This document shows, in pieces, positions 1 through 64,000 of a stretch of DNA of 64,000 nucleotides. The notes under the pieces were generated by a model that saw only the letters and a program-made list of their open reading frames with translations, had not been told where the DNA came from and ran no database searches. How positions within the stretch are numbered: position 1 is the first letter of the stretch; each line of letters starts with the position of its first letter. The DNA lies in assembly GCF_012933505.1 (NCBI RefSeq), contig NZ_JABBNB010000038.1, positions 1-64,000 of the forward strand, in the 5' to 3' direction. This DNA is from Gordonia asplenii (GTDB taxonomy: Bacteria > Actinomycetota > Actinomycetes > Mycobacteriales > Mycobacteriaceae). A program made the position numbers and the translations under genes.

Positions 1-3
1 AGG

Positions 4-150
4 GGGTTGCGGCACGAGCGACGACGACAGCACTCGGGCAGCAGAGGGGTGCGACACGAGCTACGACCACGGCACTCGGGGAGCAGCGCGTTGCGACACG
101 AGCGACGACCACGGCACTCAGGGAGCAGACGGTTGCGACACGCCTGGATG
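4..150. repeat. 42-bp tandem repeat, three full copies plus a partial fourth
   Basis: Three head-to-tail 42-bp units lie at 4-45, 46-87 and 88-129, and a fourth begins at 130 and fades after about 15 bases. The units share the core TTGCGACACGAGCGACGAC and differ at only a few positions. The unit is 14 codons long, so any reading frame stays open, but no convincing protein results. The array starts within 3 bases of the rtcB stop and may extend left beyond the window. Confidence 0.8.
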
Positions 151-152
151 CG

Positions 153-1349
153 CTACCCCTTCACGCAGACAATCTGCCGGAGGAATGCCACGACCTCGAC
201 GAGATTCGCCTGTGCCGCAACGACTTCGTTGATGTCCTTGTACGCTCCGGGGATCTCGTCGAGCACTCCGCGGTCCTTGCGGGACTCGACGCCCTCAGTC
301 TGCGCGACGAGGTCGTCGACTGTGAAGGTCCGCTTCGCCTTGCCGCGCGACATCTTTCGGCCCGCACCGTGTGACGCACTCGCGAACGAATCAACCGAAC
401 CCAGCCCTCGGACCACGTACGACCCGGTGCCCATCGACCCGGGGATCAGCCCGAGATCGCCTGCCCCGGCACGGATTGCGCCCTTACGGGTGATGTACAT
501 CTTCTCACCGTCGACCTCCTCTTCCGCCACGTAGTTGTGGTGGCAGGAAATCTGCTCGCCGAAAGTTACGCCCGCTGTGGGGAACTCGTCGACGACGGCC
601 TGCTTGACGAGGTCGAGCATGACCGCGCGGTTCTTGGCGGCGTAGTTCTGCGCCCACGTGAGGTCGCGCCGGTAGGCATCCATTTCGGGAGTGCCCGCAA
701 GGAACACCGACAGTTCGGCGTCGGGCAGTTCGACGTTGTGCGTCAACGTCTTCGCGACTCCGATGTGCCGTTCGGCGATCTCCTTGCCGATGTTCCGCGA
801 GCCCGAATGCAGCATGAGCCATACGCGCTCGTTCTCGTCGAGACAGACTTCGATGAAGTGGTTGCCGCCACCGAGCGTGCCCATCTGACGTCCCGCCCGT
901 GAGCGGCGACCGTGAACCGCAGGGTCGAGGTCGTCGAAGGAATCCCACAACTCGTTCATGTGCCACTTGGTGCGGGTCGACATCTTGTGTCGACCGACCA
1001 CGTCGTCGTGCATGTTGAAGCCGACGGGTACATACGATTCGATCCGGGTCCGCAACGCGTGCAAGTTGTCGGGCAGATCGTTCGCGGTGAGCGATGTCTG
1101 CACGCCCTCCATGCCGCAGCCGATGTCGACGCCGACCGCCGAGGGCGACACGGCATTGCGCATCGCGATCACCGACCCGACGGTCGCGCCTTTGCCGAAG
1201 TGGACGTCGGGCATGACGCGCAGCCCGTGAATCCAGGGCAGCTTCGAGATGTTACGGAGCTGCTGCAGAGCCTGCGGTTCGATCTCGTACTCGTTCGCCC
1301 ACATCAATGTGTTCGGTGCGCCCGAGAGCTGCACCGGGAAGCCGTTCAT
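153..1349 (-). CDS. rtcB: RtcB family RNA-splicing ligase
   Basis: This 398-residue protein is a GTP- and Mn2+-dependent RNA ligase that joins 2',3'-cyclic phosphate or 3'-phosphate ends to 5'-OH ends in RNA repair. The family motifs are in order: DIGCGM (75-80), GGGNHF (160-165), HSGSRNIG (181-188), HHN (270-272) and SHGAGR (326-331), whose His327 is the residue guanylylated in the reaction. The C-terminus CVKG and the length are normal for the bacterial family. No archease or RtcA gene is adjacent, so its RNA target cannot be read from context. The ATG at 1349 has only a weak upstream purine run. The 42-bp repeat lies just past the stop. Confidence 0.95.
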   Translation of the reverse strand: MNGFPVQLSGAPNTLMWANEYEIEPQALQQLRNISKLPWIHGLRVMPDVHFGKGATVGSVIAMRNAVSPSAVGVDIGCGMEGVQTSLTANDLPDNLHALRTRIESYVPVGFNMHDDVVGRHKMSTRTKWHMNELWDSFDDLDPAVHGRRSRAGRQMGTLGGGNHFIEVCLDENERVWLMLHSGSRNIGKEIAERHIGVAKTLTHNVELPDAELSVFLAGTPEMDAYRRDLTWAQNYAAKNRAVMLDLVKQAVVDEFPTAGVTFGEQISCHHNYVAEEEVDGEKMYITRKGAIRAGAGDLGLIPGSMGTGSYVVRGLGSVDSFASASHGAGRKMSRGKAKRTFTVDDLVAQTEGVESRKDRGVLDEIPGAYKDINEVVAAQANLVEVVAFLRQIVCVKG

Positions 1350-1421
1350 CGTCTTTCCTATCCTTTGACCAATTTGCTGCTCGAAGGACGGTACGTGGTA
1401 GCGGATCGTCGAACAATCGAA

Positions 1422-1694
1422 TTATCCCTGCCGCGCTGCGATACGCGCCTGCACCTCCGGTCGGCGAAGCGGTGGCACCGTCTTCGGTGGCTGGCGTCGT
1501 TGTGGCAACTCCCCCAACAACTCTCGGGTCGTGGCGGTCACCTCGGCGACAGCCTTCTCGAACGCTGCCTCGACGGCGGCCGACGGGTAGCGGATCCCGC
1601 TGACCTTGCGGACGTACTGCCGCGCGGCGGCCTCGACCTCGTCTTCGGTGGCCGGCGGTTCCAGACCACGCAATTCAGTGATGTTGCGACACAT
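1422..1694 (-). CDS. DUF2277 family protein
   Basis: A 90-residue cytoplasmic protein beginning MCRNITELRGLEPPATEDE and continuing with an Ala/Glu-rich helical stretch and a basic, Pro-rich tail. The N-terminal Cys-Arg-Asn and the ELRGLEPPATEDE signature are typical of DUF2277, an actinobacterial family I know only as uncharacterised. The frame is open further upstream, but ATG 1694 is preceded by a strong GAGGAGAGG ribosome-binding site 6 bases away and matches the family start. It lies 55 bp after the quinone oxidoreductase on the same strand, so the two may be co-transcribed. Function unknown. Confidence 0.85.
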   Translation of the reverse strand: MCRNITELRGLEPPATEDEVEAAARQYVRKVSGIRYPSAAVEAAFEKAVAEVTATTRELLGELPQRRQPPKTVPPLRRPEVQARIAARQG

Positions 1695-1749
1695 GGCAAA
1701 CCTCTCCTCGATATGTATGTGTGAATACAGACCGCCGACCGTCGGCTGA

Positions 1750-3434
<1,685 letters not shown>

Positions 3435-3437
3435 GCG

Positions 3438-3938
3438 TCAGCGGTTGTCGCGCTTGGCCTGTCGCTTGGCGCCCTGCGCGATCGACGACGCCTCGTACTT
3501 CTTGCGACCTGACGACTGACGTGTCTTGTCAACGCGCGCTTTGCCTTTCGAGGCGACCTTGCCGTCTCCATCAGCGGCCAGTCGCGGCGCGGGACTGTCC
3601 TTCTTCGCCGCGGCGAGACGCTCGGCTTTGAGCTCTTTCGCGCTCTGGTGTGCGACGACGCCGAGCTGGTAGCTGACCCTGCTCAGCGCTTCCTCGAACA
3701 GTTCCGCACGTTCGGCGCGACGGACGTTGACCTTCTTCGCGAGACCTCGTCCGCCCTTCTTGCTCACCTTCTGCGCGCCTGCGCGGCGATACTGCTGAAC
3801 CGCCTTGTTGCGGGCGCGGCGGGTGCGCCGATGCAACTTCAGCAGCTTGCCTTCGGAAAGGTCGGTGAGACGATCCGTCTCAGTCGCCAGAATCAACTTG
3901 TACTCGTTTTCCGACAGACTGTTCTTGATCTTCGACAT
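3438..3938 (-). CDS. Basic, Lys/Arg/Ala-rich hypothetical protein
   Basis: A 166-residue, strongly basic protein starting MSKIKNSLSENEYKLILATE. An N-terminal helical part (about 1-110) is rich in Arg-Arg and Lys-Lys pairs, for example LHRRTRRARNKAV. A disordered tail follows with KGKARVDKTRQSSGRKKYEA and ends RQAKRDNR. There is no signal peptide or membrane segment. The charge suggests nucleic-acid or ribosome binding, but I recognise no named domain, and that is inference. ATG 3938 is preceded by GGGAGAGGAC. It is convergent with the methyltransferase, 3 bp from its stop. Confidence 0.75.
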   Translation of the reverse strand: MSKIKNSLSENEYKLILATETDRLTDLSEGKLLKLHRRTRRARNKAVQQYRRAGAQKVSKKGGRGLAKKVNVRRAERAELFEEALSRVSYQLGVVAHQSAKELKAERLAAAKKDSPAPRLAADGDGKVASKGKARVDKTRQSSGRKKYEASSIAQGAKRQAKRDNR

Positions 3939-4027
3939 GAAAGTCCTCTCCCCATCCCATCCCCGCGATGGTCATGGACATTTCAGCGTATGCCGGAAAC
4001 CGAGGCGCCAACGGTACTTTGCCGGGT

Positions 4028-4879
4028 TCAATCCGAGCCCAGGCCGAGTTGTCCCGCGCGCTTGGCGAGGTAGGCACGAGCGGTGTCGACGTCGTTGTCG
4101 GGGACGCCGTAGAGAACCGTCGTAACGCCGAGGTCGCTCCACTTCGCGAGCCGTTCCTCGTCGGGGCGGGTGTCGAGGACGACGATCTGCGGGGTGCCCG
4201 CGCGGCCTGCATCGGCCCACGCCTTGTTCAGCAGGGTCACCGAACCTTCGATGTCGGATTCGCCGGGCGTGGTGATCCAGCCGTCGGCGCTGCGGGCGAT
4301 CCACTTGAAGTTCTTCTCGTTGCCGCCGGCGCCGACGAGCACTGGAATCTGCGTCTGCGTCGACTTGGGCCAGGTCCAGCTCGGCCCGAACTTGACGAAC
4401 TCGCCGTCGAACTCGGCCTCCTCCTGAGTCCACAGCGCGCGCATCGCTTCGAGGTATTCGCGCAGCATCGTCCGACGACGCCCGGCGGGAACATGGTGGT
4501 CGGAGAGCTCGTCGAGGTTCCATCCGAATCCGACGCCGAGGGTGAGTCGACCGTCGGAGAGATGGTCGAGGGTGGCCAGCGTCTTCGCGAGGGTCAGCGG
4601 ATCGGACTGCACCGGCAGGGCGACCGCGGTGGCGAGCCGGATCTTCGACGTCACCGCGGCGGCGGCGGCGAGCGAGGTCCACGGGTCCAGGGTGCGCATG
4701 TAGCGGTCGTCGGGCAGCGACGAATCCCCCGTTCCGGGGTGGGCCGCTTCCCGCTTGGTCGGGATGTGACTGTGCTCGGGCACGTAATACGCCGCGAAGC
4801 CGGCCTGCTCGATCAGCGGCGCGAGCACATGCGGCTTCAACCCCCGATCGCTGGTGAACTGAACGATTCCGAATTCCAT
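4028..4879 (-). CDS. LLM class F420-dependent oxidoreductase
   Basis: A 283-residue luciferase-like TIM-barrel protein. It begins MEFGIVQFTSD, has ESAGF-like IEQAGFAAYYVPEHSHIP (23-40), the signature DHLSDGRLTLGVGFGWN (about 106-122) and the C-terminal RSADGWITTP segment. These are hallmarks of the Rv2161c/Rv3093-like actinobacterial LLM group that uses F420 or FMN. The substrate cannot be read. A palindromic operator lies 23-37 bp upstream. It is separated from the following gene set (4927-9625) by that operator region, so it is probably a one-gene unit. Confidence 0.85.
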   Translation of the reverse strand: MEFGIVQFTSDRGLKPHVLAPLIEQAGFAAYYVPEHSHIPTKREAAHPGTGDSSLPDDRYMRTLDPWTSLAAAAAVTSKIRLATAVALPVQSDPLTLAKTLATLDHLSDGRLTLGVGFGWNLDELSDHHVPAGRRRTMLREYLEAMRALWTQEEAEFDGEFVKFGPSWTWPKSTQTQIPVLVGAGGNEKNFKWIARSADGWITTPGESDIEGSVTLLNKAWADAGRAGTPQIVVLDTRPDEERLAKWSDLGVTTVLYGVPDNDVDTARAYLAKRAGQLGLGSD

Positions 4880-4901
4880 CGCGAAAGCCTTTCAGACAGT
4901 T

Positions 4902-4916
4902 GACTGGACACCAGTC
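4902..4916. promoter_or_regulatory. Palindromic operator GACTGG-ACA-CCAGTC
   Basis: A perfect 6-3-6 inverted repeat, GACTGGACACCAGTC, sits 23-37 bp upstream of the LLM oxidoreductase start. The size and spacing suit a dimeric TetR or similar repressor. No regulator gene is adjacent, so the protein that binds is unknown. Confidence 0.5.
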
Positions 4917-4926
4917 TAGTTGGTGT

Positions 4927-5970
4927 TCAGCGGTTTGAGTACGTCACTTCGCGTTGCCGCACGTCACGGAAGATTCCGTTGCCCGACGACGTCCGGCTCA
5001 GCGCGTCCGCCGCCAGCACGACGGCGGCCGACGTCCAGCAACTCTTCTCGACCGGCCACCGTTTGCCGTCGGAGAACACCAGACCCGTCCAGTACGAGCC
5101 GTCCGGGTCGCGTAGATGCTGAATCGACGCCAGCAGTTCGGTGGCGCGCTCGACGTCGCCGAGGGCGTCGAGCGCTAGCACCAATTCGCTCGTCTCGGCA
5201 CCGGTGACCCAGGGGCGATGGCTCACGCAGCGAATCCCCTTGCCCGCCACCACGAATTCCGACCAGCGCTCGGCGATGCGGTGCGTCCCGACGTCGCCGC
5301 GCAGCGCTCCGCCGAGGACCGGGTAGTACCAATCCATCGAGTGCTGCGACGGCGGCTCGAACACGTCGATCCGGCGCGCGAACGCCTCGCCCAGCACAGC
5401 GTGCGCCCGCGTCCACCGATCCGGTTGGTGCCCAAGGGTTTCCGCTATCGACACCGCGCAATCCAGCGCGTGAAAGATGCTCGCGTTGCCGGTCAGCTGC
5501 GCTTCGTCGAACATCGTGCGAGTCGAATGGTCCTGCGCCCAGCGGAATGCGCCGTCGGGCCGCTGGAATGTGCACACCAGATCGATGGCGCGATCCACCG
5601 TCGGCCACATCGCTGAGAGGAACGCGTCGTCGCCGGTGACCAAATAGTGATGCCACACTCCCACAGCGATATACGCGCAGAAGTTGCTGTCGGTATTGGC
5701 GTCCACGACGACGTCGCCGCGGAACTCGATGGGCCACGATCCGTCCGGCCGCTGCGTCCGCCTCGACCAACCGTAGGCCGCTTCAGCCTCGTCGGCGAAA
5801 CCCGTGACCGACAGCGCCATCGCCGACTCGATGTGATCCCACGGGTCGGTCTTGCCGCCCGGAAACCATGGCAGCGCACCGGAATCGGTCTGCATCCGGG
5901 CGATCGCGGCCCCCGTGGCGGCCACCTGCTCGGCAGAGACGACGCCGGGCACCGCGGGCATCGAGGTCAC
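4927..5970 (-). CDS. Six-hairpin / prenyltransferase-repeat-like protein
   Basis: A 347-residue cytoplasmic protein made of repeated helical hairpins with motifs such as RRTQRPDGSWPIEF, CTFQRPDGAFRWAQ and IQHLRDPDGSYWTG. The repeated Gln-x-Pro-Asp-Gly-Ser/Ala-Trp/Phe unit is shared by squalene/prenyltransferase toroids and some (alpha/alpha)6 glycosidases. Automatic annotation usually says prenyltransferase. Its coupling to a glycosyltransferase and a methyltransferase makes a carbohydrate-active role at least as likely, but that is inference. The GTG start at 5970 overlaps the preceding methyltransferase stop as GTGA, so it is translated with that gene. It is the last gene of the fprB set. 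Confidence 0.75.
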   Translation of the reverse strand: MTSMPAVPGVVSAEQVAATGAAIARMQTDSGALPWFPGGKTDPWDHIESAMALSVTGFADEAEAAYGWSRRTQRPDGSWPIEFRGDVVVDANTDSNFCAYIAVGVWHHYLVTGDDAFLSAMWPTVDRAIDLVCTFQRPDGAFRWAQDHSTRTMFDEAQLTGNASIFHALDCAVSIAETLGHQPDRWTRAHAVLGEAFARRIDVFEPPSQHSMDWYYPVLGGALRGDVGTHRIAERWSEFVVAGKGIRCVSHRPWVTGAETSELVLALDALGDVERATELLASIQHLRDPDGSYWTGLVFSDGKRWPVEKSCWTSAAVVLAADALSRTSSGNGIFRDVRQREVTYSNR

Positions 5971-6680
5971 CTCGGCTTACGCAGGTACAGGGCGACGGAT
6001 TTGCCGATCACCGGATTGAGCAGTCGCTCGCCGCGGACCGTCAGCCACGGCTTGCTCATCATGTCCCACACCAACATCTGGTGGTAGCCCTTGACCAGGA
6101 CGTTGTCGTTGTTATCCACGCCCACAGCACATTTCAGCCACCAATACGGGGAGTGCAGGGCGTGCGCATGGTCGGTGCCGGTGACTTCCAGCCCGGCATC
6201 ACGCAGCTTGCCGGCCAGCTCCGACGCCTTGTAGATCCGGACGTGCCCGCCCTCCACCTCATGGTAGGCGTCCGAGAGCGCCCAGCACACCTTCTCCGGC
6301 CAGTAACGCGGAACCGTCACCGCCGCAAGGCCGCCCGGCTTGAGAACGCGCACCATCTCGGCGATCGCCGCCTCGTCGGACGGGATGTGCTCGAGGATCT
6401 CCGACATGAGCACCACGTCGAAGGAATCGTCGGCGTACGGAAGCCGCAGTGCGTCACCGACTTCCGCGCGCGCCTTCGCCGACGCCGGGACCTGCCCCTC
6501 GGCCATCATCGCGTCGAACATCCCGCCGACGTCGGACATATCCGATTCGGACATGTCGAAGGCGATCACATCCGCTCCACGACGGAACATCTCATAGGAG
6601 TGACGCCCCTGACCCGCGCCGATGTCGATGGCCTTGGTCCCCGGACCGACGGACAGTCGGTCGAAATCAACTGTGAGCAA
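5967..6680 (-). CDS. Class I SAM-dependent methyltransferase
   Basis: A 237-residue methyltransferase of the ubiE/Methyltransf_11 type. Motif I is AIDIGAGQGRHSYE near residue 20, and the later motifs are YADDSFDVVLMSEILEHI and VLKPGGLAAVTVPRYWPE. The frame runs open far into the glycosyltransferase, but the sensible start is TTG 6680, with AGGA just upstream. It overlaps the glycosyltransferase end by 14 bp and the next gene by 4 bp, so all three are coupled. The conserved trio suggests modification of one polysaccharide or glycolipid product, possibly sugar O-methylation. The substrate is not known. Confidence 0.85.
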   Translation of the reverse strand: MLTVDFDRLSVGPGTKAIDIGAGQGRHSYEMFRRGADVIAFDMSESDMSDVGGMFDAMMAEGQVPASAKARAEVGDALRLPYADDSFDVVLMSEILEHIPSDEAAIAEMVRVLKPGGLAAVTVPRYWPEKVCWALSDAYHEVEGGHVRIYKASELAGKLRDAGLEVTGTDHAHALHSPYWWLKCAVGVDNNDNVLVKGYHQMLVWDMMSKPWLTVRGERLLNPVIGKSVALYLRKPR

Positions 6681-7941
6681 TGGTGTTTCCTTTGTCGAGC
6701 ACGGATCGGTAATGCGCCGCGGTCCTCGCCGCCACCGCGGCCCAGCTGTAGTTCTGCTCCACCCTGCGCCGTCCGCCCGCGCCGAGGCGTGCACGCAGGG
6801 CGGCATCGCCGAGCAGTCTGTTGATCGCGGCGGCGAGCGCCCCCGAATCCTGCGGCGGCACAAGGATCGCGGCTTCCTCGTCGTCGCCGACGACCTCCGG
6901 GATCGCACCAGCACGTGTGGCGACCAGCGGCGTCGCGCAGCTCATCGCCTCCACGGCGGGAAGTGAGAATCCTTCGTACAGCGATGGGACGCATGCGATT
7001 TCGGCGGTGGAGAGCAATCGGGCCAGTTCGTCGTCGTCGATGCCGGATACGACGGTCACCTTGTCGGCGATGGACAGTTCGTCGATTCGCTTGGCGGACG
7101 GGCCTTCTGGATCGAGCTTGGACACCAGCACCAGTTCGACGGGGCGTTCAGCCCCGACCTTGGCGATCGATTCGAGAAGATACCCGACGCCCTTGAGCGG
7201 CGCGTCGGCGCTGGCGATGCACACGACGCGCCCGGGAACACGCTCCGGCGACGGCCGGAAGACCTCCGTGTCGACGCCGAGTGGGATGGTGGTCAGGGCG
7301 CCGTCGGGAATGTCGAACGCCTTGCGGATGTCCACTTCGCTGCTGCGCGACACGGTCAGCAACTCGGGAATCCGCCGCGACACGATGCCCTGCATCCGCA
7401 GGAAGGAATGCCAGCGCCACGCGGTGACCTTCGCGAACCCCTTGGCCGCCCGTACCGCGAGGGTTCGGTCGCGGGTGATCGGGTGATGGATCGTGGCGAT
7501 CAGCGGGAATCCGTACCTCTTGATCTGCAGCAGCCCGTACCCGAGGCACTGATTGTCGTGCACGACGTCGAAGTCGGCTCGGCGCTCCTTGAGCAGTCGT
7601 GCGACGCGGAGGCTGAAGGTCAGCGGCTCACCGAATCCGGCCGTCCACATCGCGCCGACCTCGATGAAGTCGATCCAGTCGCGGAACTCGGATAGCCGTG
7701 GGGTACGGAACGGATCGGCGTCGTTGTAGAGGTCGAGGCTGGGCACCTCGGTGAGCGTGACCCCGGCGTCGAGCGCCGATTGATCGAGCTCCGGGTAGGG
7801 CTGCCCGGAGAAGACCTCGACGCTGTGCCCGAGCAGCGCCAGTTCGCGCGACAGATGTCGCACGTAGACGCCCTGCCCCCCGCAATGCGGTTTGCTGCGG
7901 TACGAGAGCAGCGCAATCCGCAGTTTCTTGTCGTCGTGCAT
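6667..7941 (-). CDS. GT4 family glycosyltransferase
   Basis: A 424-residue GT-B fold retaining glycosyltransferase. The N-terminal domain has SKPHCGGQGVYVRHLSREL (about 16-34), the glycine-rich acceptor-side loop. The C-terminal donor domain has PSLYEGFSLPAVEAM with the E-x7-E motif of family 4. There is no signal or transmembrane segment, so it acts on the cytoplasmic face. It begins 7 bp after fprB and overlaps the methyltransferase at its end, as second gene of a tightly packed set. Donor and acceptor are unknown; an oligosaccharide or lipid-linked sugar of the envelope is the likeliest class. Confidence 0.87.
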   Translation of the reverse strand: MHDDKKLRIALLSYRSKPHCGGQGVYVRHLSRELALLGHSVEVFSGQPYPELDQSALDAGVTLTEVPSLDLYNDADPFRTPRLSEFRDWIDFIEVGAMWTAGFGEPLTFSLRVARLLKERRADFDVVHDNQCLGYGLLQIKRYGFPLIATIHHPITRDRTLAVRAAKGFAKVTAWRWHSFLRMQGIVSRRIPELLTVSRSSEVDIRKAFDIPDGALTTIPLGVDTEVFRPSPERVPGRVVCIASADAPLKGVGYLLESIAKVGAERPVELVLVSKLDPEGPSAKRIDELSIADKVTVVSGIDDDELARLLSTAEIACVPSLYEGFSLPAVEAMSCATPLVATRAGAIPEVVGDDEEAAILVPPQDSGALAAAINRLLGDAALRARLGAGGRRRVEQNYSWAAVAARTAAHYRSVLDKGNTIAHS

Positions 7942-7948
7942 GGGTCGA

Positions 7949-9625
7949 TCAGCCCTCCGCCGTAGCAGCGGTCTTCTCGAACTCCTCGACGGTGACGATC
8001 TTCAGCAGGCGACGGCCCGCGGATTTTCCTGCCGACTTCTCGACGGCGTCGATGGCCTTCCAGCCCGCGAGGGTGATGCGGTTGGCGCCGCGGCCGGTGA
8101 CGAGGTCGGCGACGTCGGCGCGCGAGATCGCCGGGTCGGTGAGCGTGCCCGCGATGAAGTCCGCGAGCACCGCGGCCGCGGTCTCCTCGCCGCACAGCCG
8201 ATTGCGGCCGATGCCGCCGGTGGGACCGCGCTTGATCCAACCGGTCACATACAGGCCGGGTACCACGTCGCCGCCTGCTTCGGCGGTCACCCGGCCGCCG
8301 TCGTTCGGCACGATGCCGCGGACGGCGTCGAACGGCAAGTCCCCGACCGGCGTGCCGCGGTAACCGATGGAGCGCAGGACGAGTCCGGTCGGCAGGTCGA
8401 AGGTCTCGCCGGTAGCGGTGACCGCGACGCGGTCGGCGTCGTCGACGAAGGCGTTGCGAACGCAGACGACCTTCTCGGTCCTGCCGCCCCCTTCGATCGA
8501 CACCGGAGAAGTCAAGTAGCGGAACACGATTCGCTTGTTGCCCGGCGTGCTCGACCGCCCGGCGAACTCGCGCGCCAGCCGCACCTTGGTGGCGATAGTC
8601 GAGTCGAGGCTGCCGTCGGCTTCGGCTGCGGCCGACGCCGGATCGAGGGTGAGTTCGTCGGGATCGATGATCACGTCGACGCCGCGGACGTCGCCGAGCG
8701 CGAGGAACTCGCTGTTGGTGTAGGCACCCTGCGCCACCCCGCGTCGGCCGAGCAGGACCACCTCGCGAATATTCGACTCGCGCAGTTTCGCGAGGGCGTG
8801 GTCGGCGATCTCGGTCTTGGCCAGTGCGGCCGGGTCGGACACCAGGATGCGGGCTACGTCGAGTGCGACGTTGCCGTTGCCGACGACCACGGCGCGCTCG
8901 CCCGAAAGGTCGACGTCGAAGTGCGCGTAGTCGGGATGGCCGTTGTACCAGGCGACGAACTCGGTCGCGGAGATCGAGCCGGGCAGGTCTTCACCGGCGA
9001 TGCCCAGGCGCTTGTCGGTCGCCGCGCCCACCGCGTACACCACCGCGTGGTATCGCTCGGCGAGTTCGTCGTGGGTCACGTGTTTGCCGACCTCGACGTT
9101 GAGGAAGTAGGCGAAGTTGCGCTTGTTGGCCGTCGACGCGTAGGTCCGCTCGACACCCTTGGTGGCGGCGTGGTCGGGTGCGACGCCGGCACGCACGAGG
9201 CCGTACGGCGTGGGCAGCCGATCGAACATGTCGACCTTGACCGACTGCTTGGCGACGAGGTGCTGGGCGGCGTAGAAGGCTGCCGGACCGGCGCCGACGA
9301 TGGCGACGTGGAGTTCTTTGTCGGGCAGCGGCGGTGACTTGCGCGGCGGGACCAATCCGCCCTCGACGTCGTGATCCTTGTAGTAGTCGGCGTTGATCTG
9401 CAGGTAGGGTTCGTCTTTCTCTTCGAGCTGGTCGTCGGGGTAGATCGCTTCGACGGGGCACTCGTCGATGCAGGCACCACAGTCGATGCAGGTCTCCGGG
9501 TCGATGTAGAGCATCTCGGCCGTCATGAAGTCGGGTTCATCGGGCGTGGGGTGAATGCAGTTCACCGGACAAACGCTGACACAACTACCATCGTTGCAGC
9601 AGGGTCGCGTGATTACGTGCGCCAT
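7949..9625 (-). CDS. fprB: FprB-type ferredoxin / ferredoxin-NADP reductase fusion
   Basis: A 558-residue fusion. Residues 1-65 are a bacterial 7Fe-type ferredoxin with CCNDGSCVSVCPVNC (9-23) and CIDCGACIDECPVEAI (about 47-62). From about 105 there is an adrenodoxin-reductase-like NADPH/FAD module with VAIVGAGPAAFYAAQHL for FAD and AVVVGNGNVALDVARIL for NADP. The architecture and length match mycobacterial FprB. It supplies electrons to ferredoxin-dependent enzymes such as P450s. The KstR-type palindrome 28-41 bp upstream suggests, by inference, service to sterol-oxidising P450s. Three sugar or helical-repeat genes follow on the same strand. Confidence 0.92.
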   Translation of the reverse strand: MAHVITRPCCNDGSCVSVCPVNCIHPTPDEPDFMTAEMLYIDPETCIDCGACIDECPVEAIYPDDQLEEKDEPYLQINADYYKDHDVEGGLVPPRKSPPLPDKELHVAIVGAGPAAFYAAQHLVAKQSVKVDMFDRLPTPYGLVRAGVAPDHAATKGVERTYASTANKRNFAYFLNVEVGKHVTHDELAERYHAVVYAVGAATDKRLGIAGEDLPGSISATEFVAWYNGHPDYAHFDVDLSGERAVVVGNGNVALDVARILVSDPAALAKTEIADHALAKLRESNIREVVLLGRRGVAQGAYTNSEFLALGDVRGVDVIIDPDELTLDPASAAAEADGSLDSTIATKVRLAREFAGRSSTPGNKRIVFRYLTSPVSIEGGGRTEKVVCVRNAFVDDADRVAVTATGETFDLPTGLVLRSIGYRGTPVGDLPFDAVRGIVPNDGGRVTAEAGGDVVPGLYVTGWIKRGPTGGIGRNRLCGEETAAAVLADFIAGTLTDPAISRADVADLVTGRGANRITLAGWKAIDAVEKSAGKSAGRRLLKIVTVEEFEKTAATAEG

Positions 9626-9652
9626 CTGGCCTCTACCTCGCAGTTCGCCTTG

Positions 9653-9666
9653 TAGAACGTGTTCTA
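9653..9666. promoter_or_regulatory. KstR-type operator
   Basis: TAGAACGTGTTCTA is a perfect inverted repeat (extending to GTAGAAC-GT-GTTCTAC at 9652-9667) and an exact match to the KstR consensus TnnAACnnGTTnnA. It lies in the 101-bp divergent region between fprB and the acyl-ACP thioesterase, 28 bp from the former start and 60 bp from the latter. It is a better palindrome than the site at 2755. Confidence 0.6.
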
Positions 9667-9726
9667 CTTCGCTGTCAAATGTACCTTAGCCGCTAAGCCC
9701 ACCATCGCCAAGAGTGAGGACGCTCC

Positions 9727-10542
9727 GTGAGCCCAACCGACCTGCCGGTCACGTTCGAACCGCTGAGCGATCGCAAGGAAGGCGCGCGATTCTTCGAAGC
9801 AGGTTATCGCGTCCGCACCGACGACGTAGACCAGGCGATGCGGGTACGCCTCGACGCCGTCGCACGATTTCTGCAGGACGCCGCCAATGACAACCTCGAC
9901 GCGACCCCGTTCGTCGAGACCGACCCCTATTGGATCGTGCGCCGGACCATCATCGACGTGATCGAACCGATCTCCTGGCCGGGCGAGGTGTCCGTCGAGC
10001 GGTGGTGCGGCGCGCTGTCGACGCGGTGGACCAACATGCGGGTGCGGGTGACGTCGAAACACGAGACCAACCGCTTCAACCCCGGCTCACGCCCGGACGG
10101 GCTGATCGAGACCGAGGGTTTCTGGATCAACGTCAACGAGCAGGGGATGCCGTCACGGATCACCGACCACGCGCTGGAACTGCTCGGGGAGACGGCGCTG
10201 GAGACCCGGCTGCGCTGGAAGTCGATGAACCAGGACACCGCCCCCGACGACGTCGTGCTCCCCGATCGCCCCCACGTCCTGCGCGTCACCGACTTCGACC
10301 CGTTCCGGCACCTCAACAACGCCGCCTACCTGGAGGCGGTCGAAGACGAACTCGCCGACCATCCCGACCTGGTCGAGCGGCCCCACCGTCTGGTCATCGA
10401 ATATCTGCGGCCGATCGTGCCGGGTACCGAGCTGACTCTTCGACGCCGCCGGACCGCCGACAAGCTCGAAGTGTGGATTCAGATGGGCTCGGCGAAGACA
10501 GTCGCCGCGACGGTTTCGGTGGCGTTGCTGCCAGAGCGCTAA
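9727..10542 (+). CDS. Acyl-ACP thioesterase-like protein
   Basis: A 271-residue double hot-dog protein of the acyl-ACP thioesterase (FatA/FatB-like) family. The first hot-dog has EAGYRVRTDDVDQAMRVRLD and WIVRRTIIDVIEPISWPGE. The second carries FDPFRHLNNAAYLEAVEDEL, in the position of the plant Asp/Asn-His-Asn catalytic segment. It would release fatty acids from acyl-ACP or acyl-CoA in the cytoplasm. GTG 9727 follows AGTGAGGACG. It shares a divergent promoter region with fprB and a possible KstR site. Its stop overlaps the stop of the convergent GlsB-type gene. Confidence 0.85.
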   Translation: MSPTDLPVTFEPLSDRKEGARFFEAGYRVRTDDVDQAMRVRLDAVARFLQDAANDNLDATPFVETDPYWIVRRTIIDVIEPISWPGEVSVERWCGALSTRWTNMRVRVTSKHETNRFNPGSRPDGLIETEGFWINVNEQGMPSRITDHALELLGETALETRLRWKSMNQDTAPDDVVLPDRPHVLRVTDFDPFRHLNNAAYLEAVEDELADHPDLVERPHRLVIEYLRPIVPGTELTLRRRRTADKLEVWIQMGSAKTVAATVSVALLPER

Positions 10543-10844
10543 ACACGCCTTCTCTGCACCATTCCGACGATCCACAGCAGGATCACCGCGCCCAATACCG
10601 CGGTGAACAAGGTGAACCACCATCCCCCGGATGCGGTGTCGAGGAAGAAGCTCAGCAGAAAGCCACCCAACAGGGCGCCGATGACGCCGATCACGATGTT
10701 CATCAGAATTCCCGAACCGCTGCCCTTGACGATCTTGCCTGCGATCCATCCCGCGAGTGCGCCGATGATGATGTATCCGATCCAGCCGACGCTGGTGGTT
10801 GCCGTCGAACGGGCGAGAACCTCTTGTGCGGCAATGACGTCCAT
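10539..10844 (-). CDS. GlsB/YeaQ/YmgE family stress membrane protein
   Basis: A 101-residue protein with three predicted membrane segments (about 19-38, 46-68 and 74-94) full of Gly motifs such as GALAGWIAGKIVKG and GVIGALLGGFLL. This is the transglycosylase-associated/GlsB family, small inner-membrane proteins induced by stress, with no proven enzymatic role. Its N-terminal extension MDVIAAQEVLARSTATT is atypical. The ATG has GAGGAGAAG just upstream. I looked for a SigF-type promoter upstream and did not find one. Its stop codon overlaps that of the thioesterase gene. Confidence 0.88.
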   Translation of the reverse strand: MDVIAAQEVLARSTATTSVGWIGYIIIGALAGWIAGKIVKGSGSGILMNIVIGVIGALLGGFLLSFFLDTASGGWWFTLFTAVLGAVILLWIVGMVQRRRV

Positions 10845-10938
10845 GACTTCTTCTCCTCAAAGCAGTTGGTTCGCTGTGCTTTCGACCCTAGCCCGATTCG
10901 AGGCGTTGGTCGGGGATCGAAGTCAAACGTTTACCTTG

Positions 10939-10958
10939 TTTCACCCCTAGGGGTGAAA
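10939..10958 (-). terminator. Perfect 20-bp palindrome, probable terminator of the lipoprotein pair
   Basis: TTTCACCCCTAGGGGTGAAA is a perfect inverted repeat starting 10 bp beyond the stop of the DUF3558 gene at 10969, on its downstream side. A stem of about 8 bp with a CTAG loop can form. The position after a gene end favours a terminator over an operator for the GlsB gene 95 bp further on. No good T tract follows. Confidence 0.5.
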
Positions 10959-10968
10959 GGCCTGCGAT

Positions 10969-11529
10969 TCAGGCGTCGCCCTTCAACACCAACGACATCA
11001 GGTTGATGGCAGCCGTACACGGATCGCCTGCCCCGACACGCGGTTCGACCCACCACGTGTACACCCCGCGGCTCGGCGCATTGGAGGTGACGCCGCACAT
11101 CGTCGGACGCTTGGGATCGCGAGCGGTGAACGCGGTGTACACGTTCTTGATCTTGATGGTCTCGGTGGTGTAGCCCATCCGCTTGACCGTGCGTTGCTCG
11201 ACGGCCATCGAGCCCCACTCGAACCAATTGAAGGTCACGGCGGTCGTGATGCTGCCCGACACGGTCCACCGACAGATCGCCCCGTTGAAGTTTCGTGTCG
11301 CGAAGGTACCGCCTACGGCCTTCGCCACCTGCGCGGGAGTGAGGATTTCACATTCGAGGAGCAGCTTGTCGAACTGATCGGTGCTCACCGCTCCCGGCTC
11401 GTCGGCATTGCCGCCCACCGGATGCGCGGTGCCGTCGACGGTGCATCCGGCGATCGCGAGGACGACCGCGACGAGTACCGCCAGCAGTCCGGTCGTCGAG
11501 CGGCGGACCGGACGTCGAACCATGCTCAT
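10969..11529 (-). CDS. DUF3558 family lipoprotein
   Basis: A 186-residue secreted lipoprotein. The Arg-rich n-region MSMVRRPVRR is followed by a hydrophobic stretch and the lipobox LAIAGC with Cys29. The mature part has the DUF3558 pattern: CEILTPAQVAKAVGG near the start, a core CRW...NWFEWGS segment, and conserved Cys residues ending in DPCTAAINLMS. DUF3558 proteins are surface lipoproteins of mycolic-acid actinobacteria with no known biochemical function. Its ATG overlaps the stop of the upstream S4-DUF3558 gene by 4 bp, so the two are coupled. It is the second DUF3558 copy in tandem. Confidence 0.88.
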   Translation of the reverse strand: MSMVRRPVRRSTTGLLAVLVAVVLAIAGCTVDGTAHPVGGNADEPGAVSTDQFDKLLLECEILTPAQVAKAVGGTFATRNFNGAICRWTVSGSITTAVTFNWFEWGSMAVEQRTVKRMGYTTETIKIKNVYTAFTARDPKRPTMCGVTSNAPSRGVYTWWVEPRVGAGDPCTAAINLMSLVLKGDA

Positions 11530-12404
11530 GAGGCCCTCTCAATCGACATGCGCGCCAGATTCTTCGCCGCGGTGCAGAGACTTTGGGTCGACTCCGCGGT
11601 CGACGTGGTGAGGCTGCCCGCACTGATCGACCACTCGAAGAAGTCCGCGCCGAAACCGATGCCGATCTCACAGATGCCGGTGTCGTAGGCGATGAACCCC
11701 TGATGACCGTTGATGTCGATGTTCTTGGTGGACTCGCGGGAGAGCTGCTCGGTGGCGCGCTCGCGGGAGATCGGCGAGCCGCGGTACCAGTTGAACGACG
11801 CGACCGCCCCGAGGCGCAGGTCGTCGCTGGCCCACTCGCACACCGACGGATTGTCGACGGTGGCCGAGACACCGCTGAAGCCGGTCTCCCGCTTCACTTC
11901 GTCGATGGTCACGCCGCCGCATTCGCCGAAGAACGGTCCCGACCCGGCGGGAGCCAGCGCGGTAGGCGGCGTGGTGGGGTTGTCGTCGGTGTTGCTACCG
12001 CACCCGGCGATCAACAACGCGACGACGATCAGCAGCAGGGTCGGCAATCCCCCGAGGAATTTCTCGAGGTCACGACGTTCCCGCTTGGTGGGCCGTCCCG
12101 CGCCGCGATCACGGCGCGGTTGGCTGGCGATGACTTCGCGTGACGGCGGAGGCGGCGACTTGTCGATGTAGGCCTCGGCGGCCAACGGTGCCGATACTCG
12201 TTTGGTGATCGGCTTGGTCACTTCGACGATTCGGACGATTCCGTTCAACCGCACCTCGACGGTATCGCCGACACTGACCGACTGCGCCGGTTTGGCGGTG
12301 ACCCCGTTGACCCGGACGTGTCCCGCCCGGCACGCGGCGCCGCCTGCGGAGCGGGTCTTGGTGAGTCGAATCGCCCAGATCCAACTGTCGACGCGTGTCC
12401 CCAT
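11526..12404 (-). CDS. In-frame fusion: S4 RNA-binding domain plus DUF3558 lipoprotein
   Basis: A 292-residue open frame with two unrelated parts. Residues 1-116 are an Hsp15/RqcP-like S4 protein: TRVDSWIWAIRLTKTRSAG, then HVRVNG, ending in the usual basic tail GAGRPTKRERRDLEKFLGG. Residues 119-134 are a hydrophobic segment ending in the lipobox LLIAGC (Cys135), followed by a DUF3558 domain with CEWASDDLR and FNWYRGS. S4 proteins of this type normally stop just after the basic tail; here there is no stop. An internal TTG at residue 120 has a GGGGGA too close to it, and starting there would give a signal peptide with no positive charge. The ATG at 12404 matches the S4 family start. Fusion, polyprotein or sequencing error are all possible. 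Confidence 0.75.
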   Translation of the reverse strand: MGTRVDSWIWAIRLTKTRSAGGAACRAGHVRVNGVTAKPAQSVSVGDTVEVRLNGIVRIVEVTKPITKRVSAPLAAEAYIDKSPPPPSREVIASQPRRDRGAGRPTKRERRDLEKFLGGLPTLLLIVVALLIAGCGSNTDDNPTTPPTALAPAGSGPFFGECGGVTIDEVKRETGFSGVSATVDNPSVCEWASDDLRLGAVASFNWYRGSPISRERATEQLSRESTKNIDINGHQGFIAYDTGICEIGIGFGADFFEWSISAGSLTTSTAESTQSLCTAAKNLARMSIERAS

Positions 12405-12860
12405 GTAAGTACGCCTACGACTGCGCGGCCGGTATGCGGCGCGCAACTGTCGTGCGGTTGGCGGGATCGGCCCCCATCGAAACTCCTTAGCTGCCGGTGC
12501 GATCGGCATGCACCTGATCGGTACTGCCGGCCCTGCCCACACTGTAGCGAAGTACAGCGACACTGCTCCCGCGACTGAAGCTGAGCGACATTCGGCGCCG
12601 CATCCCGGGTGGGTGGATGTGGCGCCGAATGTTGTTGTGGCGGTTAGTCATTGACTACCACCGGTCAGAATGTCCGAAATGCCGTGCCGTACTCGCCTTT
12701 GGTGAAAAACAACTTGAAGCTGAAATCAGTTAAGCACATCGGATCGACACTGCGAGATCCGAATCGCAAAAGTTTTCTATGTATTTTCTCGGGTCGTTTG
12801 TCCAAGTCAACCGCCCTTTCGTTACCTCGGCGAACGGCCCGCACCGGATAGGGTAAGCCC
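12405..12860. other. 456-bp divergent intergenic region with a large hairpin and an AT-richer stretch
   Basis: Between the S4-fusion and marR genes I see no convincing gene. At 12588-12632 there is a strong hairpin: 12-bp perfect arms (ACATTCGGCGCC at 12588-12599 with GGCGCCGAATGT at 12621-12632) and an inner CATCC/GGATG stem. The stretch 12640-12800 is visibly richer in A+T than the surroundings. A short minus-strand frame there ends at 12665 with the residues LFFTKGEYGTAFRTF, just before the hairpin, but start, ribosome site and homology are all unsupported. An unannotated small RNA or small gene ending in the hairpin is possible. Confidence 0.45.
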
Positions 12861-13355
12861 ATGACCGAGCGCCTCGACCCCATCGCACTCGCCCGTGAGA
12901 ACTGGACCGAGGCGGGCTGGTCCGACGTCGCCGACGGAATGGTGGCGGTGACGTCGGTGATGCGCGCCCATCAGATCTTGCTGGCCCGCGTGGAGACGTC
13001 GCTGCGGCCCTACGACCTGAGTTTCTCCCGCTACGAACTTCTGCGGCTGCTCGCGTTCTCCCGCACCGGGTCGATGCCGATAACGAAGGCCAGCGATCGA
13101 CTGCAGGTGCACGTCACCTCGGTGACCCATGCGATCCGTCGGCTGGAGGCCAACGGACTGGTACGTCGCGCGCCGCACCCGACCGACGGCCGCACCACCC
13201 TCGTCGAGATCACCGACATCGGCCGCTCGACCGTCGAAGACGCCACCACCACGTTGAATCGCGACGTCTTCTCCGACGTCGGGATGGACGACGCCGAGAT
13301 CTCCGGACTCGTCACCGCGATCCACTCGCTGCGCCACCACAACGGAGATTTCTGA
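12861..13355 (+). CDS. MarR family transcriptional regulator
   Basis: A 164-residue winged-helix regulator. The DNA-binding core runs from about 55 to 125 with LSFSRYELLRLLAFSRTGSMPI, then the recognition helix TSVTHAIRRLEANGLVRR and the wing APHPTDGRTTLVEIT. This is the standard MarR layout; such proteins repress adjacent or own genes and respond to small phenolic or lipid ligands. The next gene starts 1 bp after its stop, so a membrane AlbA protein is co-expressed. No clear palindrome was found in its own promoter. Ligand unknown. Confidence 0.9.
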   Translation: MTERLDPIALARENWTEAGWSDVADGMVAVTSVMRAHQILLARVETSLRPYDLSFSRYELLRLLAFSRTGSMPITKASDRLQVHVTSVTHAIRRLEANGLVRRAPHPTDGRTTLVEITDIGRSTVEDATTTLNRDVFSDVGMDDAEISGLVTAIHSLRHHNGDF

Positions 13356-13356
13356 C

Positions 13357-14220
13357 GTGGACGACATGCGCGAACCGCTCTGGCTGATCGCTGTCGCGTT
13401 GCTGCTCATCTTGGCCGTCGCCCTGATGTTCAGCGCGATCGCCCGATGGCTGCTGCGGGGCCGGGCACGGCTGCAGATGTCCACATCGATCGTCTTGTCG
13501 ATCTTCGGCTCGTCATTGGGGCTGCTGCTCGCGAACGCGATCAAACCCGTTGCGCACCTTCGTGATCCATTGTCGATCCTGTCGTGTCTGGTCTTGTCGG
13601 TCGCGGTCATCGCGGCCTACGGGGGCGTCGTCGCACATTTTCAGCGGCCACAACTCGAACTCCTGTCCGATCTCATCGCGGCCGGCGAGTCAGACCGGGT
13701 GGAGTTCAAGTCGACGGCGCGTGTCAACCTTCGATCCGGCGACAAGGATCCGCGGATGGAGCAGGTGATCGTCAAGACGGTCGCCGCATTCCTCAACGCA
13801 GACGGTGGAACGCTGCTCATCGGCGTCGACGACGACGGCTCACCGCTGGGCCTCGACGCCGACTACGCGACGCTGAAAGTACCCGACGCCGACCGCTTCG
13901 AGCTGTGGCTGCGCGACCTGTTGACGACGAGTCTCGGCCAGACGACGGCGGCCGAAGTGTCGATCGGGGTGGAACCGATCGGCGTCGACGACGGGCAGCG
14001 GCCGGTGTGTCGAGTGCGAGTCTCGGCGTCTCCGCGGCCGGTGTACCTGTCGCCCGGAAAGAACGCCCCGCGCGAATTCTGGGTCCGCTCGGGCAACTCG
14101 ACACGTCAGCTGCATGTGGACTCCGCCGCCGAGTACGTGATGCATCGGTGGCCATTGCGGGTCGGATCGTCGGTGGCGGCTCAGTTCAAGGCCGCGGTTC
14201 GCTTCTCAGCGGAACGGTAG
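13357..14220 (+). CDS. Membrane-anchored AlbA_2 (Schlafen-type) domain protein
   Basis: A 287-residue protein with three hydrophobic segments in the first 100 residues (about 8-31, 43-65 and 74-95). A cytoplasmic AlbA_2 / divergent AAA-4 domain follows: ESDRVEFKSTARVNLR, then VIVKTVAAFLNADGGTLLIGVDDDGSPLGL. AlbA_2 domains are thought to bind nucleic acid and often sit in regulators or in defence or tRNA-cleaving Schlafen proteins. The membrane anchor is less usual. GTG 13357 has GGAGATT upstream and follows marR by 1 bp. Its 3' end overlaps the convergent tetR gene by 35 bp. Function unknown. Confidence 0.8.
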   Translation: MDDMREPLWLIAVALLLILAVALMFSAIARWLLRGRARLQMSTSIVLSIFGSSLGLLLANAIKPVAHLRDPLSILSCLVLSVAVIAAYGGVVAHFQRPQLELLSDLIAAGESDRVEFKSTARVNLRSGDKDPRMEQVIVKTVAAFLNADGGTLLIGVDDDGSPLGLDADYATLKVPDADRFELWLRDLLTTSLGQTTAAEVSIGVEPIGVDDGQRPVCRVRVSASPRPVYLSPGKNAPREFWVRSGNSTRQLHVDSAAEYVMHRWPLRVGSSVAAQFKAAVRFSAER

Positions 14221-14767
14221 GCGCGACGATCCCGGTGATCACGATGTCGATCATGCCCGACGCCCGCGCGGTGTCGAAGCCCACGTTGTCTGCGACGGAG
14301 GCGACGCCGCTGATCAACCGCATCACTTCTCGGTCATCGACACCCGACCGCAGCTCGCCCCGATCAGCAAGTCCCCCAAGAACTTTCGCGTTCGCTGCGA
14401 CCAGCACCTGACACTTGCGGTAGATCGGCGACGACTCGTCGTCCATCGCCGACATCAGCTTCGCCGCCGCGCCGCGATAGATGCCGACATTGTCGACGAA
14501 GCGACCGAACCAGTCGCGGAGAACTTCGGGAGCGGGCCGCGGGTCGACCGACGCGGCGTCGGCGTCGGCCTCGATCCGCAGACTCCAGTCCTTCATCACG
14601 GCGTCGATCAGGTCGTCGCGAGTGGGGAAATGCCGGTACAGCGTGCCCGGCCCGACGCCTGCGCGTTTGGCGACGTCGTCGAGCGACGCCTGCGATCCGG
14701 CTTCCCGGAACACCGCGCGCGCAGCCTCGATCAGCTTCTCCCGGTTGCGTCGAGCGTCGGCACGCAT
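14186..14767 (-). CDS. TetR family transcriptional repressor
   Basis: A 193-residue TetR protein. The N-terminal HTH is typical: RRNREKLIEAARAVFREAGSQ, then LDDVAKRAGVGPGTLYRHFPTRDDL. The C-terminal ligand domain has WFGRFVDNVGIYRGAAAKLM. The frame extends to an ATG at 14848, but that codon lies inside an operator. ATG 14767 has GGAGAAACCC before it and fits the family start. It is divergent from a DHA2 MFS exporter, with three operator copies between them, so it probably represses both the pump and itself. The inducer is unknown. The 3' end overlaps the AlbA gene by 35 bp. Confidence 0.92.
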   Translation of the reverse strand: MRADARRNREKLIEAARAVFREAGSQASLDDVAKRAGVGPGTLYRHFPTRDDLIDAVMKDWSLRIEADADAASVDPRPAPEVLRDWFGRFVDNVGIYRGAAAKLMSAMDDESSPIYRKCQVLVAANAKVLGGLADRGELRSGVDDREVMRLISGVASVADNVGFDTARASGMIDIVITGIVAPTVPLRSEPRP

Positions 14768-14839
14768 GGGTTTCTCCGTCGACGTCTGCTTTGTCTGCGA
14801 CGGCGTCGAACCCACGACAACACCAACCCTCTTGCTAAC

Positions 14840-14907
14840 CGGAGACATTCTCCGTATCGTTAATAACCGGAGGAACTCTCCGATTACATAATCGGAGACT
14901 CACTCCA
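14840..14907. promoter_or_regulatory. Three-copy TetR operator CGGAGA-N3-TCTCCG
   Basis: Site 1 is the perfect repeat CGGAGA-CAT-TCTCCG at 14840-14854. Site 2 is CGGAGG-AAC-TCTCCG at 14868-14882, one mismatch. Site 3 is CGGAGA-CTC-ACTCCA at 14893-14907, a degenerate right arm. The spacings between sites are 28 and 25 bp. All lie between the tetR and MFS starts. The repeated symmetrical sites and the divergent regulator-pump layout support autoregulation and pump control. Confidence 0.75.
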
Positions 14908-14939
14908 CATCAGACTACCTCGTCCGGAAAAGGATGCAC

Positions 14940-16370
14940 ATGTCATTTCGCATACCATCCGAACGGCGCCGCGCGGTGGGCCTGGCCATCGTCCTCGTCG
15001 CTCAACTCATGCTCGTTCTCGACACCACCGTGGTGAATGTGGCGCTGCCGCATATCCAGGAAGATCTGCACTTCTCCCCCGCCACCCTGTCGTGGGTGCT
15101 CAACGCCTACACGCTCGCCTTCGGCGGCCTGCTGCTGCTCGGCGGACGCCTCGGCGACGTGCTCGGCCGACGCCGAGTCTTCACCATCGGCCTGGCCGTG
15201 TTCACCGGATCGTCGCTGGCCGGAGCCTTCGCGACCGACGCGACCTTCCTCGTCGTCGCACGTGCTCTGCAGGGGGTCGGGGCGGCTCTCGCGGCGCCGA
15301 GCGTACTGGCGCTGCTCACGACGTCGGCGCCCGACGATCGCGCCCGCAACCGCGCCTTGGCGCTGTTCACCGCGGTGTCGTCGGCCGGCGCGTCGATCGG
15401 ACTGATCGCCGGAGGTCTGCTCACCGACCTCGGATCCTGGCGTCTGACCCTGTTGATCAACGTGCCGATCGGCCTCGCTGTGCTGGCGTTCACATCGCGC
15501 TTCCTCGACGAGACTCCCCGGCGGACTGGACGATTCGACGTGGTCGGAGCCGTCACGGCGACTGCCGCGGCAGTCAGCGCCGTCTACGCGCTGGTCACCG
15601 CACCCGAACACGGCTGGGCGTCGGCGACGACGATCGGCCTGCTCATCGCGTCGGCCGTACTGCTGGCGGTCTTCGTCGCGACCGAGACCCGAGTCGCCCA
15701 TCCACTGCTCCGGTTGAGCCTGCTCAAAGTACCCTCCCGCGCGGCCTCGCTCACCCTGATCGCCATGATGGTCGGCTCACAGTTCTCGATGTTCTTCCTG
15801 TTGATCCTCTTCGTCGAGCGCGTGCTCGACTTCGGTCCGCTGGCCGCGGGCGTGGCGTTCCTGCCACTGTCGTTGTCGATCTTCGCGAGCTCACGCGTCA
15901 GCGCCGCCCTGGTCGGACGGTTCGGCCCCTGGCCGCTGCTCGTCGTCGGAACGGCGGGCATGATGGCGTCGTTCCTGTGGATCAGCGGCATCGACGAATC
16001 GACGTCATATGTGACCGGGCTGCTCGGCCCGATGATTCTCAACGGACTGTCGGCCGGGATCGCCTTCATGCCGACCACCGTCATCACGCTCAGCAATGTC
16101 GAGCCGGAGCACGCGGGTTCGGCGTCGGGACTGATGCAGACCATGCAGCAACTCGGTGGCGCGGTGGGCCTCGCGATCATCGTGTCGGTGTACTCGTCGC
16201 ACGCGGTGCCCGGGCAGGTGGTTCCCGGTCTGGCACAAGGGTTCGCGACGTCGGCGATCATGTGCGGAATCGCCGTGCTGATCGCGATCTCGGGCGCGGT
16301 GGCGTTCGGGGCGCGACGTCGGGTAGTGCGAGTTGCCGCGGTGACAGAGTCGGAGTCGGTGAACGCCTGA
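14940..16370 (+). CDS. DHA2-type MFS drug exporter
   Basis: A 476-residue, about 14-helix proton-driven exporter. Helix 1 carries QLMLVLDTTVVNVALP, the DHA2 motif D1. The loop after helix 2 has GGRLGDVLGRRRVF, motif A. GVGAALAAPSVLALL is the helix 4-5 region, with the antiporter motif near GLIAGGLLTDLGSWR. It is an EmrB/QacA-type pump of the cytoplasmic membrane, likely for hydrophobic drugs or metabolites. Of two close ATGs (14934 and 14940) the second is better spaced from AAAAGGA. The adjacent TetR and the operators before it give the regulation. Substrate unknown. Confidence 0.9.
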   Translation: MSFRIPSERRRAVGLAIVLVAQLMLVLDTTVVNVALPHIQEDLHFSPATLSWVLNAYTLAFGGLLLLGGRLGDVLGRRRVFTIGLAVFTGSSLAGAFATDATFLVVARALQGVGAALAAPSVLALLTTSAPDDRARNRALALFTAVSSAGASIGLIAGGLLTDLGSWRLTLLINVPIGLAVLAFTSRFLDETPRRTGRFDVVGAVTATAAAVSAVYALVTAPEHGWASATTIGLLIASAVLLAVFVATETRVAHPLLRLSLLKVPSRAASLTLIAMMVGSQFSMFFLLILFVERVLDFGPLAAGVAFLPLSLSIFASSRVSAALVGRFGPWPLLVVGTAGMMASFLWISGIDESTSYVTGLLGPMILNGLSAGIAFMPTTVITLSNVEPEHAGSASGLMQTMQQLGGAVGLAIIVSVYSSHAVPGQVVPGLAQGFATSAIMCGIAVLIAISGAVAFGARRRVVRVAAVTESESVNA

Positions 16371-16389
16371 GCGCGGACGGGCTCTGGCG

Positions 16390-16950
16390 CTACTGCGCCG
16401 CGCGGAACATCGGCCATACCTGCGGACCGTTCGGCAATTGGATCACTCCGGTGACCTCGAAGCCGAAGCGTTCGTAGAGTGGGATGTTCTCCCGCTTGGA
16501 GCTCTCCAGGTAGGCAGGACCGTCGAGGGTGTCGAGGCGATGATGCAGCAGACCGGTCCCGATGCCGCGGCCCCGTTCGATGGAGCCGATCGTCGACAGG
16601 TACCAGTGCGGTTGCCTCGGCCGATGCGCGCCGAACGCCTCTTCGATGATCACTCCCCGACGGACCCGGGTGCGAAAAAGGCGCAGTGCCATCGGAATCG
16701 CCCGCCAACTCTGCTCCGCCTTGAAGCCCGGCGGATCCCAGTAGGCGGCGCCCACCGGGCGCTCGGCGTCGAGCATCAGATCGGTGGAGTCGGGCGCGCC
16801 GTGGGCGGTGCGATCGAGGAACCGGAACATCGCGACGTCGCGGGCGGGATCGGAGATGAGCCACCGCATCACCGGGTCGTCGGCGAATGCCGTTGCGAGA
16901 ACGCGGTAGGACGCCTCGCGATTGGTGTCGTCGACGGGCACGATCTGCAT
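16390..16950 (-). CDS. GNAT family N-acetyltransferase
   Basis: A 186-residue GNAT protein. The acetyl-CoA binding region is WYLSTIGSIERGRGIGTGLLHHRL (about 118-141), where Arg-x-x-Gly-x-Gly is the pyrophosphate loop. The C-terminal part has AYLESSKRENIPLYERFGFEVTGV, the usual beta5-alpha4 element. An N-terminal stretch ATAFADDPVMRWLISD is common in actinobacterial GNATs of the Rv-type that act on small molecules. The substrate cannot be predicted. It is convergent with the MFS gene and divergent from a small membrane protein. Confidence 0.88.
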   Translation of the reverse strand: MQIVPVDDTNREASYRVLATAFADDPVMRWLISDPARDVAMFRFLDRTAHGAPDSTDLMLDAERPVGAAYWDPPGFKAEQSWRAIPMALRLFRTRVRRGVIIEEAFGAHRPRQPHWYLSTIGSIERGRGIGTGLLHHRLDTLDGPAYLESSKRENIPLYERFGFEVTGVIQLPNGPQVWPMFRAAQ

Positions 16951-17048
16951 CTTGCTCCCCTATCTGAATGCGGCCAGTTCGAGGGTAGCCGCAGGCGAGG
17001 TTCGGCAAGCGCCTGCGATGCCGGGACGGCCGGGGATACGGTGTGCGA

Positions 17049-17489
17049 ATGCACGCCTCGTCAACACTGCGCGCACTCAGCTGCGTCGGGCTCGCCGCGG
17101 CTGCGGCGTCGGCGGTGGCGCACGTCGTCGGGGCCGGGCACCTCGGAGTGCTGGGTGCGGCGGTGTCGGTGGCGATGGCCGCGAGTTGCCTCGGCTGCAC
17201 CGGGCACCTGGTCCGTCGACCGGCCGCCACCGGCGCGTGGCTGACCATGGCGGTGATGGCCGCCGGGATGATCGCGATCCACATGATGGTGATGGGCACC
17301 GGGCACATGAGCGGCCACGTGCACGCGGCCGGAGTGACGATCGTGCCCGGCGAGATGTCGGGGCTGATGCAGGTGATGCTGGTCGCCAGCGGCGCGGAGC
17401 TGCTGATCGCCGTCGTCGGACTATGGGCGGCGACGTCGGAGACGAATGCGCGCACCAGGCTACAGCTGGAACGGCCGGCACGACGATAA
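17049..17489 (+). CDS. Small four-helix membrane protein, His/Met-rich
   Basis: A 146-residue integral membrane protein with about four hydrophobic helices covering most of its length and a short basic C-terminal tail TRLQLERPARR. Residues about 60-95 are rich in Met and His: MAVMAAGMIAIHMMVMGTGH and then MSGHVHAAG. This could coordinate a metal such as copper in the membrane, but I recognise no named family, and that is speculation. ATG 17049 is preferred over GTG 17043, six bases upstream in the same frame. It stands alone between divergent GNAT and convergent mmsB. Confidence 0.65.
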   Translation: MHASSTLRALSCVGLAAAAASAVAHVVGAGHLGVLGAAVSVAMAASCLGCTGHLVRRPAATGAWLTMAVMAAGMIAIHMMVMGTGHMSGHVHAAGVTIVPGEMSGLMQVMLVASGAELLIAVVGLWAATSETNARTRLQLERPARR

Positions 17490-17537
17490 TCGTCGCGCCG
17501 GCCCGTCTGTCCGTAGGTTATTCCTAGTGTGTGTCTC

Positions 17538-18407
17538 CTAGCGCAACGTCTGGATGATGGCGCTGAAGTCCAGATCGGAGTGCTGCTCGGCGAAGCGCGC
17601 GTACAACTGCGCGGCATGGGACCCGAGGGGGGCATTCGACGACGTGCTGCGGACGGCGTCCATCGCCAACCCGAGGTCCTTGTTCATCAGCGCGGTGGCG
17701 AAGCCGGGCTTGAAGTCGTTGTTGGCCGGCGACGCCGGGACCGGACCGGGGACGGGACAATTGGTGTGCACCGACCAGCAGTTGCCGGTCGCACCGGTGA
17801 TCACGTCGAACAGCGCCTGATCGGCCAGGCCGAGCTTCTCCGCCAACACGAACGCCTCGCCGATGGCGATCTGCTGCACGGCCAGCACCATGTTGTTGCA
17901 GACCTTCGCGGCCTGGCCGGCACCCGGGCTGCCGCAGTGAATCACCTTGCCCGCCATGGGTTCCAGCGTCGACTGCGCCGACGCGAAGGCTTCGTCGGTG
18001 CCGCCGACCATGAAGGCCAGCGTGCCGGCGACCGCCCCCTTCACACCGCCCGACACCGGGGCGTCGAGCTGCGCGAGTCCGTGGTCGGCGGCGAGCCGGT
18101 TCACCTCCCGCGCGTCGTCGACGGAGATGGTCGAACTGTCGATCAGCAGAGCGCCGGTCTGCGCGACCGGCAGGATCTCCGCATAACACTGCTTCACCAG
18201 CGCGCCGTTGGGCAGCATGGTGATGATCACCTCGGCACCCGCGACCGCCTCGATGCCCGCGGGAAAGACGTTGACGCCGTTGGCCTTCGCCTCTTCGACG
18301 GCAGCGGGAACCGGATCGAAGCCGTGCACGGTGTGGCCCGCCTTCACCAGGTTGGCCGCCATCGGGCCGCCCATGTGCCCCAGGCCGAGAAATGCGATTG
18401 TCGTCAT
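17538..18407 (-). CDS. mmsB: 3-hydroxyisobutyrate dehydrogenase
   Basis: A 289-residue NAD-dependent beta-hydroxyacid dehydrogenase. The N-terminus IAFLGLGHMGGPMAANLVKA is the dinucleotide fold. DAPVSGGVKGAVAGTLAFMVG is the substrate-binding signature, and GAGQAAKVCNNMVLAVQ holds the catalytic lysine. It oxidises 3-hydroxyisobutyrate to methylmalonate semialdehyde in valine breakdown. It lies 26 bp after an acyl-CoA dehydrogenase that in turn follows mmsA, the classical valine operon order. ATG 18407 has a nearby AAGGAG. Confidence 0.93.
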   Translation of the reverse strand: MTTIAFLGLGHMGGPMAANLVKAGHTVHGFDPVPAAVEEAKANGVNVFPAGIEAVAGAEVIITMLPNGALVKQCYAEILPVAQTGALLIDSSTISVDDAREVNRLAADHGLAQLDAPVSGGVKGAVAGTLAFMVGGTDEAFASAQSTLEPMAGKVIHCGSPGAGQAAKVCNNMVLAVQQIAIGEAFVLAEKLGLADQALFDVITGATGNCWSVHTNCPVPGPVPASPANNDFKPGFATALMNKDLGLAMDAVRSTSSNAPLGSHAAQLYARFAEQHSDLDFSAIIQTLR

Positions 18408-18433
18408 CGAGAAGACTCCTTCATCGAAAGTGA

Positions 18434-19609
18434 TCAGATCTTGTAACGCGAAGCGATGGCCCGGCCGTGCACCACGCGCATGATTTCGTTGGTGCCTTCC
18501 AGGATGCGGTTCACTCGCAGATCGCGCTGGATTTTCTCCACACCGTACTCACGCAGGTACCCGTAACCGCCGTGCAATTGAATGGACTGGTCGGCGATGG
18601 AAAAGCAGGTGTCGGTGACATAACGCTTGGCCATCGCACACTTCTCGACCTTGTCGGGGGCGTCGGCGTCGAGCGCTTGCGCGGCATCCCACAGCAGCAG
18701 GCGCGAGGTGTGCAGCCCGGTTGCCATGTCCGCCAACGTGAACCGGATGGTCGGCTCGTCGATCAGGGTGGCGCCGAACGCCTCTCGCTGTGCGACATAG
18801 GTGGCCGCGGAGTCGAACGCCGACTGTCCGCCGCCGAGCGAGCAGGCGGCGATGTTGATGCGGCCGCCGTTGAGACCGTTCATCGCGATGCCGAAACCGA
18901 TGCCCTCCCGCGCGCCGAGGAGCGCGCTCGACGGCACTCGCACGGCGTCGAAGACCACCTGCGCGGTGGGCTGCGCATGCCAGCCCATCTTCTTCTCCTG
19001 CGCGCCGAAACTTAGTCCGGGAGTGCCCTTTTCGACGAGGAACGTCGAAATGCCTTTCGGGCCCGGACCTCCCGTGCGCGCCATGACGACATACAGATCC
19101 GACGATCCCGCACCGGAGATGAACTGTTTGATGCCGGTGAGCACGTAGTCGTCGCCGTCGCGGACCGCCTTGGTGGACAGGTTCGCGGCGTCGGAGCCGA
19201 CGCCCGGCTCGGTGAGGCAGTAGCTGGCGACCGTCTCCATCGACGCGAGCCGGGAAATCCATTGGGCACGTTGCTCATCGGTGCCATAGGTGTCGACCAT
19301 CCAGGTACACATGTTGTGGATGGACAAGAACGCCGCTGTCGTCGGGTCGGCGTAGGCCAGCTGCTCGAAGATCCGGACGCCGTCGATGCGACGCAGCCCC
19401 GATCCGCCGAATTTCTCTTCGCAATAGATTGCGCCCATACCCAATTCGGCTGCGGCCCGGAGCTCGTCGACCGGGAAATGACCGGCCTGATCCCACTCGG
19501 CAGCATGCGGCGCAAGGTGTTTGGCGGCGAACGCCGCGGCGGTCTCGACGATGACCCGATCGGTCTCGTCGAGGCCCGCCAACGACGCAGCCGGAACAGT
19601 CCGTGTCAT
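18434..19609 (-). CDS. Isobutyryl-CoA dehydrogenase-type acyl-CoA dehydrogenase
   Basis: A 391-residue FAD flavoprotein. Mid-domain motifs are YCLTEPGVGSDAANLST and FISGAGSSDLYVVMART. The C-terminal part has IQLHGGYGYLREYGVEKIQR and RVNRILEGTNEIMR, where the Glu in ILEGTNE is the catalytic base position of the short-branched/isobutyryl group. The frame extends upstream, but ATG 19609 fits the family and has AGG nearby. It sits between mmsA (28 bp) and mmsB (26 bp), which supports isobutyryl-CoA to methacryloyl-CoA as its step. No enoyl-CoA hydratase or 3-hydroxyisobutyryl-CoA hydrolase is in the cluster. Confidence 0.9.
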   Translation of the reverse strand: MTRTVPAASLAGLDETDRVIVETAAAFAAKHLAPHAAEWDQAGHFPVDELRAAAELGMGAIYCEEKFGGSGLRRIDGVRIFEQLAYADPTTAAFLSIHNMCTWMVDTYGTDEQRAQWISRLASMETVASYCLTEPGVGSDAANLSTKAVRDGDDYVLTGIKQFISGAGSSDLYVVMARTGGPGPKGISTFLVEKGTPGLSFGAQEKKMGWHAQPTAQVVFDAVRVPSSALLGAREGIGFGIAMNGLNGGRINIAACSLGGGQSAFDSAATYVAQREAFGATLIDEPTIRFTLADMATGLHTSRLLLWDAAQALDADAPDKVEKCAMAKRYVTDTCFSIADQSIQLHGGYGYLREYGVEKIQRDLRVNRILEGTNEIMRVVHGRAIASRYKI

Positions 19610-19637
19610 GTTCGCCTGTCGTCCTCGGTGAGATGTG

Positions 19638-21170
19638 TCAGTGGGTGGGCATGATGAACGACGCACCCGGCTGATCACCGTGGCGCGGCCAGCGCGTCGT
19701 GATGGTCTTGACCTTGGTGTAGAACTGGATCGACGCCGGGCCGTGTTGATTGAGATCGCCGAAGCCCGAACGCTTCCAGCCGCCGAAGGTGTGATAGGCC
19801 ACCGGAACCGGGATCGGCACGTTGACGCCGATCATGCCGACCTGCACGCGTGTGGTGAAGTCGCGGGCGGTGTCACCGTCGGCGGTGAAGATCGCGACGC
19901 CGTTGCCGTACTGATGATCGGTGGCCAGCGCCAGCGCCTCTTCGTAGTCGCCGGCGCGGACGATCGACAGGACCGGGCCGAAGATCTCGTCGGTGTAGAT
20001 GGTCATGTCCTTGGTGACATGGTCGAAGAGCGTGGGGCCGAGGAAGAATCCCTTCTCCAGGCTCGCGTCGCCGTAGGTCAGCTCGTTGGCGGCCCGGTCG
20101 CGGCCGTCGACGACCAGCTCGGCGCCCTCGTCGACGCCCTTGCCGATGTAGCCCTTGACGCGGTCGAGTGCGGCCGCGGTGACCAGCGGCCCGTAGTCGG
20201 ACTTGGGGTCCAGGCTGTGTCCGACGCGCAGCGCCTCGACCTTGTCGATCAGCTTGGCGCGCAACCGGTTTGCGGTCTCCTCGCCGACCGGCACCGCGAC
20301 GCTGATCGCCATGCAGCGCTCACCCGCGCTGCCGTAACCGGCACCGATCAGCGCATCGACGGCCTGGTCGAGGTCGGCGTCGGGCATGATGATCATGTGG
20401 TTCTTGGCGCCGCCGAAGCACTGCGCCCGCTTGCCGTTGCGCGCGGCGTTCTCGTAGATGTACTGCGCGATGTCGGAACTGCCGACGAACCCGATGGCGT
20501 GGACGTCGTCGTTGTTCAGCAGTGCGTCGACCGACACCTTGTCACCGTGGACCACCTGCAGCACACCCGCGGGCAGACCGGCCTGAACGAAGAGCTCGGC
20601 GAGGCGCACCGGGACGGACGGATCACGCTCGGACGGCTTGAGGATGAAGGCGTTGCCGCAAGCGAGGGCGGGACCGATCTTCCACAGCGGAATCATCGCC
20701 GGGAAGTTGAACGGAGTGATGCCCGCGACGACGCCGAGCGGCTGGCGGATGGAGTGGACGTCGATGCCGCTGCCCGCGCCCTCGGTGAACTCACCCTTGA
20801 GCAGGTGCGGGATGCCGATGGCGAATTCGATGACGTCGAGGCCGCGCTGGATGTCGCCCTTGGCGTCCTCGAAGGTCTTGCCGTGCTCCAGCGAGAGCTT
20901 CTCGGCCAGCTCGTCGGTGTTCTCCTGGACCAGCTGGACGAACTTCATCAGTACGCGGGCCCGACGCTGCGGATTCCAGGCGGCCCATTCACGCTGCGCG
21001 ACCTGCGCCGACGCGACGGCAGCATCGACTTCGGCTGCGGTGGCGAGCGGTACCACCGCCTGCACCTCACCGGTGCTGGGGTTGAAGACGTCGGCGGTCC
21101 GCGAGTCGGCGGGAGCATCGACCCGGCGGCCGTCGAGGAAGTGCGGAATTCGGGGAACTGCGGTAGTCAC
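19638..21170 (-). CDS. mmsA: CoA-acylating methylmalonate-semialdehyde dehydrogenase
   Basis: A 510-residue aldehyde dehydrogenase. The motifs GVVAGITPFNFPAMIPLWK and GYGSAGERCMAISVAV (with the active-site Cys) are those of MMSDH, which converts methylmalonate semialdehyde to propionyl-CoA using NAD and CoA. The usual ALDH general-base Glu is absent, as expected for CoA-acylating members. The frame is open upstream, but GTG 21170 (VTTAVPRIPHFLDGRRV) matches the family. It is the first gene of the valine operon. A short palindrome lies 52-63 bp upstream. Confidence 0.93.
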   Translation of the reverse strand: MTTAVPRIPHFLDGRRVDAPADSRTADVFNPSTGEVQAVVPLATAAEVDAAVASAQVAQREWAAWNPQRRARVLMKFVQLVQENTDELAEKLSLEHGKTFEDAKGDIQRGLDVIEFAIGIPHLLKGEFTEGAGSGIDVHSIRQPLGVVAGITPFNFPAMIPLWKIGPALACGNAFILKPSERDPSVPVRLAELFVQAGLPAGVLQVVHGDKVSVDALLNNDDVHAIGFVGSSDIAQYIYENAARNGKRAQCFGGAKNHMIIMPDADLDQAVDALIGAGYGSAGERCMAISVAVPVGEETANRLRAKLIDKVEALRVGHSLDPKSDYGPLVTAAALDRVKGYIGKGVDEGAELVVDGRDRAANELTYGDASLEKGFFLGPTLFDHVTKDMTIYTDEIFGPVLSIVRAGDYEEALALATDHQYGNGVAIFTADGDTARDFTTRVQVGMIGVNVPIPVPVAYHTFGGWKRSGFGDLNQHGPASIQFYTKVKTITTRWPRHGDQPGASFIMPTH

Positions 21171-21221
21171 GGCGAGGTCATCCTTTACATGGACACGGCT
21201 GCGAGGGGGACTATCCAATTG

Positions 21222-21233
21222 TAGGACTTCCTA
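21222..21233. promoter_or_regulatory. Inverted repeat TAGGA-CT-TCCTA upstream of mmsA
   Basis: A perfect 5-2-5 inverted repeat sits 52-63 bp upstream of mmsA, flanked by AATT on both sides with imperfect extension. Position and symmetry suggest the operator of a valine-pathway regulator. No regulator gene is nearby. Confidence 0.35.
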
Positions 21234-21334
21234 GTAATTACTTGCAACCCCTAGTTTCTTGCCACGGTTCCGGCAGACCTCACAGCCGCAGGATTGGTCT
21301 TCGACGCCGACCAGACCGTAAAATAGCCACCGAA

Positions 21335-21350
21335 CTAAGGTCACCCTTAG
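21335..21350. promoter_or_regulatory. Possible iron box upstream of flavodoxin
   Basis: CTAAGG-TCAC-CCTTAG is a 6-4-6 inverted repeat 23 bp before the flavodoxin start. It lies just downstream of a TAAAAT -10-like element (21319-21324), so it would cover the transcription start. It partly matches the DtxR/IdeR box (TWAGGTWAGSCTWACCTWA), best in the left half. Iron repression of flavodoxin would make sense, but the match is incomplete. Confidence 0.4.
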
Positions 21351-21372
21351 CGCGTCACCCCGAAAGGAAACC

Positions 21373-21825
21373 ATGTCCACCGTCATCCTCTACGGCACTG
21401 AGACCGGCACCGGCGAGCTCGTCGCCGACGCGATTTCCGATGTGCTGGCCGCCGAACACGACCCGTCGATCTACGACATGACGGAGTTCGCGGTGGAGGA
21501 TCTCAACACCGACGACTTCCTCGTGGTGATCTGCTCGACCTACGGCGAGGGCGAATTGCCCACCGGTGCAGAGCCTTTCGCCGACGAACTCGACGAGGTT
21601 CAGCCAGATCTGAGCGGCCTGCGATTCGCGGTCTTCGGCCTGGGTGACACCGTCTACGGCGACACCTTCAACCGCGGTGGCGAGATCATGGCCGAGAAGC
21701 TCACCGCCCTCGGCGCGGTTCAGGTCGGCGAGCACGGTCGTCACGACCTGTCGTCGAAGGTCAAGCCGCAGGCTCAGGCGAAAGAGTGGGCGCAGGCCCT
21801 CACCGACGTCATCGCCGAAGGCTGA
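21373..21825 (+). CDS. Flavodoxin domain protein
   Basis: A 150-residue single-domain flavodoxin. The FMN phosphate loop is YGTETGTGE (5-13). Further FMN-contact segments are ICSTYGEGELPTGAEPFADEL (about 53-73) and FAVFGLGDTVYGDTFNRGG (about 86-104). The TYGEGELP pattern resembles MioC/cytochrome P450-reductase-type flavodoxins. It probably carries electrons in place of ferredoxin, which fits a possible iron box upstream. ATG 21373 follows GAAAGGAAACC. It is a single-gene unit with a terminator overlapping the convergent DMT gene. Confidence 0.88.
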   Translation: MSTVILYGTETGTGELVADAISDVLAAEHDPSIYDMTEFAVEDLNTDDFLVVICSTYGEGELPTGAEPFADELDEVQPDLSGLRFAVFGLGDTVYGDTFNRGGEIMAEKLTALGAVQVGEHGRHDLSSKVKPQAQAKEWAQALTDVIAEG

Positions 21826-21835
21826 CCGGCACGTC

Positions 21836-21870
21836 GAACCCGCTCACGACCCAGGGTCGGGGGCGGGTTC
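21836..21870 (+). terminator. Hairpin terminator after flavodoxin
   Basis: GAACCCGC at 21836-21843 pairs with GCGGGTTC near 21863-21870, with an inner ACGACCC/GGGTCG stem, and is followed by TTT. It begins 10 bp after the flavodoxin stop and overlaps the last codons of the convergent transporter gene. Confidence 0.6.
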
Positions 21871-22731
21871 TTTGCTGTCGGCGTCGTCGCTGTCTGGGGC
21901 CGGGTCGGCCTTGAGGGTTTGCCCGCGCACCGCGGAATGCTTGGCCAACTCGACCACCGAGCGCGCCAGGATGGCCAGAATGATGCCGAGAAACAGCGCC
22001 GTCTTGGTGCTCACTTTCACGTTCTCCCCCAGCAGCACGATACCGAGGATCATCGACACCACCGGCTCCATCACCACCATCGCCGGGAACGACGTCTGCA
22101 GGTCGCCCGCGCCGAACCCCCGTTGCTGGGCGCCGATGGCCCCGACGATGACGATCACCAACAGGTAGACCTCGGGGTGGCGGAACATCCCGATCGGAAA
22201 GTGGACCGCCTGATAGATGACGGTCTTGATGAGCAGCGCCGACACCCCGAACAGCACACCGGCGGTCAACCCGTAGAACAGGGCCCGATAGTGCGGGCTG
22301 GACCGTTCGGCGATCAGCACGAATGCGATCACCACCCCGATCACCGACACGACCGTCACCGCGATGAGGGTGAGGTCGGGGCGTCGCAATGACGACGTCG
22401 GCCGGGCGACCAGCAGGAAGGTGACGACGCACGCCACCAGGACGCCGCCCCACGCCCACTCCCCGAGTTTGGGATGGCGATGATCGGCCCACGCCTCGAA
22501 CGGGAGCGAGAACAGCACCGCCAGCACGACCAGCGGCTGGACCAGCAGAATCGTCCCCAACCCCAGAGCCGCGGCCTGCAGCGTAAAGCCCGCGATCGCG
22601 ATGATGGCCCCCACCCACCAACCCCGCGTGATGGCACCCGACGACGCCGAGGCACGCTGCCGAAGGACCGTGCCGCCCGCGATGAGCAGCGCAGCGCTCA
22701 CCGCGAGAACGGCCGGAACCCAGGTTTCCAC
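21844..22731 (-). CDS. DMT superfamily membrane transporter
   Basis: A 295-residue integral membrane protein with about nine helices and two EamA-like halves. Helix 1 is VLAVSAALLIAGGTVL, followed by WWVGAIIAIAGFTLQAAALGLGTILLVQPLVVLAVLF, which resembles the NIPA/DMT group common in actinobacteria. The C-terminal half contains FPAMVVMEPVVSMILGIVLLGENVKVS, the usual Pro-Glu helix of EamA. A disordered acidic tail ends PDSDDADSKEPAPDPGS. Substrate unknown. It is monocistronic, convergent with flavodoxin, and starts 66 bp before the OsmC stop region on the same strand. Confidence 0.82.
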   Translation of the reverse strand: METWVPAVLAVSAALLIAGGTVLRQRASASSGAITRGWWVGAIIAIAGFTLQAAALGLGTILLVQPLVVLAVLFSLPFEAWADHRHPKLGEWAWGGVLVACVVTFLLVARPTSSLRRPDLTLIAVTVVSVIGVVIAFVLIAERSSPHYRALFYGLTAGVLFGVSALLIKTVIYQAVHFPIGMFRHPEVYLLVIVIVGAIGAQQRGFGAGDLQTSFPAMVVMEPVVSMILGIVLLGENVKVSTKTALFLGIILAILARSVVELAKHSAVRGQTLKADPAPDSDDADSKEPAPDPGS

Positions 22732-22797
22732 GTCGACAACGTTAACGGCCGACGCTGGGTGCTACGCAATCGAACCGGACTAATTATCGTTGGTGAA

Positions 22798-23346
22798 TCA
22801 GGCCGATCCGACGTTCAGCGTCGTGACCACCGGTGTCGGGTTGAGCGTGAGATCGAGCACCGGGCAGTGTGCGTCGACCACCTCCTGCAGTTCGCGGTAA
22901 CGCTCGTCGGTTTCCGGCCCGGCGACGTCGACGATGACGCGTACCTCGGTGTATCCCGGCCGCACGGCGTCGTCGAGACCGAAGAATCCGCGGACGTCCA
23001 GATCTCCTTCGGCGCGGGCGGACAGCGAGTCGACACGGATCCCCAGGCGCTGAGCCCAGAAGCGGTAGGTGACGACCTGGCACGACAACAGCGAGGCGAG
23101 ATAGAACTCGACCGGATTGGGCGCCGAGTGCTCGCCGCCGAGCGCCGGCGGTTCGTCGACCGCGACCTGGAAGGTGCCGAGCGTGACGTCGCTGCCGACG
23201 GTACCCCGCGGTTGCGCAGCAGCGCTGAAGACGACGTTCGCGTTGGCGACATTGGCCTCCACCGCGGCCGCGGTGGCCGCGGTGATGGCATTGAGCGGCA
23301 GGTCGGCGGACGGGAGCGGATGGGTCGCGGAGATCGTTGTGGTCAT
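22798..23346 (-). CDS. OsmC family protein
   Basis: A 182-residue OsmC/Ohr-fold protein. The first reactive Cys is in NPVEFYLASLLSCQVVTYRF (about 92-111), and the second is in VVDAHCPVLDLT near the C-terminus. Both peroxidatic cysteines are therefore present, consistent with thiol-dependent reduction of organic or acyl peroxides. The long frame upstream is not used; ATG 23346 gives the family N-terminus. It is divergent from a SixA-type phosphatase gene 97 bp away. No OhrR-type regulator is adjacent. Confidence 0.88.
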   Translation of the reverse strand: MTTTISATHPLPSADLPLNAITAATAAAVEANVANANVVFSAAAQPRGTVGSDVTLGTFQVAVDEPPALGGEHSAPNPVEFYLASLLSCQVVTYRFWAQRLGIRVDSLSARAEGDLDVRGFFGLDDAVRPGYTEVRVIVDVAGPETDERYRELQEVVDAHCPVLDLTLNPTPVVTTLNVGSA

Positions 23347-23443
23347 GGCAGGCGACGCTAGTGAGTGGGCTTGGGGTGGCACAGGTTTTGAATTGGTGCG
23401 AATGTAATGGCGAGCCTTCAACGAGCCAGGGGTACAACTCGAA

Positions 23444-23932
23444 ATGACTGCACGCACATTGATTCTCATGCGCCACGGAAAGTCAGGATATCCGCCCGGC
23501 GTCACCGACCACGAGCGTCCGCTCGCCGAGCGCGGGAGACGCGAGGCGGAGCTGGCGGGCGAATGGATGGCACGCGACGGACTCGCCGTCGACGCGGTGC
23601 TGTGTTCGACGGCCACGCGGACGCGGGAGACCCTGCAGCGCACCGAGATCGACGCGGCGTCGACGATCTTTCTGGACGAGATCTACGGTGGCACCCCCGA
23701 CGACATCTTCGAGGCGCTGCGGGTTCATGCGCCCGACGACGCGACGACAGTGCTCGTCGTCGGCCACGAGCCCGGCATGCCGGAGACGGCACTCGAGCTC
23801 GATCCGCTCTGCTACATCGAGCGATTCCCGACGTCGGCGTACGCGGTGCTCGACGTGAGTCTGCCGTGGGACCGCATCGGGCTGGCCCCCGACCCGGAAG
23901 CGTCGTTGCGGGCGATGCGCATTCCGCGCTGA
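23444..23932 (+). CDS. SixA-type histidine phosphatase
   Basis: A 162-residue histidine phosphatase superfamily protein. The N-terminal catalytic motif is LILMRHGKSGYPPGVTDHERPL, an RHG box with the phospho-accepting His. CSTATRTRETL supplies the second Arg, and VLVVGHEPGMPE holds the second catalytic His. The short length and the Lys-Ser after RHG put it with SixA/phosphohistidine phosphatases rather than phosphoglycerate mutases. Its target is unknown. ATG 23444 follows a weak ribosome site. It lies just upstream of the SigF-controlled Cys-rich gene. Confidence 0.88.
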   Translation: MTARTLILMRHGKSGYPPGVTDHERPLAERGRREAELAGEWMARDGLAVDAVLCSTATRTRETLQRTEIDAASTIFLDEIYGGTPDDIFEALRVHAPDDATTVLVVGHEPGMPETALELDPLCYIERFPTSAYAVLDVSLPWDRIGLAPDPEASLRAMRIPR

Positions 23933-23958
23933 GCCGCCGCTGTCGACACCGCGACGAT

Positions 23959-23982
23959 GTTTGACCCCCGTCGCCGCGGGTA
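23959..23982 (+). promoter_or_regulatory. SigF-type promoter
   Basis: GTTT-N15-GGGTA matches the mycobacterial SigF promoter consensus (GTTT-N15-17-GGGTA). It lies 41 bp upstream of the Cys-rich protein start at 24024. One of six such elements I found in this part of the window. Confidence 0.65.
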
Positions 23983-24023
23983 CTCGTCATCGACACGAAC
24001 GTCGTGTCGACGAGGAGGCTTTG

Positions 24024-24320
24024 ATGCCGGAATGCGACGTGTGCGGGAACGAATACCCGCACACCATGACCATCGAGATCGGCTCCGGGGCGGATGCGAC
24101 CGTCGGGATCTTCGACAGTTTCGAATGTGCGATCTCCGCGCTCGCGCCCCGCTGCGCACACTGCTCCTGCCGCATCATCGGGCACGGCGTGGAATGCGAC
24201 GGCGTGCACTTCTGCTGCGCACACTGTGCCCGCCAAATGGGTGTCACCGACGTGGCCGACCGGTCCGAAACGACCAATAGTGCGTTCTGGAATCAGACCG
24301 CACCCGCCGGGGGTGAATGA
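24024..24320 (+). CDS. Cys/His-rich metal-binding small protein (metallothionein-like C-terminus)
   Basis: A 98-residue cytoplasmic protein with an N-terminal CDVC pair (4-7) and a dense Cys/His cluster in the middle: CAHCSCRIIGHGVECDGVHF, then CCAHCARQMGV. The second part resembles the DGxxYCCxxCA segment of bacterial metallothioneins, so Zn or Cu binding is likely, but I cannot name a family with certainty. The frame is open upstream to 23961; ATG 24024 has GAGGAGGC before it. A SigF-type promoter precedes it, so stress induction is expected. A small membrane protein gene follows with a 1-bp gap. Confidence 0.75.
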   Translation: MPECDVCGNEYPHTMTIEIGSGADATVGIFDSFECAISALAPRCAHCSCRIIGHGVECDGVHFCCAHCARQMGVTDVADRSETTNSAFWNQTAPAGGE

Positions 24321-24321
24321 C

Positions 24322-24633
24322 ATGCGATTCGCCAAGGCACTGGGCCTCTGGGGCTACGTCACACTTCTTGTGGCCGTGGCGCTCGTGGTGCTGTGGATAG
24401 GGATGGCCGCCGGCGATCACCGAGGCACGATGTGGGCGGGGACCGCCGCAGTCGTGATGGTGATCATCAGTCTGGCGTCGCTGACGGTGAGCAGGCGGCT
24501 GCTGGTCCGCCGAGACCCCGACAATCGGCCGGAGCAAGACCCGTTGCAGCCCGCGGTCACCGACGAGGAGGCCGCAGACTACGAAGCGCGCTACCACGGA
24601 CGAGCCGACGGAGACGACGCCACCGACCGATGA
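24322..24633 (+). CDS. Small membrane protein co-transcribed with the Cys-rich gene
   Basis: A 103-residue protein with two hydrophobic helices (about 8-29 and 38-58), a short RRLLVRRD positive region and an acidic, disordered C-terminal tail ending YHGRADGDDATDR. By the positive-inside rule the tail is cytoplasmic. It starts 1 bp after the stop of the Cys-rich gene (an in-frame GTG at 24313 would overlap it), so both probably come from the SigF-type promoter at 23959. No domain is recognised. It may be a partner of the metal-binding protein, by context only. Confidence 0.65.
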   Translation: MRFAKALGLWGYVTLLVAVALVVLWIGMAAGDHRGTMWAGTAAVVMVIISLASLTVSRRLLVRRDPDNRPEQDPLQPAVTDEEAADYEARYHGRADGDDATDR

Positions 24634-24657
24634 AACATGGTCGGCGGCAACCTGTTT

Positions 24658-24909
24658 CTAAATGACGACCGGGCGTGGTGGCGGATCGGGATTTGGTGCT
24701 CCGGGGTCGGGAATTACCGGGTCAGGAATTCCGGGGTCGGGAACCGGCACCCCCGGGTCGGGTGGCCGCGGGGGCGGCGGGGGCGCCGGCGGGTCGGGCA
24801 CAGGTACAGCGGGTTCGGGCGTCGGCATCGGAGGCGTCGGGCGCGGGACGGGCACCGGGCCGGTGTCAGCTCGGGGCGCGGTGGCTTCGAATCGATTCAT
24901 TTCACTCAA
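24658..24909 (-). CDS. Short proline-rich low-complexity protein
   Basis: An 83-residue frame, TTG start at 24909 or ATG at 24900. It begins MNRFEATAPRADTG in normal composition and then becomes a Pro/Asp-rich repeat with units such as PVPDPGIPDPVIPDPGAP, ending PPPRPVVI. There is no signal peptide. Reading the other strand gives a Gly/Ser-rich frame instead (24662-24979). I favour the minus strand because its N-terminus looks like normal protein and proline-rich tails are common in this group, but either could be spurious. Function unknown. Confidence 0.4.
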   Translation of the reverse strand: MSEMNRFEATAPRADTGPVPVPRPTPPMPTPEPAVPVPDPPAPPPPPRPPDPGVPVPDPGIPDPVIPDPGAPNPDPPPRPVVI

Positions 24910-25067
24910 CCAGCTTTCAATCGGTACTCACCTGCGAGAAGTACCCATCCGACGACCCGCCGAAACATCGTCGGCCTAGCCAGTGACTCAAACGGTTGCT
25001 AGGCTCGAGAACACGGTTGACACAACAGCCGTCCTGGCGGCTCGGCCGCTGCTTAACGGGAGTTACC

Positions 25068-25499
25068 GTGGCAAATTTTCTCTCAGCAGTCCCTGAACAA
25101 GAGGTTCCACCCGAGGACGCGTTTGCAACCGCGCAGGTACGCGCCGGCAACTGCCAGGCGGTGGTAGTCGACGTTGACGGGATCACCTTAGCGACCATCT
25201 CCGGGTCGATCGATGCTGTGAGTGTCGGCGACTTCACCGGGCATCTCGCCGCCGCCTGTGCGGCGGGAACGGGGCGGCTGGTGCTCGACATGTCCGACGT
25301 CGACTTCCTGAGCGTGGACGGTATCGCCGCCCTGCACAACACCGCTCGTTACGTGACGAACTCGGGTGGAGCGTTGGCGGTGAGCGGGGGCCGCGCGGTC
25401 AGGCGACCTTTGCAACGCACCGGACTCGACGGCCTCATTCCCGTATTCGATTGGTTGCCAACGGCTTTCGACGCCGTCGGAGGCATCGCGCCAGCTTAG
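25068..25499 (+). CDS. STAS domain anti-sigma factor antagonist
   Basis: A 143-residue single STAS domain. The core has GITLATISGSIDAVSVGDFTGHL and then LVLDMSDVDFLSVDGIAALHN, where the Ser residues in DFLSVDG are at the position phosphorylated in SpoIIAA/RsbV proteins. Such proteins bind anti-sigma kinases and free the sigma factor. An rsbW-sigF pair lies 7-9 kb away, the natural candidate partner, though that is inference. GTG 25068 with GGGAG upstream gives the family start; the frame continues upstream to 24996. It is single and convergent with the DUF6328 gene across a terminator. Confidence 0.85.
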   Translation: MANFLSAVPEQEVPPEDAFATAQVRAGNCQAVVVDVDGITLATISGSIDAVSVGDFTGHLAAACAAGTGRLVLDMSDVDFLSVDGIAALHNTARYVTNSGGALAVSGGRAVRRPLQRTGLDGLIPVFDWLPTAFDAVGGIAPA

Positions 25500-25505
25500 T
25501 TGCCA

Positions 25506-25541
25506 GGTCGGGCCGCGTCGCACACTTGGCGTGGCCCGACC
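25506..25541. terminator. Bidirectional hairpin terminator
   Basis: GGTCGGGCC at 25506-25514 pairs perfectly with GGCCCGACC at 25533-25541. It lies between the convergent stops of the STAS gene (25499) and the DUF6328 gene (25567), so it can serve both. Confidence 0.7.
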
Positions 25542-25566
25542 GTGGCCGCTCTACGCTCCATCGTGG

Positions 25567-26127
25567 TCACCGAGTGGGAGGGGCGCTGCGCTCGTCAGTC
25601 AGTCGGCGAGTGACACGAAGCGGTATCCACCCCCAGAGAACTGCGATCAGCACCGCTATCGAGGCCCCCGCCCCCGCGGCCGCCCACACCGAATGCGTAG
25701 CGGCCAGCGCGACCATGACCAGCGCACCCGTCGTTGCGACCCCGACCATCGCCAGTCCGAGCAGAACGTAGCGATGTGCGGCGGTGACCACCACCGCCAG
25801 CCGATGCCGCCGAAAGAGAAAGCGGTGCATGGAGATCGGCGCAAGCAGGAACACGATCGCGAGCACGGCCGCGGACACGGTGACGAAGTAGACGACGTGT
25901 CCCCCGTCATCCAGCTCCGCGAAGCCCGCCTGAAACGGCACGATCATCAAGAATCCGGCCAGCAACTGCACGCCGGTCTGCAGAACACGCAGTTCCTGAA
26001 CGAGTGATCCCCAGTTGCGGTCGAGCCGTTGCACTTCCGTCTCCCCACGCGCCTGCCCGTTCCAGCGCACCTCATCGCGGTCGGACGTGATGGGGTTCAA
26101 TCGCGGGGCACCCGGCAAGCTGTTCAC
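25567..26127 (-). CDS. DUF6328 family membrane protein
   Basis: A 186-residue protein with a soluble N-terminal 35 residues, the signature ETEVQRLDRNWGSLVQELRV, and then four hydrophobic helices (about 48-66, 78-98, 118-140 and 145-167). The ETEVQRLDRN...QELRVLQTGVQ start is that of DUF6328, a membrane family of unknown function. The promoter upstream is of SigF type, so it belongs to the stress set here. ATG 26127 lacks an obvious strong ribosome site but has GGAGGAAG slightly upstream. Confidence 0.85.
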   Translation of the reverse strand: MNSLPGAPRLNPITSDRDEVRWNGQARGETEVQRLDRNWGSLVQELRVLQTGVQLLAGFLMIVPFQAGFAELDDGGHVVYFVTVSAAVLAIVFLLAPISMHRFLFRRHRLAVVVTAAHRYVLLGLAMVGVATTGALVMVALAATHSVWAAAGAGASIAVLIAVLWGWIPLRVTRRLTDERSAPPTR

Positions 26128-26166
26128 GTAGGCTCACTTCCTCCTCCAGTCGGCGCGCCAGACGAG

Positions 26167-26191
26167 TACCCAGTCGGCCCGACAGCCAAAC
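26167..26191 (-). promoter_or_regulatory. SigF-type promoter for the DUF6328 gene
   Basis: On the minus strand GTTT-N16-GGGTA is exact (AAAC at 26188-26191, TACCC at 26167-26171 on the plus strand). The -10 side is 39 bp from the DUF6328 start. Confidence 0.7.
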
Positions 26192-26222
26192 GTGAGCACC
26201 CCGACTCGGTAATATCGACCGA

Positions 26223-26897
26223 GTGACCGAGAGTCAGTCGATCGAGAACACCCTTTCTGATTCCACATTCGAGATCGGGCAGTTTTGGTACTACTTCGAT
26301 GAGGATCGCTGGGTGTGGTCCGATGAACTCGCGCGCATTCACGGGTATGCGGGGACAAGCGAAGTGACGCCGACGACGCAACTCGTCCTAGAACACAAAC
26401 ACCCTGATGACAAGGCCCGCGTCGACGAACTCATTCAATCTATTCGCAATGGTCACAAATCATTCAGCAGCTTGCATCGAATCGTGCGCGTCGACGGTAC
26501 CGTTGTACCGGTGGCGGTCGTCGCTGATACGTTCGTCGACGACGCAAAACGGCGAATCGGGACGTCGGGTTACTATCTCGTGTTGCAAGCCCCGGGAGCA
26601 CTTACCAAGGCCAGCAACGAATTCGAGGCTCAACTGCGCGAATCGGTCACCGACCGCATAGACGAAGTCGTCGACCACCGCGCGGACATCGAACAAGCAA
26701 AAGGGGCGTTGCGGTTGGTGTATCGCCTCACCGACTCGCAGGCTTTCGACTTGCTCACGTGGCGCTCCCAGGAGACCAATGTGAAAATTCGCGATCTCGC
26801 ACGAGCGATCTGCGATGAGCTCGGATCTATCGAGATCACCCCGCAAACCCGCTCTCAATTCGACCACCTGTTGCTGAACGCACACGACAACGAATAA
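26223..26897 (+). CDS. PAS-ANTAR signalling protein (copy 1)
   Basis: A 224-residue protein. A PAS domain (about 18-128) has FWYYFDEDRWVWSDELARIHGYA and LEHKHPDDKARVDELI, with HRIVRVDGTVVPVAVVADTF. An ANTAR domain (about 150-208) has DIEQAKGALRLVYRLTDSQA then FDLLTWRSQETNVKIRDLAR. ANTAR domains bind paired RNA hairpins and act as antiterminators; the PAS part senses a ligand or redox state. GTG 26223 starts it. A second copy lies 160 bp downstream, the two sharing most motifs. RNA targets are unknown. Confidence 0.9.
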   Translation: MTESQSIENTLSDSTFEIGQFWYYFDEDRWVWSDELARIHGYAGTSEVTPTTQLVLEHKHPDDKARVDELIQSIRNGHKSFSSLHRIVRVDGTVVPVAVVADTFVDDAKRRIGTSGYYLVLQAPGALTKASNEFEAQLRESVTDRIDEVVDHRADIEQAKGALRLVYRLTDSQAFDLLTWRSQETNVKIRDLARAICDELGSIEITPQTRSQFDHLLLNAHDNE

Positions 26898-26955
26898 AAG
26901 GACGCGACTGCCGCAATTCACCGCACTTTCACGACACCCCGCCAACGCCTTCGCT

Positions 26956-26969
26956 ACCCCCTTAGGGGT
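26956..26969 (+). terminator. Short hairpin after PAS-ANTAR copy 1
   Basis: ACCCC-CTTA-GGGGT forms a 5-bp stem with a 4-base loop, 58 bp beyond the stop at 26897 and before the next gene. Its sequence resembles the palindrome at 10939, but it is weak and could equally be nothing. Confidence 0.3.
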
Positions 26970-27056
26970 GAAGACGTACGCCCGTGATAGCCGTAGCTTC
27001 GCACTGTCGCATGCGATCCCATCCGGGACGACGCACTCATCGCCGAAGGGGCCTGG

Positions 27057-27683
27057 ATGACACTTGGAACAGAACCGACTTCGAATGGAGGATTCCGCAC
27101 TGGCCGTTTCATGTACTTCGCCGAGGGCGACCGCTGGGAGTGGTCCGACGAATTGGCCCGCATCCATGGCTACGAGTCCGCCGCGGCGGTCTCACTGTCC
27201 ACCGAACTTCTGCTGCGCCACAAACACCCTGATGATCGCGCCCGGGTCGCCGACCTGATCCACCGAGTTCGGTTCGGCCGCGAACCGTTCAGCGGCAAAC
27301 ATCGGATCGTCGACGTCAACGGGGCCATCGTCCAGGTGATCGTCGTCGCGGACACGATGACCGACGGTGACGCCGTGATCGGCACGTCCGGTTATTACAT
27401 CTCACTCGACGAGCCACCGCTGATCGGTGACGTCGATGAGATATTCGATCGCCGGATGCTGATAGAACAGGCGAAAGGGGTGATTCGCTTCATCTACCAG
27501 CTCGATGACCAACGCGCGTTCGACCTGTTGGTCTGGAGATCGCAGGAGACGAATACGAAGATCCGAGACCTCGCGTCGGCCCTCTGCGACGCCTTCTCGA
27601 CAGTGACGCCGTCGAGCGAGACGCGGGCGCGCTTCGACCACCTTCTGCTCACCGCGCATGAGGCGTGCGGCCCCGACGACTGA
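27057..27683 (+). CDS. PAS-ANTAR signalling protein (copy 2)
   Basis: A 208-residue paralogue of the preceding gene. The PAS part has FMYFAEGDRWEWSDELARIH then GYESAAAVSLSTELLLRHKH, and the ANTAR part has MLIEQAKGVIRFIYQLDDQR then FDLLVWRSQETNTKIRDLAS. The PAS core is close to copy 1 (EWSDELARIHGY and HKHPDD are shared), so the two arose by duplication. The ATG at 27057 is preceded by GAAGGGGCCTGG. A strong terminator follows its stop. No promoter of SigF type was found for it. Confidence 0.9.
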   Translation: MTLGTEPTSNGGFRTGRFMYFAEGDRWEWSDELARIHGYESAAAVSLSTELLLRHKHPDDRARVADLIHRVRFGREPFSGKHRIVDVNGAIVQVIVVADTMTDGDAVIGTSGYYISLDEPPLIGDVDEIFDRRMLIEQAKGVIRFIYQLDDQRAFDLLVWRSQETNTKIRDLASALCDAFSTVTPSSETRARFDHLLLTAHEACGPDD

Positions 27684-27721
27684 TTGCGGGCCCCGCCGGT
27701 TCGACCGGCGAGGCCCGCAAT
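27684..27721. terminator. Strong bidirectional hairpin
   Basis: TTGCGGGCC at 27684-27692 pairs with GGCCCGCAA at 27712-27720, and an inner GCCGGT/ACCGGC stem closes a TCG loop. It lies between the convergent stops of PAS-ANTAR copy 2 and csbD. Confidence 0.8.
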
Positions 27722-27731
27722 TGTGTGACGC

Positions 27732-27968
27732 CTACTGCTGGTGCGCCTGCTGCCGCTTCTCTGCGGCCTCGGCGTGTGCACGATCGGCGTCGGCCTTGAC
27801 TTCGTTCTTGCCGGCTTCCCGGGTTGCCTGGCCCTTCTCCTGCTGGGCCCGACCTTCCTCGGCAAGATCAGAACGACCGGTCACATTTCCGACCGCCTCC
27901 TTGACTTTGCCTTTCACGTCCTCGACCGTTCCCCTGATCGTCTCGCCGGGTCCGTTGTTCTCAGCCAT
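27732..27968 (-). CDS. CsbD family stress protein
   Basis: A 78-residue, highly charged, helical protein. The N-terminus GPGETIRGTVEDVKGKVKEA is the CsbD-like element, followed by VGNVTGRSDLAEEGRAQQEKG and an Ala/Lys/Glu-rich tail. CsbD-type proteins are induced in general stress regulons (CsbD itself is SigB-dependent in Bacillus); their function is unclear. ATG 27968 has AAAGGAG 12 bp upstream. The promoter is a near-match to SigF type, which fits the family and the neighbours. Confidence 0.85.
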   Translation of the reverse strand: MAENNGPGETIRGTVEDVKGKVKEAVGNVTGRSDLAEEGRAQQEKGQATREAGKNEVKADADRAHAEAAEKRQQAHQQ

Positions 27969-28035
27969 GAGCGACTTCGCTCCTTTCGAGTTCGTGGTGT
28001 GTGATCGACGGACTTGGTTGCCGTCGTAGTCGGGG

Positions 28036-28060
28036 TAGCCGAACGGCTCGCGCCTCAAAC
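28036..28060 (-). promoter_or_regulatory. SigF-type promoter for csbD (one mismatch)
   Basis: Minus-strand GTTT-N16-GGCTA, one base from GGGTA. The spacing is the same as in the exact copies nearby. It lies 68 bp upstream of the csbD start. Confidence 0.55.
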
Positions 28061-28127
28061 CTCTTGTGGCAGAGGACACAGTCGACGAATACCCGGATCA
28101 GTCCGGTCCTGGTTTCGATGCCGCTTG

Positions 28128-28152
28128 GTTTCAAAGCCGGCTCATCGGGGTA
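28128..28152 (+). promoter_or_regulatory. SigF-type promoter for the GT4 gene
   Basis: GTTT-N16-GGGTAT, an exact match, 34 bp upstream of the glycosyltransferase ATG. It lies about 70 bp from the divergent csbD promoter. Confidence 0.7.
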
Positions 28153-28186
28153 TTCACAATGCCTCACAACAGACGAGGAGCGAGCC

Positions 28187-29434
28187 ATGAAGATCGCGAT
28201 GGTCTCCGAACACGCCGATCCGCTCGCCGACATCGTCGGTCCCGACCGTGGCGGTCAGAACGTCCATGTCGCCGGGCTGTCAGCGGCCTTGACCAGGCGC
28301 GGCCACGATGTCACGGTCTACACCCGCCGCGACTGCGCCGGGCCGCGCACACGGGTGGCGCCGGAGGGCTATCGGGTGGTGCGCATCGACGCCGGGCCGC
28401 CCGAACGCATTCCGAAGGACGAGGTCTACGACTACCTGGACATCCTGATCGACGGCCTGTCCGCGGCGTTCGCGATCGATCGACCGGATGTCGTGCACGC
28501 TCACTATTGGATGTCGGCGATCGCCTCAGAACTCGCGGCGTTTCCCGAGCGACTACCCGTCGTCGTGACCTTCCACGCACTGGGCTCGGTCGAACGCCGC
28601 TTCCTCGGCTCGGCCGATACCAGTCCGACACAACGCATTCCGTTGGAGACCGTGATCGGCAGACGCGCAACCGCGATCGTCGCGACGTGCACCGACGAGG
28701 TGCGCGAACTGCACGACCTGGGTGTGTCGACGAGGCGAGTGAAGCTCATCCCGAGCGGCGTCGACGTCGACGAGTTCGGCAACGGCCAACCGCAGGATCA
28801 GCTGCCGCGAGAGATGCTGCCACCGCGTGGGCAGCGCCGTCGGATCGCGACCGTAGGCAACATGACTCCGCGGAAGGGGCTCGCGACGGTGCTGGCGGCG
28901 CTTGCCGACATTCCCGATGCAGAGCTGATCGTCGTTGGCGGCTCGTCGGCGGGATCAGTGTCCGACGACCCGGAGGCGGCACACTTGATTCGTTGTGCCG
29001 CAGAGTATTCGGTGAGCGATCGGGTCCACTTCGTCGGGTCCGTCGCCCACTCGGCGATGCCGGCGATCCTCGCCGACGCCGACGTCGTGGCATGTGTGCC
29101 GTGGTATGAACCGTTCGGCGTCGTGCCGCTGGAAGCGATGGCGGCCGGCACCGCGGTGGTGGCCTCTGCCGTGGGTGGGATCCTCGACACGGTGGTTCCC
29201 GGGGTCACCGGAGAGCTGGTACCGCCGCGCGACCCCGCTGCGCTCGCCGAGACGTTGCGCTCGTTGTTGGCCGACGATGTCCGGCTGCGGTCGTACGGTG
29301 ACGCCGGTCGTCGTCGCGCCGACGAGCGATACCGCTGGTCGAAGGTCGCGCTGGAAACTGAACGATTGTATCGGCGACTGTGCGAGCAGCGGCAGAAGGT
29401 CGGTTCGGAAGTGATCGGTCACGCGGCGCTGTGA
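28187..29434 (+). CDS. GT4 family glycosyltransferase, SigF-controlled
   Basis: A 415-residue retaining GT-B glycosyltransferase. The N-terminal part has GPDRGGQNVHVAGLSAALTR (19-38), very like MshA and sucrose-phosphate-synthase-type enzymes. VHAHYWMSAIASELA and KLIPSGVDVDEFG follow. The donor domain ends with WYEPFGVVPLEAMAAGTAVV carrying E-x7-E. No signal or membrane segment. The long frame upstream is not coding: ATG 28187 has GAGGAGCGAGCC before it, just after a SigF-type promoter. Acceptor and product unknown; a stress-induced glycoside, glycolipid or compatible solute is possible. Confidence 0.88.
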   Translation: MKIAMVSEHADPLADIVGPDRGGQNVHVAGLSAALTRRGHDVTVYTRRDCAGPRTRVAPEGYRVVRIDAGPPERIPKDEVYDYLDILIDGLSAAFAIDRPDVVHAHYWMSAIASELAAFPERLPVVVTFHALGSVERRFLGSADTSPTQRIPLETVIGRRATAIVATCTDEVRELHDLGVSTRRVKLIPSGVDVDEFGNGQPQDQLPREMLPPRGQRRRIATVGNMTPRKGLATVLAALADIPDAELIVVGGSSAGSVSDDPEAAHLIRCAAEYSVSDRVHFVGSVAHSAMPAILADADVVACVPWYEPFGVVPLEAMAAGTAVVASAVGGILDTVVPGVTGELVPPRDPAALAETLRSLLADDVRLRSYGDAGRRRADERYRWSKVALETERLYRRLCEQRQKVGSEVIGHAAL

Positions 29435-29477
29435 CGTGGGCGGAACGGTTGGCCGCATGACTGGTGTGCCGCACATC

Positions 29478-29502
29478 GTTTGGGACCGGGCTCCGGTGGG
29501 TA
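29478..29502 (+). promoter_or_regulatory. SigF-type promoter for dps
   Basis: GTTT-N16-GGGTA, an exact match, 35 bp upstream of the dps ATG. Confidence 0.75.
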
Positions 29503-29537
29503 ACCGACTCGCACAGTCAACCGCAAAGGAGCATGGC

Positions 29538-30077
29538 ATGACATTCACCGCCCCCGGCCTCACCGACACCGACGCGAAAGAACTCATCGACACACTGCAG
29601 GAGCGACTCAGCGCCCTCAACGATCTGCACCTCACGCTCAAGCACATTCACTGGAATGTGGTGGGCCCCAACTTCATCGGAGTGCATCAGATGATCGACC
29701 CGCAGGTGGAACTGGTCCGCGGCTACGCCGACACGCTGGCCGAACGCATCGCCGCGCTCGGCGGCTCACCGGAGGGAACGTCCCGCGCGATCGAGCGCGA
29801 GCGCACCTGGGACGACTACTCGATCGGACGCGACACGGCCCAATCTCATTTGGCCGCACTCGATCTCGTCTACAACGGATTCATCGCGTCGCATCGCGGC
29901 GCCATCGACAGAACCGGCCCGATCGACCCCGTGACCGAGGACATCCTGATCGGGCAGACCGCAGAGTTGGAGAAGTTCCAGTGGTTCGTCCGCGCACACC
30001 TGGAGAACCCGTCAGGTGGCCTGACCCACGCCGGCACTCACACCGAACGGCAGGCGGCCGCGGCAGCGTCGGAATGA
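29538..30077 (+). CDS. dps: Dps-like DNA-protection ferritin
   Basis: A 179-residue Dps. The ferroxidase ligands are in LHLTLKHIHWNVVGPNFIGV (His) and in VELVRGYADTLAERIAALGG (Asp and Glu). The C-terminal helix includes AELEKFQWFVRAHLEN and a tail HTERQAAAAASE. Dps forms dodecamers that store iron with peroxide and bind DNA in stationary phase. ATG 29538 has AAAGGAGC upstream; an in-frame extension to 29436 is not used. An exact SigF promoter lies upstream, agreeing with known SigF control of Dps-type genes in related bacteria. Confidence 0.93.
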   Translation: MTFTAPGLTDTDAKELIDTLQERLSALNDLHLTLKHIHWNVVGPNFIGVHQMIDPQVELVRGYADTLAERIAALGGSPEGTSRAIERERTWDDYSIGRDTAQSHLAALDLVYNGFIASHRGAIDRTGPIDPVTEDILIGQTAELEKFQWFVRAHLENPSGGLTHAGTHTERQAAAAASE

Positions 30078-30149
30078 GTCGGCGAGACTAGTGCTAGAGC
30101 TGTAGGTCGGTGGCGGTGTGGTGTTGATTTGGGGACTTGTGAAGAAACG

Positions 30150-30245
30150 CCATCCTCGTCGTCGATGAGACCGGGCATCTGAAGAAGGGCACCAAAACTG
30201 TTGGGGTGCAACGCCAGTACACCGGTACGGCGGGTCGGATCGCCG
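30150..30245 (+). mobile_element. Remnant of an IS701-type transposase
   Basis: About 31 codons in the frame starting at 30152 read [20 protein letters not shown] and then YTGTAGRI. This is the conserved segment around the first catalytic Asp of IS701/IS4-like DDE transposases, VDETGFLKKG-type. A stop codon lies just upstream and homology ends at 30245. No terminal repeats or other transposase parts were seen, so this is a scrap left after decay or recombination. It lies directly next to the 3' end of a dapA-like pseudogene. Confidence 0.6.
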
Positions 30246-30265
30246 TCGTCGCAGTGGTGGTGATG

Positions 30266-30752
30266 TTAGACAAGGCCGAGTCGGTCCGCGACGTCTTAGA
30301 TCCGGGAGCGCTGCTCGCGGGTGAGGGGTTGGACGGGCACTCGCTGACTGCGTCGGCTGGGCGGCCGTGATGTGCGGCGCGGGTGACGGCCAGGGCCGAC
30401 TCCGGCAGTGTCCCGCCGATGACCGAGTACCACGCGGCGCAGCCCGCGTTGAGGCTGGCGGCGGCGAAGGCGTCGCCGGAGATGCCGAGCGTGACGTGTT
30501 CGGGGATCGTGGCGCGGATCGCCGCGACGCGGTCGCGGGCTTTGGCGGGGTCGGCGGGGACGCCGGGGATCTTGATCGAGGCGATTCCCGGCAGTTCGGC
30601 GATGCGGGAGTAGAGCTCGGTGGTGAAGGTGAAGTGGGTGGTGGTGGGGTTGTCGTAGACGATGACCGGTAGATCTGTGGCGCGGGTGACGGCGCGTCGT
30701 CGTTGAGAGGTGTGAGCGGAAATGCGGATAGACCGGTGAACAGGTTGCTCAT
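30266..30752 (-). pseudogene. Decayed dihydrodipicolinate-synthase-family gene
   Basis: The start ATG 30752 gives MSNLFTGLSAFPLTPLNDDA, a good family N-terminus. It then jumps frame straight to AVTRATDLPVIVYDNPTTTH with the catalytic Tyr, IASIKIPGVPADPAKARD with the Schiff-base Lys, and WYSVIGGTLPESALAVTRAA. About 100 residues are missing between these. After about residue GRPADAV the frame is lost again. The C-terminal [13 protein letters not shown] and DVADRLGLV can be read near 30266-30310 in another frame, with an internal stop. The gene overlapped the preceding ABM gene by ATGA, so it was once the fourth gene of that operon. Confidence 0.75.
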
Positions 30753-31096
30753 GAGGGCTCCGGTTCCGGTCGGTGCTCGAGGCCGAGGATCGGGTTGCCG
30801 TAGATCGAGCGCACCTCGGAGATGACGACGCGGTACTCACCCAGCCATTCCTGGTGACGGCTCTTGGCCAGACGGTGGGTGTCCATACCGACGAGTTGAC
30901 GCAGTGCCGCCATGTCGCTCCAGTAATAGACCTCGGCGTGCAGTCCGGTTTCTTCGTTGTGCCATGCCTCCTCTCCGAGGAAGCCCGGGATTTGGCGGGC
31001 GCGCTGCGCGATCTCGCTGTCGATATTGTGGAATTCGTCGGTGAGTTCGCCGATTTCGAAAATGAATGTTGAGCTGTATTTCGGCTTGGCGTTCAT
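30749..31096 (-). CDS. Antibiotic-biosynthesis-monooxygenase-like (ABM fold) protein
   Basis: A 115-residue dimeric alpha/beta-barrel type protein: STFIFEIGELTDEFHNIDSE, then IPGFLGEEAWHNEETGLHAE and VYYWSDMAALRQLVGMDTHR. The IPGFLG...YYWSDMAAL pattern is that of small ABM-like proteins, which can be heme-, quinol- or antibiotic-modifying or non-enzymatic. ATG 31096 has AAGGAGAACAC before it and overlaps the transporter stop by 4 bp. It is third in the operon XRE-cupin / DMT / ABM / dapA remnant. Activity unknown. Confidence 0.75.
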   Translation of the reverse strand: MNAKPKYSSTFIFEIGELTDEFHNIDSEIAQRARQIPGFLGEEAWHNEETGLHAEVYYWSDMAALRQLVGMDTHRLAKSRHQEWLGEYRVVISEVRSIYGNPILGLEHRPEPEPS

Positions 31097-32010
31097 GTGT
31101 TCTCCTTCGATGGGGATGCGGGTATCTCTGTGGTCACGAGGGTGTCGGCCGTGCGGTCGCCGTCGCGTTGGGCCGCGGCGCCGGCGAGGACGACGAGGGC
31201 TATGCCTGCGATTTGTAGAGGTGTGGGGGTCTGGGCCAGTACAAGTAGCCCGATGAGGATGCCGAATGCGGGTTCGATCGACAGCAGAGTGCCGAACGCA
31301 GTGTGGGTCATGCGGCGTAGCGCCGTCATTTCCAGGCCGAATGCGATGACCGGCGTGATGAGTGCAATAGTGGCGGCCGCGGGCAGAACCCACCAGGTGA
31401 GAGTGCCGGCGATGACTTGGGGCAGGCCCACCGGCAGGGTCGCGAGCGCTGCGACCGGGATCGTCAGGGCCAATCCGCTGATGCCGGCGAACCGGTCGCC
31501 GACGTGCTGGGTCAGCAGGTTGTACAGGGCCCAGCAGGTTCCCGCGGCGACGGCGAAACCGACGCCGACAAGGTCGATACTGCCCTTCCAGGGTTCGGTC
31601 AGCAGCACCACACCGACGAAGGCGAGCAGCGGCCAGAGGAGAGCTTTGCGTTGTTTGCTCATCACTGCGGCGACCGTGAGCGGTCCGAGGAACTCGATCG
31701 CTACGGCGGTGCCGAGTGGGACGCGCTCGACGGCGGCGAGGAAGAACGTTGTCATGAAACCGGTGACCACGCCGAGTGCGATCAGTGCGGGGATGTCGTT
31801 GCGGCGCAGCGCGCGGAGATTTGGTCGGGCGATGCACCACAGGAACACCACCCCGAAGCACATCCGCATCCAGGCGGTACCCGCCGGTCCGACCTGTTCG
31901 ATCACCGGTACGGACAGGGCGTTGGACAACTGCACCGACATCATCGCGGCGACCGCCATCAACCACGGTGGAATGCCCGATATGGCGTCAGGGGACTGGA
32001 TCTCAGACAT
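31093..32010 (-). CDS. EamA/RhtA-type DMT exporter
   Basis: A 305-residue ten-helix transporter with two EamA repeats. Motifs include VPLGTAVAIEFLGPLTVAAV in the first half and LLSIEPAFGILIGLLVLAQTP at the end of the second, the Glu-Pro helix typical of RhtA-like amino-acid and metabolite exporters. It overlaps the regulator gene by 8 bp at its start and the ABM gene by 4 bp at its end, so it belongs to one translation-coupled operon. Exported substrate unknown; the decayed dapA-like gene hints at a small keto or amino acid. Confidence 0.87.
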   Translation of the reverse strand: MSEIQSPDAISGIPPWLMAVAAMMSVQLSNALSVPVIEQVGPAGTAWMRMCFGVVFLWCIARPNLRALRRNDIPALIALGVVTGFMTTFFLAAVERVPLGTAVAIEFLGPLTVAAVMSKQRKALLWPLLAFVGVVLLTEPWKGSIDLVGVGFAVAAGTCWALYNLLTQHVGDRFAGISGLALTIPVAALATLPVGLPQVIAGTLTWWVLPAAATIALITPVIAFGLEMTALRRMTHTAFGTLLSIEPAFGILIGLLVLAQTPTPLQIAGIALVVLAGAAAQRDGDRTADTLVTTEIPASPSKENT

Positions 32011-32611
32011 CGGTGGAATCCGCTCGGTGAGAATCTCCTACCCCAGGCTCATAGACGGTTAGGGAGAAATGGGCCAGTGTGTCGTCGCTCGGATTGACAT
32101 ATGCGTGGTCCACATCGCCGGCGAAGGACAGTGCGTCCCCGACGCCGAGTGCGTGAGCTCGACCATCAACCTCCACTGTCATCGCGCCCCGCAGGACCTG
32201 GAGTAGTTCACGAGTCCCCGCTACGTGGGCCTCACTCACATGACTGTCACCAGGACCCAGGGTCCAGTCCCACAACTCGACGACATCCGGCGGCTCGGTG
32301 CCGGCCACGAGCACGCCACGACCGCCGTGCTCGCCAGTCCACAAGACCGCACCATCACCACTGCGAGTCACCTTCGCCACCTTCGGAGCGGGGGGTTCCA
32401 CGAGAGCGGGTAAGCCCACCCCGAGTGCATCACTTAGCCGCAGCAACGTGCCCACGCTGGGGTTCACGGCCCCCTGCTCGACGTTGACGACCATGCGTCG
32501 GCTGACCCCGGCGAGTTCGGCGAGCTGATCAAGCGTCCACATGCGCACAGTTCGTTCCTGCTTCACCCGTGCGCCGATCGCCAGCGCTAGAGCCTCCACA
32601 CTTTCATCCAT
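32003..32611 (-). CDS. XRE-cupin transcriptional regulator
   Basis: A 202-residue regulator. An N-terminal HTH (about 8-65) has RVKQERTVRMWTLDQLAELA then GVSRRMVVNVEQGAVNPSVG. A C-terminal cupin (about 115-190) has HVSEAHVAGTRELLQVLRGA then MTVEVDGRAHALGVGDALSF. This pairing is common beside EamA transporters, where the cupin senses the transported compound. The ATG lies immediately downstream of two ATAGTGCA repeats, so the transcript may be leaderless. It heads the operon. Confidence 0.9.
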   Translation of the reverse strand: MDESVEALALAIGARVKQERTVRMWTLDQLAELAGVSRRMVVNVEQGAVNPSVGTLLRLSDALGVGLPALVEPPAPKVAKVTRSGDGAVLWTGEHGGRGVLVAGTEPPDVVELWDWTLGPGDSHVSEAHVAGTRELLQVLRGAMTVEVDGRAHALGVGDALSFAGDVDHAYVNPSDDTLAHFSLTVYEPGVGDSHRADSTDV

Positions 32612-32612
32612 G

Positions 32613-32630
32613 ATAGTGCAGCATAGTGCA
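32613..32630 (-). promoter_or_regulatory. Direct repeat operator ATAGTGCA x2 at the regulator start
   Basis: Two ATAGTGCA copies at 32613-32620 and 32623-32630, one helical turn apart, abut the start codon of the XRE-cupin gene. On the minus strand a TATGCT element lies 8 bases before the ATG, consistent with a leaderless transcript covered by the operator. Confidence 0.45.
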
Positions 32631-32781
32631 AATGTGAGGCAATATAGTAGCCGTTGCGGTCTTCACTATTGCCGAGTAGCGCGCGACGCGGACGCCGACG
32701 ATGCGCCAGCTAAGCCACCAAAAACCCAGCGCCGCAACACAATAGCCCAATCTACGACTGTAATGCTACGGCGGACGACAC

Positions 32782-33564
32782 CTACGCGGGCGGGTCGTCC
32801 GCCACCGACTTGCGCAGCCGACGCAACGTGCTGGACAGCAGCCGCGACACATGCATCTGGGAGATTCCCACTTCGGCGGCGATCTCGCTCTGCGACTTCG
32901 ACTCGAAGAAGCGCAGCGCGATGATCCTTCGCTCGCGCTCGGGCAACTGCTCCATCGCTGGACGCAGCGTCACGAAGTCGTCGATTCGCAACATCTCCCG
33001 ATCTTCTCCGCCCAGGGTGTCTTTCAGGGTTCGCCCGTCGTCGTCGGCGGCGGCATTCGGTGAATCGATCGACGACGCCGAGTGCGCCGACCGCGCCAGC
33101 AGCCCGTCGATCACGTCGGAGACCGGCATGTCCAGATGCGTGGCGAGCTCGCTGGGCTTGGGTGAGCGCCCCAATTGCTGGATGAGTTCGTCGGTTCCGC
33201 GAGCGATGGCCGCGGCGATGTCTTTGGCCCGACGGTTGACGCGGACCGACCATGTGTTGTCGCGGAAATGACGCCGGACCTCGCCCATCACCGTCGGCAC
33301 CGCGAAGGACAGGAACTCGGCGCCGACCGTCGGGTCGAAGCGATCGACCGCGTTGACGACGCCGACCCGCGCCACCTGGAGGAGGTCGTCGAACGGCTCT
33401 CCCCGGCCGGCGAAACGTCGGGCGATGTGCTCGGCGAGTGGAAGGCAGCGTTCGATCGCCTCGTCTCGCAGGTCGGCTCGGTCTGTGGCATCGTCGACGG
33501 CCGCGGCTTTCGCGAGCAAGGCCGCCACGACGGCGTAATCGTCGGCTTGTGGGGTGTTTGGCAC
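32782..33564 (-). CDS. sigF: SigF-type alternative sigma factor (SigB/F/G family)
   Basis: A 260-residue sigma-70 group 3 factor. Region 2 has CLPLAEHIARRFAGRGEPFD then DLLQVARVGVVNAVDRFDP and FAVPTVMGEVRRHFRDNTWS. Region 3 follows, and region 4 has LPERERRIIALRFFESKSQS then EIAAEVGISQMHVSRLLSST. It is close to mycobacterial SigF in order and length. The frame runs open far into rsbW, but GTG 33564 gives the right N-terminus. It lies 8 bp after the anti-sigma gene, as in usfX-sigF. It probably directs the promoters listed here with GTTT-N-GGGTA. Confidence 0.93.
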   Translation of the reverse strand: MPNTPQADDYAVVAALLAKAAAVDDATDRADLRDEAIERCLPLAEHIARRFAGRGEPFDDLLQVARVGVVNAVDRFDPTVGAEFLSFAVPTVMGEVRRHFRDNTWSVRVNRRAKDIAAAIARGTDELIQQLGRSPKPSELATHLDMPVSDVIDGLLARSAHSASSIDSPNAAADDDGRTLKDTLGGEDREMLRIDDFVTLRPAMEQLPERERRIIALRFFESKSQSEIAAEVGISQMHVSRLLSSTLRRLRKSVADDPPA

Positions 33565-33572
33565 TGGCGCCG

Positions 33573-33992
33573 TCAGTCTCTGACCGTCGTAAGCGTTATC
33601 CGCGCCTCGCGGCCGCGGGCGCCCTGGGCGTACGCGACGCTTACGTCGTCGGCGACGCATTCGATCACGTACCAGCCGAAACTCGTCACATCCACCATCG
33701 AGTCCCCCACCGCACAACAGACCTCGATCTGGACACGCTGTGGCCCAGTGGTGACGACCACGTGCAACGACGCCGCCTCGGAGTCGGCAAGAGCGATCAG
33801 TTCGGTGCACGATTCATCCACGCCGACTTTCAAGTCGGCGACGGTGTCGAGCCCGAAGTCGTCGGTGAGCAATACGTTCTCCACGAGTCCCCGCACGATG
33901 GGGAGTCTGTCGACCCGGGCCGGCACCGTCAGTTCGACGACGCTGACGATCGTGTCGGTGGCTTCTGCGGTTGCGCTGTTCAGGTTCTCCAT
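33573..33992 (-). CDS. rsbW: RsbW-type anti-sigma factor
   Basis: A 139-residue GHKL ATPase-like anti-sigma factor. LTVPARVDRLPIVRGLVENV is the N-terminal helix. LKVGVDESCTELIALADSEA carries the N-box with ESC in place of the usual EACTN. The G-box area is degenerate: SFGWYVIECVADDVSV. It resembles UsfX/RsbW of mycobacteria, which bind SigF and are released by STAS proteins. The following sigF starts 8 bp later, and a SigF-type promoter precedes it, giving autoregulation. Kinase activity is doubtful because the ATP lid is not clear. Confidence 0.88.
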   Translation of the reverse strand: MENLNSATAEATDTIVSVVELTVPARVDRLPIVRGLVENVLLTDDFGLDTVADLKVGVDESCTELIALADSEAASLHVVVTTGPQRVQIEVCCAVGDSMVDVTSFGWYVIECVADDVSVAYAQGARGREARITLTTVRD

Positions 33993-34032
33993 TGCCGCCT
34001 CGTGAGTGAACTCGTGCCTGCGTCGAAGAGAC

Positions 34033-34057
34033 TACCCAGGCACCGGGCGGTCGAAAC
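34033..34057 (-). promoter_or_regulatory. SigF-type autoregulatory promoter of rsbW-sigF
   Basis: Minus-strand GTTT-N16-GGGTA, an exact match, with the -10 side 41 bp before the rsbW start. The same arrangement is known for usfX-sigF in mycobacteria. Confidence 0.75.
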
Positions 34058-34197
34058 GTGGCGCGGTGAAAGTCGTCTCAGCGGTCCGCCAGACCCTGAC
34101 ACCACCAGTCGGCGGCGGTTCGACGATGGTAACGCCTGATAACTTCGATCTGTCGCGCATCGACACGACACGACCGAATGGAGAGGTGACTTTACCC

Positions 34198-35640
34198 GTG
34201 AATTCCCCGGGCGGGGCGGTCGACGATCATCCCCAAGCAGCGGTGGCCGTTCTCTGCGGCGCAGGCATCGTCGTCGCGTTGATGCAGACGATCATCGTGC
34301 CGCTGATTCCGCAGCTGCCGTCGATGCTGCACGCCGCACCCGACAACACCACGTGGGCCCTGACCATCACCCTGCTCGTCGGCGCGGTGATCACTCCTAT
34401 CGCCGGGCGGCTCGGCGACATGTACGGCAAACGCCGCATGCTGTTGGGCAGCATGGCGACGCTGCTGATCGGATCTGCGACGTGTGCACTGTCGTCGTCG
34501 TTGCCGATGTTCCTGATCGGCCGTGCGTTTCAGGGGCTCGGATTCGGCACGATCGCACTGGGGATCAGCGTGATGCGCGACATCGTGCCGCCGAACCGCC
34601 TCGGGTCGGCGGTCGGCACGATGAGCGCGTCGCTCGGTGTCGGTGGTGCGCTCGGACTGCCGTTCGCGGCGGTGATCGCCCAGCATCTCAGCTGGCAGGC
34701 GTTGTTCTGGATCTGCGCGGCCGCGGGGGCGCTGGGCGGTGTGGGGATCCTCGCGTACGTCCCCGAGACGCCGTCGCGGGCCGGTGGACGATTCGACGTC
34801 GCCGGTGCGCTCGGACTGGCAGCGATGCTGACCTGTCTGCTGCTCGCGCTGTCGAAGGGCGCGTCGTGGGGGTGGGCGTCGCCGACGACGCTCGGCATGT
34901 TCGGCGCATTCGCGGTGATCGCCGTCGGATGGTGGATCGTCGAGCGGCGCAGCGCCAACGCACTGATCGACCTCGACGTCGCGCTGAGCCGCCCGGTGCT
35001 GCTGACCAATATCGCTTCTGTCGCAATCGGATTCGCGTTCTATTCGATGCAGTTGATCCCCATTCAGCTGTTGATGGCCCCGGCGTCGAGCCCCAACGGT
35101 CTCGGACTGGACATGCTGATGGCGAGTCTGGTGCTCGCACCCAGCGGCATCTGCATGTTTCTGTTCTCCCACGTGAGCGCCCGGCTGAACGTGATGTTCG
35201 GCCCGCGGACGTCGCTGGGGATCGGCGCGGTGGTGATCGGCGCGGGGTACGTGGTGTTCATCGTCGCCGTCGCCGGGTCGTGGGAGATGGCGTGGTGGAT
35301 GATGCTCGTGGTGTCGTTGCTGATCGGCGCGGGCCTGGGCATCGCGTATTCGGCGATGCCCGCGCTGATCATGCGGGCGGTGCGCGTCGAACGGACCGGC
35401 GAGGCCAACGGCTTGAATGCGTTGATGCGTATCGTCGGGACATCGTCGTCGGCCGCGGTGACCGGCATGATTCTGTCGGCGTCGATGGTCGGGGTGGCCA
35501 CACCGCAGGGCGCGCTGTCGGTGCCGAGCGAGTCGGGTTATCTGTGGGCCAGCGGCATCTCCCTGGTCGCTTCTGCGGCAGCGGTCGCGCTGGCTCTGGC
35601 GATTCCCGCGCCCCGCGCATTTCGGATCAGTCCCGCCTAG
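34198..35640 (+). CDS. MFS transporter (14-helix DHA2 type)
   Basis: A 480-residue membrane exporter. After a soluble start MNSPGGAVDDHPQAA the first helix is VALMQTIIVPLIPQLPSML. Motif A appears as AGRLGDMYGKRRMLLGS, and GAFQG-like GRAFQGLGFGTIALGISVMR follows. About 14 helices continue to the end. GTG 34198 has GGAGAGG upstream; an in-frame ATG at 34126 would add 24 residues (VTPDNFDLSRIDTTRP). It is divergent from rsbW. Substrate unknown. It is not obviously part of the catabolic operon to its right. Confidence 0.87.
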   Translation: MNSPGGAVDDHPQAAVAVLCGAGIVVALMQTIIVPLIPQLPSMLHAAPDNTTWALTITLLVGAVITPIAGRLGDMYGKRRMLLGSMATLLIGSATCALSSSLPMFLIGRAFQGLGFGTIALGISVMRDIVPPNRLGSAVGTMSASLGVGGALGLPFAAVIAQHLSWQALFWICAAAGALGGVGILAYVPETPSRAGGRFDVAGALGLAAMLTCLLLALSKGASWGWASPTTLGMFGAFAVIAVGWWIVERRSANALIDLDVALSRPVLLTNIASVAIGFAFYSMQLIPIQLLMAPASSPNGLGLDMLMASLVLAPSGICMFLFSHVSARLNVMFGPRTSLGIGAVVIGAGYVVFIVAVAGSWEMAWWMMLVVSLLIGAGLGIAYSAMPALIMRAVRVERTGEANGLNALMRIVGTSSSAAVTGMILSASMVGVATPQGALSVPSESGYLWASGISLVASAAAVALALAIPAPRAFRISPA

Positions 35641-35711
35641 CGGGTTCTGCTGACGGAGCGTCGACGAGGATGGAAGATGGCTTCGAGGACCATCCGACGT
35701 TTGGAGTTTCC

Positions 35712-36323
35712 ATGACCGACTTGACCATCGACCCCGCCAAGACCGCACTCGTCCTCATCGAGTTCCAGAACGAATTCACCTCTCCCGGAGGTGTTCTACA
35801 CGACGCCGTGGCCGGTGTCATGGACAGTACCGGGATGCTCGACAAGACGGTCGCGCTCGCGGCGAAAGCCCGCGCGGCCGGCGTCACCGTGATGCACGCT
35901 CCGATCACTTTCGCCCCCGGCTACGGCGAATTGACCCGCCATCCGTACGGAATTCTCAAGGGCGTCGTCGACGGCAACGCCTTCGTCAAGGGATCATGGG
36001 GCGCCGCCATCGTCGACGCGCTCACCCCCGCCGACGGCGACATCCTGATCGAAGGCAAACGCGGCCTGGACACCTTTGCGAGCACCAACCTCGACTTCAT
36101 CTTGCGCAGCAAGGGAATCGACACAATCATCCTCGGCGGATTCCTGACAAACTGTTGCGTCGAGTCGACGATGCGCACCGGCTACGAGAACGGTTTCCGG
36201 GTGATCACGCTGTCCGACTGCACCGCGGCGACATCGGCCGAGGAGCACGACAACGCCATCAAGTACGACTACCCGATGTTCTCGACTCCACTCACCGCCG
36301 CGGAGGTCGACGCGGCTCTGTGA
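35712..36323 (+). CDS. Isochorismatase-family cysteine hydrolase
   Basis: A 203-residue alpha/beta hydrolase of the isochorismatase-like (nicotinamidase) fold. Lys116 is in LIEGKRGLD, and the nucleophile is the second Cys of GGFLTNCCVESTMRTG (Cys149). The usual catalytic Asp of the N-terminal D-x-Q motif is Glu17 here (LIEFQNEF). Such a Glu is seen in some subfamilies, so the enzyme may be active on an amide or N-carbamoyl substrate that I cannot name. ATG 35712 has TTGGAG upstream. It is 71 bp after the MFS gene on the same strand. Confidence 0.85.
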   Translation: MTDLTIDPAKTALVLIEFQNEFTSPGGVLHDAVAGVMDSTGMLDKTVALAAKARAAGVTVMHAPITFAPGYGELTRHPYGILKGVVDGNAFVKGSWGAAIVDALTPADGDILIEGKRGLDTFASTNLDFILRSKGIDTIILGGFLTNCCVESTMRTGYENGFRVITLSDCTAATSAEEHDNAIKYDYPMFSTPLTAAEVDAAL

Positions 36324-36440
36324 AGCGGGGATCGCGCGAAACCCGTTGCATCACTGCAAATTCGGGCCCATACGTCGCCAAGAATGCTGCGGCAGAAACC
36401 ATCTCAACCTGATATCGGACCGCGACCACCGAAGAGCAGT

Positions 36441-37385
36441 TCACACGGTGTCGATGTAGGCGCTCAGCTCACGGCCGGGAGGTGGGCTGTCGACGATCAG
36501 CTTCTTGCTGCGCAGAACAGTGCGGGCGGTGACCAAATAGTTGTGTATTAATGGCCCCACGGCATCCTTGCGGTATGCCAGGGCAAGCGGTACCGCGATT
36601 CGCGGCGTACGCAATGGACGGTAGGTGACCCCGTTCATGCGAAGGTGCCGGATCGACTCAGGTGCCAAGGACACGCCCAGCCCCGCGGCTACCATCGCGA
36701 CAAGAGTTGCTGTCTCCGCGACCTGTTGCCCGATCGTCGGCGTGAATCCCTCTTGTGCGCATGCCGCGATCAGTGTGTCGTACATGGTGGACGGAGCGCA
36801 GTACCCGATGAAAGTCTCGTCGGCGAGGTCACGCAGGTCGATCGCGGTGTAGGTGGCCAGCGGATGCTGAACAGGGAGAACCACCATCAGCGGTTCGTTT
36901 CTCAGGAGTTCGACCACGATTTCCGGTGACTTCACCGGCGGGCGGAGAAGGCCGACGGACAAGGTTCCGTCGAGAAGCGCATCGACCTGAGCCGGACTGA
37001 GCATCTCACTGCGGAGGGTGAGCTCGACGAATGGATTGCGCTCACGATGGGCGCGAACGAGATTGGGCATCAAGTCGTACGTCGCCGAGCCGATGAAGCC
37101 TAGCGAGAGCGAGCCCAGTTCGCCGCGGTCGGCTTTCCGGGCGGATTCCATCGCGTCGTCGCTGTCGGCAAGCAGCCGGACGCAGCGCTCATAGAACACG
37201 CGACCGGCCTCTGTGAGCGCGATCGTACGCGTCGTGCGCTCGAGCAACGTCACCCCCAGTTCGCGTTCGAGTTTGCGGATCTGATGTGAGACCGGCGACT
37301 GAGCGACCGACAGTCGCTCCGCGGCGCGAGTGAAGCTGCCCTCGTCGACGACTGTCACGAAATACCTGATATGCCGCAGTTCCAT
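36441..37385 (-). CDS. LysR family regulator of the catabolic operon
   Basis: A 314-residue LysR regulator. The HTH is MELRHIRYFVTVVDEGSFTR then AAERLSVAQSPVSHQIRKLE. The co-inducer domain contains ELGSLSLGFIGSATYDLMPN and a typical EEPLVVVLP-like NEPLMVVLPVQHPLA. This is close to the CatR/ClcR/BenM subgroup that responds to muconates. It is divergent from the operon starting at 37560, and the 174-bp intergenic region should carry its sites. A muconate or lactone inducer is the reasonable guess but is not shown by the sequence. Confidence 0.9.
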   Translation of the reverse strand: MELRHIRYFVTVVDEGSFTRAAERLSVAQSPVSHQIRKLERELGVTLLERTTRTIALTEAGRVFYERCVRLLADSDDAMESARKADRGELGSLSLGFIGSATYDLMPNLVRAHRERNPFVELTLRSEMLSPAQVDALLDGTLSVGLLRPPVKSPEIVVELLRNEPLMVVLPVQHPLATYTAIDLRDLADETFIGYCAPSTMYDTLIAACAQEGFTPTIGQQVAETATLVAMVAAGLGVSLAPESIRHLRMNGVTYRPLRTPRIAVPLALAYRKDAVGPLIHNYLVTARTVLRSKKLIVDSPPPGRELSAYIDTV

Positions 37386-37559
37386 ACACCAAGCCTAGAT
37401 ACAGACAAAAAAGAGGTCAATAACGGAACATACAGGTGTTGGACATCTAGATAACGCGATCCTTACGCTCGTTGCAGAGACATCGATCACAGCTCGAACG
37501 CCTGGAAATACACATCACAACCCCTTCAGGCCGCCGCCGATCATCCGACAGGAGACAAC
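37386..37559. promoter_or_regulatory. Divergent LysR control region
   Basis: This 174-bp A+T-richer region separates the LysR gene from the catabolic operon. CTAGATA occurs twice (37396-37402 and 37448-37454), 52 bp or about five helical turns apart, which fits a LysR tetramer bending DNA. A further ATAACGGAACATACAG stretch lies between them. The operon ribosome site ACAGGAG is at 37549-37555. The exact T-N11-A box could not be fixed. Confidence 0.45.
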
Positions 37560-38084
37560 ATGATCACCGCCTTCCCGACCATCGAGCGCCGCCAAGCTCC
37601 CGACAACCAGGTCACTCCAGAGACGGTCCGTCGCGCCATGGGCCGGGTTCCCACTTCCGTCGCGGTCGTGACGGCCTCGCACGGGGGTCGACCGATCGGC
37701 ATGACCATCGGATCGCTGACGTCGGTGTCACTCGACCCACCACTGGTCGCGTTCTTCGCGTTTTCCGGGTCATCCACGTTCGCCGAGCTTCGCGAATGCG
37801 AGCAGTTCTGCATCAACGTGCTCGCCGAGGATCAGGCGGAAATCTGCTACGGATTCGCGCGAGTCGACGGTGAGAAGTTCGAGCTCGGCGAGTGGAAGAA
37901 CCACGACGGAATCCCACGCATCACCGACGCTGTCGCCACGGTGTTGTGCGAAAACGCAGGAGTCTTCGCCGCAGGCGATCACCTCGGGATGCTGGGTCGG
38001 GTCACCGACGTCGAGTTCAGCGACAACCGCCCGCTTCTCTACTACCGGGGAAAGACTTCCCAGCTACACACGCACGCCGCCTGA
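37560..38084 (+). CDS. Flavin reductase (two-component monooxygenase partner), copy 1
   Basis: A 174-residue flavin reductase of the HpaC/flavin_reduct family: AMGRVPTSVAVVTASHGGRP, then GMTIGSLTSVSLDPPLVAFF for flavin binding and FCINVLAEDQAEICYGFARV. The GDHLGMLGRVTDVEFSDNRP segment ends with LLYYRGKTSQL. It supplies reduced FMN to the following LLM monooxygenase, 32 bp downstream. The ATG has ACAGGAG. It is first in the operon. A second copy at 40252 is very similar, a tandem duplication with the monooxygenase and hydrolase between. Confidence 0.92.
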   Translation: MITAFPTIERRQAPDNQVTPETVRRAMGRVPTSVAVVTASHGGRPIGMTIGSLTSVSLDPPLVAFFAFSGSSTFAELRECEQFCINVLAEDQAEICYGFARVDGEKFELGEWKNHDGIPRITDAVATVLCENAGVFAAGDHLGMLGRVTDVEFSDNRPLLYYRGKTSQLHTHAA

Positions 38085-38116
38085 GTACCAATACACCATC
38101 CATCCAAGGAGTATCC

Positions 38117-39388
38117 GTGAAAGTCAATCTGTTCTTGCAGGCGCCATATCGCTATCTGCCCGACGATTTCGAAACCAAGCACGAATCGGTGTGCGATGTC
38201 CCCTACTCACTCGTGACACGCGATGGAATGTACTCGTCGATCCGAGACTTCATGGACGAGCTGATGCTTGGCGCTCGAAGCGGATATGACGGTGTCGCCA
38301 TAACCGAGCACGGTCAAAGTAGCTATGACATGGTGCCGAACCCAGACCTGATCGCAAGTAGTCTGGCGTATATGACCGAGGCCGAAGGCCTCGAGGTGGC
38401 CATATATCCAATGGGGCGCTCTCTCGGCAAGTCGCGGGAACCGCTACGCGCCGCTGAGGAATACGCCACGATCGATGTGATGAGTGGCGGCCGCCTGGTC
38501 GCCGGCCTCACCGTCGGACTGAGCTACGACGCGAACATCAACAACGAAATCCCGCCGATCGAGATACGCCCTCGCTTCGATGAGAATCTGGAGTTGGTGC
38601 TGCGGTCATGGCGCGAGCAGGAACCGTTTGCGTGGAACGGCCGGTTCTCACAGTATCCGATGGTCAATATGTGGCCCCGCCCCCTGCAGGACGACGTACC
38701 CGTGTGGATTACTGGAATCGGCAATCCGCGGACCATGCGAATGTGCTTTGATCGAGGCTTCGGATTCAACTATCTGAGCTGGTTCGGCGCAAAGGTAACC
38801 GGAAAGCGGATCTTCGACCGCATGTGGGAGCAGGCCGACGAGGCCGGCGTCGCCCGCAATCCCAATCGCATCGGTTTTCTGCAGACCATTGCCGTGTCCG
38901 AGACGGACGAGCGTGCCGAGATCGAATACGGACCGCACGCCGAATACGCCTTCCGCAAAGGGCTCGGTTCTATCCCGATCGAGAAGCTGGGCCTACCCGG
39001 CGCAATCGACATCAATGGCGTCAAGGCGTTGATCAAGGACCCCGGTGACTTCGGGCTCTACCACAAGATGCGCACTGTCACCTTCGCCGAACTGGTCGAC
39101 GCCGGTGTGATCGTCGTCGGCAGCCCCGATACCGTTGCCGAACAACTGATCTCCTTCTGCACCGAGTACGGGATCGGCAATCTGCACGCGATGCTCGGCT
39201 TCGGATCGCTGCCGCGAAACCTCGTCATGAAGAACATCCAATTGTTCGCCGAGGAAGTCCTTCCCCGGCTGCGTCCGCTGTGGACCGACACCGACTTCGA
39301 ACACCACTGGTGGCCGACTCGTCTCGGCGGCAAGCCGATCGCCTACCAGACCAAGGCCCAGACCACGGCAGGAGCGAGCGCGCGATGA
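38117..39388 (+). CDS. LLM class flavin-dependent monooxygenase
   Basis: A 423-residue luciferase-like monooxygenase, longer than most F420 types. It starts VKVNLFLQAPYRYLPDDFET, has GARSGYDGVAITEHGQSSYD near 57-76, VMSGGRLVAGLTVGLSYDAN for the flavin barrel, and WPRPLQDDVPVWITGIGNPR. The C-terminal GSPDTVAEQLISFCTEYGIG is common in the FMNH2-type members. Flanking flavin reductases make it a two-component oxygenase. Such enzymes hydroxylate, open N-heterocycles or do Baeyer-Villiger oxidation. GTG 38117 has CAAGGAG. Its stop overlaps the hydrolase start (ATGA). Substrate unknown. Confidence 0.9.
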   Translation: MKVNLFLQAPYRYLPDDFETKHESVCDVPYSLVTRDGMYSSIRDFMDELMLGARSGYDGVAITEHGQSSYDMVPNPDLIASSLAYMTEAEGLEVAIYPMGRSLGKSREPLRAAEEYATIDVMSGGRLVAGLTVGLSYDANINNEIPPIEIRPRFDENLELVLRSWREQEPFAWNGRFSQYPMVNMWPRPLQDDVPVWITGIGNPRTMRMCFDRGFGFNYLSWFGAKVTGKRIFDRMWEQADEAGVARNPNRIGFLQTIAVSETDERAEIEYGPHAEYAFRKGLGSIPIEKLGLPGAIDINGVKALIKDPGDFGLYHKMRTVTFAELVDAGVIVVGSPDTVAEQLISFCTEYGIGNLHAMLGFGSLPRNLVMKNIQLFAEEVLPRLRPLWTDTDFEHHWWPTRLGGKPIAYQTKAQTTAGASAR

Positions 39389-40191
39389 ACACCACGACCC
39401 TTTCGATCACCGAGCAGACCGTCGACTTGTGGGGCGGCCGGTTGAGCATCACGGTCAAGGTGGCCGGCGCGGGCGCACCGCTGCTCTACCTTCACCCGGC
39501 GGCCGGCCTGACGTGGGATCCGTTCTTGACCCACCTCACAACGCATTACACGGTCTATGCGCCTGAATTCCCGGGCACCAGCGAGGGCAACCCCTACGCG
39601 ATCCATACCATCGACACGCTCAGCGACATGGTTCTGGCCTACGAAGAACTGATCCGAACTCTCGGCCTCGACCATCCGGTCATCGTGGGGCAGTCGTTCG
39701 GCGGCATGCTCGCGGCCGAACTGGCCTCCACCTTCCACGCACTGCCGAACAGGTTGATCCTGCTCGATCCGATCGGACTCTGGCACGAAGGGGCTCCCAC
39801 CGCGAACTGGGTGGCGACACCTCCAGACCAGCTGCCCGCCTTGCTGTTTCACGACCCCGAGGGACCCGCCGCACAGGCGATGCTCGCGCCGACCGACGAT
39901 GTGGAGCAACTGCAAGCCGCGGCCGCGGCGATGGTGTGGGCGATGGGATGCACGGGGAAGTTCGCATGGCCGATCCCCGACCGTGGACTCCGTCACCGAC
40001 TCCACCGACTCGCTGTGCCCACCCTGATCATCTGGGGCCGTGACGACAAGCTGATCTCGGTCGAGTACGCCGAGCACTTCCACAAGCTCATTTCCGACAG
40101 TACCGTCACCATCATCAACGAGTGCGGCCACATCCCTCAAGTGGAGAAGTTCGACGAGACCGTCGAAGCCGTCGACAAATTCCTCATCTGA
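39385..40191 (+). CDS. Alpha/beta hydrolase
   Basis: A 268-residue alpha/beta hydrolase. The oxyanion region is LLYLHPAAGLTWDPFLTHL, and the nucleophile elbow is VIVGQSFGGMLAAELAS with Ser rather than Cys. The acidic residue is probably in LIIWGRDDKLISVEYAEHF, and the His is in INECGHIPQVEKFDE. The Ser nucleophile sets it apart from classical dienelactone hydrolases. Coupling to the LLM monooxygenase by ATGA suggests it cleaves the ester, lactone or enol product of that step. It may be a carbon-carbon or ester hydrolase; which one is open. Confidence 0.88.
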   Translation: MNTTTLSITEQTVDLWGGRLSITVKVAGAGAPLLYLHPAAGLTWDPFLTHLTTHYTVYAPEFPGTSEGNPYAIHTIDTLSDMVLAYEELIRTLGLDHPVIVGQSFGGMLAAELASTFHALPNRLILLDPIGLWHEGAPTANWVATPPDQLPALLFHDPEGPAAQAMLAPTDDVEQLQAAAAAMVWAMGCTGKFAWPIPDRGLRHRLHRLAVPTLIIWGRDDKLISVEYAEHFHKLISDSTVTIINECGHIPQVEKFDETVEAVDKFLI

Positions 40192-40251
40192 TTGACAGAT
40201 CCCATCCGAGTGTTCCGCACGACTCGGTAACACCGACCGCAGGAGATTGAG

Positions 40252-40794
40252 ATGGCACCGACGCATCATCCGACGTCGAGTTCCGACGCCGGCTCCCCAC
40301 GAACGCATATCGCGTCGATCGATTCCACGGTGATGCGCCGGGCCATGGGACGCGTTCCTACTTCGGTGGCCGTCGTCACCGCCCAGTGCGACGGAGAACC
40401 TATAGGCATGACTGTCGGATCGCTGACTCTGGTGTCTCTCGACCCACCGCTCGTCGCGTTCTTCGCCTTCGCGGGATCATCGACCTTTGCCCGAATCCGC
40501 GATTGTGAACGATTCTGCATCAACGTTCTCGCCGAGGATCAGCACGAAGTCTGTTTCGGGTTCGCCACCCTCGACGGCGCCAAGTTCGATGTCGGAGAAT
40601 GGGACTACCACGACGGCATTCCGGCTGTCCGGGGTGCGGTCACCACCGTGCTCTGCGAGCAGGACCACATATTCGAGACCGGCGATCATCTGGGGATGCT
40701 CGGCAAAGTCATGAATGTCGATTTCAGCGACAACCGGCCCCTCGTCTACTACCGCGGACAAACGTCACAACTAGACGACCAGTCGCTGCGCTAG
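40252..40794 (+). CDS. Flavin reductase, copy 2
   Basis: A 180-residue paralogue of the gene at 37560. Nearly every motif is shared: RAMGRVPTSVAVVTAQCDGE, then GMTVGSLTLVSLDPPLVAFF, FCINVLAEDQHEVCFGFATL and GDHLGMLGKVMNVDFSDNRP. The N-terminus MAPTHHPTSSSDAGSPRTHI differs. The ATG has CAGGAG 8 bp upstream. Either both feed the one LLM enzyme or each serves a different oxygenase, one perhaps outside the cluster. The duplication seems fairly recent, because divergence is mostly at the ends. Confidence 0.92.
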   Translation: MAPTHHPTSSSDAGSPRTHIASIDSTVMRRAMGRVPTSVAVVTAQCDGEPIGMTVGSLTLVSLDPPLVAFFAFAGSSTFARIRDCERFCINVLAEDQHEVCFGFATLDGAKFDVGEWDYHDGIPAVRGAVTTVLCEQDHIFETGDHLGMLGKVMNVDFSDNRPLVYYRGQTSQLDDQSLR

Positions 40795-40865
40795 TCGAGC
40801 TCGACGCCAACTGGCCCGGCATCGATTCAGTCGTCCGCAAACGCTACTCACCGAAAGGCCTACTC

Positions 40866-41684
40866 ATGTCTATCACCCACATATCTCCGGCCGTGCGAGG
40901 CCGACAACTTGTCGAACAGCTCGAACACCTACTGCAGGACTTCATCCGCAAGCAGCACGTGACCCATGACGAATATCGCGTGGCGACCGATCTCATCATC
41001 GATTCGATCGAGTGTGGAGAAAAGTCGTTGCTCTTCGATGTCTTCTTCGAGGCCGAAGCAACCGACGTGGCCAATATCGGGCGGGAGGTGAGTCCAGAAG
41101 CGATCGAGGGACCGTTCTATCTGCCTGGCGCACCGGTGTTGACCGGTCCGTTGAATGTCATGCCGCAACGGCCGCATGAAAAAGGAACGCCGCTGTATTT
41201 CCACGGCACGGTCCGCGACCCGGGCGGGAATCGTCTCGGTGGCATCGAACTGGATCTGTGGCACGCGGATGCCGATGGGCTCTACTCCAACATCCATCCG
41301 AACATCCCCGACTATAACCTGCGGGGCCGGTTCTATTCAGAGTCCGATGGTACCTACCAAGTTCTGTCGATCCTGCCGCCGCCGTACGAGATCCCCAAGA
41401 ACGGCCCGACGGGCACCGTTCTGCGCGCGCTCGAGCGGCACTTCTTCCGGCCCGCGCACCTACATGTGAAATTGCGGGATCCCGCAGGCGACTACGAGGA
41501 GATGACCAGTCAGCTTTACTTCGCCGGAGGCGAGTACGTCGAGAATGATGTGGCGCATGCCGTCCGCGACGGTTTGCTGATCACCCTGAAGAACATCGAT
41601 AACCTCGATCGGATCGCCGCGCTCGGCTTGGACCGGCCCTATATCGAGGCCGAATACGACTTCACACTCGCGCCGGCGTCCTGA
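40866..41684 (+). CDS. Intradiol ring-cleavage dioxygenase (catechol/chlorocatechol/hydroxyquinol 1,2-dioxygenase type)
   Basis: A 272-residue non-haem Fe(III) dioxygenase. An N-terminal helical linker (HLLQDFIRKQHVTHDEYRVA) is followed by AIEGPFYLPGAPVLTG. The Fe ligands are Tyr in DYNLRGRFYS and the His pair in RPAHLHVKLRD, with SILPPPYEIPKNGPTG near the pocket. These motifs are those of catechol/chlorocatechol dioxygenases that form cis,cis-muconates. Hydroxyquinol as substrate would give maleylacetate directly, but the muconate cycloisomerase next door argues for a catechol. ATG 40866 has GAAAGG upstream. Confidence 0.9.
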   Translation: MSITHISPAVRGRQLVEQLEHLLQDFIRKQHVTHDEYRVATDLIIDSIECGEKSLLFDVFFEAEATDVANIGREVSPEAIEGPFYLPGAPVLTGPLNVMPQRPHEKGTPLYFHGTVRDPGGNRLGGIELDLWHADADGLYSNIHPNIPDYNLRGRFYSESDGTYQVLSILPPPYEIPKNGPTGTVLRALERHFFRPAHLHVKLRDPAGDYEEMTSQLYFAGGEYVENDVAHAVRDGLLITLKNIDNLDRIAALGLDRPYIEAEYDFTLAPAS

Positions 41685-41697
41685 TCGAGCTGCAGTC

Positions 41698-42822
41698 ATG
41701 GACTCTTCGATCATCTCCGAGATCCGCACCACGATCGTCGACATCCCGATCCGACGTCCGCACAAGTTCGCGGTCCTCACCATCGACACACAGAGCTTGC
41801 TGTTGGTGTCGGTCGAAACCCGCGACGGCACAGTGGGTATCGGTGAGGGGGTCGTGCCCGGCGGGCCATGGTGGGGCGGCGAATCAATCGAGGGCATGAA
41901 GGCTCTCATCGACGGATACCTCACGCCGCTGCTAATCGGCGAAGACGCCCATCGTCCCAGCTTTCTCGCTCACCGTCTCGATCGCATGATCGGCGGCAGC
42001 GAGTTCGCAAAGGCCGCAGTGGAAATGGCGCTGTGGGATCTCAGCGGCAAAGCAGCCGGGATCCCCGTGCACCGACTGCTCGGTGGCGCACACCGAGACC
42101 GTCTCCCCGTCACGTGGGCGCTGGGTGCCGAAACTGCAGACGTGGTGATCGCGGAGGCGCGGGCCAAACTCGAACAGGGAAGCCATACTTCGTTCAAACT
42201 CAAGATGGGTGCCGGCGAGCCCGCTGCCGACGTGGCCCGAATAGCGGCGGTCGCGGCCGACCTGGCAGAGAAAGCACGACTGTCGGTTGACCTGAACGGT
42301 TCGTGGGACCTCCTAATCGCCGAACGCTATCTCCCCGAACTCACCGCGGCCGGCGTATCGCTGTTCGAGCAACCGGTGCCACGATGGGACGTGCCGGCAA
42401 TGTCGCGACTCGCCGAACTGCTGACCGCTCCGGTGATGGCCGACGAATCGCTGCGTTCACCGCAGGATGCCGCGCGCCTGTGTACGGCGCGCGCCGCGGA
42501 CATCCTCGCCGTCAAGATCCCCAAATGCGGAGGAATCACAAATGTGACGGCGATCGGTGCCGTCGCCGAATCCTTCGGCATCCAGTGCTTCGGCGGAACA
42601 ACCATCGAGTCGTCGATCGGGACAGCCGCCGCATTGCACACCTATTGCGCCATGCCGTCACTGGTGGCCGGCAGCGAGCTGTTCGGAACGCTGCTGCTCT
42701 GCGACGATCTCGTCGTGGAGCCGATCGGGCTCCGCGACGGACATCTCCACCTGCCCACCGGCCCGGGGTTCGGGGTCGAGCTCGACGAGCGGAAGGTGAA
42801 GCGCTATGCCCGCGCATCCTGA
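41698..42822 (+). CDS. Muconate cycloisomerase-like enolase-superfamily enzyme
   Basis: A 374-residue enolase-superfamily protein. The catalytic Lys pair is in SFKLKMGAGEP. The metal ligands are in LSVDLNGSW (Asp), SLFEQPV (Glu) and APVMADESL (Asp). The second base Lys is in ILAVKIPKCGG. FGGTTIESSIGTAAALHTYC near the C-terminus is like chloromuconate cycloisomerases. It should turn a muconate into a lactone and, for 3-chloro- or similar substrates, eliminate halide. ATG 41698 is 13 bp after the dioxygenase stop. Its end overlaps the cyclase start by 17 bp. Confidence 0.9.
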   Translation: MDSSIISEIRTTIVDIPIRRPHKFAVLTIDTQSLLLVSVETRDGTVGIGEGVVPGGPWWGGESIEGMKALIDGYLTPLLIGEDAHRPSFLAHRLDRMIGGSEFAKAAVEMALWDLSGKAAGIPVHRLLGGAHRDRLPVTWALGAETADVVIAEARAKLEQGSHTSFKLKMGAGEPAADVARIAAVAADLAEKARLSVDLNGSWDLLIAERYLPELTAAGVSLFEQPVPRWDVPAMSRLAELLTAPVMADESLRSPQDAARLCTARAADILAVKIPKCGGITNVTAIGAVAESFGIQCFGGTTIESSIGTAAALHTYCAMPSLVAGSELFGTLLLCDDLVVEPIGLRDGHLHLPTGPGFGVELDERKVKRYARAS

Positions 42823-43858
42823 ACATTTCCGCACCGAAGACGACCGGAGGATCAGGCTGATTGATGACTACCCCGTCTACCGAGAACTATTGGCACGCAA
42901 CGATGCTCCACCCGGTTCGAGCTGGGGTGTGTTCGGCGACGATGATCAACTCGGCACCTTGAACTTCCTCGTGTTGGCGGACCTCGCCGACGCTGCTCGG
43001 ACGGTGCGGGCGGGCCGTGCGTATTCGCTCAACCTCCGCTCGGACGCAATCACATCTTCACTGGCACCGACCAGAGAGCCGTTCGTTCACAACATCTTTC
43101 AACGAACACCGTTTCATCGCGACGAATGGCTGGACCGCTTCTATCTGCAATACGCGACACAGATCGATGGCCTGCGGCATATCGGTCACCCCGACTACGG
43201 GTTCTATAACGGCGCTGACGGCACCGATTTTCAGCCGGGAACCGAGCGCCTCGGCATCCACCACTTCACCGCGCTGCCCATTGCGGGACGTGCGGTGGTT
43301 GCCGACATCGACGGGTATCTGCAATCGATCGGAGGTCATCTCGATCACGATGCGGGACAACCGGTTGAACTAGAGACCCTGTGCGCGACGCTGGAACATC
43401 AAGGCAGCACGATCAAGCCGGGAGACATCGTCCTAGTCCGGTTCGGATGGCTCGGCCACTATCGCGACGACAGCTCTGCCGACTGGCGAAAGAATCTGGT
43501 AGTCAAGCAGTTCCATACCGGGATGCGACAGGACCGCGACCTGCTCGAGTGGCTATGGGACCATCGCGTCGCGATGGTTGCGGCCGACAACTTCGCATTC
43601 GAATGCTGGCCTGCCGGCCCCGACAGCCCCTTCTTCGCAGAGGCCGACCGTTCGGGCGTTGCCGACGACCCGCACGCCGGGATCATGCATCGGGAACTGA
43701 TCGCGCTCCTAGGCATGCCGATAGGAGAGCTGTGGGACCTCGATCGACTGGCCGCGGACTGTGCTGCCGACGGCCGCTACGAGTGCCTGGTCACGGTCTC
43801 GCCGCTGCCGGTAGTAGGTGGCGTCGGATCCCCCGCGAACGCGATCGCACTGCGATGA
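42806..43858 (+). CDS. Cyclase-family (Pfam cyclase / kynurenine-formamidase-like) metal hydrolase
   Basis: A 350-residue protein of the cyclase family. GSSWGVFGDDDQLGTLNFLV is an N-terminal signature. The metal-binding area has GIHHFTALPIAGRAVVADID and GHLDHDAGQPVELETLCATL, and later KPGDIVLVRFGWLGHYRDD. The family hydrolyses formamides or lactones with Zn or Mn. The trans-dienelactone hydrolase of Pseudomonas reinekei is, as I recall, a zinc enzyme of a similar type. Here, between cycloisomerase and maleylacetate reductase, it sits where lactone hydrolysis is needed. Overlaps on both sides (17 bp and 4 bp) couple it. Confidence 0.82.
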   Translation: MPAHPEHFRTEDDRRIRLIDDYPVYRELLARNDAPPGSSWGVFGDDDQLGTLNFLVLADLADAARTVRAGRAYSLNLRSDAITSSLAPTREPFVHNIFQRTPFHRDEWLDRFYLQYATQIDGLRHIGHPDYGFYNGADGTDFQPGTERLGIHHFTALPIAGRAVVADIDGYLQSIGGHLDHDAGQPVELETLCATLEHQGSTIKPGDIVLVRFGWLGHYRDDSSADWRKNLVVKQFHTGMRQDRDLLEWLWDHRVAMVAADNFAFECWPAGPDSPFFAEADRSGVADDPHAGIMHRELIALLGMPIGELWDLDRLAADCAADGRYECLVTVSPLPVVGGVGSPANAIALR

Positions 43859-44925
43859 CGGTTTCCAACTTCAGTTACCAGGCGCTACCCATGCGAGTGG
43901 CCTTCGGCGACGGTGCCGTCTCGCACCTGCCCGACGAGTTGGATCGCGCCGGTCACATGCGCGCGTTGGTGCTATGCACTCCGGGACAGACGCGTATCGC
44001 GCAGATCGCCGTGGCCGCGCTCGGGGTGCGGAGCGCCGGGGTGTTCGACGCCGCGCGTATGCACGTTCCTGTCGAAACCGTCTCGGCCGCAATCAAGTAC
44101 GCGTCAGAGGTCGATGCCGACAGTTGTGTGGCGATCGGCGGGGGCTCATCGATCGGACTCGGCAAGGCCATCGCCCTGGAATCCGGGCTCCAGATCATCG
44201 CGGTACCGACGACCTACGCCGGTTCCGAGATGACACCGATCTGGGGGCTCACCCGTAATGGACGCAAACAGACCGGCCGTGACTCCGTCGTTCTGCCGAC
44301 GTCGGTAGTCTACGACCCACAGCTCACGACTTCCCTCACAAGTGAGATCTCGGCCGCCAGCGGACTCAACGCGATCGCTCATGCGGTCGAAGCCCTCTAT
44401 GCGCCGGACGCGTCACCGGTCATCTCGCTCATGGCGGAAGAGGGCGTCCGCGCCCTCGCCGGTGCCCTGCCGGCGATCGTCGACAACGGTAGCGACCGGG
44501 TAGCTCGACGCGCGGCTCTATACGGGGCGTGGCTGTGCGGCGCGTGTCTGGGGGCAACGACAATGTCGCTGCATCATAAGCTGTGCCACGTACTCGGTGG
44601 CTCGCTCAATCTGCCCCATGCCCAAACGCACGCGATCGTCCTACCATATGTCTTGGCCTACAACGAAGTTCACACTCCCGCGGCGAAGGCGGCCTTACAA
44701 CGCGCACTCGGCGTGGACTACGCGCCGTCGGTAGCGCTTCGAGAAATCGTCACCAGACTTCCGATCCCGGGGTCGTTGTCAGCTCTCGGTGTCCGATCAG
44801 AACAACTGCAGTCCGTCATCGAACAAGTGCTGGCAAGTCCTTACGCCAATCCCACGCCCGTGGAAATCGAGGGTCTGCGCGACATCCTCCACCGTGCGCT
44901 ACGCGGCGCCGCGGTGTCAGAATGA
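43855..44925 (+). CDS. Maleylacetate reductase
   Basis: A 356-residue iron-containing-ADH-type protein. GGGSSIGLGKAIALESGLQI and VPTTYAGSEMTPIWGLT are the NAD(P)H and maleylacetate-specific loops. LPTSVVYDPQLTTSL and SGLNAIAHAVEALYAPDASP continue the domain, and MSLHHKLCHVLGGSLNLPHA has the metal-site His residues. It reduces maleylacetate (and often 2-chloromaleylacetate) to 3-oxoadipate. The ATG overlaps the cyclase stop by 4 bp. It is the last operon gene. Beta-ketoadipate thiolase and CoA transferase genes are not in the window. Confidence 0.93.
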   Translation: MTVSNFSYQALPMRVAFGDGAVSHLPDELDRAGHMRALVLCTPGQTRIAQIAVAALGVRSAGVFDAARMHVPVETVSAAIKYASEVDADSCVAIGGGSSIGLGKAIALESGLQIIAVPTTYAGSEMTPIWGLTRNGRKQTGRDSVVLPTSVVYDPQLTTSLTSEISAASGLNAIAHAVEALYAPDASPVISLMAEEGVRALAGALPAIVDNGSDRVARRAALYGAWLCGACLGATTMSLHHKLCHVLGGSLNLPHAQTHAIVLPYVLAYNEVHTPAAKAALQRALGVDYAPSVALREIVTRLPIPGSLSALGVRSEQLQSVIEQVLASPYANPTPVEIEGLRDILHRALRGAAVSE

Positions 44926-45000
44926 CGCACGAAGAATGAGCGCCGAGGCTGGTGCGATGTCCTTGGGAAAGGTCACACCGAACGGCTACCGCTCTCCATC

Positions 45001-45948
45001 TCATCCGCCGGTGAAGGGATCCACCGGCACGCAGGGCACCGCGCGCGGGTGCGCGGGATCGAGGGCATTGAGGACCAGGGCCGCGCTGCGGCGATTCGAG
45101 GTGATCGACGCATGGTCGGAGTGGTCGAGTGAACACCCCTGCTGCACAACGATGTTCGTGACGTCGGTGCCCGCCGGTCCGGGAAGTTGACCCGCTCTGT
45201 ACGGCGTCACGACCTCGTCGTCGCGCGTCGAGATATTGGTGTAGGCGATGCCGCGCACATACGGCGTCGGCAGCCGGACCGCTTCGTTGAAGTCGAAATC
45301 GGCGGCCGGCGTCGAACAGCCCGCACATGAGCGCGGCGGTAGCTTCGCCCCGAGTCGGCGCCCGATCGCCTCGGCCAAGTCGCTGCGGGCGTCGTCGTCG
45401 TCGGGCCCCTGCCTCCAGTACGGCGCGAGCGACACATAGCGGCGCACCTTTCCCGCGCCGCCGAGGTACTTGATCCAGTAGGTGGGGAGCTGGGTGCCGA
45501 GCGAATGCCCGACGACGTCGATCTGCCGAGCCCCGGTGCGGGCGAGCACCGCGTCGACGAAATGCTTGATCTCCCAGGCACTTTCGAGTTTCGACCCGAG
45601 TCCGCCGAGCGCCGATGCCGGCCACGGGGTGCTCAACGCTCCATAGGTTGGAGCGAAGACGCAGTATCCGGCGTTGTGCAGCACCGGCACCAGCGTGCCC
45701 CAATTCGTCTGTCGCCCACCGCCACTGCCATGAAACAGGACGACGGGACGGGGATGCGCCGACGTCGGGCGGCAGGAGTAGTCGTTGCTGCCCGGCAGCG
45801 AGCCGCCGGGATTGCGCAGCTCGGCGTCGATGCCGGACAGGAAGCTGTAGGTGACCGGGAGCCGGGTGACCGGCGTCGCCGACGCGGGTGGCGCGACGGC
45901 CGTGGTGAGCACCGCCACCAGGAACAGTACCGCGGCAACGACTTTCAT
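45001..45948 (-). CDS. Secreted alpha/beta-fold lipase/esterase
   Basis: A 315-residue exported hydrolase. The signal peptide is MKVVAAVLFLVAVLTTAVAP then PASA, with probable cleavage after Ala at about 24. HPRPVVLFHGSGGGRQTNWG is the oxyanion region and IDVVGHSLGTQLPTYW the Ser elbow. Several Cys pairs (SCAGCSTPAAD, VVQQGCSLDH) suggest disulfides. It resembles actinobacterial triacylglycerol lipases of the Rv-type secreted group. It starts by ATGA overlap with the DinB2 gene, an odd pairing functionally. Substrate unknown. Confidence 0.88.
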   Translation of the reverse strand: MKVVAAVLFLVAVLTTAVAPPASATPVTRLPVTYSFLSGIDAELRNPGGSLPGSNDYSCRPTSAHPRPVVLFHGSGGGRQTNWGTLVPVLHNAGYCVFAPTYGALSTPWPASALGGLGSKLESAWEIKHFVDAVLARTGARQIDVVGHSLGTQLPTYWIKYLGGAGKVRRYVSLAPYWRQGPDDDDARSDLAEAIGRRLGAKLPPRSCAGCSTPAADFDFNEAVRLPTPYVRGIAYTNISTRDDEVVTPYRAGQLPGPAGTDVTNIVVQQGCSLDHSDHASITSNRRSAALVLNALDPAHPRAVPCVPVDPFTGG

Positions 45949-47027
45949 CGAGACTCCTCGTCGTCGGTGACCAGATCCAGCCGAACGCCCAACAGGCGGA
46001 CGGGACGGTCGAGTTCGAACTGGTCGAGCAACGCGTGGCAGACCGGTTCGATGTCGTCGAGGGCGATCGTCGGTTCGGGCAGCTTGCGCGATTTGGTCCG
46101 CGTGTAGAAAGTCTTGGTGCGCACCGTGATTGCGATGCGGAACACGACACGCTGTTCGGCGAGGACCTGATCGAGTACTTCCCGGGTCAGTTCGGCGATG
46201 GCCGCGTGCAATTCGGCGGCGTCGGTGATGTCGGTGGCGTACGTGCGCGATTTGGAGTGCGAGCGGGCCAGCCACGGTTCGGCGGTGATCGTCGCATCCC
46301 CTCCCCCACGCGAGAGGACGTAGAGCCAATTGCCTTGGTGTGGACCGAAAGTGGCGATCAGATCATCCTTGGGCGTCGCGATGAGCTGATTGACGGTGTC
46401 GACCCCGTTGGCAGACAACTTCTTCGCCGTCTTCGGCCCGACACTCCACAGCTCCTTGGTGGGCCCCTCGCCCATCAGCTCGATCCAGTTGCCGGCGTCG
46501 AGGCGGAAGATCCGTTGCGACGCAGCGTCTCTCACCTCTTGCTTCTTGGCGAAGTTGGTCGCCATCTTGGCGCGCTGCTTGTTGTCACTGATGCCGATCG
46601 AAGCGCGCAGTCCGTTGCGATCCGCGATGGCCGTGATGATCTGCGACGCCAGGGCAGCCGGGTCGTCGACGTCGGCGCCGAGGTAGGCCTCATCCCACCC
46701 CCACACCTCGACCGGGTGCCCGAAGCTGCGCAGTGTCGCCATGACGTCGGCCGACGCGACGTCGTACGCGGGAGCGTCGAGTGGCAGGTAGACGGCATCG
46801 GGCATCTTGCGATGCGCGACGCGCAACGGCATGCCGGCCCGGACGCCCTGTGCCCGCGCCTCGTACGACGCGCAGGTGACCACCTTGCGAGCCTCGGTGG
46901 GGTCGCCGTTGCCGCCGACGATGACGGGGACGTCGACGAGTTCCGGCGAACGCAGGCGCTCCACGGAGACCTGGAACTGGTCGAGGTCCACGTGCAGGAT
47001 CGCGCCGAATCGTTGGGCGGTGGTCAC
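45945..47027 (-). CDS. DinB2-type Y-family DNA polymerase with Gln at the steric gate
   Basis: A 360-residue Y-family polymerase. The catalytic acids are in LHVDLDQFQVSVE (Asp14, Asp16) and WGWDEAYLGAD (Asp, Glu). The motifs GGNGDPTEARKVVTCASYEA and IGISDNKQRAKMATNFAK match the mycobacterial DinB2 branch rather than DinB1. The residue after DQF, the steric-gate place (Phe in E. coli Pol IV, Leu in mycobacterial DinB2), is Gln19 here. DinB2 is known to take ribonucleotides; Gln here would likely do the same. No beta-clamp motif is obvious at the C-terminus, which ends DLVTDDEESR. Coupled to a lipase gene. Confidence 0.9.
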   Translation of the reverse strand: MTTAQRFGAILHVDLDQFQVSVERLRSPELVDVPVIVGGNGDPTEARKVVTCASYEARAQGVRAGMPLRVAHRKMPDAVYLPLDAPAYDVASADVMATLRSFGHPVEVWGWDEAYLGADVDDPAALASQIITAIADRNGLRASIGISDNKQRAKMATNFAKKQEVRDAASQRIFRLDAGNWIELMGEGPTKELWSVGPKTAKKLSANGVDTVNQLIATPKDDLIATFGPHQGNWLYVLSRGGGDATITAEPWLARSHSKSRTYATDITDAAELHAAIAELTREVLDQVLAEQRVVFRIAITVRTKTFYTRTKSRKLPEPTIALDDIEPVCHALLDQFELDRPVRLLGVRLDLVTDDEESR

Positions 47028-47134
47028 GTGGCCAGGGTAGAACTTCAGCCGAATGCGCGGCGATACCGGTCAGATACTGTCCGCATTAATCGATAGAACT
47101 GAAGTCGGAACCAACAACCGAGAGGGAGCTCATC

Positions 47135-47509
47135 ATGGACTGGACCATCGAAGTGGCGATCCTGCCGGTCACCGACGTCGACCGCACCAAGGCGTTCTAC
47201 GAGTCGATCGGGTTCGCCGCCGATCACGACCACACCGTCAGCGACGAGGTGCGTTTCGTCCAGATGACCCCTCCCGGATCCAATTGCTCGATCGCCTTCG
47301 GCAAGGGTCTCACCGACGCCGAATCGGGATCGCGGCCGCTGCACATCATCTGCGTCTCCGACATCAACGCGGCCCGGGAGCAACTGCTCTCGGCGGGAGT
47401 CGAGGTCAGCGACGTCGACGTGCAGGCGTGGGGCCACTTCGTATACTTCGGCGACCCCGATGACAACCGGTGGTCGGTGCAGTACCTCCCCTACCGCTAC
47501 GCGTCGTGA
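47135..47509 (+). CDS. VOC family (glyoxalase-like) protein
   Basis: A 124-residue vicinal-oxygen-chelate protein with two beta-alpha-beta-beta-beta units: VAILPVTDVDRTKAFYESIG then FAADHDHTVSDEVRFVQMTP, and HIICVSDINAAREQLLSAGV then VYFGDPDDNRWSVQYLPY. The sequence pattern is that of small actinobacterial VOC proteins of unknown substrate. Metal ligands look incomplete, so binding rather than catalysis is possible. ATG 47135 has GAGAGGGAG upstream. It is divergent from the dinB2 gene. Confidence 0.85.
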   Translation: MDWTIEVAILPVTDVDRTKAFYESIGFAADHDHTVSDEVRFVQMTPPGSNCSIAFGKGLTDAESGSRPLHIICVSDINAAREQLLSAGVEVSDVDVQAWGHFVYFGDPDDNRWSVQYLPYRYAS

Positions 47510-47663
47510 GACATCGGGACCTTATGCCCTAGTGGCCGGGCCCGCCCCGCGGGAGGATTGATATGCGGGCCGGAGTCGGGGGCCGGCCCGAGGAGCAGCA
47601 GTTCGCAGGCCCGGCCCAGTGAAGTCGGGCCTGCGGACCTCGCCCTGGCAATACGCTGGTCCC

Positions 47664-48176
47664 ATGTCATCCTCACAACCCTTTCCCGACGTACGTTGGG
47701 GCTCGGAGTCAAGCTTTCTGCGCGCGCCGATGGTCAAACTGGCCAAGACCGGCTTCGGTTCCGCGGTCATCCGCACCCTTTCTCCCGCCGACCGCTGGTT
47801 GCTGGAGAAGACGAACGGCCGGTTCACCGCGCTCGGCCCGATCGGAGCCCCGACGATGCTGCTGGCGACGACCGGCGCCAAAACCGGCGCGCGCCGCGTC
47901 CAGCCGCTGCTCTACTACCGCGAAGACCCCGACATCTTCGTCATCGGCTCCAACTTCGGCGGCGATCACCACCCGGCGTGGACGCACAACTTACTGGCCG
48001 GCGGGCCGGCGTCGGTGCTTATCGGCGACGAAATCCCGGTTACCGCAACGCTTCTCGACGGCGAAGATCGTGAGCGGGTGCTCGCGGGCTTCATCGACAT
48101 GGTCGCGGCCTATCAGGTCTACCTGACCCGGACCGATCGCAAGCTGCGGATCTTCCGGTTGTCAGCGAAGCAGTAG
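47664..48176 (+). CDS. Ddn-type deazaflavin (F420)-dependent nitroreductase family protein
   Basis: A 170-residue split-barrel protein of the Ddn/F420-binding group: TNGRFTALGPIGAPTMLLAT and TGAKTGARRVQPLLYYREDP, then VIGSNFGGDHHPAWTHNLLA. The TGAKTGARR...NFGG...HPAW pattern is diagnostic. Family members reduce quinones and some activate nitroimidazoles. The frame continues upstream, but ATG 47664 gives the usual N-terminus SSSQPFPDVRWGS. It stands alone ahead of an acyl-CoA ligase. Substrate unknown. Confidence 0.9.
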   Translation: MSSSQPFPDVRWGSESSFLRAPMVKLAKTGFGSAVIRTLSPADRWLLEKTNGRFTALGPIGAPTMLLATTGAKTGARRVQPLLYYREDPDIFVIGSNFGGDHHPAWTHNLLAGGPASVLIGDEIPVTATLLDGEDRERVLAGFIDMVAAYQVYLTRTDRKLRIFRLSAKQ

Positions 48177-48187
48177 CCGAGCATCTA

Positions 48188-48199
48188 GTCTGATCAGAC
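48188..48199. promoter_or_regulatory. Palindrome GTCTGATCAGAC
   Basis: A perfect 12-bp palindrome 35-46 bp upstream of the acyl-CoA ligase start, with partly symmetrical CTAGT flanks. Possible TetR-type operator; no regulator is adjacent. Confidence 0.4.
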
Positions 48200-48233
48200 A
48201 ACACTAGTTATCAGAAATGGGGAGGCCGACGGC

Positions 48234-49865
48234 ATGGTCGTGCGTCACATACTCGATGCGGCATCGGAGACCATCGGTGCGCTGAGAATCCTGCAGCACC
48301 GCGGCGCGATCGACCTACGGCGCCCGCTCGACATCGTCGAGATGGCCAAACGGGGCAGCACCATCGGCCCGTCGTCGACCGTCATCCTCGCCGGTGCCCA
48401 GAAGTACCCCGACGCCCCGGCGATCACCGACGAACGCGGCACGCTGACGTTCGCCGAGGTGGATCGGCAGTCGAACGCACTCGCGAATAAGCTGCTCACG
48501 CAGGGCCTGCGGCCCGGTGATGTGGTCGCGGTACTCGCCCGCGATCATCGCGGACTCATCGTCGCGCTGAGCGCCACCGGCCGAGCGGGTTTCCGGCTCG
48601 CGATGATGAATACCGGCTTCGGCAAGAGTCAGTTCGTCGAGGTCGCCGAGCGCGAAGGCGTTCGCGCGATGCTCTACGACGAGGAGTTCGGTGACATCGT
48701 CGACGGGCTGCCCGCGATGCCGCGCGTCCTCACCTGGGTCGACGGCGAACGGCCGGTCCCCGACGGCGTCGCCACCCTCGACGACGTGGTGGCCGACGGC
48801 GACACGTCCATGCCGCCGACGCCGAAGTCGTTCGCCGGATTCGTGATCCTGACCAGCGGCACCACCGGACTGCCCAAGGGTGCGCGGCGCGCGAAGACAC
48901 CCCCGCTCGCGAGCGCCCTGCTGCTGGACCGGATTCCGATTCCGCAGCGCGGCACCATGGTCATCGTGTCGCCGATCTTCCACTCGACCGGGTTCGTCGT
49001 CTGGGGCGTCGGAACCGCGCTGGGCAATCAGACGGTGGTAATGCGCCGCTTCGACGCCGAGAAGACGCTGGCCGCGCTCGCCGAACATCGCGCCGAAGTT
49101 CTGGTGGCCGTGCCGACCATGCTGCACCGGATGATCGCCCTGGGACCCGAGGTAATCGCGAAATACGATCTGTCGGCGCTGAAGATCATCGTGATCGCCG
49201 GATCGGCGCTGTCGCCGACCTTGTCGCAGGCCGTGCAGGACACCTTCGGCGACGTTCTCTACAACCTGTACGGGTCGACCGAGGTGGGGATCGTGTCGAT
49301 CGCCCAGCCGCACGAATTGCGCCTCGCGCCGGGGACGATCGGGCGGACGCCGGTGACCAGTCACGTCGCTCTGTTCGACGAGCACGATCAGCCGATCACC
49401 GGAATCGACGTTCCCGGCCGACTCTTCGCGCGCAACGCCGCTCCGTTCGAGGGCTACACCGACGGGCGGAGCAAACAGGTCATCGACGGCTACATGTCCA
49501 CCGGCGACATGGCCCGCATCGACGCCAACGGCCTGATGTTCATCGAAGGCCGCGACGACGACATGATCGTGTCCGGCGGTGAGAACGTCTTCCCTCTCGA
49601 AGTGGAGAATCTGCTCGCCGAGCATCCCGACGTCGCCGATGTGGCGGTCATCGGCGTCGACGACGATGCTTTCGGAAAACGGTTGCGCGCCTTCATCGTT
49701 CGCAACCCTGACGCCGATCCGCAGCCCGACGAGCTGAAGTTGCACGTCAAGACCCACCTGGCCCGGTACAAGGTGCCGCGCGACGTCGTCTTCGTCGACG
49801 ACCTGCCCCGCAATCCGACCGGAAAGCTGGTCCGCAGGATGCTGCCGACCGGACCGCTGGAGTGA
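48234..49865 (+). CDS. AMP-binding acyl-CoA/acyl-AMP ligase (FadD type)
   Basis: A 543-residue adenylate-forming enzyme. The phosphate loop is VILTSGTTGLPKGARRAKTP. Motif A5 is LYNLYGSTEVGIVSIAQPHE. The C-terminal domain has TGDMARIDANGLMFIEGRDD then MIVSGGENVFPLEVENLL, and the catalytic Lys is in PRNPTGKLVRRML. It is a fatty acyl-CoA synthetase of the FadD12/FadD2-like group, cytoplasmic or membrane-associated. The carboxylate it activates is unknown. The ATG has GGGGAGG. It is monocistronic, with a possible palindromic operator upstream. Confidence 0.9.
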   Translation: MVVRHILDAASETIGALRILQHRGAIDLRRPLDIVEMAKRGSTIGPSSTVILAGAQKYPDAPAITDERGTLTFAEVDRQSNALANKLLTQGLRPGDVVAVLARDHRGLIVALSATGRAGFRLAMMNTGFGKSQFVEVAEREGVRAMLYDEEFGDIVDGLPAMPRVLTWVDGERPVPDGVATLDDVVADGDTSMPPTPKSFAGFVILTSGTTGLPKGARRAKTPPLASALLLDRIPIPQRGTMVIVSPIFHSTGFVVWGVGTALGNQTVVMRRFDAEKTLAALAEHRAEVLVAVPTMLHRMIALGPEVIAKYDLSALKIIVIAGSALSPTLSQAVQDTFGDVLYNLYGSTEVGIVSIAQPHELRLAPGTIGRTPVTSHVALFDEHDQPITGIDVPGRLFARNAAPFEGYTDGRSKQVIDGYMSTGDMARIDANGLMFIEGRDDDMIVSGGENVFPLEVENLLAEHPDVADVAVIGVDDDAFGKRLRAFIVRNPDADPQPDELKLHVKTHLARYKVPRDVVFVDDLPRNPTGKLVRRMLPTGPLE

Positions 49866-49935
49866 GCGACTCGTAAAGTCAGCCGAAACGGCGTCGGGCG
49901 AGAACAATGGGAGGCACCCGAGGTCAGGAGGCGTG

Positions 49936-52023
49936 ATGTCGAATTTCCCAACGGTCGTGATCGAGCAGGCTCGTAGCAGCGCATGGGCGACGACGCTGGA
50001 TCGGGCGCGCGAGATGAATCCGGTGAATCCCGGGGACTCCTGCATCTCGCTCGCCGTGGACATTCTTCGACGACGTGGGATGGCGGTTCGGGACTCGACG
50101 GCTGCACCGCTCGACGCCGAAGCACTTCGCGGCGTCGACGTCTACGTGATTGCGCACCTCGCACTGCCCGGCGTCGAATATGTGACCGGGCCTCTACCGC
50201 CGGTCTACTCGCCCGCTGAACTGGATGTGCTGGAGCAGTTTGTGCATGACGGCGGCGGGTTGATCGTCTTGGCCGAATGCGACACCGCGACGTCGGGCAA
50301 CAACCTGGCCGCCCTGACCGCACGGTTCGGCGTCGAGGTGCGCTCGATGGTCGTGCAGGAGTCGCCCGGTGAGCGGCGGGTCTCGGGAAATGCGTCGTGG
50401 GTGCTGTCCGACGTCGATCCCGCGCTGCGTGGTCAGGGGATTCTGACCGCGGTCGAGCAGGCGTGCTTCTATCGGTCGGGCACCCTGGCGGTGACCGACG
50501 GCCTGGATGCGACGGTGCTGGCCCGAACGAGTGCCACCGCGTGGCCTGCCGGCGCACCACTCGCCGTCGCGGTGCGGGCGGGACTCGGACGCGTCGTCGT
50601 GTTCGCCGATTCGGATCTCTTCGGTGACGATTCCATCGAAGAATTCGATCACCGGCAGTTGTGGGCGAACGTCGTGACCTGGGCCTCCGGTGTCCGTTCC
50701 GTCGCGCCACGCGGCGGCTCGGTGACATCCGGTGACCGGAAGTGGTTGCCGCTCAAGGCTTCAGTCGAAGAGTTGCGCTTGCTCCAGAACTCCGACGGAT
50801 CGGTGACCGACGACGATGCGCGACGTCGGGCCGGCGAGTTGTGTTCGTCGGTGTCTGCGGCGTTGGCGTCGATGTCCGATGGGTTCGCACACGACGGCGA
50901 CTACTTCGCCGCAGCGGTCCGAGACCTCGAACGCTGGGCGGCAAGCGGATTCGGTGTTCCGGACTTCAGCGCATCACTGGCCGCGTTCCGGCCTGATCTG
51001 CAGCGCGGCGACGGCGTCGAGCATGTCGTCGTCTTTCCGATGTACACCCAGAACGGCAATGCCGGGCACGTGTTCGAAGCTGTGCAATTTCGGGTCCTGT
51101 GGCCAGGATGGCTGGCCGATCTGGAACGGACCTACGACAATCCACAGTTCCTCCCGGTGGAGTTCGTCGACTTCACCTCGGGGTACGACACCAATTCCGC
51201 GGTACTGTTCCCGGAGACGGTGACGGTTGCCGCGCCACCCGAATTCCATTGGGGCGCAATATTCTGCGACCGTGAGGCCGCACGATTCCGCCGAGTCGTG
51301 GGCCGGGCGGCGGAGTTGCTGTCGCTGGCCATGCCTCCAGACCTCGAGCGACTGCTGGGCTCACAGTCGTTGGCGCAGTCGACATTCGCGATGTGGGACC
51401 TGCTGCACGACCGCACGCACAGCCGCGGCGAACTGCCCTTCGATCCGTTCATGATCCGCCAGCGCATGCCCTTCTGGCTGTACTCGCTCGAAGAACTGCG
51501 ATGCGATCTGTCGACGTTCCGCGTCGCGAACGAGCTGGAACGGCAAGGCCATCCGTATGGCTGGCCGGTGCAACTGGCCATTCTGTGCGATCGGCTGTTC
51601 CGGTTCCCGATCACCGGCGACCGGGTCCGCAACTACGACGGCCTCGGCGGGCAGCTGCTGTTCGGGTATCTGCATCGCCGCTCAGTGTTGTCGTGGCGGG
51701 ACAATCGGTTGTCGTTCGACTGGAAGGCGTTGCCGGACAGTGTGATCGCGTTGAGTGAGGAGATCGAGGACTTGTACCGCACCGGAATCGACCGCGACAA
51801 GGTCGGGCAGTGGCTGGCGACATATCGTTTCGTCAGCACGTATGTGACGCCCGCTGCGGGGTCGTCGTGGGCGCGTGGCGACCTGCCACTGGGCGAGGCA
51901 CCGCGCGAACTGGTGAATCTTGTTGCGCCAGACGAGTTCCCGCTCAGCGTGTTCTACGAGGCACTGAAACGGAAGATGCAGCCGACGATCGACTCGACCC
52001 GCGGAATCCGGGCCGTCGCATGA
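49936..52023 (+). CDS. DUF6421 family protein with an N-terminal GATase-like domain
   Basis: A 695-residue cytoplasmic protein. Residues about 1-265 form an alpha/beta domain like DUF4350/class I amidotransferase folds, with VYVIAHLALPGVEYVTGPLP and FVHDGGGLIVLAECDTATSG. From about 272 comes DUF6421: WLPLKASVEELRLLQNSDGS, HVVVFPMYTQNGNAGHVFEA, VDFTSGYDTNSAVLFPETVT and MWDLLHDRTHSRGELPFDPF. The conserved HDRTH-RGELPFDPFM block looks catalytic or metal-binding, but no function is known to me. ATG 49936 has AGGAGG; GTG 49933 is next to it. The stop overlaps the threonine aldolase start by ATGA. Confidence 0.85.
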   Translation: MSNFPTVVIEQARSSAWATTLDRAREMNPVNPGDSCISLAVDILRRRGMAVRDSTAAPLDAEALRGVDVYVIAHLALPGVEYVTGPLPPVYSPAELDVLEQFVHDGGGLIVLAECDTATSGNNLAALTARFGVEVRSMVVQESPGERRVSGNASWVLSDVDPALRGQGILTAVEQACFYRSGTLAVTDGLDATVLARTSATAWPAGAPLAVAVRAGLGRVVVFADSDLFGDDSIEEFDHRQLWANVVTWASGVRSVAPRGGSVTSGDRKWLPLKASVEELRLLQNSDGSVTDDDARRRAGELCSSVSAALASMSDGFAHDGDYFAAAVRDLERWAASGFGVPDFSASLAAFRPDLQRGDGVEHVVVFPMYTQNGNAGHVFEAVQFRVLWPGWLADLERTYDNPQFLPVEFVDFTSGYDTNSAVLFPETVTVAAPPEFHWGAIFCDREAARFRRVVGRAAELLSLAMPPDLERLLGSQSLAQSTFAMWDLLHDRTHSRGELPFDPFMIRQRMPFWLYSLEELRCDLSTFRVANELERQGHPYGWPVQLAILCDRLFRFPITGDRVRNYDGLGGQLLFGYLHRRSVLSWRDNRLSFDWKALPDSVIALSEEIEDLYRTGIDRDKVGQWLATYRFVSTYVTPAAGSSWARGDLPLGEAPRELVNLVAPDEFPLSVFYEALKRKMQPTIDSTRGIRAVA

Positions 52024-53111
52024 TCGAGCGTCGGCACGATCCCGCCAAGCGCGGCTTTGCGAGCGACAACTACGCCGGCGTACTCCCCGAAGTACTCGAC
52101 GCCATCGCCGTCGCGAACGGCGGTCACCAGTCGTCGTACGGTGCGGACGCGTACACCGCCGCGCTCGCCGAACGGGTGCGCGAGCTGTTCGGACCGTCGG
52201 CGTCGGCGTACCCGGTGTTCAATGGGACGGGCGCGAATGTCGTTGCGCTGGCATCGATGTCGCAGCGCTGGGAGTCGGTGGTGTGCGCGGCGTCGGCGCA
52301 CATCCACGTCGACGAGGGCGGTGCACCGGAGAGCGTCGCGGGACTCAAGTTGTTCACGGTCCCGACGTCGGACGGGAAACTCACCGTCGCCGGAATCGAG
52401 GATGCGCTGCCCGACCGGGCGGGCGACGTCCATTGGGCGCAGCCGCGGGTGCTGTCGGTGGCCCAGGCGACCGAGCTGGGGACGGTGTACTCACGCGCCG
52501 AGCTCGGTGAACTCGTCGACTACGCGCACGGTCGGGGGTGGTCGGTACACGTCGACGGCTCCCGATTGGCCAATGCCGCAGCGTCATTGGGCGTCGAGTT
52601 GGCCGCGTCGACCGCCGACGTCGGGGTGGATGTGGTGAGCGTCGGCGGCACCAAGAGCGGATTACTGGGTGCCGAGTTGGTGCTGGTGCTCAACCCGGAC
52701 GCCGTGCGCGGTGTCGAATACGGCCGAAAGTCGTTGATGCAGTTGGCCTCCAAACAGCGGTTCCTGGCCGCGCAGTTCCTGGCGCTGTTCTCCGACGGCC
52801 TGTGGGAACGTGTTGCGCGCCACGCCAATTCGATGGCGGCACTGCTCGCCGACGCGATGGCTGACCTGCCCGGCGTCGAACTGACACAGAAGGTGCAGGC
52901 TAATGCCGTATTCGCGACCCTGCCGCGGGAGGTGTCGCTGCGGCTGATGGAACAGGTCCCGTTCTACTTCTGGGACGAAGCGCGCGGCGAGGTTCGGTGG
53001 ATGTGTTCGTGGGACACGACCGAGGAGGATGTGCGGGGGTTCGTGGAGCTCGTGCGGGGCGAGTTGAAGTGCGGTGAGGTGAGGGCGACTCACCGGGCCG
53101 CAGATACTTGA
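52020..53111 (+). CDS. Low-specificity threonine aldolase-type PLP enzyme
   Basis: A 363-residue fold-type I PLP enzyme. RRHDPAKRGFASDNYAGVLP is the start. VFNGTGANVVALASMSQRWE is the phosphate-binding area. SVHVDGSRLANAAASLGVEL has the PLP Asp, and VSVGGTKSGLLGAELVLVLN holds the Schiff-base Lys. It would cleave L-threonine or related beta-hydroxy amino acids to glycine and aldehyde. The ATGA overlap with the DUF6421 gene couples them and hints that they work on one pathway. The last residues SWDTTEEDVRGFVELVRG are normal. Confidence 0.88.
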   Translation: MIERRHDPAKRGFASDNYAGVLPEVLDAIAVANGGHQSSYGADAYTAALAERVRELFGPSASAYPVFNGTGANVVALASMSQRWESVVCAASAHIHVDEGGAPESVAGLKLFTVPTSDGKLTVAGIEDALPDRAGDVHWAQPRVLSVAQATELGTVYSRAELGELVDYAHGRGWSVHVDGSRLANAAASLGVELAASTADVGVDVVSVGGTKSGLLGAELVLVLNPDAVRGVEYGRKSLMQLASKQRFLAAQFLALFSDGLWERVARHANSMAALLADAMADLPGVELTQKVQANAVFATLPREVSLRLMEQVPFYFWDEARGEVRWMCSWDTTEEDVRGFVELVRGELKCGEVRATHRAADT

Positions 53112-53612
53112 GGTACTTGCCCAAACCGTCGAACTCGCCGACCAGACGGACGACTCCGTTCTCGTCGACCCAGTCATAGTCGGTTCGGGCGATGAATCGT
53201 CCCTGCCGGTCGACGATCTCATGCTGAAGGCGCGGGACTGTCAGTCCGGCTCGAATCATCTGCGCCCTCCCCCACGTCGAATGCGGTTCGGCACAGAGTA
53301 GTCACCCAGACACCGTCGATTCGAGTGACGTCGCTCGGCGATAACGGCCCCGGATGAACATGGCGGCGCGAGCGCTGGTAACCGCGATCCGACGTCGCCG
53401 ACGTGAGGTGCAACCGCCCGAAGTCGGGTTGTAACACCGCCATACCGTGGACGACAGCCGCCGATGTATAGCTGACGGCGACCGTCGGCGACGTCGACGC
53501 AGCCAGTACTTCGAGTCGGTGGGCTGCTTCGGGCGTGTGCTCGACGGGCGGCACGTATACCCCGGGCCCGACACGACGTAGGTCTCCGGCGTCGGCCCCA
53601 CAACAAACGACA
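53098..53612 (-). pseudogene. Decayed DUF559/AbiEi-type protein gene
   Basis: Fragments of one protein can be read in changing frames. First is DLRRVGPGVYVPPVEHTPEA and YTSAAVVHGMAVLQPDFGRL, then SRRHVHPGPLSPSDVTRIDG and LCRTAFDVG (53302-53600). After a jump comes MIRAGLTVPRLQHEIVDRQG and VRLVGEFDGLGKYLKYLRPG (53100-53259). The order is that of actinobacterial proteins with an AbiEi-like N-terminal and a DUF559 nuclease-like C-terminal domain. Roughly 70-90 residues between the parts and both ends are missing. No start remains. The 3' end runs into the threonine aldolase gene. Confidence 0.65.
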
Positions 53613-53645
53613 GACCCGACACTTTGAAAGTGTCGGGTCTGTCGT
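53607..53645 (-). terminator. Strong rho-independent terminator of rpoB-rpoC
   Basis: ACGACAGACCCGACACTTT (53607-53625) and its perfect inverse AAAGTGTCGGGTCTGTCGT (53627-53645) form a 19-bp arm hairpin. It begins 30 bp past the rpoC stop, and on the minus strand TTTGTTG follows. Confidence 0.85.
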
Positions 53646-53675
53646 TGTTATGCGGGTTTGCGCTGACTACCGGGG

Positions 53676-57632
<3,957 letters not shown>

Positions 57633-57677
57633 TAGTTACCTTTCAGTGTCTCTTCTAGTCAGATTCAGGTCTAAGGC

Positions 57678-60600
57678 TTAGTTGGCGAGGTCGTCGACGG
57701 TGGCCGACTCGTTGCGCGACAGGTTGATGCCGAGGTTGGCCGCTGCGCGCTCCAGGTCCTCGTCGTCGCTGTCGGCCATCGTGATGGCGGCACCGTCGGA
57801 GCTGAGCACCTCGACGTTCAGGCACAGGGACTGAAGTTCCTTCAGCAACACCTTGAACGACTCGGGGATGCCCGGCTCGGGGATGTTCTCGCCCTTGACG
57901 ATGGCCTCGTAGACCTTCACGCGGCCGACGACGTCGTCGGACTTGATCGTCAACAGTTCCTGCAGGGTGTAGGCGGCACCGTAGGCCTGCATCGCCCAGC
58001 ACTCCATCTCACCGAAGCGCTGGCCACCGAACTGGGCCTTACCGCCGAGCGGCTGCTGGGTGATCATCGAGTACGGACCGGTCGAGCGAGCGTGGATCTT
58101 GTCGTCGACCAGGTGGTGCAGCTTGATGATGTACATGTAGCCGACCGACACCGGGTACGGGAACGGCTCGCCGGAGCGGCCGTCGAAAAGGGTGGCTTTG
58201 CCGTCGCCGTTGACCATCACTTCGCCGTCGCGGTTGGGCAGCGTCGAGGACAGCAGTCCGGTCAGCTCCTCCTCACGCGCGCCGTCGAACACCGGGGTGG
58301 CGGTGTTGGTGTCGGGCTCCGACGAGTACATGTCCTCCGGCAGCTTCGACGCCCAGTCCGGCACACCGGCTGCGACGTTGATGTTCCAGCCGGCCTTGGC
58401 GACCCATCCGAGATGGGTCTCCAGGATCTGGCCGATGTTCATACGACGCGGCACACCGTGGGTGTTCAGGATGATGTCGACCGGGGTGCCGTCGGGCAGG
58501 AACGGCATGTCCTCCTGCGGGAGGATCTTGCCGATGACACCCTTGTTGCCGTGCCGGCCGGCCAGCTTGTCGCCGTCCTGGATCTTGCGTTTCTGAGCGA
58601 CGTACACGCGCACGAGCTCGTTGACGCCGGGAGCCAGATCGTCGTCGTCGTCGCGGCTGAACACGCGCACACCGATGACCTTGCCGGTCTCGCCGTGCGG
58701 CACCTTGAGCGACGTGTCGCGAACCTCGCGGGCCTTCTCACCGAAGATGGCACGCAGCAGGCGCTCCTCGGGGGTCAGCTCGGTCTCGCCCTTCGGGGTG
58801 ACCTTTCCGACCAGGATGTCGCCGTCGCGGACCTCGGCACCGATGCGCACGATGCCGCGCTCGTCGAGGTCGGCGAGGACCTCGTCGGAGACGTTCGGGA
58901 TGTCCCGGGTGATCTCCTCGGCACCGAGCTTGGTGTCGCGGGCGTCGATCTCGTGCTCTTCGATGTGGATCGAGGTGAGCACGTCCTCTTCCACGAGCCG
59001 CTGGCTCAGGATGATGGCGTCCTCGTAGTTGTGGCCCTCCCACGGCATGATCGCGACGAGCAGGTTCTTGCCCAGCGCCATCTCGCCGTTCTCGGTGCAC
59101 GGACCGTCGGCGAGTACCTGACCGGCCTCGACGCGCTGTCCCTCGTCGACGATCGGACGCTGGTTGGCGCACGTTCCATGGTTGGAGCGGGCGAACTTGC
59201 GCATCCGGAAGGTCTCGCGGCTGCCGTCGTCGTCCATGACGGTGATGTAGTCGGCCGAGACCTCTTCCACCACACCGGTCTTGGTCGAGACGATCACGTC
59301 GCCGGCGTCGACGGCGGCACGCAGTTCCATGCCGGTACCGACCAGCGGCGATTCGCTGCGCACCAGCGGCACCGCCTGACGCTGCATGTTCGCGCCCATC
59401 AGGGCACGGTTGGCGTCGTCGTGCTCGAGGAACGGAATCATCGCGGTCGCGACCGACACCATCTGGCGCGGGCTGACGTCGATGTACTGGACCTCTTCGG
59501 AGGAGACGAACTCCACCTCGGAGCCCTTCTTACGCACCAGGACGCGCTCGTCGGTGATGTGACCGTCGGCGTCGTAGTTGGTGTTGGCCTGGCCGATGAG
59601 GAAACGGTCCTCTTCGTCGGCGGTCATGTACTCGATCTGATCGGTGACGACACCGTCGACGACCTTGCGGTAGGGCGTCTCGATGAAGCCGAACGGGTTG
59701 ACCCGCGCGTACACCGAGAGGGCACCGATCAGGCCGATGTTCGGGCCTTCCGGAGTCTCGATGGGGCACATGCGGCCGTAGTGGCTGGGGTGCACGTCGC
59801 GGACCTCGAGCCCGGCACGCTCACGGCTCAGACCACCGGGGCCCAGAGCGGACAGACGACGCTTGTGCGTCAGACCCGACAGCGGGTTGTTCTGATCCAT
59901 GAACTGCGAGAGCTGGCTGGTGCCGAAGAACTCCTTGATCGCCGCCACGACGGGACGGATGTTGATCAAGGTCTGCGGGGTGATCGCCTCGACGTCCTGG
60001 GTGGTCATGCGCTCACGCACGACACGCTCCATACGCGAGAGACCCACGCGGATCTGGTTCTGGATCAGCTCGCCGACGGTACGCAGACGACGGTTGCCGA
60101 AGTGGTCGATATCGTCGGCCTCGACCGGAACCGACACACCGCCCGGCCCCACCATCTCGGTGAGCAGGTTCGGATCGGCTTCATGCAGCCGGACCAGGTA
60201 CTCCACCGTGCTGATGATGTCCTCGGTGGTCAGCACCGACGGACCGTTCATCGGGTTGGCGGTCAGGCCCAGCTTCTTGTTGATCTTGTAGCGACCGACG
60301 CGGGCCAGGTCGTAGCGCTTCTCCTTGAAGAACAGGTTCTCCAGCAGCGCCTCGGCCGACTCCTTGGTCGGGGGCTCGCCCGGACGCAGCTTGCGGTAGA
60401 CCTCCAGCAGCGCTTCGTCCTGGTTGCTGGTGTTGTCCTTCTCCAGCGTCGACATCATGATCTCGGAGAAGCCGAAGCGTTCGGTGATCTCCTCGGTGGT
60501 CATGCCGAGCGCCTTGAGCAGCACGGTGACCGGCTGACGGCGCTTGCGGTCGATGCGCACACCGACGGTGTCGCGCTTGTCGACGTCGAACTCCAGCCAC

Positions 60601-61169
60601 GCGCCGCGGCCCGGGATGACCTTGACCGAATGCAGGGTCTTCTCGGTGGCCTTGTCGATGGTGGCGTCGAAGTACACGCCGGGGCTACGGACCAGCTGGC
60701 TCACGACGACACGCTCGGTGCCGTTGATGATGAAGCTGCCCTTGTCGGTCATGATCGGGAAGTCGCCCATGAACACGGTCTGCGACTTGATCTCGCCGGT
60801 GTTGTTGTTGATGAACTCGGCGGTGACGAACAGCGGAGCCGCGTACGTCATGTCCTTGTCCTTGCACTCCTCGACCGAGGCCTTGACCTCGTCGAAGCGC
60901 GGATCGGAGAACGACAGCGACATCGACTCGGAGAAGTCCTCGATCGGGGACAGTTCGTGCAGGATGTCTTCGAGACCACCGGTGGGGTTGTCGACGCCGC
61001 GCTCGGCGGCCTTGTTCTTCCAATCGGCCGAACCGATCAGCCACTGGAACGAATCCAACTGCAGGTCAAGAAGACCGGGAACAGGAAGCGGCTCGCTGAT
61101 CTTCGCGAACGATTTGCGGGTGGGCGCTCCGGGAATGGTGGCTGAGGTGGACTGGCGGTCGAGTGCCAA
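57678..61169 (-). CDS. rpoB: RNA polymerase beta subunit
   Basis: A 1163-residue beta subunit starting [20 protein letters not shown]. Landmarks are [20 protein letters not shown], the rifampicin region [20 protein letters not shown] then [20 protein letters not shown], and [20 protein letters not shown]. The Asp, His and Ser positions linked to rifampicin resistance are wild type. TTG 61169 corresponds to the M. tuberculosis start and has GGAAGGA 7 bp upstream. An upstream TTG at 61184 (MEGRILA) is the alternative used in some rhodococcal annotations. It is the first gene of rpoB-rpoC. Confidence 0.97.
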
Positions 61170-61521
61170 GATGCGTCCTTCCAAACACTATGGTGTCTAC
61201 TGCTGCGAACGTCTCGCTCGTAGCTCATCAGTTTGGCTGGTGGCAACCTGCAAGGCGAAACACAATTCACAGCACACAAGACAGTGGCCGGAAGTGACGG
61301 ATCGATAGTTTGGACAGGAGGCAGCCAGCGCAACGTCCAACAGTATCAGAAAGTAGACGGACGCTCAAGTCCCGTCGGAATTTGATTTTCACCCCGGCTG
61401 GCGGCCTCGAGGGTGTGCGATGGGCGACCCGACACATTCGCTGGCAATAGCGTGGCCCCCCGAAGCCCCGGCGTCAAGCGATACGCGCAATTTTGTTCGA
61501 AATTGCCTGCTTCACCACACC
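61170..61521. other. rpoB upstream region, no gene seen
   Basis: These 352 bp between the Mce-associated gene stop and rpoB hold no supported gene. The region should carry the rpoB promoters on the minus strand, but I could not fix a convincing -35/-10 pair. It is more A+T-rich than the flanking genes. One T-rich/A-rich pair, AATTTTG-TTCG-AAATT near 61490-61505, forms a weak hairpin just after the Mce-associated stop and could end that transcript. Confidence 0.5.
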
Positions 61522-62694
61522 TCAGAAGGGGTCGACCCCGCTGATCAGCCACTGATCGCCGTGCTTCTCCAACGTGTAGTCGACCCGCACCGACGCACTG
61601 TTGAGCAGCTGCTCGCCCAGATTCTGGCTCACCAGGATGTTGGCCAGCACCTTGGCCTGCGCCCCGTCGCCCGAGCCGGTGAGCTCGCGTACGCCGATCG
61701 CGTCGACGCGACAGTCGGCGACGAGTTTCGACTGTTCGATGAGCTTCTTCTGCGTCGGCAGGTAGTCGTTGAAGTTCTTCAGCGCCGTACCGACCAGCAC
61801 GCCGCGCGCTTGATTCGACCACTTGTCGAAATCCTGCGAGGTGACCGCGACGGGCAGACACACCTTGGATCGCGCCTGCGACGTCAGCTCGTCGGTCGCC
61901 GCGCGGTCGACGAAGGCCTTGTTGCTCTCGATCTTGGCCCCCGGTGTGAACGCCAGGATCAGCGCGATCAGGCCGATCACCGCGGCGGCGACGCCGAGTC
62001 GAACCGCATTGCGCGACGTGACGAAGCCCGACGTCGACGTCGGGGTGACGCGCTTGGCCCACTGTCCCGCTGTCGACTTCGCGGCGTCGAGCTTGCTCGT
62101 CGACTCAGTGCTCGGCGCCGGGGTCGTCGGGATCGGGGTGGTCGCGCCGGCCCGGATGGTGGAGACGCGGGCGACGGGACGTCGGGCCTTGCCGGTTGGC
62201 TTGGCTTCGGTGTCGTCGGACTTCTCGGTGTCGGACTTCTCGGCGCCGGACTTCTCGGCGCCGGACTTCTCGGCGTCGTCCTCGTCGGGCTTGACGAGCA
62301 GCACCCGCTCCCCCGACGGCTCGGACTGCTCGCCCGACGGTTCCGGATCGTCGTCGACGGCCACGAAATCGTCGACGTCGTCGGCCTGCTCCTGGACATC
62401 GTCGGCGGAGTCGACGGTCGTCGTTTCCATAGTCGCAGTCTCGGCGGTCGCGGTATCGGCGGTCGCGGACTCAACAGTCGTGGCCGTTGTCTCGGCAGCC
62501 GTCGTCTCCGCAGCCGTGGTCTCCGCAGCCGTCGTCTCTACGGCCGTTGTCTCTACGGCCGTTGTCTCCGCGGCCTCGACGTCGGGCGTCGAAGTCGACG
62601 AACCTGCGTCGACGGCGCGTTTACGCCCGGCGACCGTCTGCTTGCGGCTCGTGGTGCCCGCGGGGGCTTTCTTATTGGGTCGACGTACAGCCAT
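61522..62694 (-). CDS. Mce-associated membrane protein with repetitive N-terminus
   Basis: A 390-residue protein. A long disordered, acidic N-terminal half contains a pentapeptide repeat (AETTA/VETTA, about 40-75) and AEKSG/DTEKSD repeats (about 140-160). One helix (about 232-252, VRLGVAAAVIGLIALILAFTP) is followed by a Mce-associated (Rv0177-like) domain with SQDFDKWSNQARGVLVGTAL and VRVDYTLEKHGDQWLISGVD. Such proteins assist Mce lipid transporters at the membrane. The ATG overlaps the stop of the preceding gene by one base (TGATG). Repeat number may vary between strains. Confidence 0.87.
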   Translation of the reverse strand: MAVRRPNKKAPAGTTSRKQTVAGRKRAVDAGSSTSTPDVEAAETTAVETTAVETTAAETTAAETTAAETTATTVESATADTATAETATMETTTVDSADDVQEQADDVDDFVAVDDDPEPSGEQSEPSGERVLLVKPDEDDAEKSGAEKSGAEKSDTEKSDDTEAKPTGKARRPVARVSTIRAGATTPIPTTPAPSTESTSKLDAAKSTAGQWAKRVTPTSTSGFVTSRNAVRLGVAAAVIGLIALILAFTPGAKIESNKAFVDRAATDELTSQARSKVCLPVAVTSQDFDKWSNQARGVLVGTALKNFNDYLPTQKKLIEQSKLVADCRVDAIGVRELTGSGDGAQAKVLANILVSQNLGEQLLNSASVRVDYTLEKHGDQWLISGVDPF

Positions 62695-63383
62695 CAGTTA
62701 CCGCCCGGAGTCGTCGTGGTCGTGGGAGTCTGCGTCGCGGAGGAGTCCGACCCGGTCGGGTCGGTGACAGCGAGTGAATCCAGCGATCGGATCACGCTGG
62801 CCTTCCACTTGTCGCCGTCCCCGCGCTGCACCTGAACCTCGAAACCCATGGTCTTCGTGACGCCTGCCTGGTTCGGTACCTTCGACGTCGCGTCGACGTA
62901 GACCAGCACCTTGCCGGTGCCTTCATCGGGGTTCACTTCCACTGCGGCACTCCGCTTGAGCCGTGCGGTCAGTTCCGCTGCGTTAGCACCACCGGACTTG
63001 TACTGAGCCGTCAGCTTGGAGATCTGGTCGCCCGTCACCTGCGAGCGTGCCTCGCCGGTCAGCGAAGCGTCGATACGCTCCTGCCAGCCTTTGAGGTCGC
63101 TGGTCTTGATGGTCAGCACGTTGAGGATCGCGGTCTCCGCCGAATCGACGGCCTCCTCGCGCGCCGACTGTGCGGGCCGCTCATTGAAGTAGACGTCGTA
63201 GGCGCGATAGCCGAACCCGACGAGCGCCACGACGGCGACGACCAGTGCGACAGCTGCCACCACGAACCCGACCAGAGTCGGCGTCGAGGCCCCCCGCTGA
63301 TCGGCTGTCTTATCGGCGCTCAACGCCGTATCCGTCTTCGACGTTTCACTCTTGCTCGACATCTTATCTTTTGCTGAACTCAT
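62694..63383 (-). CDS. Mce-associated membrane protein
   Basis: A 229-residue protein. A charged cytoplasmic N-terminus (MSSAKDKMSSKSETSKTDTA) is followed by one helix (about 37-60, VGFVVAAVALVVAVVALVGF) and an extracytoplasmic domain with ILNVLTIKTSDLKGWQERID, LTGEARSQVTGDQISKLTAQ and GDKWKASVIRSLDSL. This is the usual Mas protein layout. The C-terminal TQTPTTTTTPGGN is low-complexity. It lies between the Mce protein and the second Mce-associated protein, and is coupled to the latter. It probably stabilises or regulates the Mce complex. Confidence 0.87.
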   Translation of the reverse strand: MSSAKDKMSSKSETSKTDTALSADKTADQRGASTPTLVGFVVAAVALVVAVVALVGFGYRAYDVYFNERPAQSAREEAVDSAETAILNVLTIKTSDLKGWQERIDASLTGEARSQVTGDQISKLTAQYKSGGANAAELTARLKRSAAVEVNPDEGTGKVLVYVDATSKVPNQAGVTKTMGFEVQVQRGDGDKWKASVIRSLDSLAVTDPTGSDSSATQTPTTTTTPGGN

Positions 63384-63488
63384 CGGCCGCCACTGTAGCG
63401 ACCCGAGCGGACCCGGGTCGAATTCCTCGACCGGTACATATCACCGGTCCCTGTCAAAAGTCGCAGGTCAAACCCGCAACACACAGAC

Positions 63489-63515
63489 GCACCGGGCAAC
63501 GAGGTTGCCCGGTGC
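63489..63515 (-). terminator. Hairpin after the Mce gene
   Basis: GCACCGGGCAAC (63489-63500) and GTTGCCCGGTGC (63504-63515) form a perfect 12-bp stem with a GAG loop, 14 bp past the Mce stop. It could attenuate transcription into the Mce-associated genes. Confidence 0.65.
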
Positions 63516-63529
63516 ACCTTAATCGTCAC

Positions 63530-64000
63530 TCACTTCGCGTGGACACCCAACAGGAACGCCAGCTGGGTCGCGAGGGGGTTGAGGTTCAACTTGTCCGGAT
63601 CCTTCTTCGGCTTGTTGTCCCACGGTTGCGGGTAAGCCGGATTGGACAGGTCGGCACGCGCCGCGCCACGGACATCGGTCGGTGAACCTTGGGGCACCGT
63701 GCACTGGGCGTTGGTGTTGAACGGGAAATCGTCGTAGTTGATGTCGAAGTTGGGATTCTTCGCCTTCATCCGCGCGATGATCGCGTCCGTACTCTCGTAG
63801 CCCTGGGTACACGTCGCCGGGTTATTCGTCTCCAGCACGATGCCGAAGTGAATCTGGCCGTCGCCACGAGCCGGCGAATGCGCACCTGCCGACAACGCGG
63901 ACAACATCGCAACCGCGGCGTTGGTGGACCAACCGGCAGGCGCGATCGTCTTGAACGTGCTGCCGAGATCGTGAACGACCTTGGTGATGTCGGCACCCTG
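63530..64000 (-). CDS. Mce family protein, C-terminal part (cut by the window edge)
   Basis: The last 156 codons are present; the gene runs off the right edge. The start of the visible part reads QGADITKVVHDLGSTFKTIA and PAGWSTNAAVAMLSALSAGA, then HFGIVLETNNPATCTQGYES and the tail PDKLNLNPLATQLAFLLGVH. The Cys-containing ETNNPATCTQGY block and the Pro/Asn-rich end are typical of the last Mce protein (MceF-like) of an operon. Mce proteins form the extracytoplasmic part of lipid/sterol importers. The two Mce-associated genes follow after a hairpin. Confidence 0.8.
   Translation of the reverse strand, partial: QGADITKVVHDLGSTFKTIAPAGWSTNAAVAMLSALSAGAHSPARGDGQIHFGIVLETNNPATCTQGYESTDAIIARMKAKNPNFDINYDDFPFNTNAQCTVPQGSPTDVRGAARADLSNPAYPQPWDNKPKKDPDKLNLNPLATQLAFLLGVHAK

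Follow-up and report, generated by a model that had tools for sequence, protein, structure and literature searches.

A candidate two-module operon for catabolism of 2-hydroxyaryl ketones or aldehydes in Gordonia asplenii

What would a bacterium degrade with an operon that places an LLM flavin-dependent monooxygenase and an alpha/beta hydrolase ahead of ring-cleavage genes ending in maleylacetate reductase? This question is raised by positions 36441-44925 of the window, that is, the whole 64,000-nucleotide stretch of Gordonia asplenii contig NZ_JABBNB010000038.1 that was analysed. The best explanation, to which we give an even chance of being correct, is a catabolic operon of two modules, in which a 2-hydroxyaryl ketone or aldehyde would yield a catechol bearing a leaving group and this catechol would be converted to 3-oxoadipate.

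Gene layout

The cluster consists of nine genes, namely, a LysR gene and eight co-directional genes, as follows.

36441-37385, minus strand: LysR-type regulator (Pfam HTH_1 and LysR_substrate), divergent from the operon
37560-38084, plus strand: FR1, flavin reductase (PF01613), an extra copy preceding LLM
38117-39388, plus strand: LLM flavin-dependent monooxygenase (Bac_luciferase; GTG start), candidate type II Baeyer-Villiger enzyme
39385-40191, plus strand: ABH, alpha/beta hydrolase (PF12697/PF00561), candidate aryl-ester hydrolase
40252-40794, plus strand: FR2, flavin reductase (PF01613), in the same position as in the Rhodococcus cassettes described below
40866-41684, plus strand: IDO, intradiol catechol dioxygenase (Dioxygenase_C, PF00775)
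41698-42822, plus strand: MLE, muconate/chloromuconate cycloisomerase (MR_MLE; TIGR02534 above cut-off)
42806-43858, plus strand: CYC, cyclase-family metal hydrolase (PF04199), candidate trans-dienelactone hydrolase
43855-44925, plus strand: MAR, maleylacetate reductase (Fe-ADH)

The names given to these genes in a first-pass annotation (LysR, reductases, LLM, hydrolase and ring-cleavage set) were borne out by Pfam and NCBIfam scans. The overlaps that it described are present: ATGA overlaps join LLM to ABH (39385-39388) and CYC to MAR (43855-43858), and MLE and CYC share 17 bases. The remaining four operon joints have spacers of 32, 60, 71 and 13 bases. Locus comparison defined an upper module (LysR, LLM monooxygenase, ABH and flavin reductase) and a lower module (intradiol dioxygenase, cycloisomerase, cyclase-family hydrolase and maleylacetate reductase). 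The grouping exceeds chance, each half being found elsewhere as a linked set, and the cluster appears, from these comparisons, to be two separately travelling gene sets joined in one operon.

A probable modified ortho pathway

The chlorocatechol modified ortho pathway (tfdCDEF / clc) comprises an intradiol dioxygenase, a cycloisomerase, a dienelactone hydrolase and a maleylacetate reductase. The window likewise has an intradiol dioxygenase, a TIGR02534 cycloisomerase, a lactone hydrolase and a maleylacetate reductase, but it differs in its upper module, in having a PF04199 metal hydrolase rather than an alpha/beta-fold dienelactone hydrolase, and in its dioxygenase, which falls below the cut-off of the chlorocatechol 1,2-dioxygenase equivalog (TIGR02465; 218.1 bits against 359.25). 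Family scans found no DLH-type gene among the eight operon genes. We rejected ABH as the dienelactone hydrolase because it accompanies LLM even at loci where neither cycloisomerase nor MAR was detected.

The following family and motif evidence makes it very probable that the lower half leads to maleylacetate by a modified ortho pathway. First, the best PDB matches of IDO are catechol and chlorocatechol 1,2-dioxygenases, and it contains an HxH motif that we take to be catalytic; its relatives in Rhodococcus sp. USK13 (67% identical) and Caballeronia (58%) both lie near CYC homologues. Second, MLE scores 438.7 bits against TIGR02534 (cut-off 334.95), its best PDB match is the chloromuconate cycloisomerase 4m0x (348 bits), with the muconate lactonizing enzyme 3i4k at 345, and it retains K167, K169, D198, E224, D249 and K273, presumably the catalytic residues. 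Third, MAR best matches 3jzd (9.6e-109), named only as an iron-containing alcohol dehydrogenase, with further matches named maleylacetate reductase (3w5s, 5e-95; 3hl0, 3.1e-94); it reached no NCBIfam cut-off in the NCBIfam scan. Fourth, CYC scores 51.6 bits against PF04199 (cut-off 23.1), its motif Q115-x3-Q119-x-D121-x3-H125 is invariant in all four aligned lower-module cyclases, and QxxxQxDxxxH also occurs in the aligned stretch of 5ibz, its sole PDB match. This motif is the one reported for trans-dienelactone hydrolase (PMC5341072), and domain and motif together make CYC a candidate PF04199-type trans-dienelactone hydrolase. The cycloisomerase, the maleylacetate reductase and the CYC motif thus support the earlier claim that this route serves catechols carrying a leaving group.

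Relatives of CYC are widespread: of the 397 genomes of the order, 145 have one with an E-value of 1e-20 or better, and the G. asplenii genome itself has a second one (33% identical), so that only relatives of 60% identity or more, together with that of Caballeronia, are informative on the module. Two CYC homologues of 48-49% identity (L134 and L135) have no further gene of the query set adjoining. The related set of Streptomyces aidingensis has a dienelactone-hydrolase-like gene instead and no cyclase match; we named this protein DLH-like on the assumption that its GFCLAG stretch is diagnostic, and NCBIfam gave it a weak hydrolase match only.

Alternatively, the lower half could serve ordinary catechols, in which case CYC would have some other lactone or amide as its substrate and MAR would be incidental. 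The cyclase family does include kynurenine formamidases and isatin hydrolases, and the closest LLM relatives adjoin plain catA. However, three further genomes also have IDO, MLE and CYC as a set, MAR being present in two of these, and the CYC motif is of the trans-dienelactone-hydrolase type rather than the HxxxHxDxxxH of formamidases and isatin hydrolase. Moreover, the cluster contains no catC: the only match to PF02426 (muconolactone isomerase) in the genome is on another contig, C43, alongside catA-like and catB-like (33%) genes. A plain catechol pathway was set aside for this cluster, since these genes on C43 make plain catechol independent of it, and we consider the ordinary-catechol alternative improbable.

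The upper module and its candidate chemistry

The closest relatives of the upper module are Rhodococcus plasmid cassettes with the arrangement LysR / LLM-ABH-FR-catA, carried by pNAPH, pNit and the plasmids of BX2 and LH-B3. Their LLM (89-90%), ABH (81-82%) and divergently encoded LysR (77-78%) have these identities to those of the window, yet the cassettes have a single reductase and a plain catA, and cycloisomerase, cyclase and MAR were not found nearby. In these four annotated cassettes the reductase follows ABH only, where it is 75-76% identical to FR2; the copy in the FR1 position, 73% identical to FR2 across 147 residues, is extra here. The cassette records name no pathway. Integrase or transposase genes lie around three of the cassettes.

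The promoter region is partly conserved with these cassettes.

37436-37452, no strand assigned: candidate LysR operator GTGTTGGACATCTAGAT, shared without a mismatch by three aligned Rhodococcus cassettes

Within it, a T-N11-A at 37437-37449 is what we take to be the LysR box; no inverted repeat of at least 7 was found in the LysR spacer. The divergent LysR protein probably senses a pathway intermediate.

How tightly LLM and ABH belong together was estimated from 47 family loci, namely, seven of 379 matching plasmid records, two genomic stretches and the best 38 of 80 loci, with at least 464 relatives confirmed. ABH adjoins LLM in 45 of these 47 loci, which are not independent because they include many near kin (five Rhodococcus, five Defluviicoccus and four Amycolatopsis), and in 36 of 42 distant LLM loci. 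In 21 of the 47, against none of the 42, there is a ring-cleavage gene within 8 kb; the control used queries drawn from the family's own loci and could therefore miss distant dioxygenases near distant LLMs. Many locus windows were shortened by contig ends, one locus (L023) was scored as a miss with its dioxygenase just beyond 8 kb, and three partial entries (L052, L063 and L065) were left out of the tree. These comparisons support LLM plus ABH as an upper module found beside several types of catechol-cleaving genes. The first-pass annotation had proposed that both enzymes yield a substituted catechol from an aromatic, a heterocycle or an aryl ketone; among these substrate classes, our evidence favours an aryl ketone or aldehyde.

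The best reading of the combined evidence is that LLM may be a type II Baeyer-Villiger enzyme oxidizing a 2-hydroxyaryl ketone or aldehyde, and that ABH would hydrolyse the resulting ester to a catechol. The model and fold matches give LLM a luciferase-like fold, and separate flavin reductases, FR1 and FR2, are encoded alongside. ABH contains GQSFG and GH, presumably its catalytic residues, and has weak PDB matches to meta-cleavage-product hydrolases and esterases. With the lower half as proposed, LLM might instead replace a ring substituent directly (oxidative dehalogenation, desulfonation or other ipso-attack), with ABH acting on a substrate ester or amide either ahead of this step or following it. 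However, the modelled fold ranking tends to place luciferase and the diketocamphane Baeyer-Villiger enzyme nearer to LLM, and the tie between ABH and LLM is more in keeping with a hydrolysis that must follow than with an optional one; we regard direct replacement as unlikely.

Somewhat less probable again is a narrower version of the best explanation, restricted to its aldehyde half, in which the substrate is a 2-hydroxybenzaldehyde of the salicylaldehyde type, LLM oxidizes it to an aryl formate in a luciferase-like Dakin reaction and hydrolysis by ABH frees catechol and formate. The cluster has no aldehyde-specific gene, and the linkage on pNAPH may be fortuitous given the integrase and transposase genes mentioned above.

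The enzyme classes are also the same as those of RutA, RutD and RutF, and it is conceivable, but very improbable, that LLM, ABH and FR open a nitrogen heterocycle as the pyrimidine Rut system does, the ring-cleavage genes serving a separate aromatic part. A RutB-similar cysteine hydrolase (ISO, 35712-36323) adjoins the cluster, and in Defluviicoccus loci, inspected by eye, ABC transporter genes and a gene of isochorismatase type come after LLM and ABH. Yet the equivalog scores are far below their cut-offs (RutF 53/254.75, RutD 38.6/238.5, RutB 96.1/377.95 bits), and a RutA match was absent from the families reported by the NCBIfam scan. Moreover, ISO is convergent with LysR and is present at 83-85% in three genomes of the genus (G007, G047 and G019) that lack the LLM family, their best LLM E-values being 3e-12 or weaker. 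ISO and MFS (34126-36323) were set aside as pathway parts for this reason. An empty site was not found in relatives, where ISO and DNA polymerase IV homologues were far apart or on different contigs whenever both matched.

Proposed route and related clusters

Under the two-module explanation, the flavin reductase would supply reduced FMN to LLM, which would insert oxygen next to the carbonyl of the 2-hydroxyaryl ketone or aldehyde, and ABH would cut the aryl ester into a carboxylic acid and a catechol bearing the leaving substituent. By homology, IDO would open the ring to a substituted muconate, MLE would close it to a muconolactone, CYC, replacing dienelactone hydrolase, would open the lactone, the substituent would be shed during the lower-module steps before MAR, and MAR would yield 3-oxoadipate. 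The steps assigned to IDO, MLE, CYC and MAR are well supported by sequence. The leaving group is likely a halogen or alkoxy group, and a methoxylated or chlorinated 2-hydroxyaryl ketone would be the type of substrate that requires all operon enzymes.

A more specific proposal, which we consider tentative and on balance doubtful, is that this one operon holds the entire route for 2-hydroxyaryl ketones whose leaving group is para, for instance 2-hydroxy-4-methoxy- or 4-chloro-benzophenones or acetophenones. The substituted catechol would be released by a type II Baeyer-Villiger enzyme and an esterase, and its substituent would be lost through a zinc-type trans-dienelactone hydrolase en route to maleylacetate. 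If this is true, type II BVMOs would be general catechol-forming catabolic enzymes and not a peculiarity of camphor. If the two-module explanation is right, a poorly described LLM/hydrolase family, present in Actinomycetota and Pseudomonadota among the 47 loci, would act as a pair that forms catechols for ring cleavage of the ortho, meta and hydroxyquinol types; PF04199 trans-dienelactone hydrolases would gain a second natural setting; and genes would be at hand for the breakdown of substituted aryl ketones, among them UV filters and quinone pollutants.

Pseudomonas reinekei MT1 reportedly degrades 4- and 5-chlorosalicylate with a zinc-dependent trans-dienelactone hydrolase, a PF04199 enzyme said to take a 4-substituted catechol to maleylacetate after an upper half that starts from salicylates. 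By description only, the PF04199 route is alike in the window and the LLM/hydrolase upper half is different. The only close precedent found in the open-access literature on substrate and gene order is Sphingobium sp. AntQ-1 (PMC9836352), where a contiguous LLM/hydrolase pair is induced by anthraquinone, and Baeyer-Villiger oxidation and hydrolysis are proposed with catechol downstream. The likeness is again one of description; in that strain the genes are scattered, the catechol routes are plain, and it is a second pair, which includes a type I BVMO, that is credited with forming catechol (PMC9836352).

The gene order, which the first-pass annotation had called unfamiliar, matches no characterised cluster found in a search of open-access literature, subscription papers being mostly outside this search. 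The claim needs qualification, as the gene-neighbourhood comparison proposed with it found that the halves recur separately and occur together, reordered, in Caballeronia sp. SBC2. Plasmid pSBC2-3 of this strain shares the dioxygenase, cyclase, cycloisomerase, MAR, flavin reductase, LLM and ABH, but has a LuxR-type regulator and identities of 29-67%. Plasmid pUSK13_1 of Rhodococcus sp. USK13 shares the dioxygenase, cycloisomerase, cyclase and MAR, but has an IclR-type regulator and, as its upper half, a Rieske-type ring-hydroxylating dioxygenase with a dehydrogenase and a reductase.

Layout of the predicted catabolic operon

The first-pass annotation had described a LysR gene divergent from eight genes, with overlaps at several joints; this order was found in the window at 36441-44925, and the gene classes it gave agree with Pfam and NCBIfam scans.

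36441-37385, minus strand: LysR, divergent from the eight plus-strand genes
37560-38084, plus strand: flavin reductase FR1
40252-40794, plus strand: flavin reductase FR2

The plus strand carries FR1, LLM monooxygenase (LLM), alpha/beta hydrolase (ABH), FR2, intradiol dioxygenase (IDO), muconate/chloromuconate cycloisomerase (MLE), cyclase-family metal hydrolase (CYC) and maleylacetate reductase (MAR), ending at 44925. ATGA overlaps join LLM to ABH and CYC to MAR, MLE and CYC overlap by 17 bases, and the remaining intergenic gaps are 32, 60, 71 and 13 bases. From its sequence, we predict that the cluster is a real, coherent catabolic operon, putatively combining a Rhodococcus-type upper cassette (LysR, LLM, ABH, reductase) with a lower module (IDO, MLE, CYC, MAR) of the type found in Rhodococcus sp. 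USK13.

FR1 and FR2, which flank LLM and ABH, are 73% identical, suggesting local duplication; since the Rhodococcus plasmid cassettes have a single reductase, positioned after ABH, FR1 looks like the duplicate. A 17-base block in the LysR-FR1 spacer, identical across the window and three of these cassettes, is a candidate operator.

The upper half and its relatives

In the tree, the window LLM clusters at 100/100 support with catA-linked LLMs of Rhodococcus, which are up to 90% identical to it; the LysR proteins of the same cassettes share 77-78% identity with that of the window. Because these nearest LLMs adjoin plain catA, only the lower half points to a substituent on the catechol.

LLM relatives were drawn from named genome records (at least 80 loci), 7 of 379 matching plasmid records and 2 genome stretches. 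At 47 compared loci (38-90% identity to the window LLM), which include near kin so that counts are not independent, ABH is adjacent in 45, a flavin reductase lies within 4.5 kb in 26, and a ring-cleavage gene within 8 kb in 21 (7 intradiol catechol, 2 hydroxyquinol and 12 extradiol type). ABH is also adjacent in 36 of the 42 more distant loci drawn from the genome records, in other phyla and classes (29-39%), and the same queries found a ring-cleavage gene near none of the 42. These counts indicate that the LLM-ABH pair is old, predating its link to aromatics, and that ring-cleavage linkage marks the branch of the window LLM. At two Defluviicoccus loci (L054, 8818-14511; L055, 2821-8514) the pair is followed, by eye, by isochorismatase-like and ABC transporter genes; no ring-cleavage gene was found in either, and the pair may have a different use there.

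The lower half and the presumed lactone-hydrolase slot

Solved maleylacetate reductases are close relatives of MAR, and MLE scores above the cut-off for muconate/chloromuconate cycloisomerases. The telling gene of this half is CYC (PF04199), whose motif Q115-x3-Q119-x-D121-x3-H125 is invariant in 4/4 aligned lower-module cyclases. The same modified motif is reported in PMC5341072 for MGS0169, a metal-dependent esterase, and for the Pseudomonas reinekei MT1 trans-dienelactone hydrolase, with His replacing both Gln in KynB formamidase and isatin hydrolase; PMC4108320 describes the MT1 enzyme as zinc-dependent and EDTA-sensitive. The sole PDB match, 5ibz, annotated as an uncharacterized protein, also carries the CYC-type motif, and we infer that it is MGS0169.

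The position of this presumed lactone hydrolase is not fixed: CYC comes third in the window (IDO-MLE-CYC-MAR) and second in Caballeronia sp. SBC2 (IDO-CYC-MLE-MAR). The Streptomyces aidingensis set (dioxygenase, a protein with a GFCLAG stretch, cycloisomerase, MAR) lacks a CYC match; its second protein, with only a weak hydrolase match in NCBIfam, carries in GFCLAG what we take to be a dienelactone-hydrolase-like stretch. Genome G306 has IDO, MLE and CYC together, with no MAR found within the 19.9 kb read. In USK13 (L130, 7961-18312), IDO, MLE, CYC and MAR adjoin a Rieske dioxygenase and an HsaA-like-scoring flavin monooxygenase gene, which together would form another, candidate upper route.

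Genomic setting

GC3 of all nine cluster genes (0.71-0.83) is below that of two measured neighbours (MFS, 0.85; ISO, 0.84), and the LLM family is rare, occurring, own genome counted, in 3/397 genomes sampled from the order (E 1e-110) and 2/59 of the genus (at least 60% identity). Together these suggest that the cluster was probably gained laterally. It appears chromosomal, since RNA polymerase beta-prime and beta genes (53676-61184, minus strand) lie ~9 kb downstream.

In the same genome, contig C43 has catA-like, catB-like and catC genes and contig C40 carries a further dioxygenase together with a MAR (57%), which makes the cluster a third, separate route. A second LLM-ABH-FR set (LLM 62-63%; contig C68, locus L027, 7975-14945) adjoins an extradiol dioxygenase and a meta-cleavage-type hydrolase, a layout also seen in the same genus (L028), Tsukamurella, Antrihabitans and four Amycolatopsis loci. 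At 32782-33992 of the window, a sigma-70 family ORF overlaps an anti-sigma-like HATPase ORF that scores just below the Pfam cut-off.
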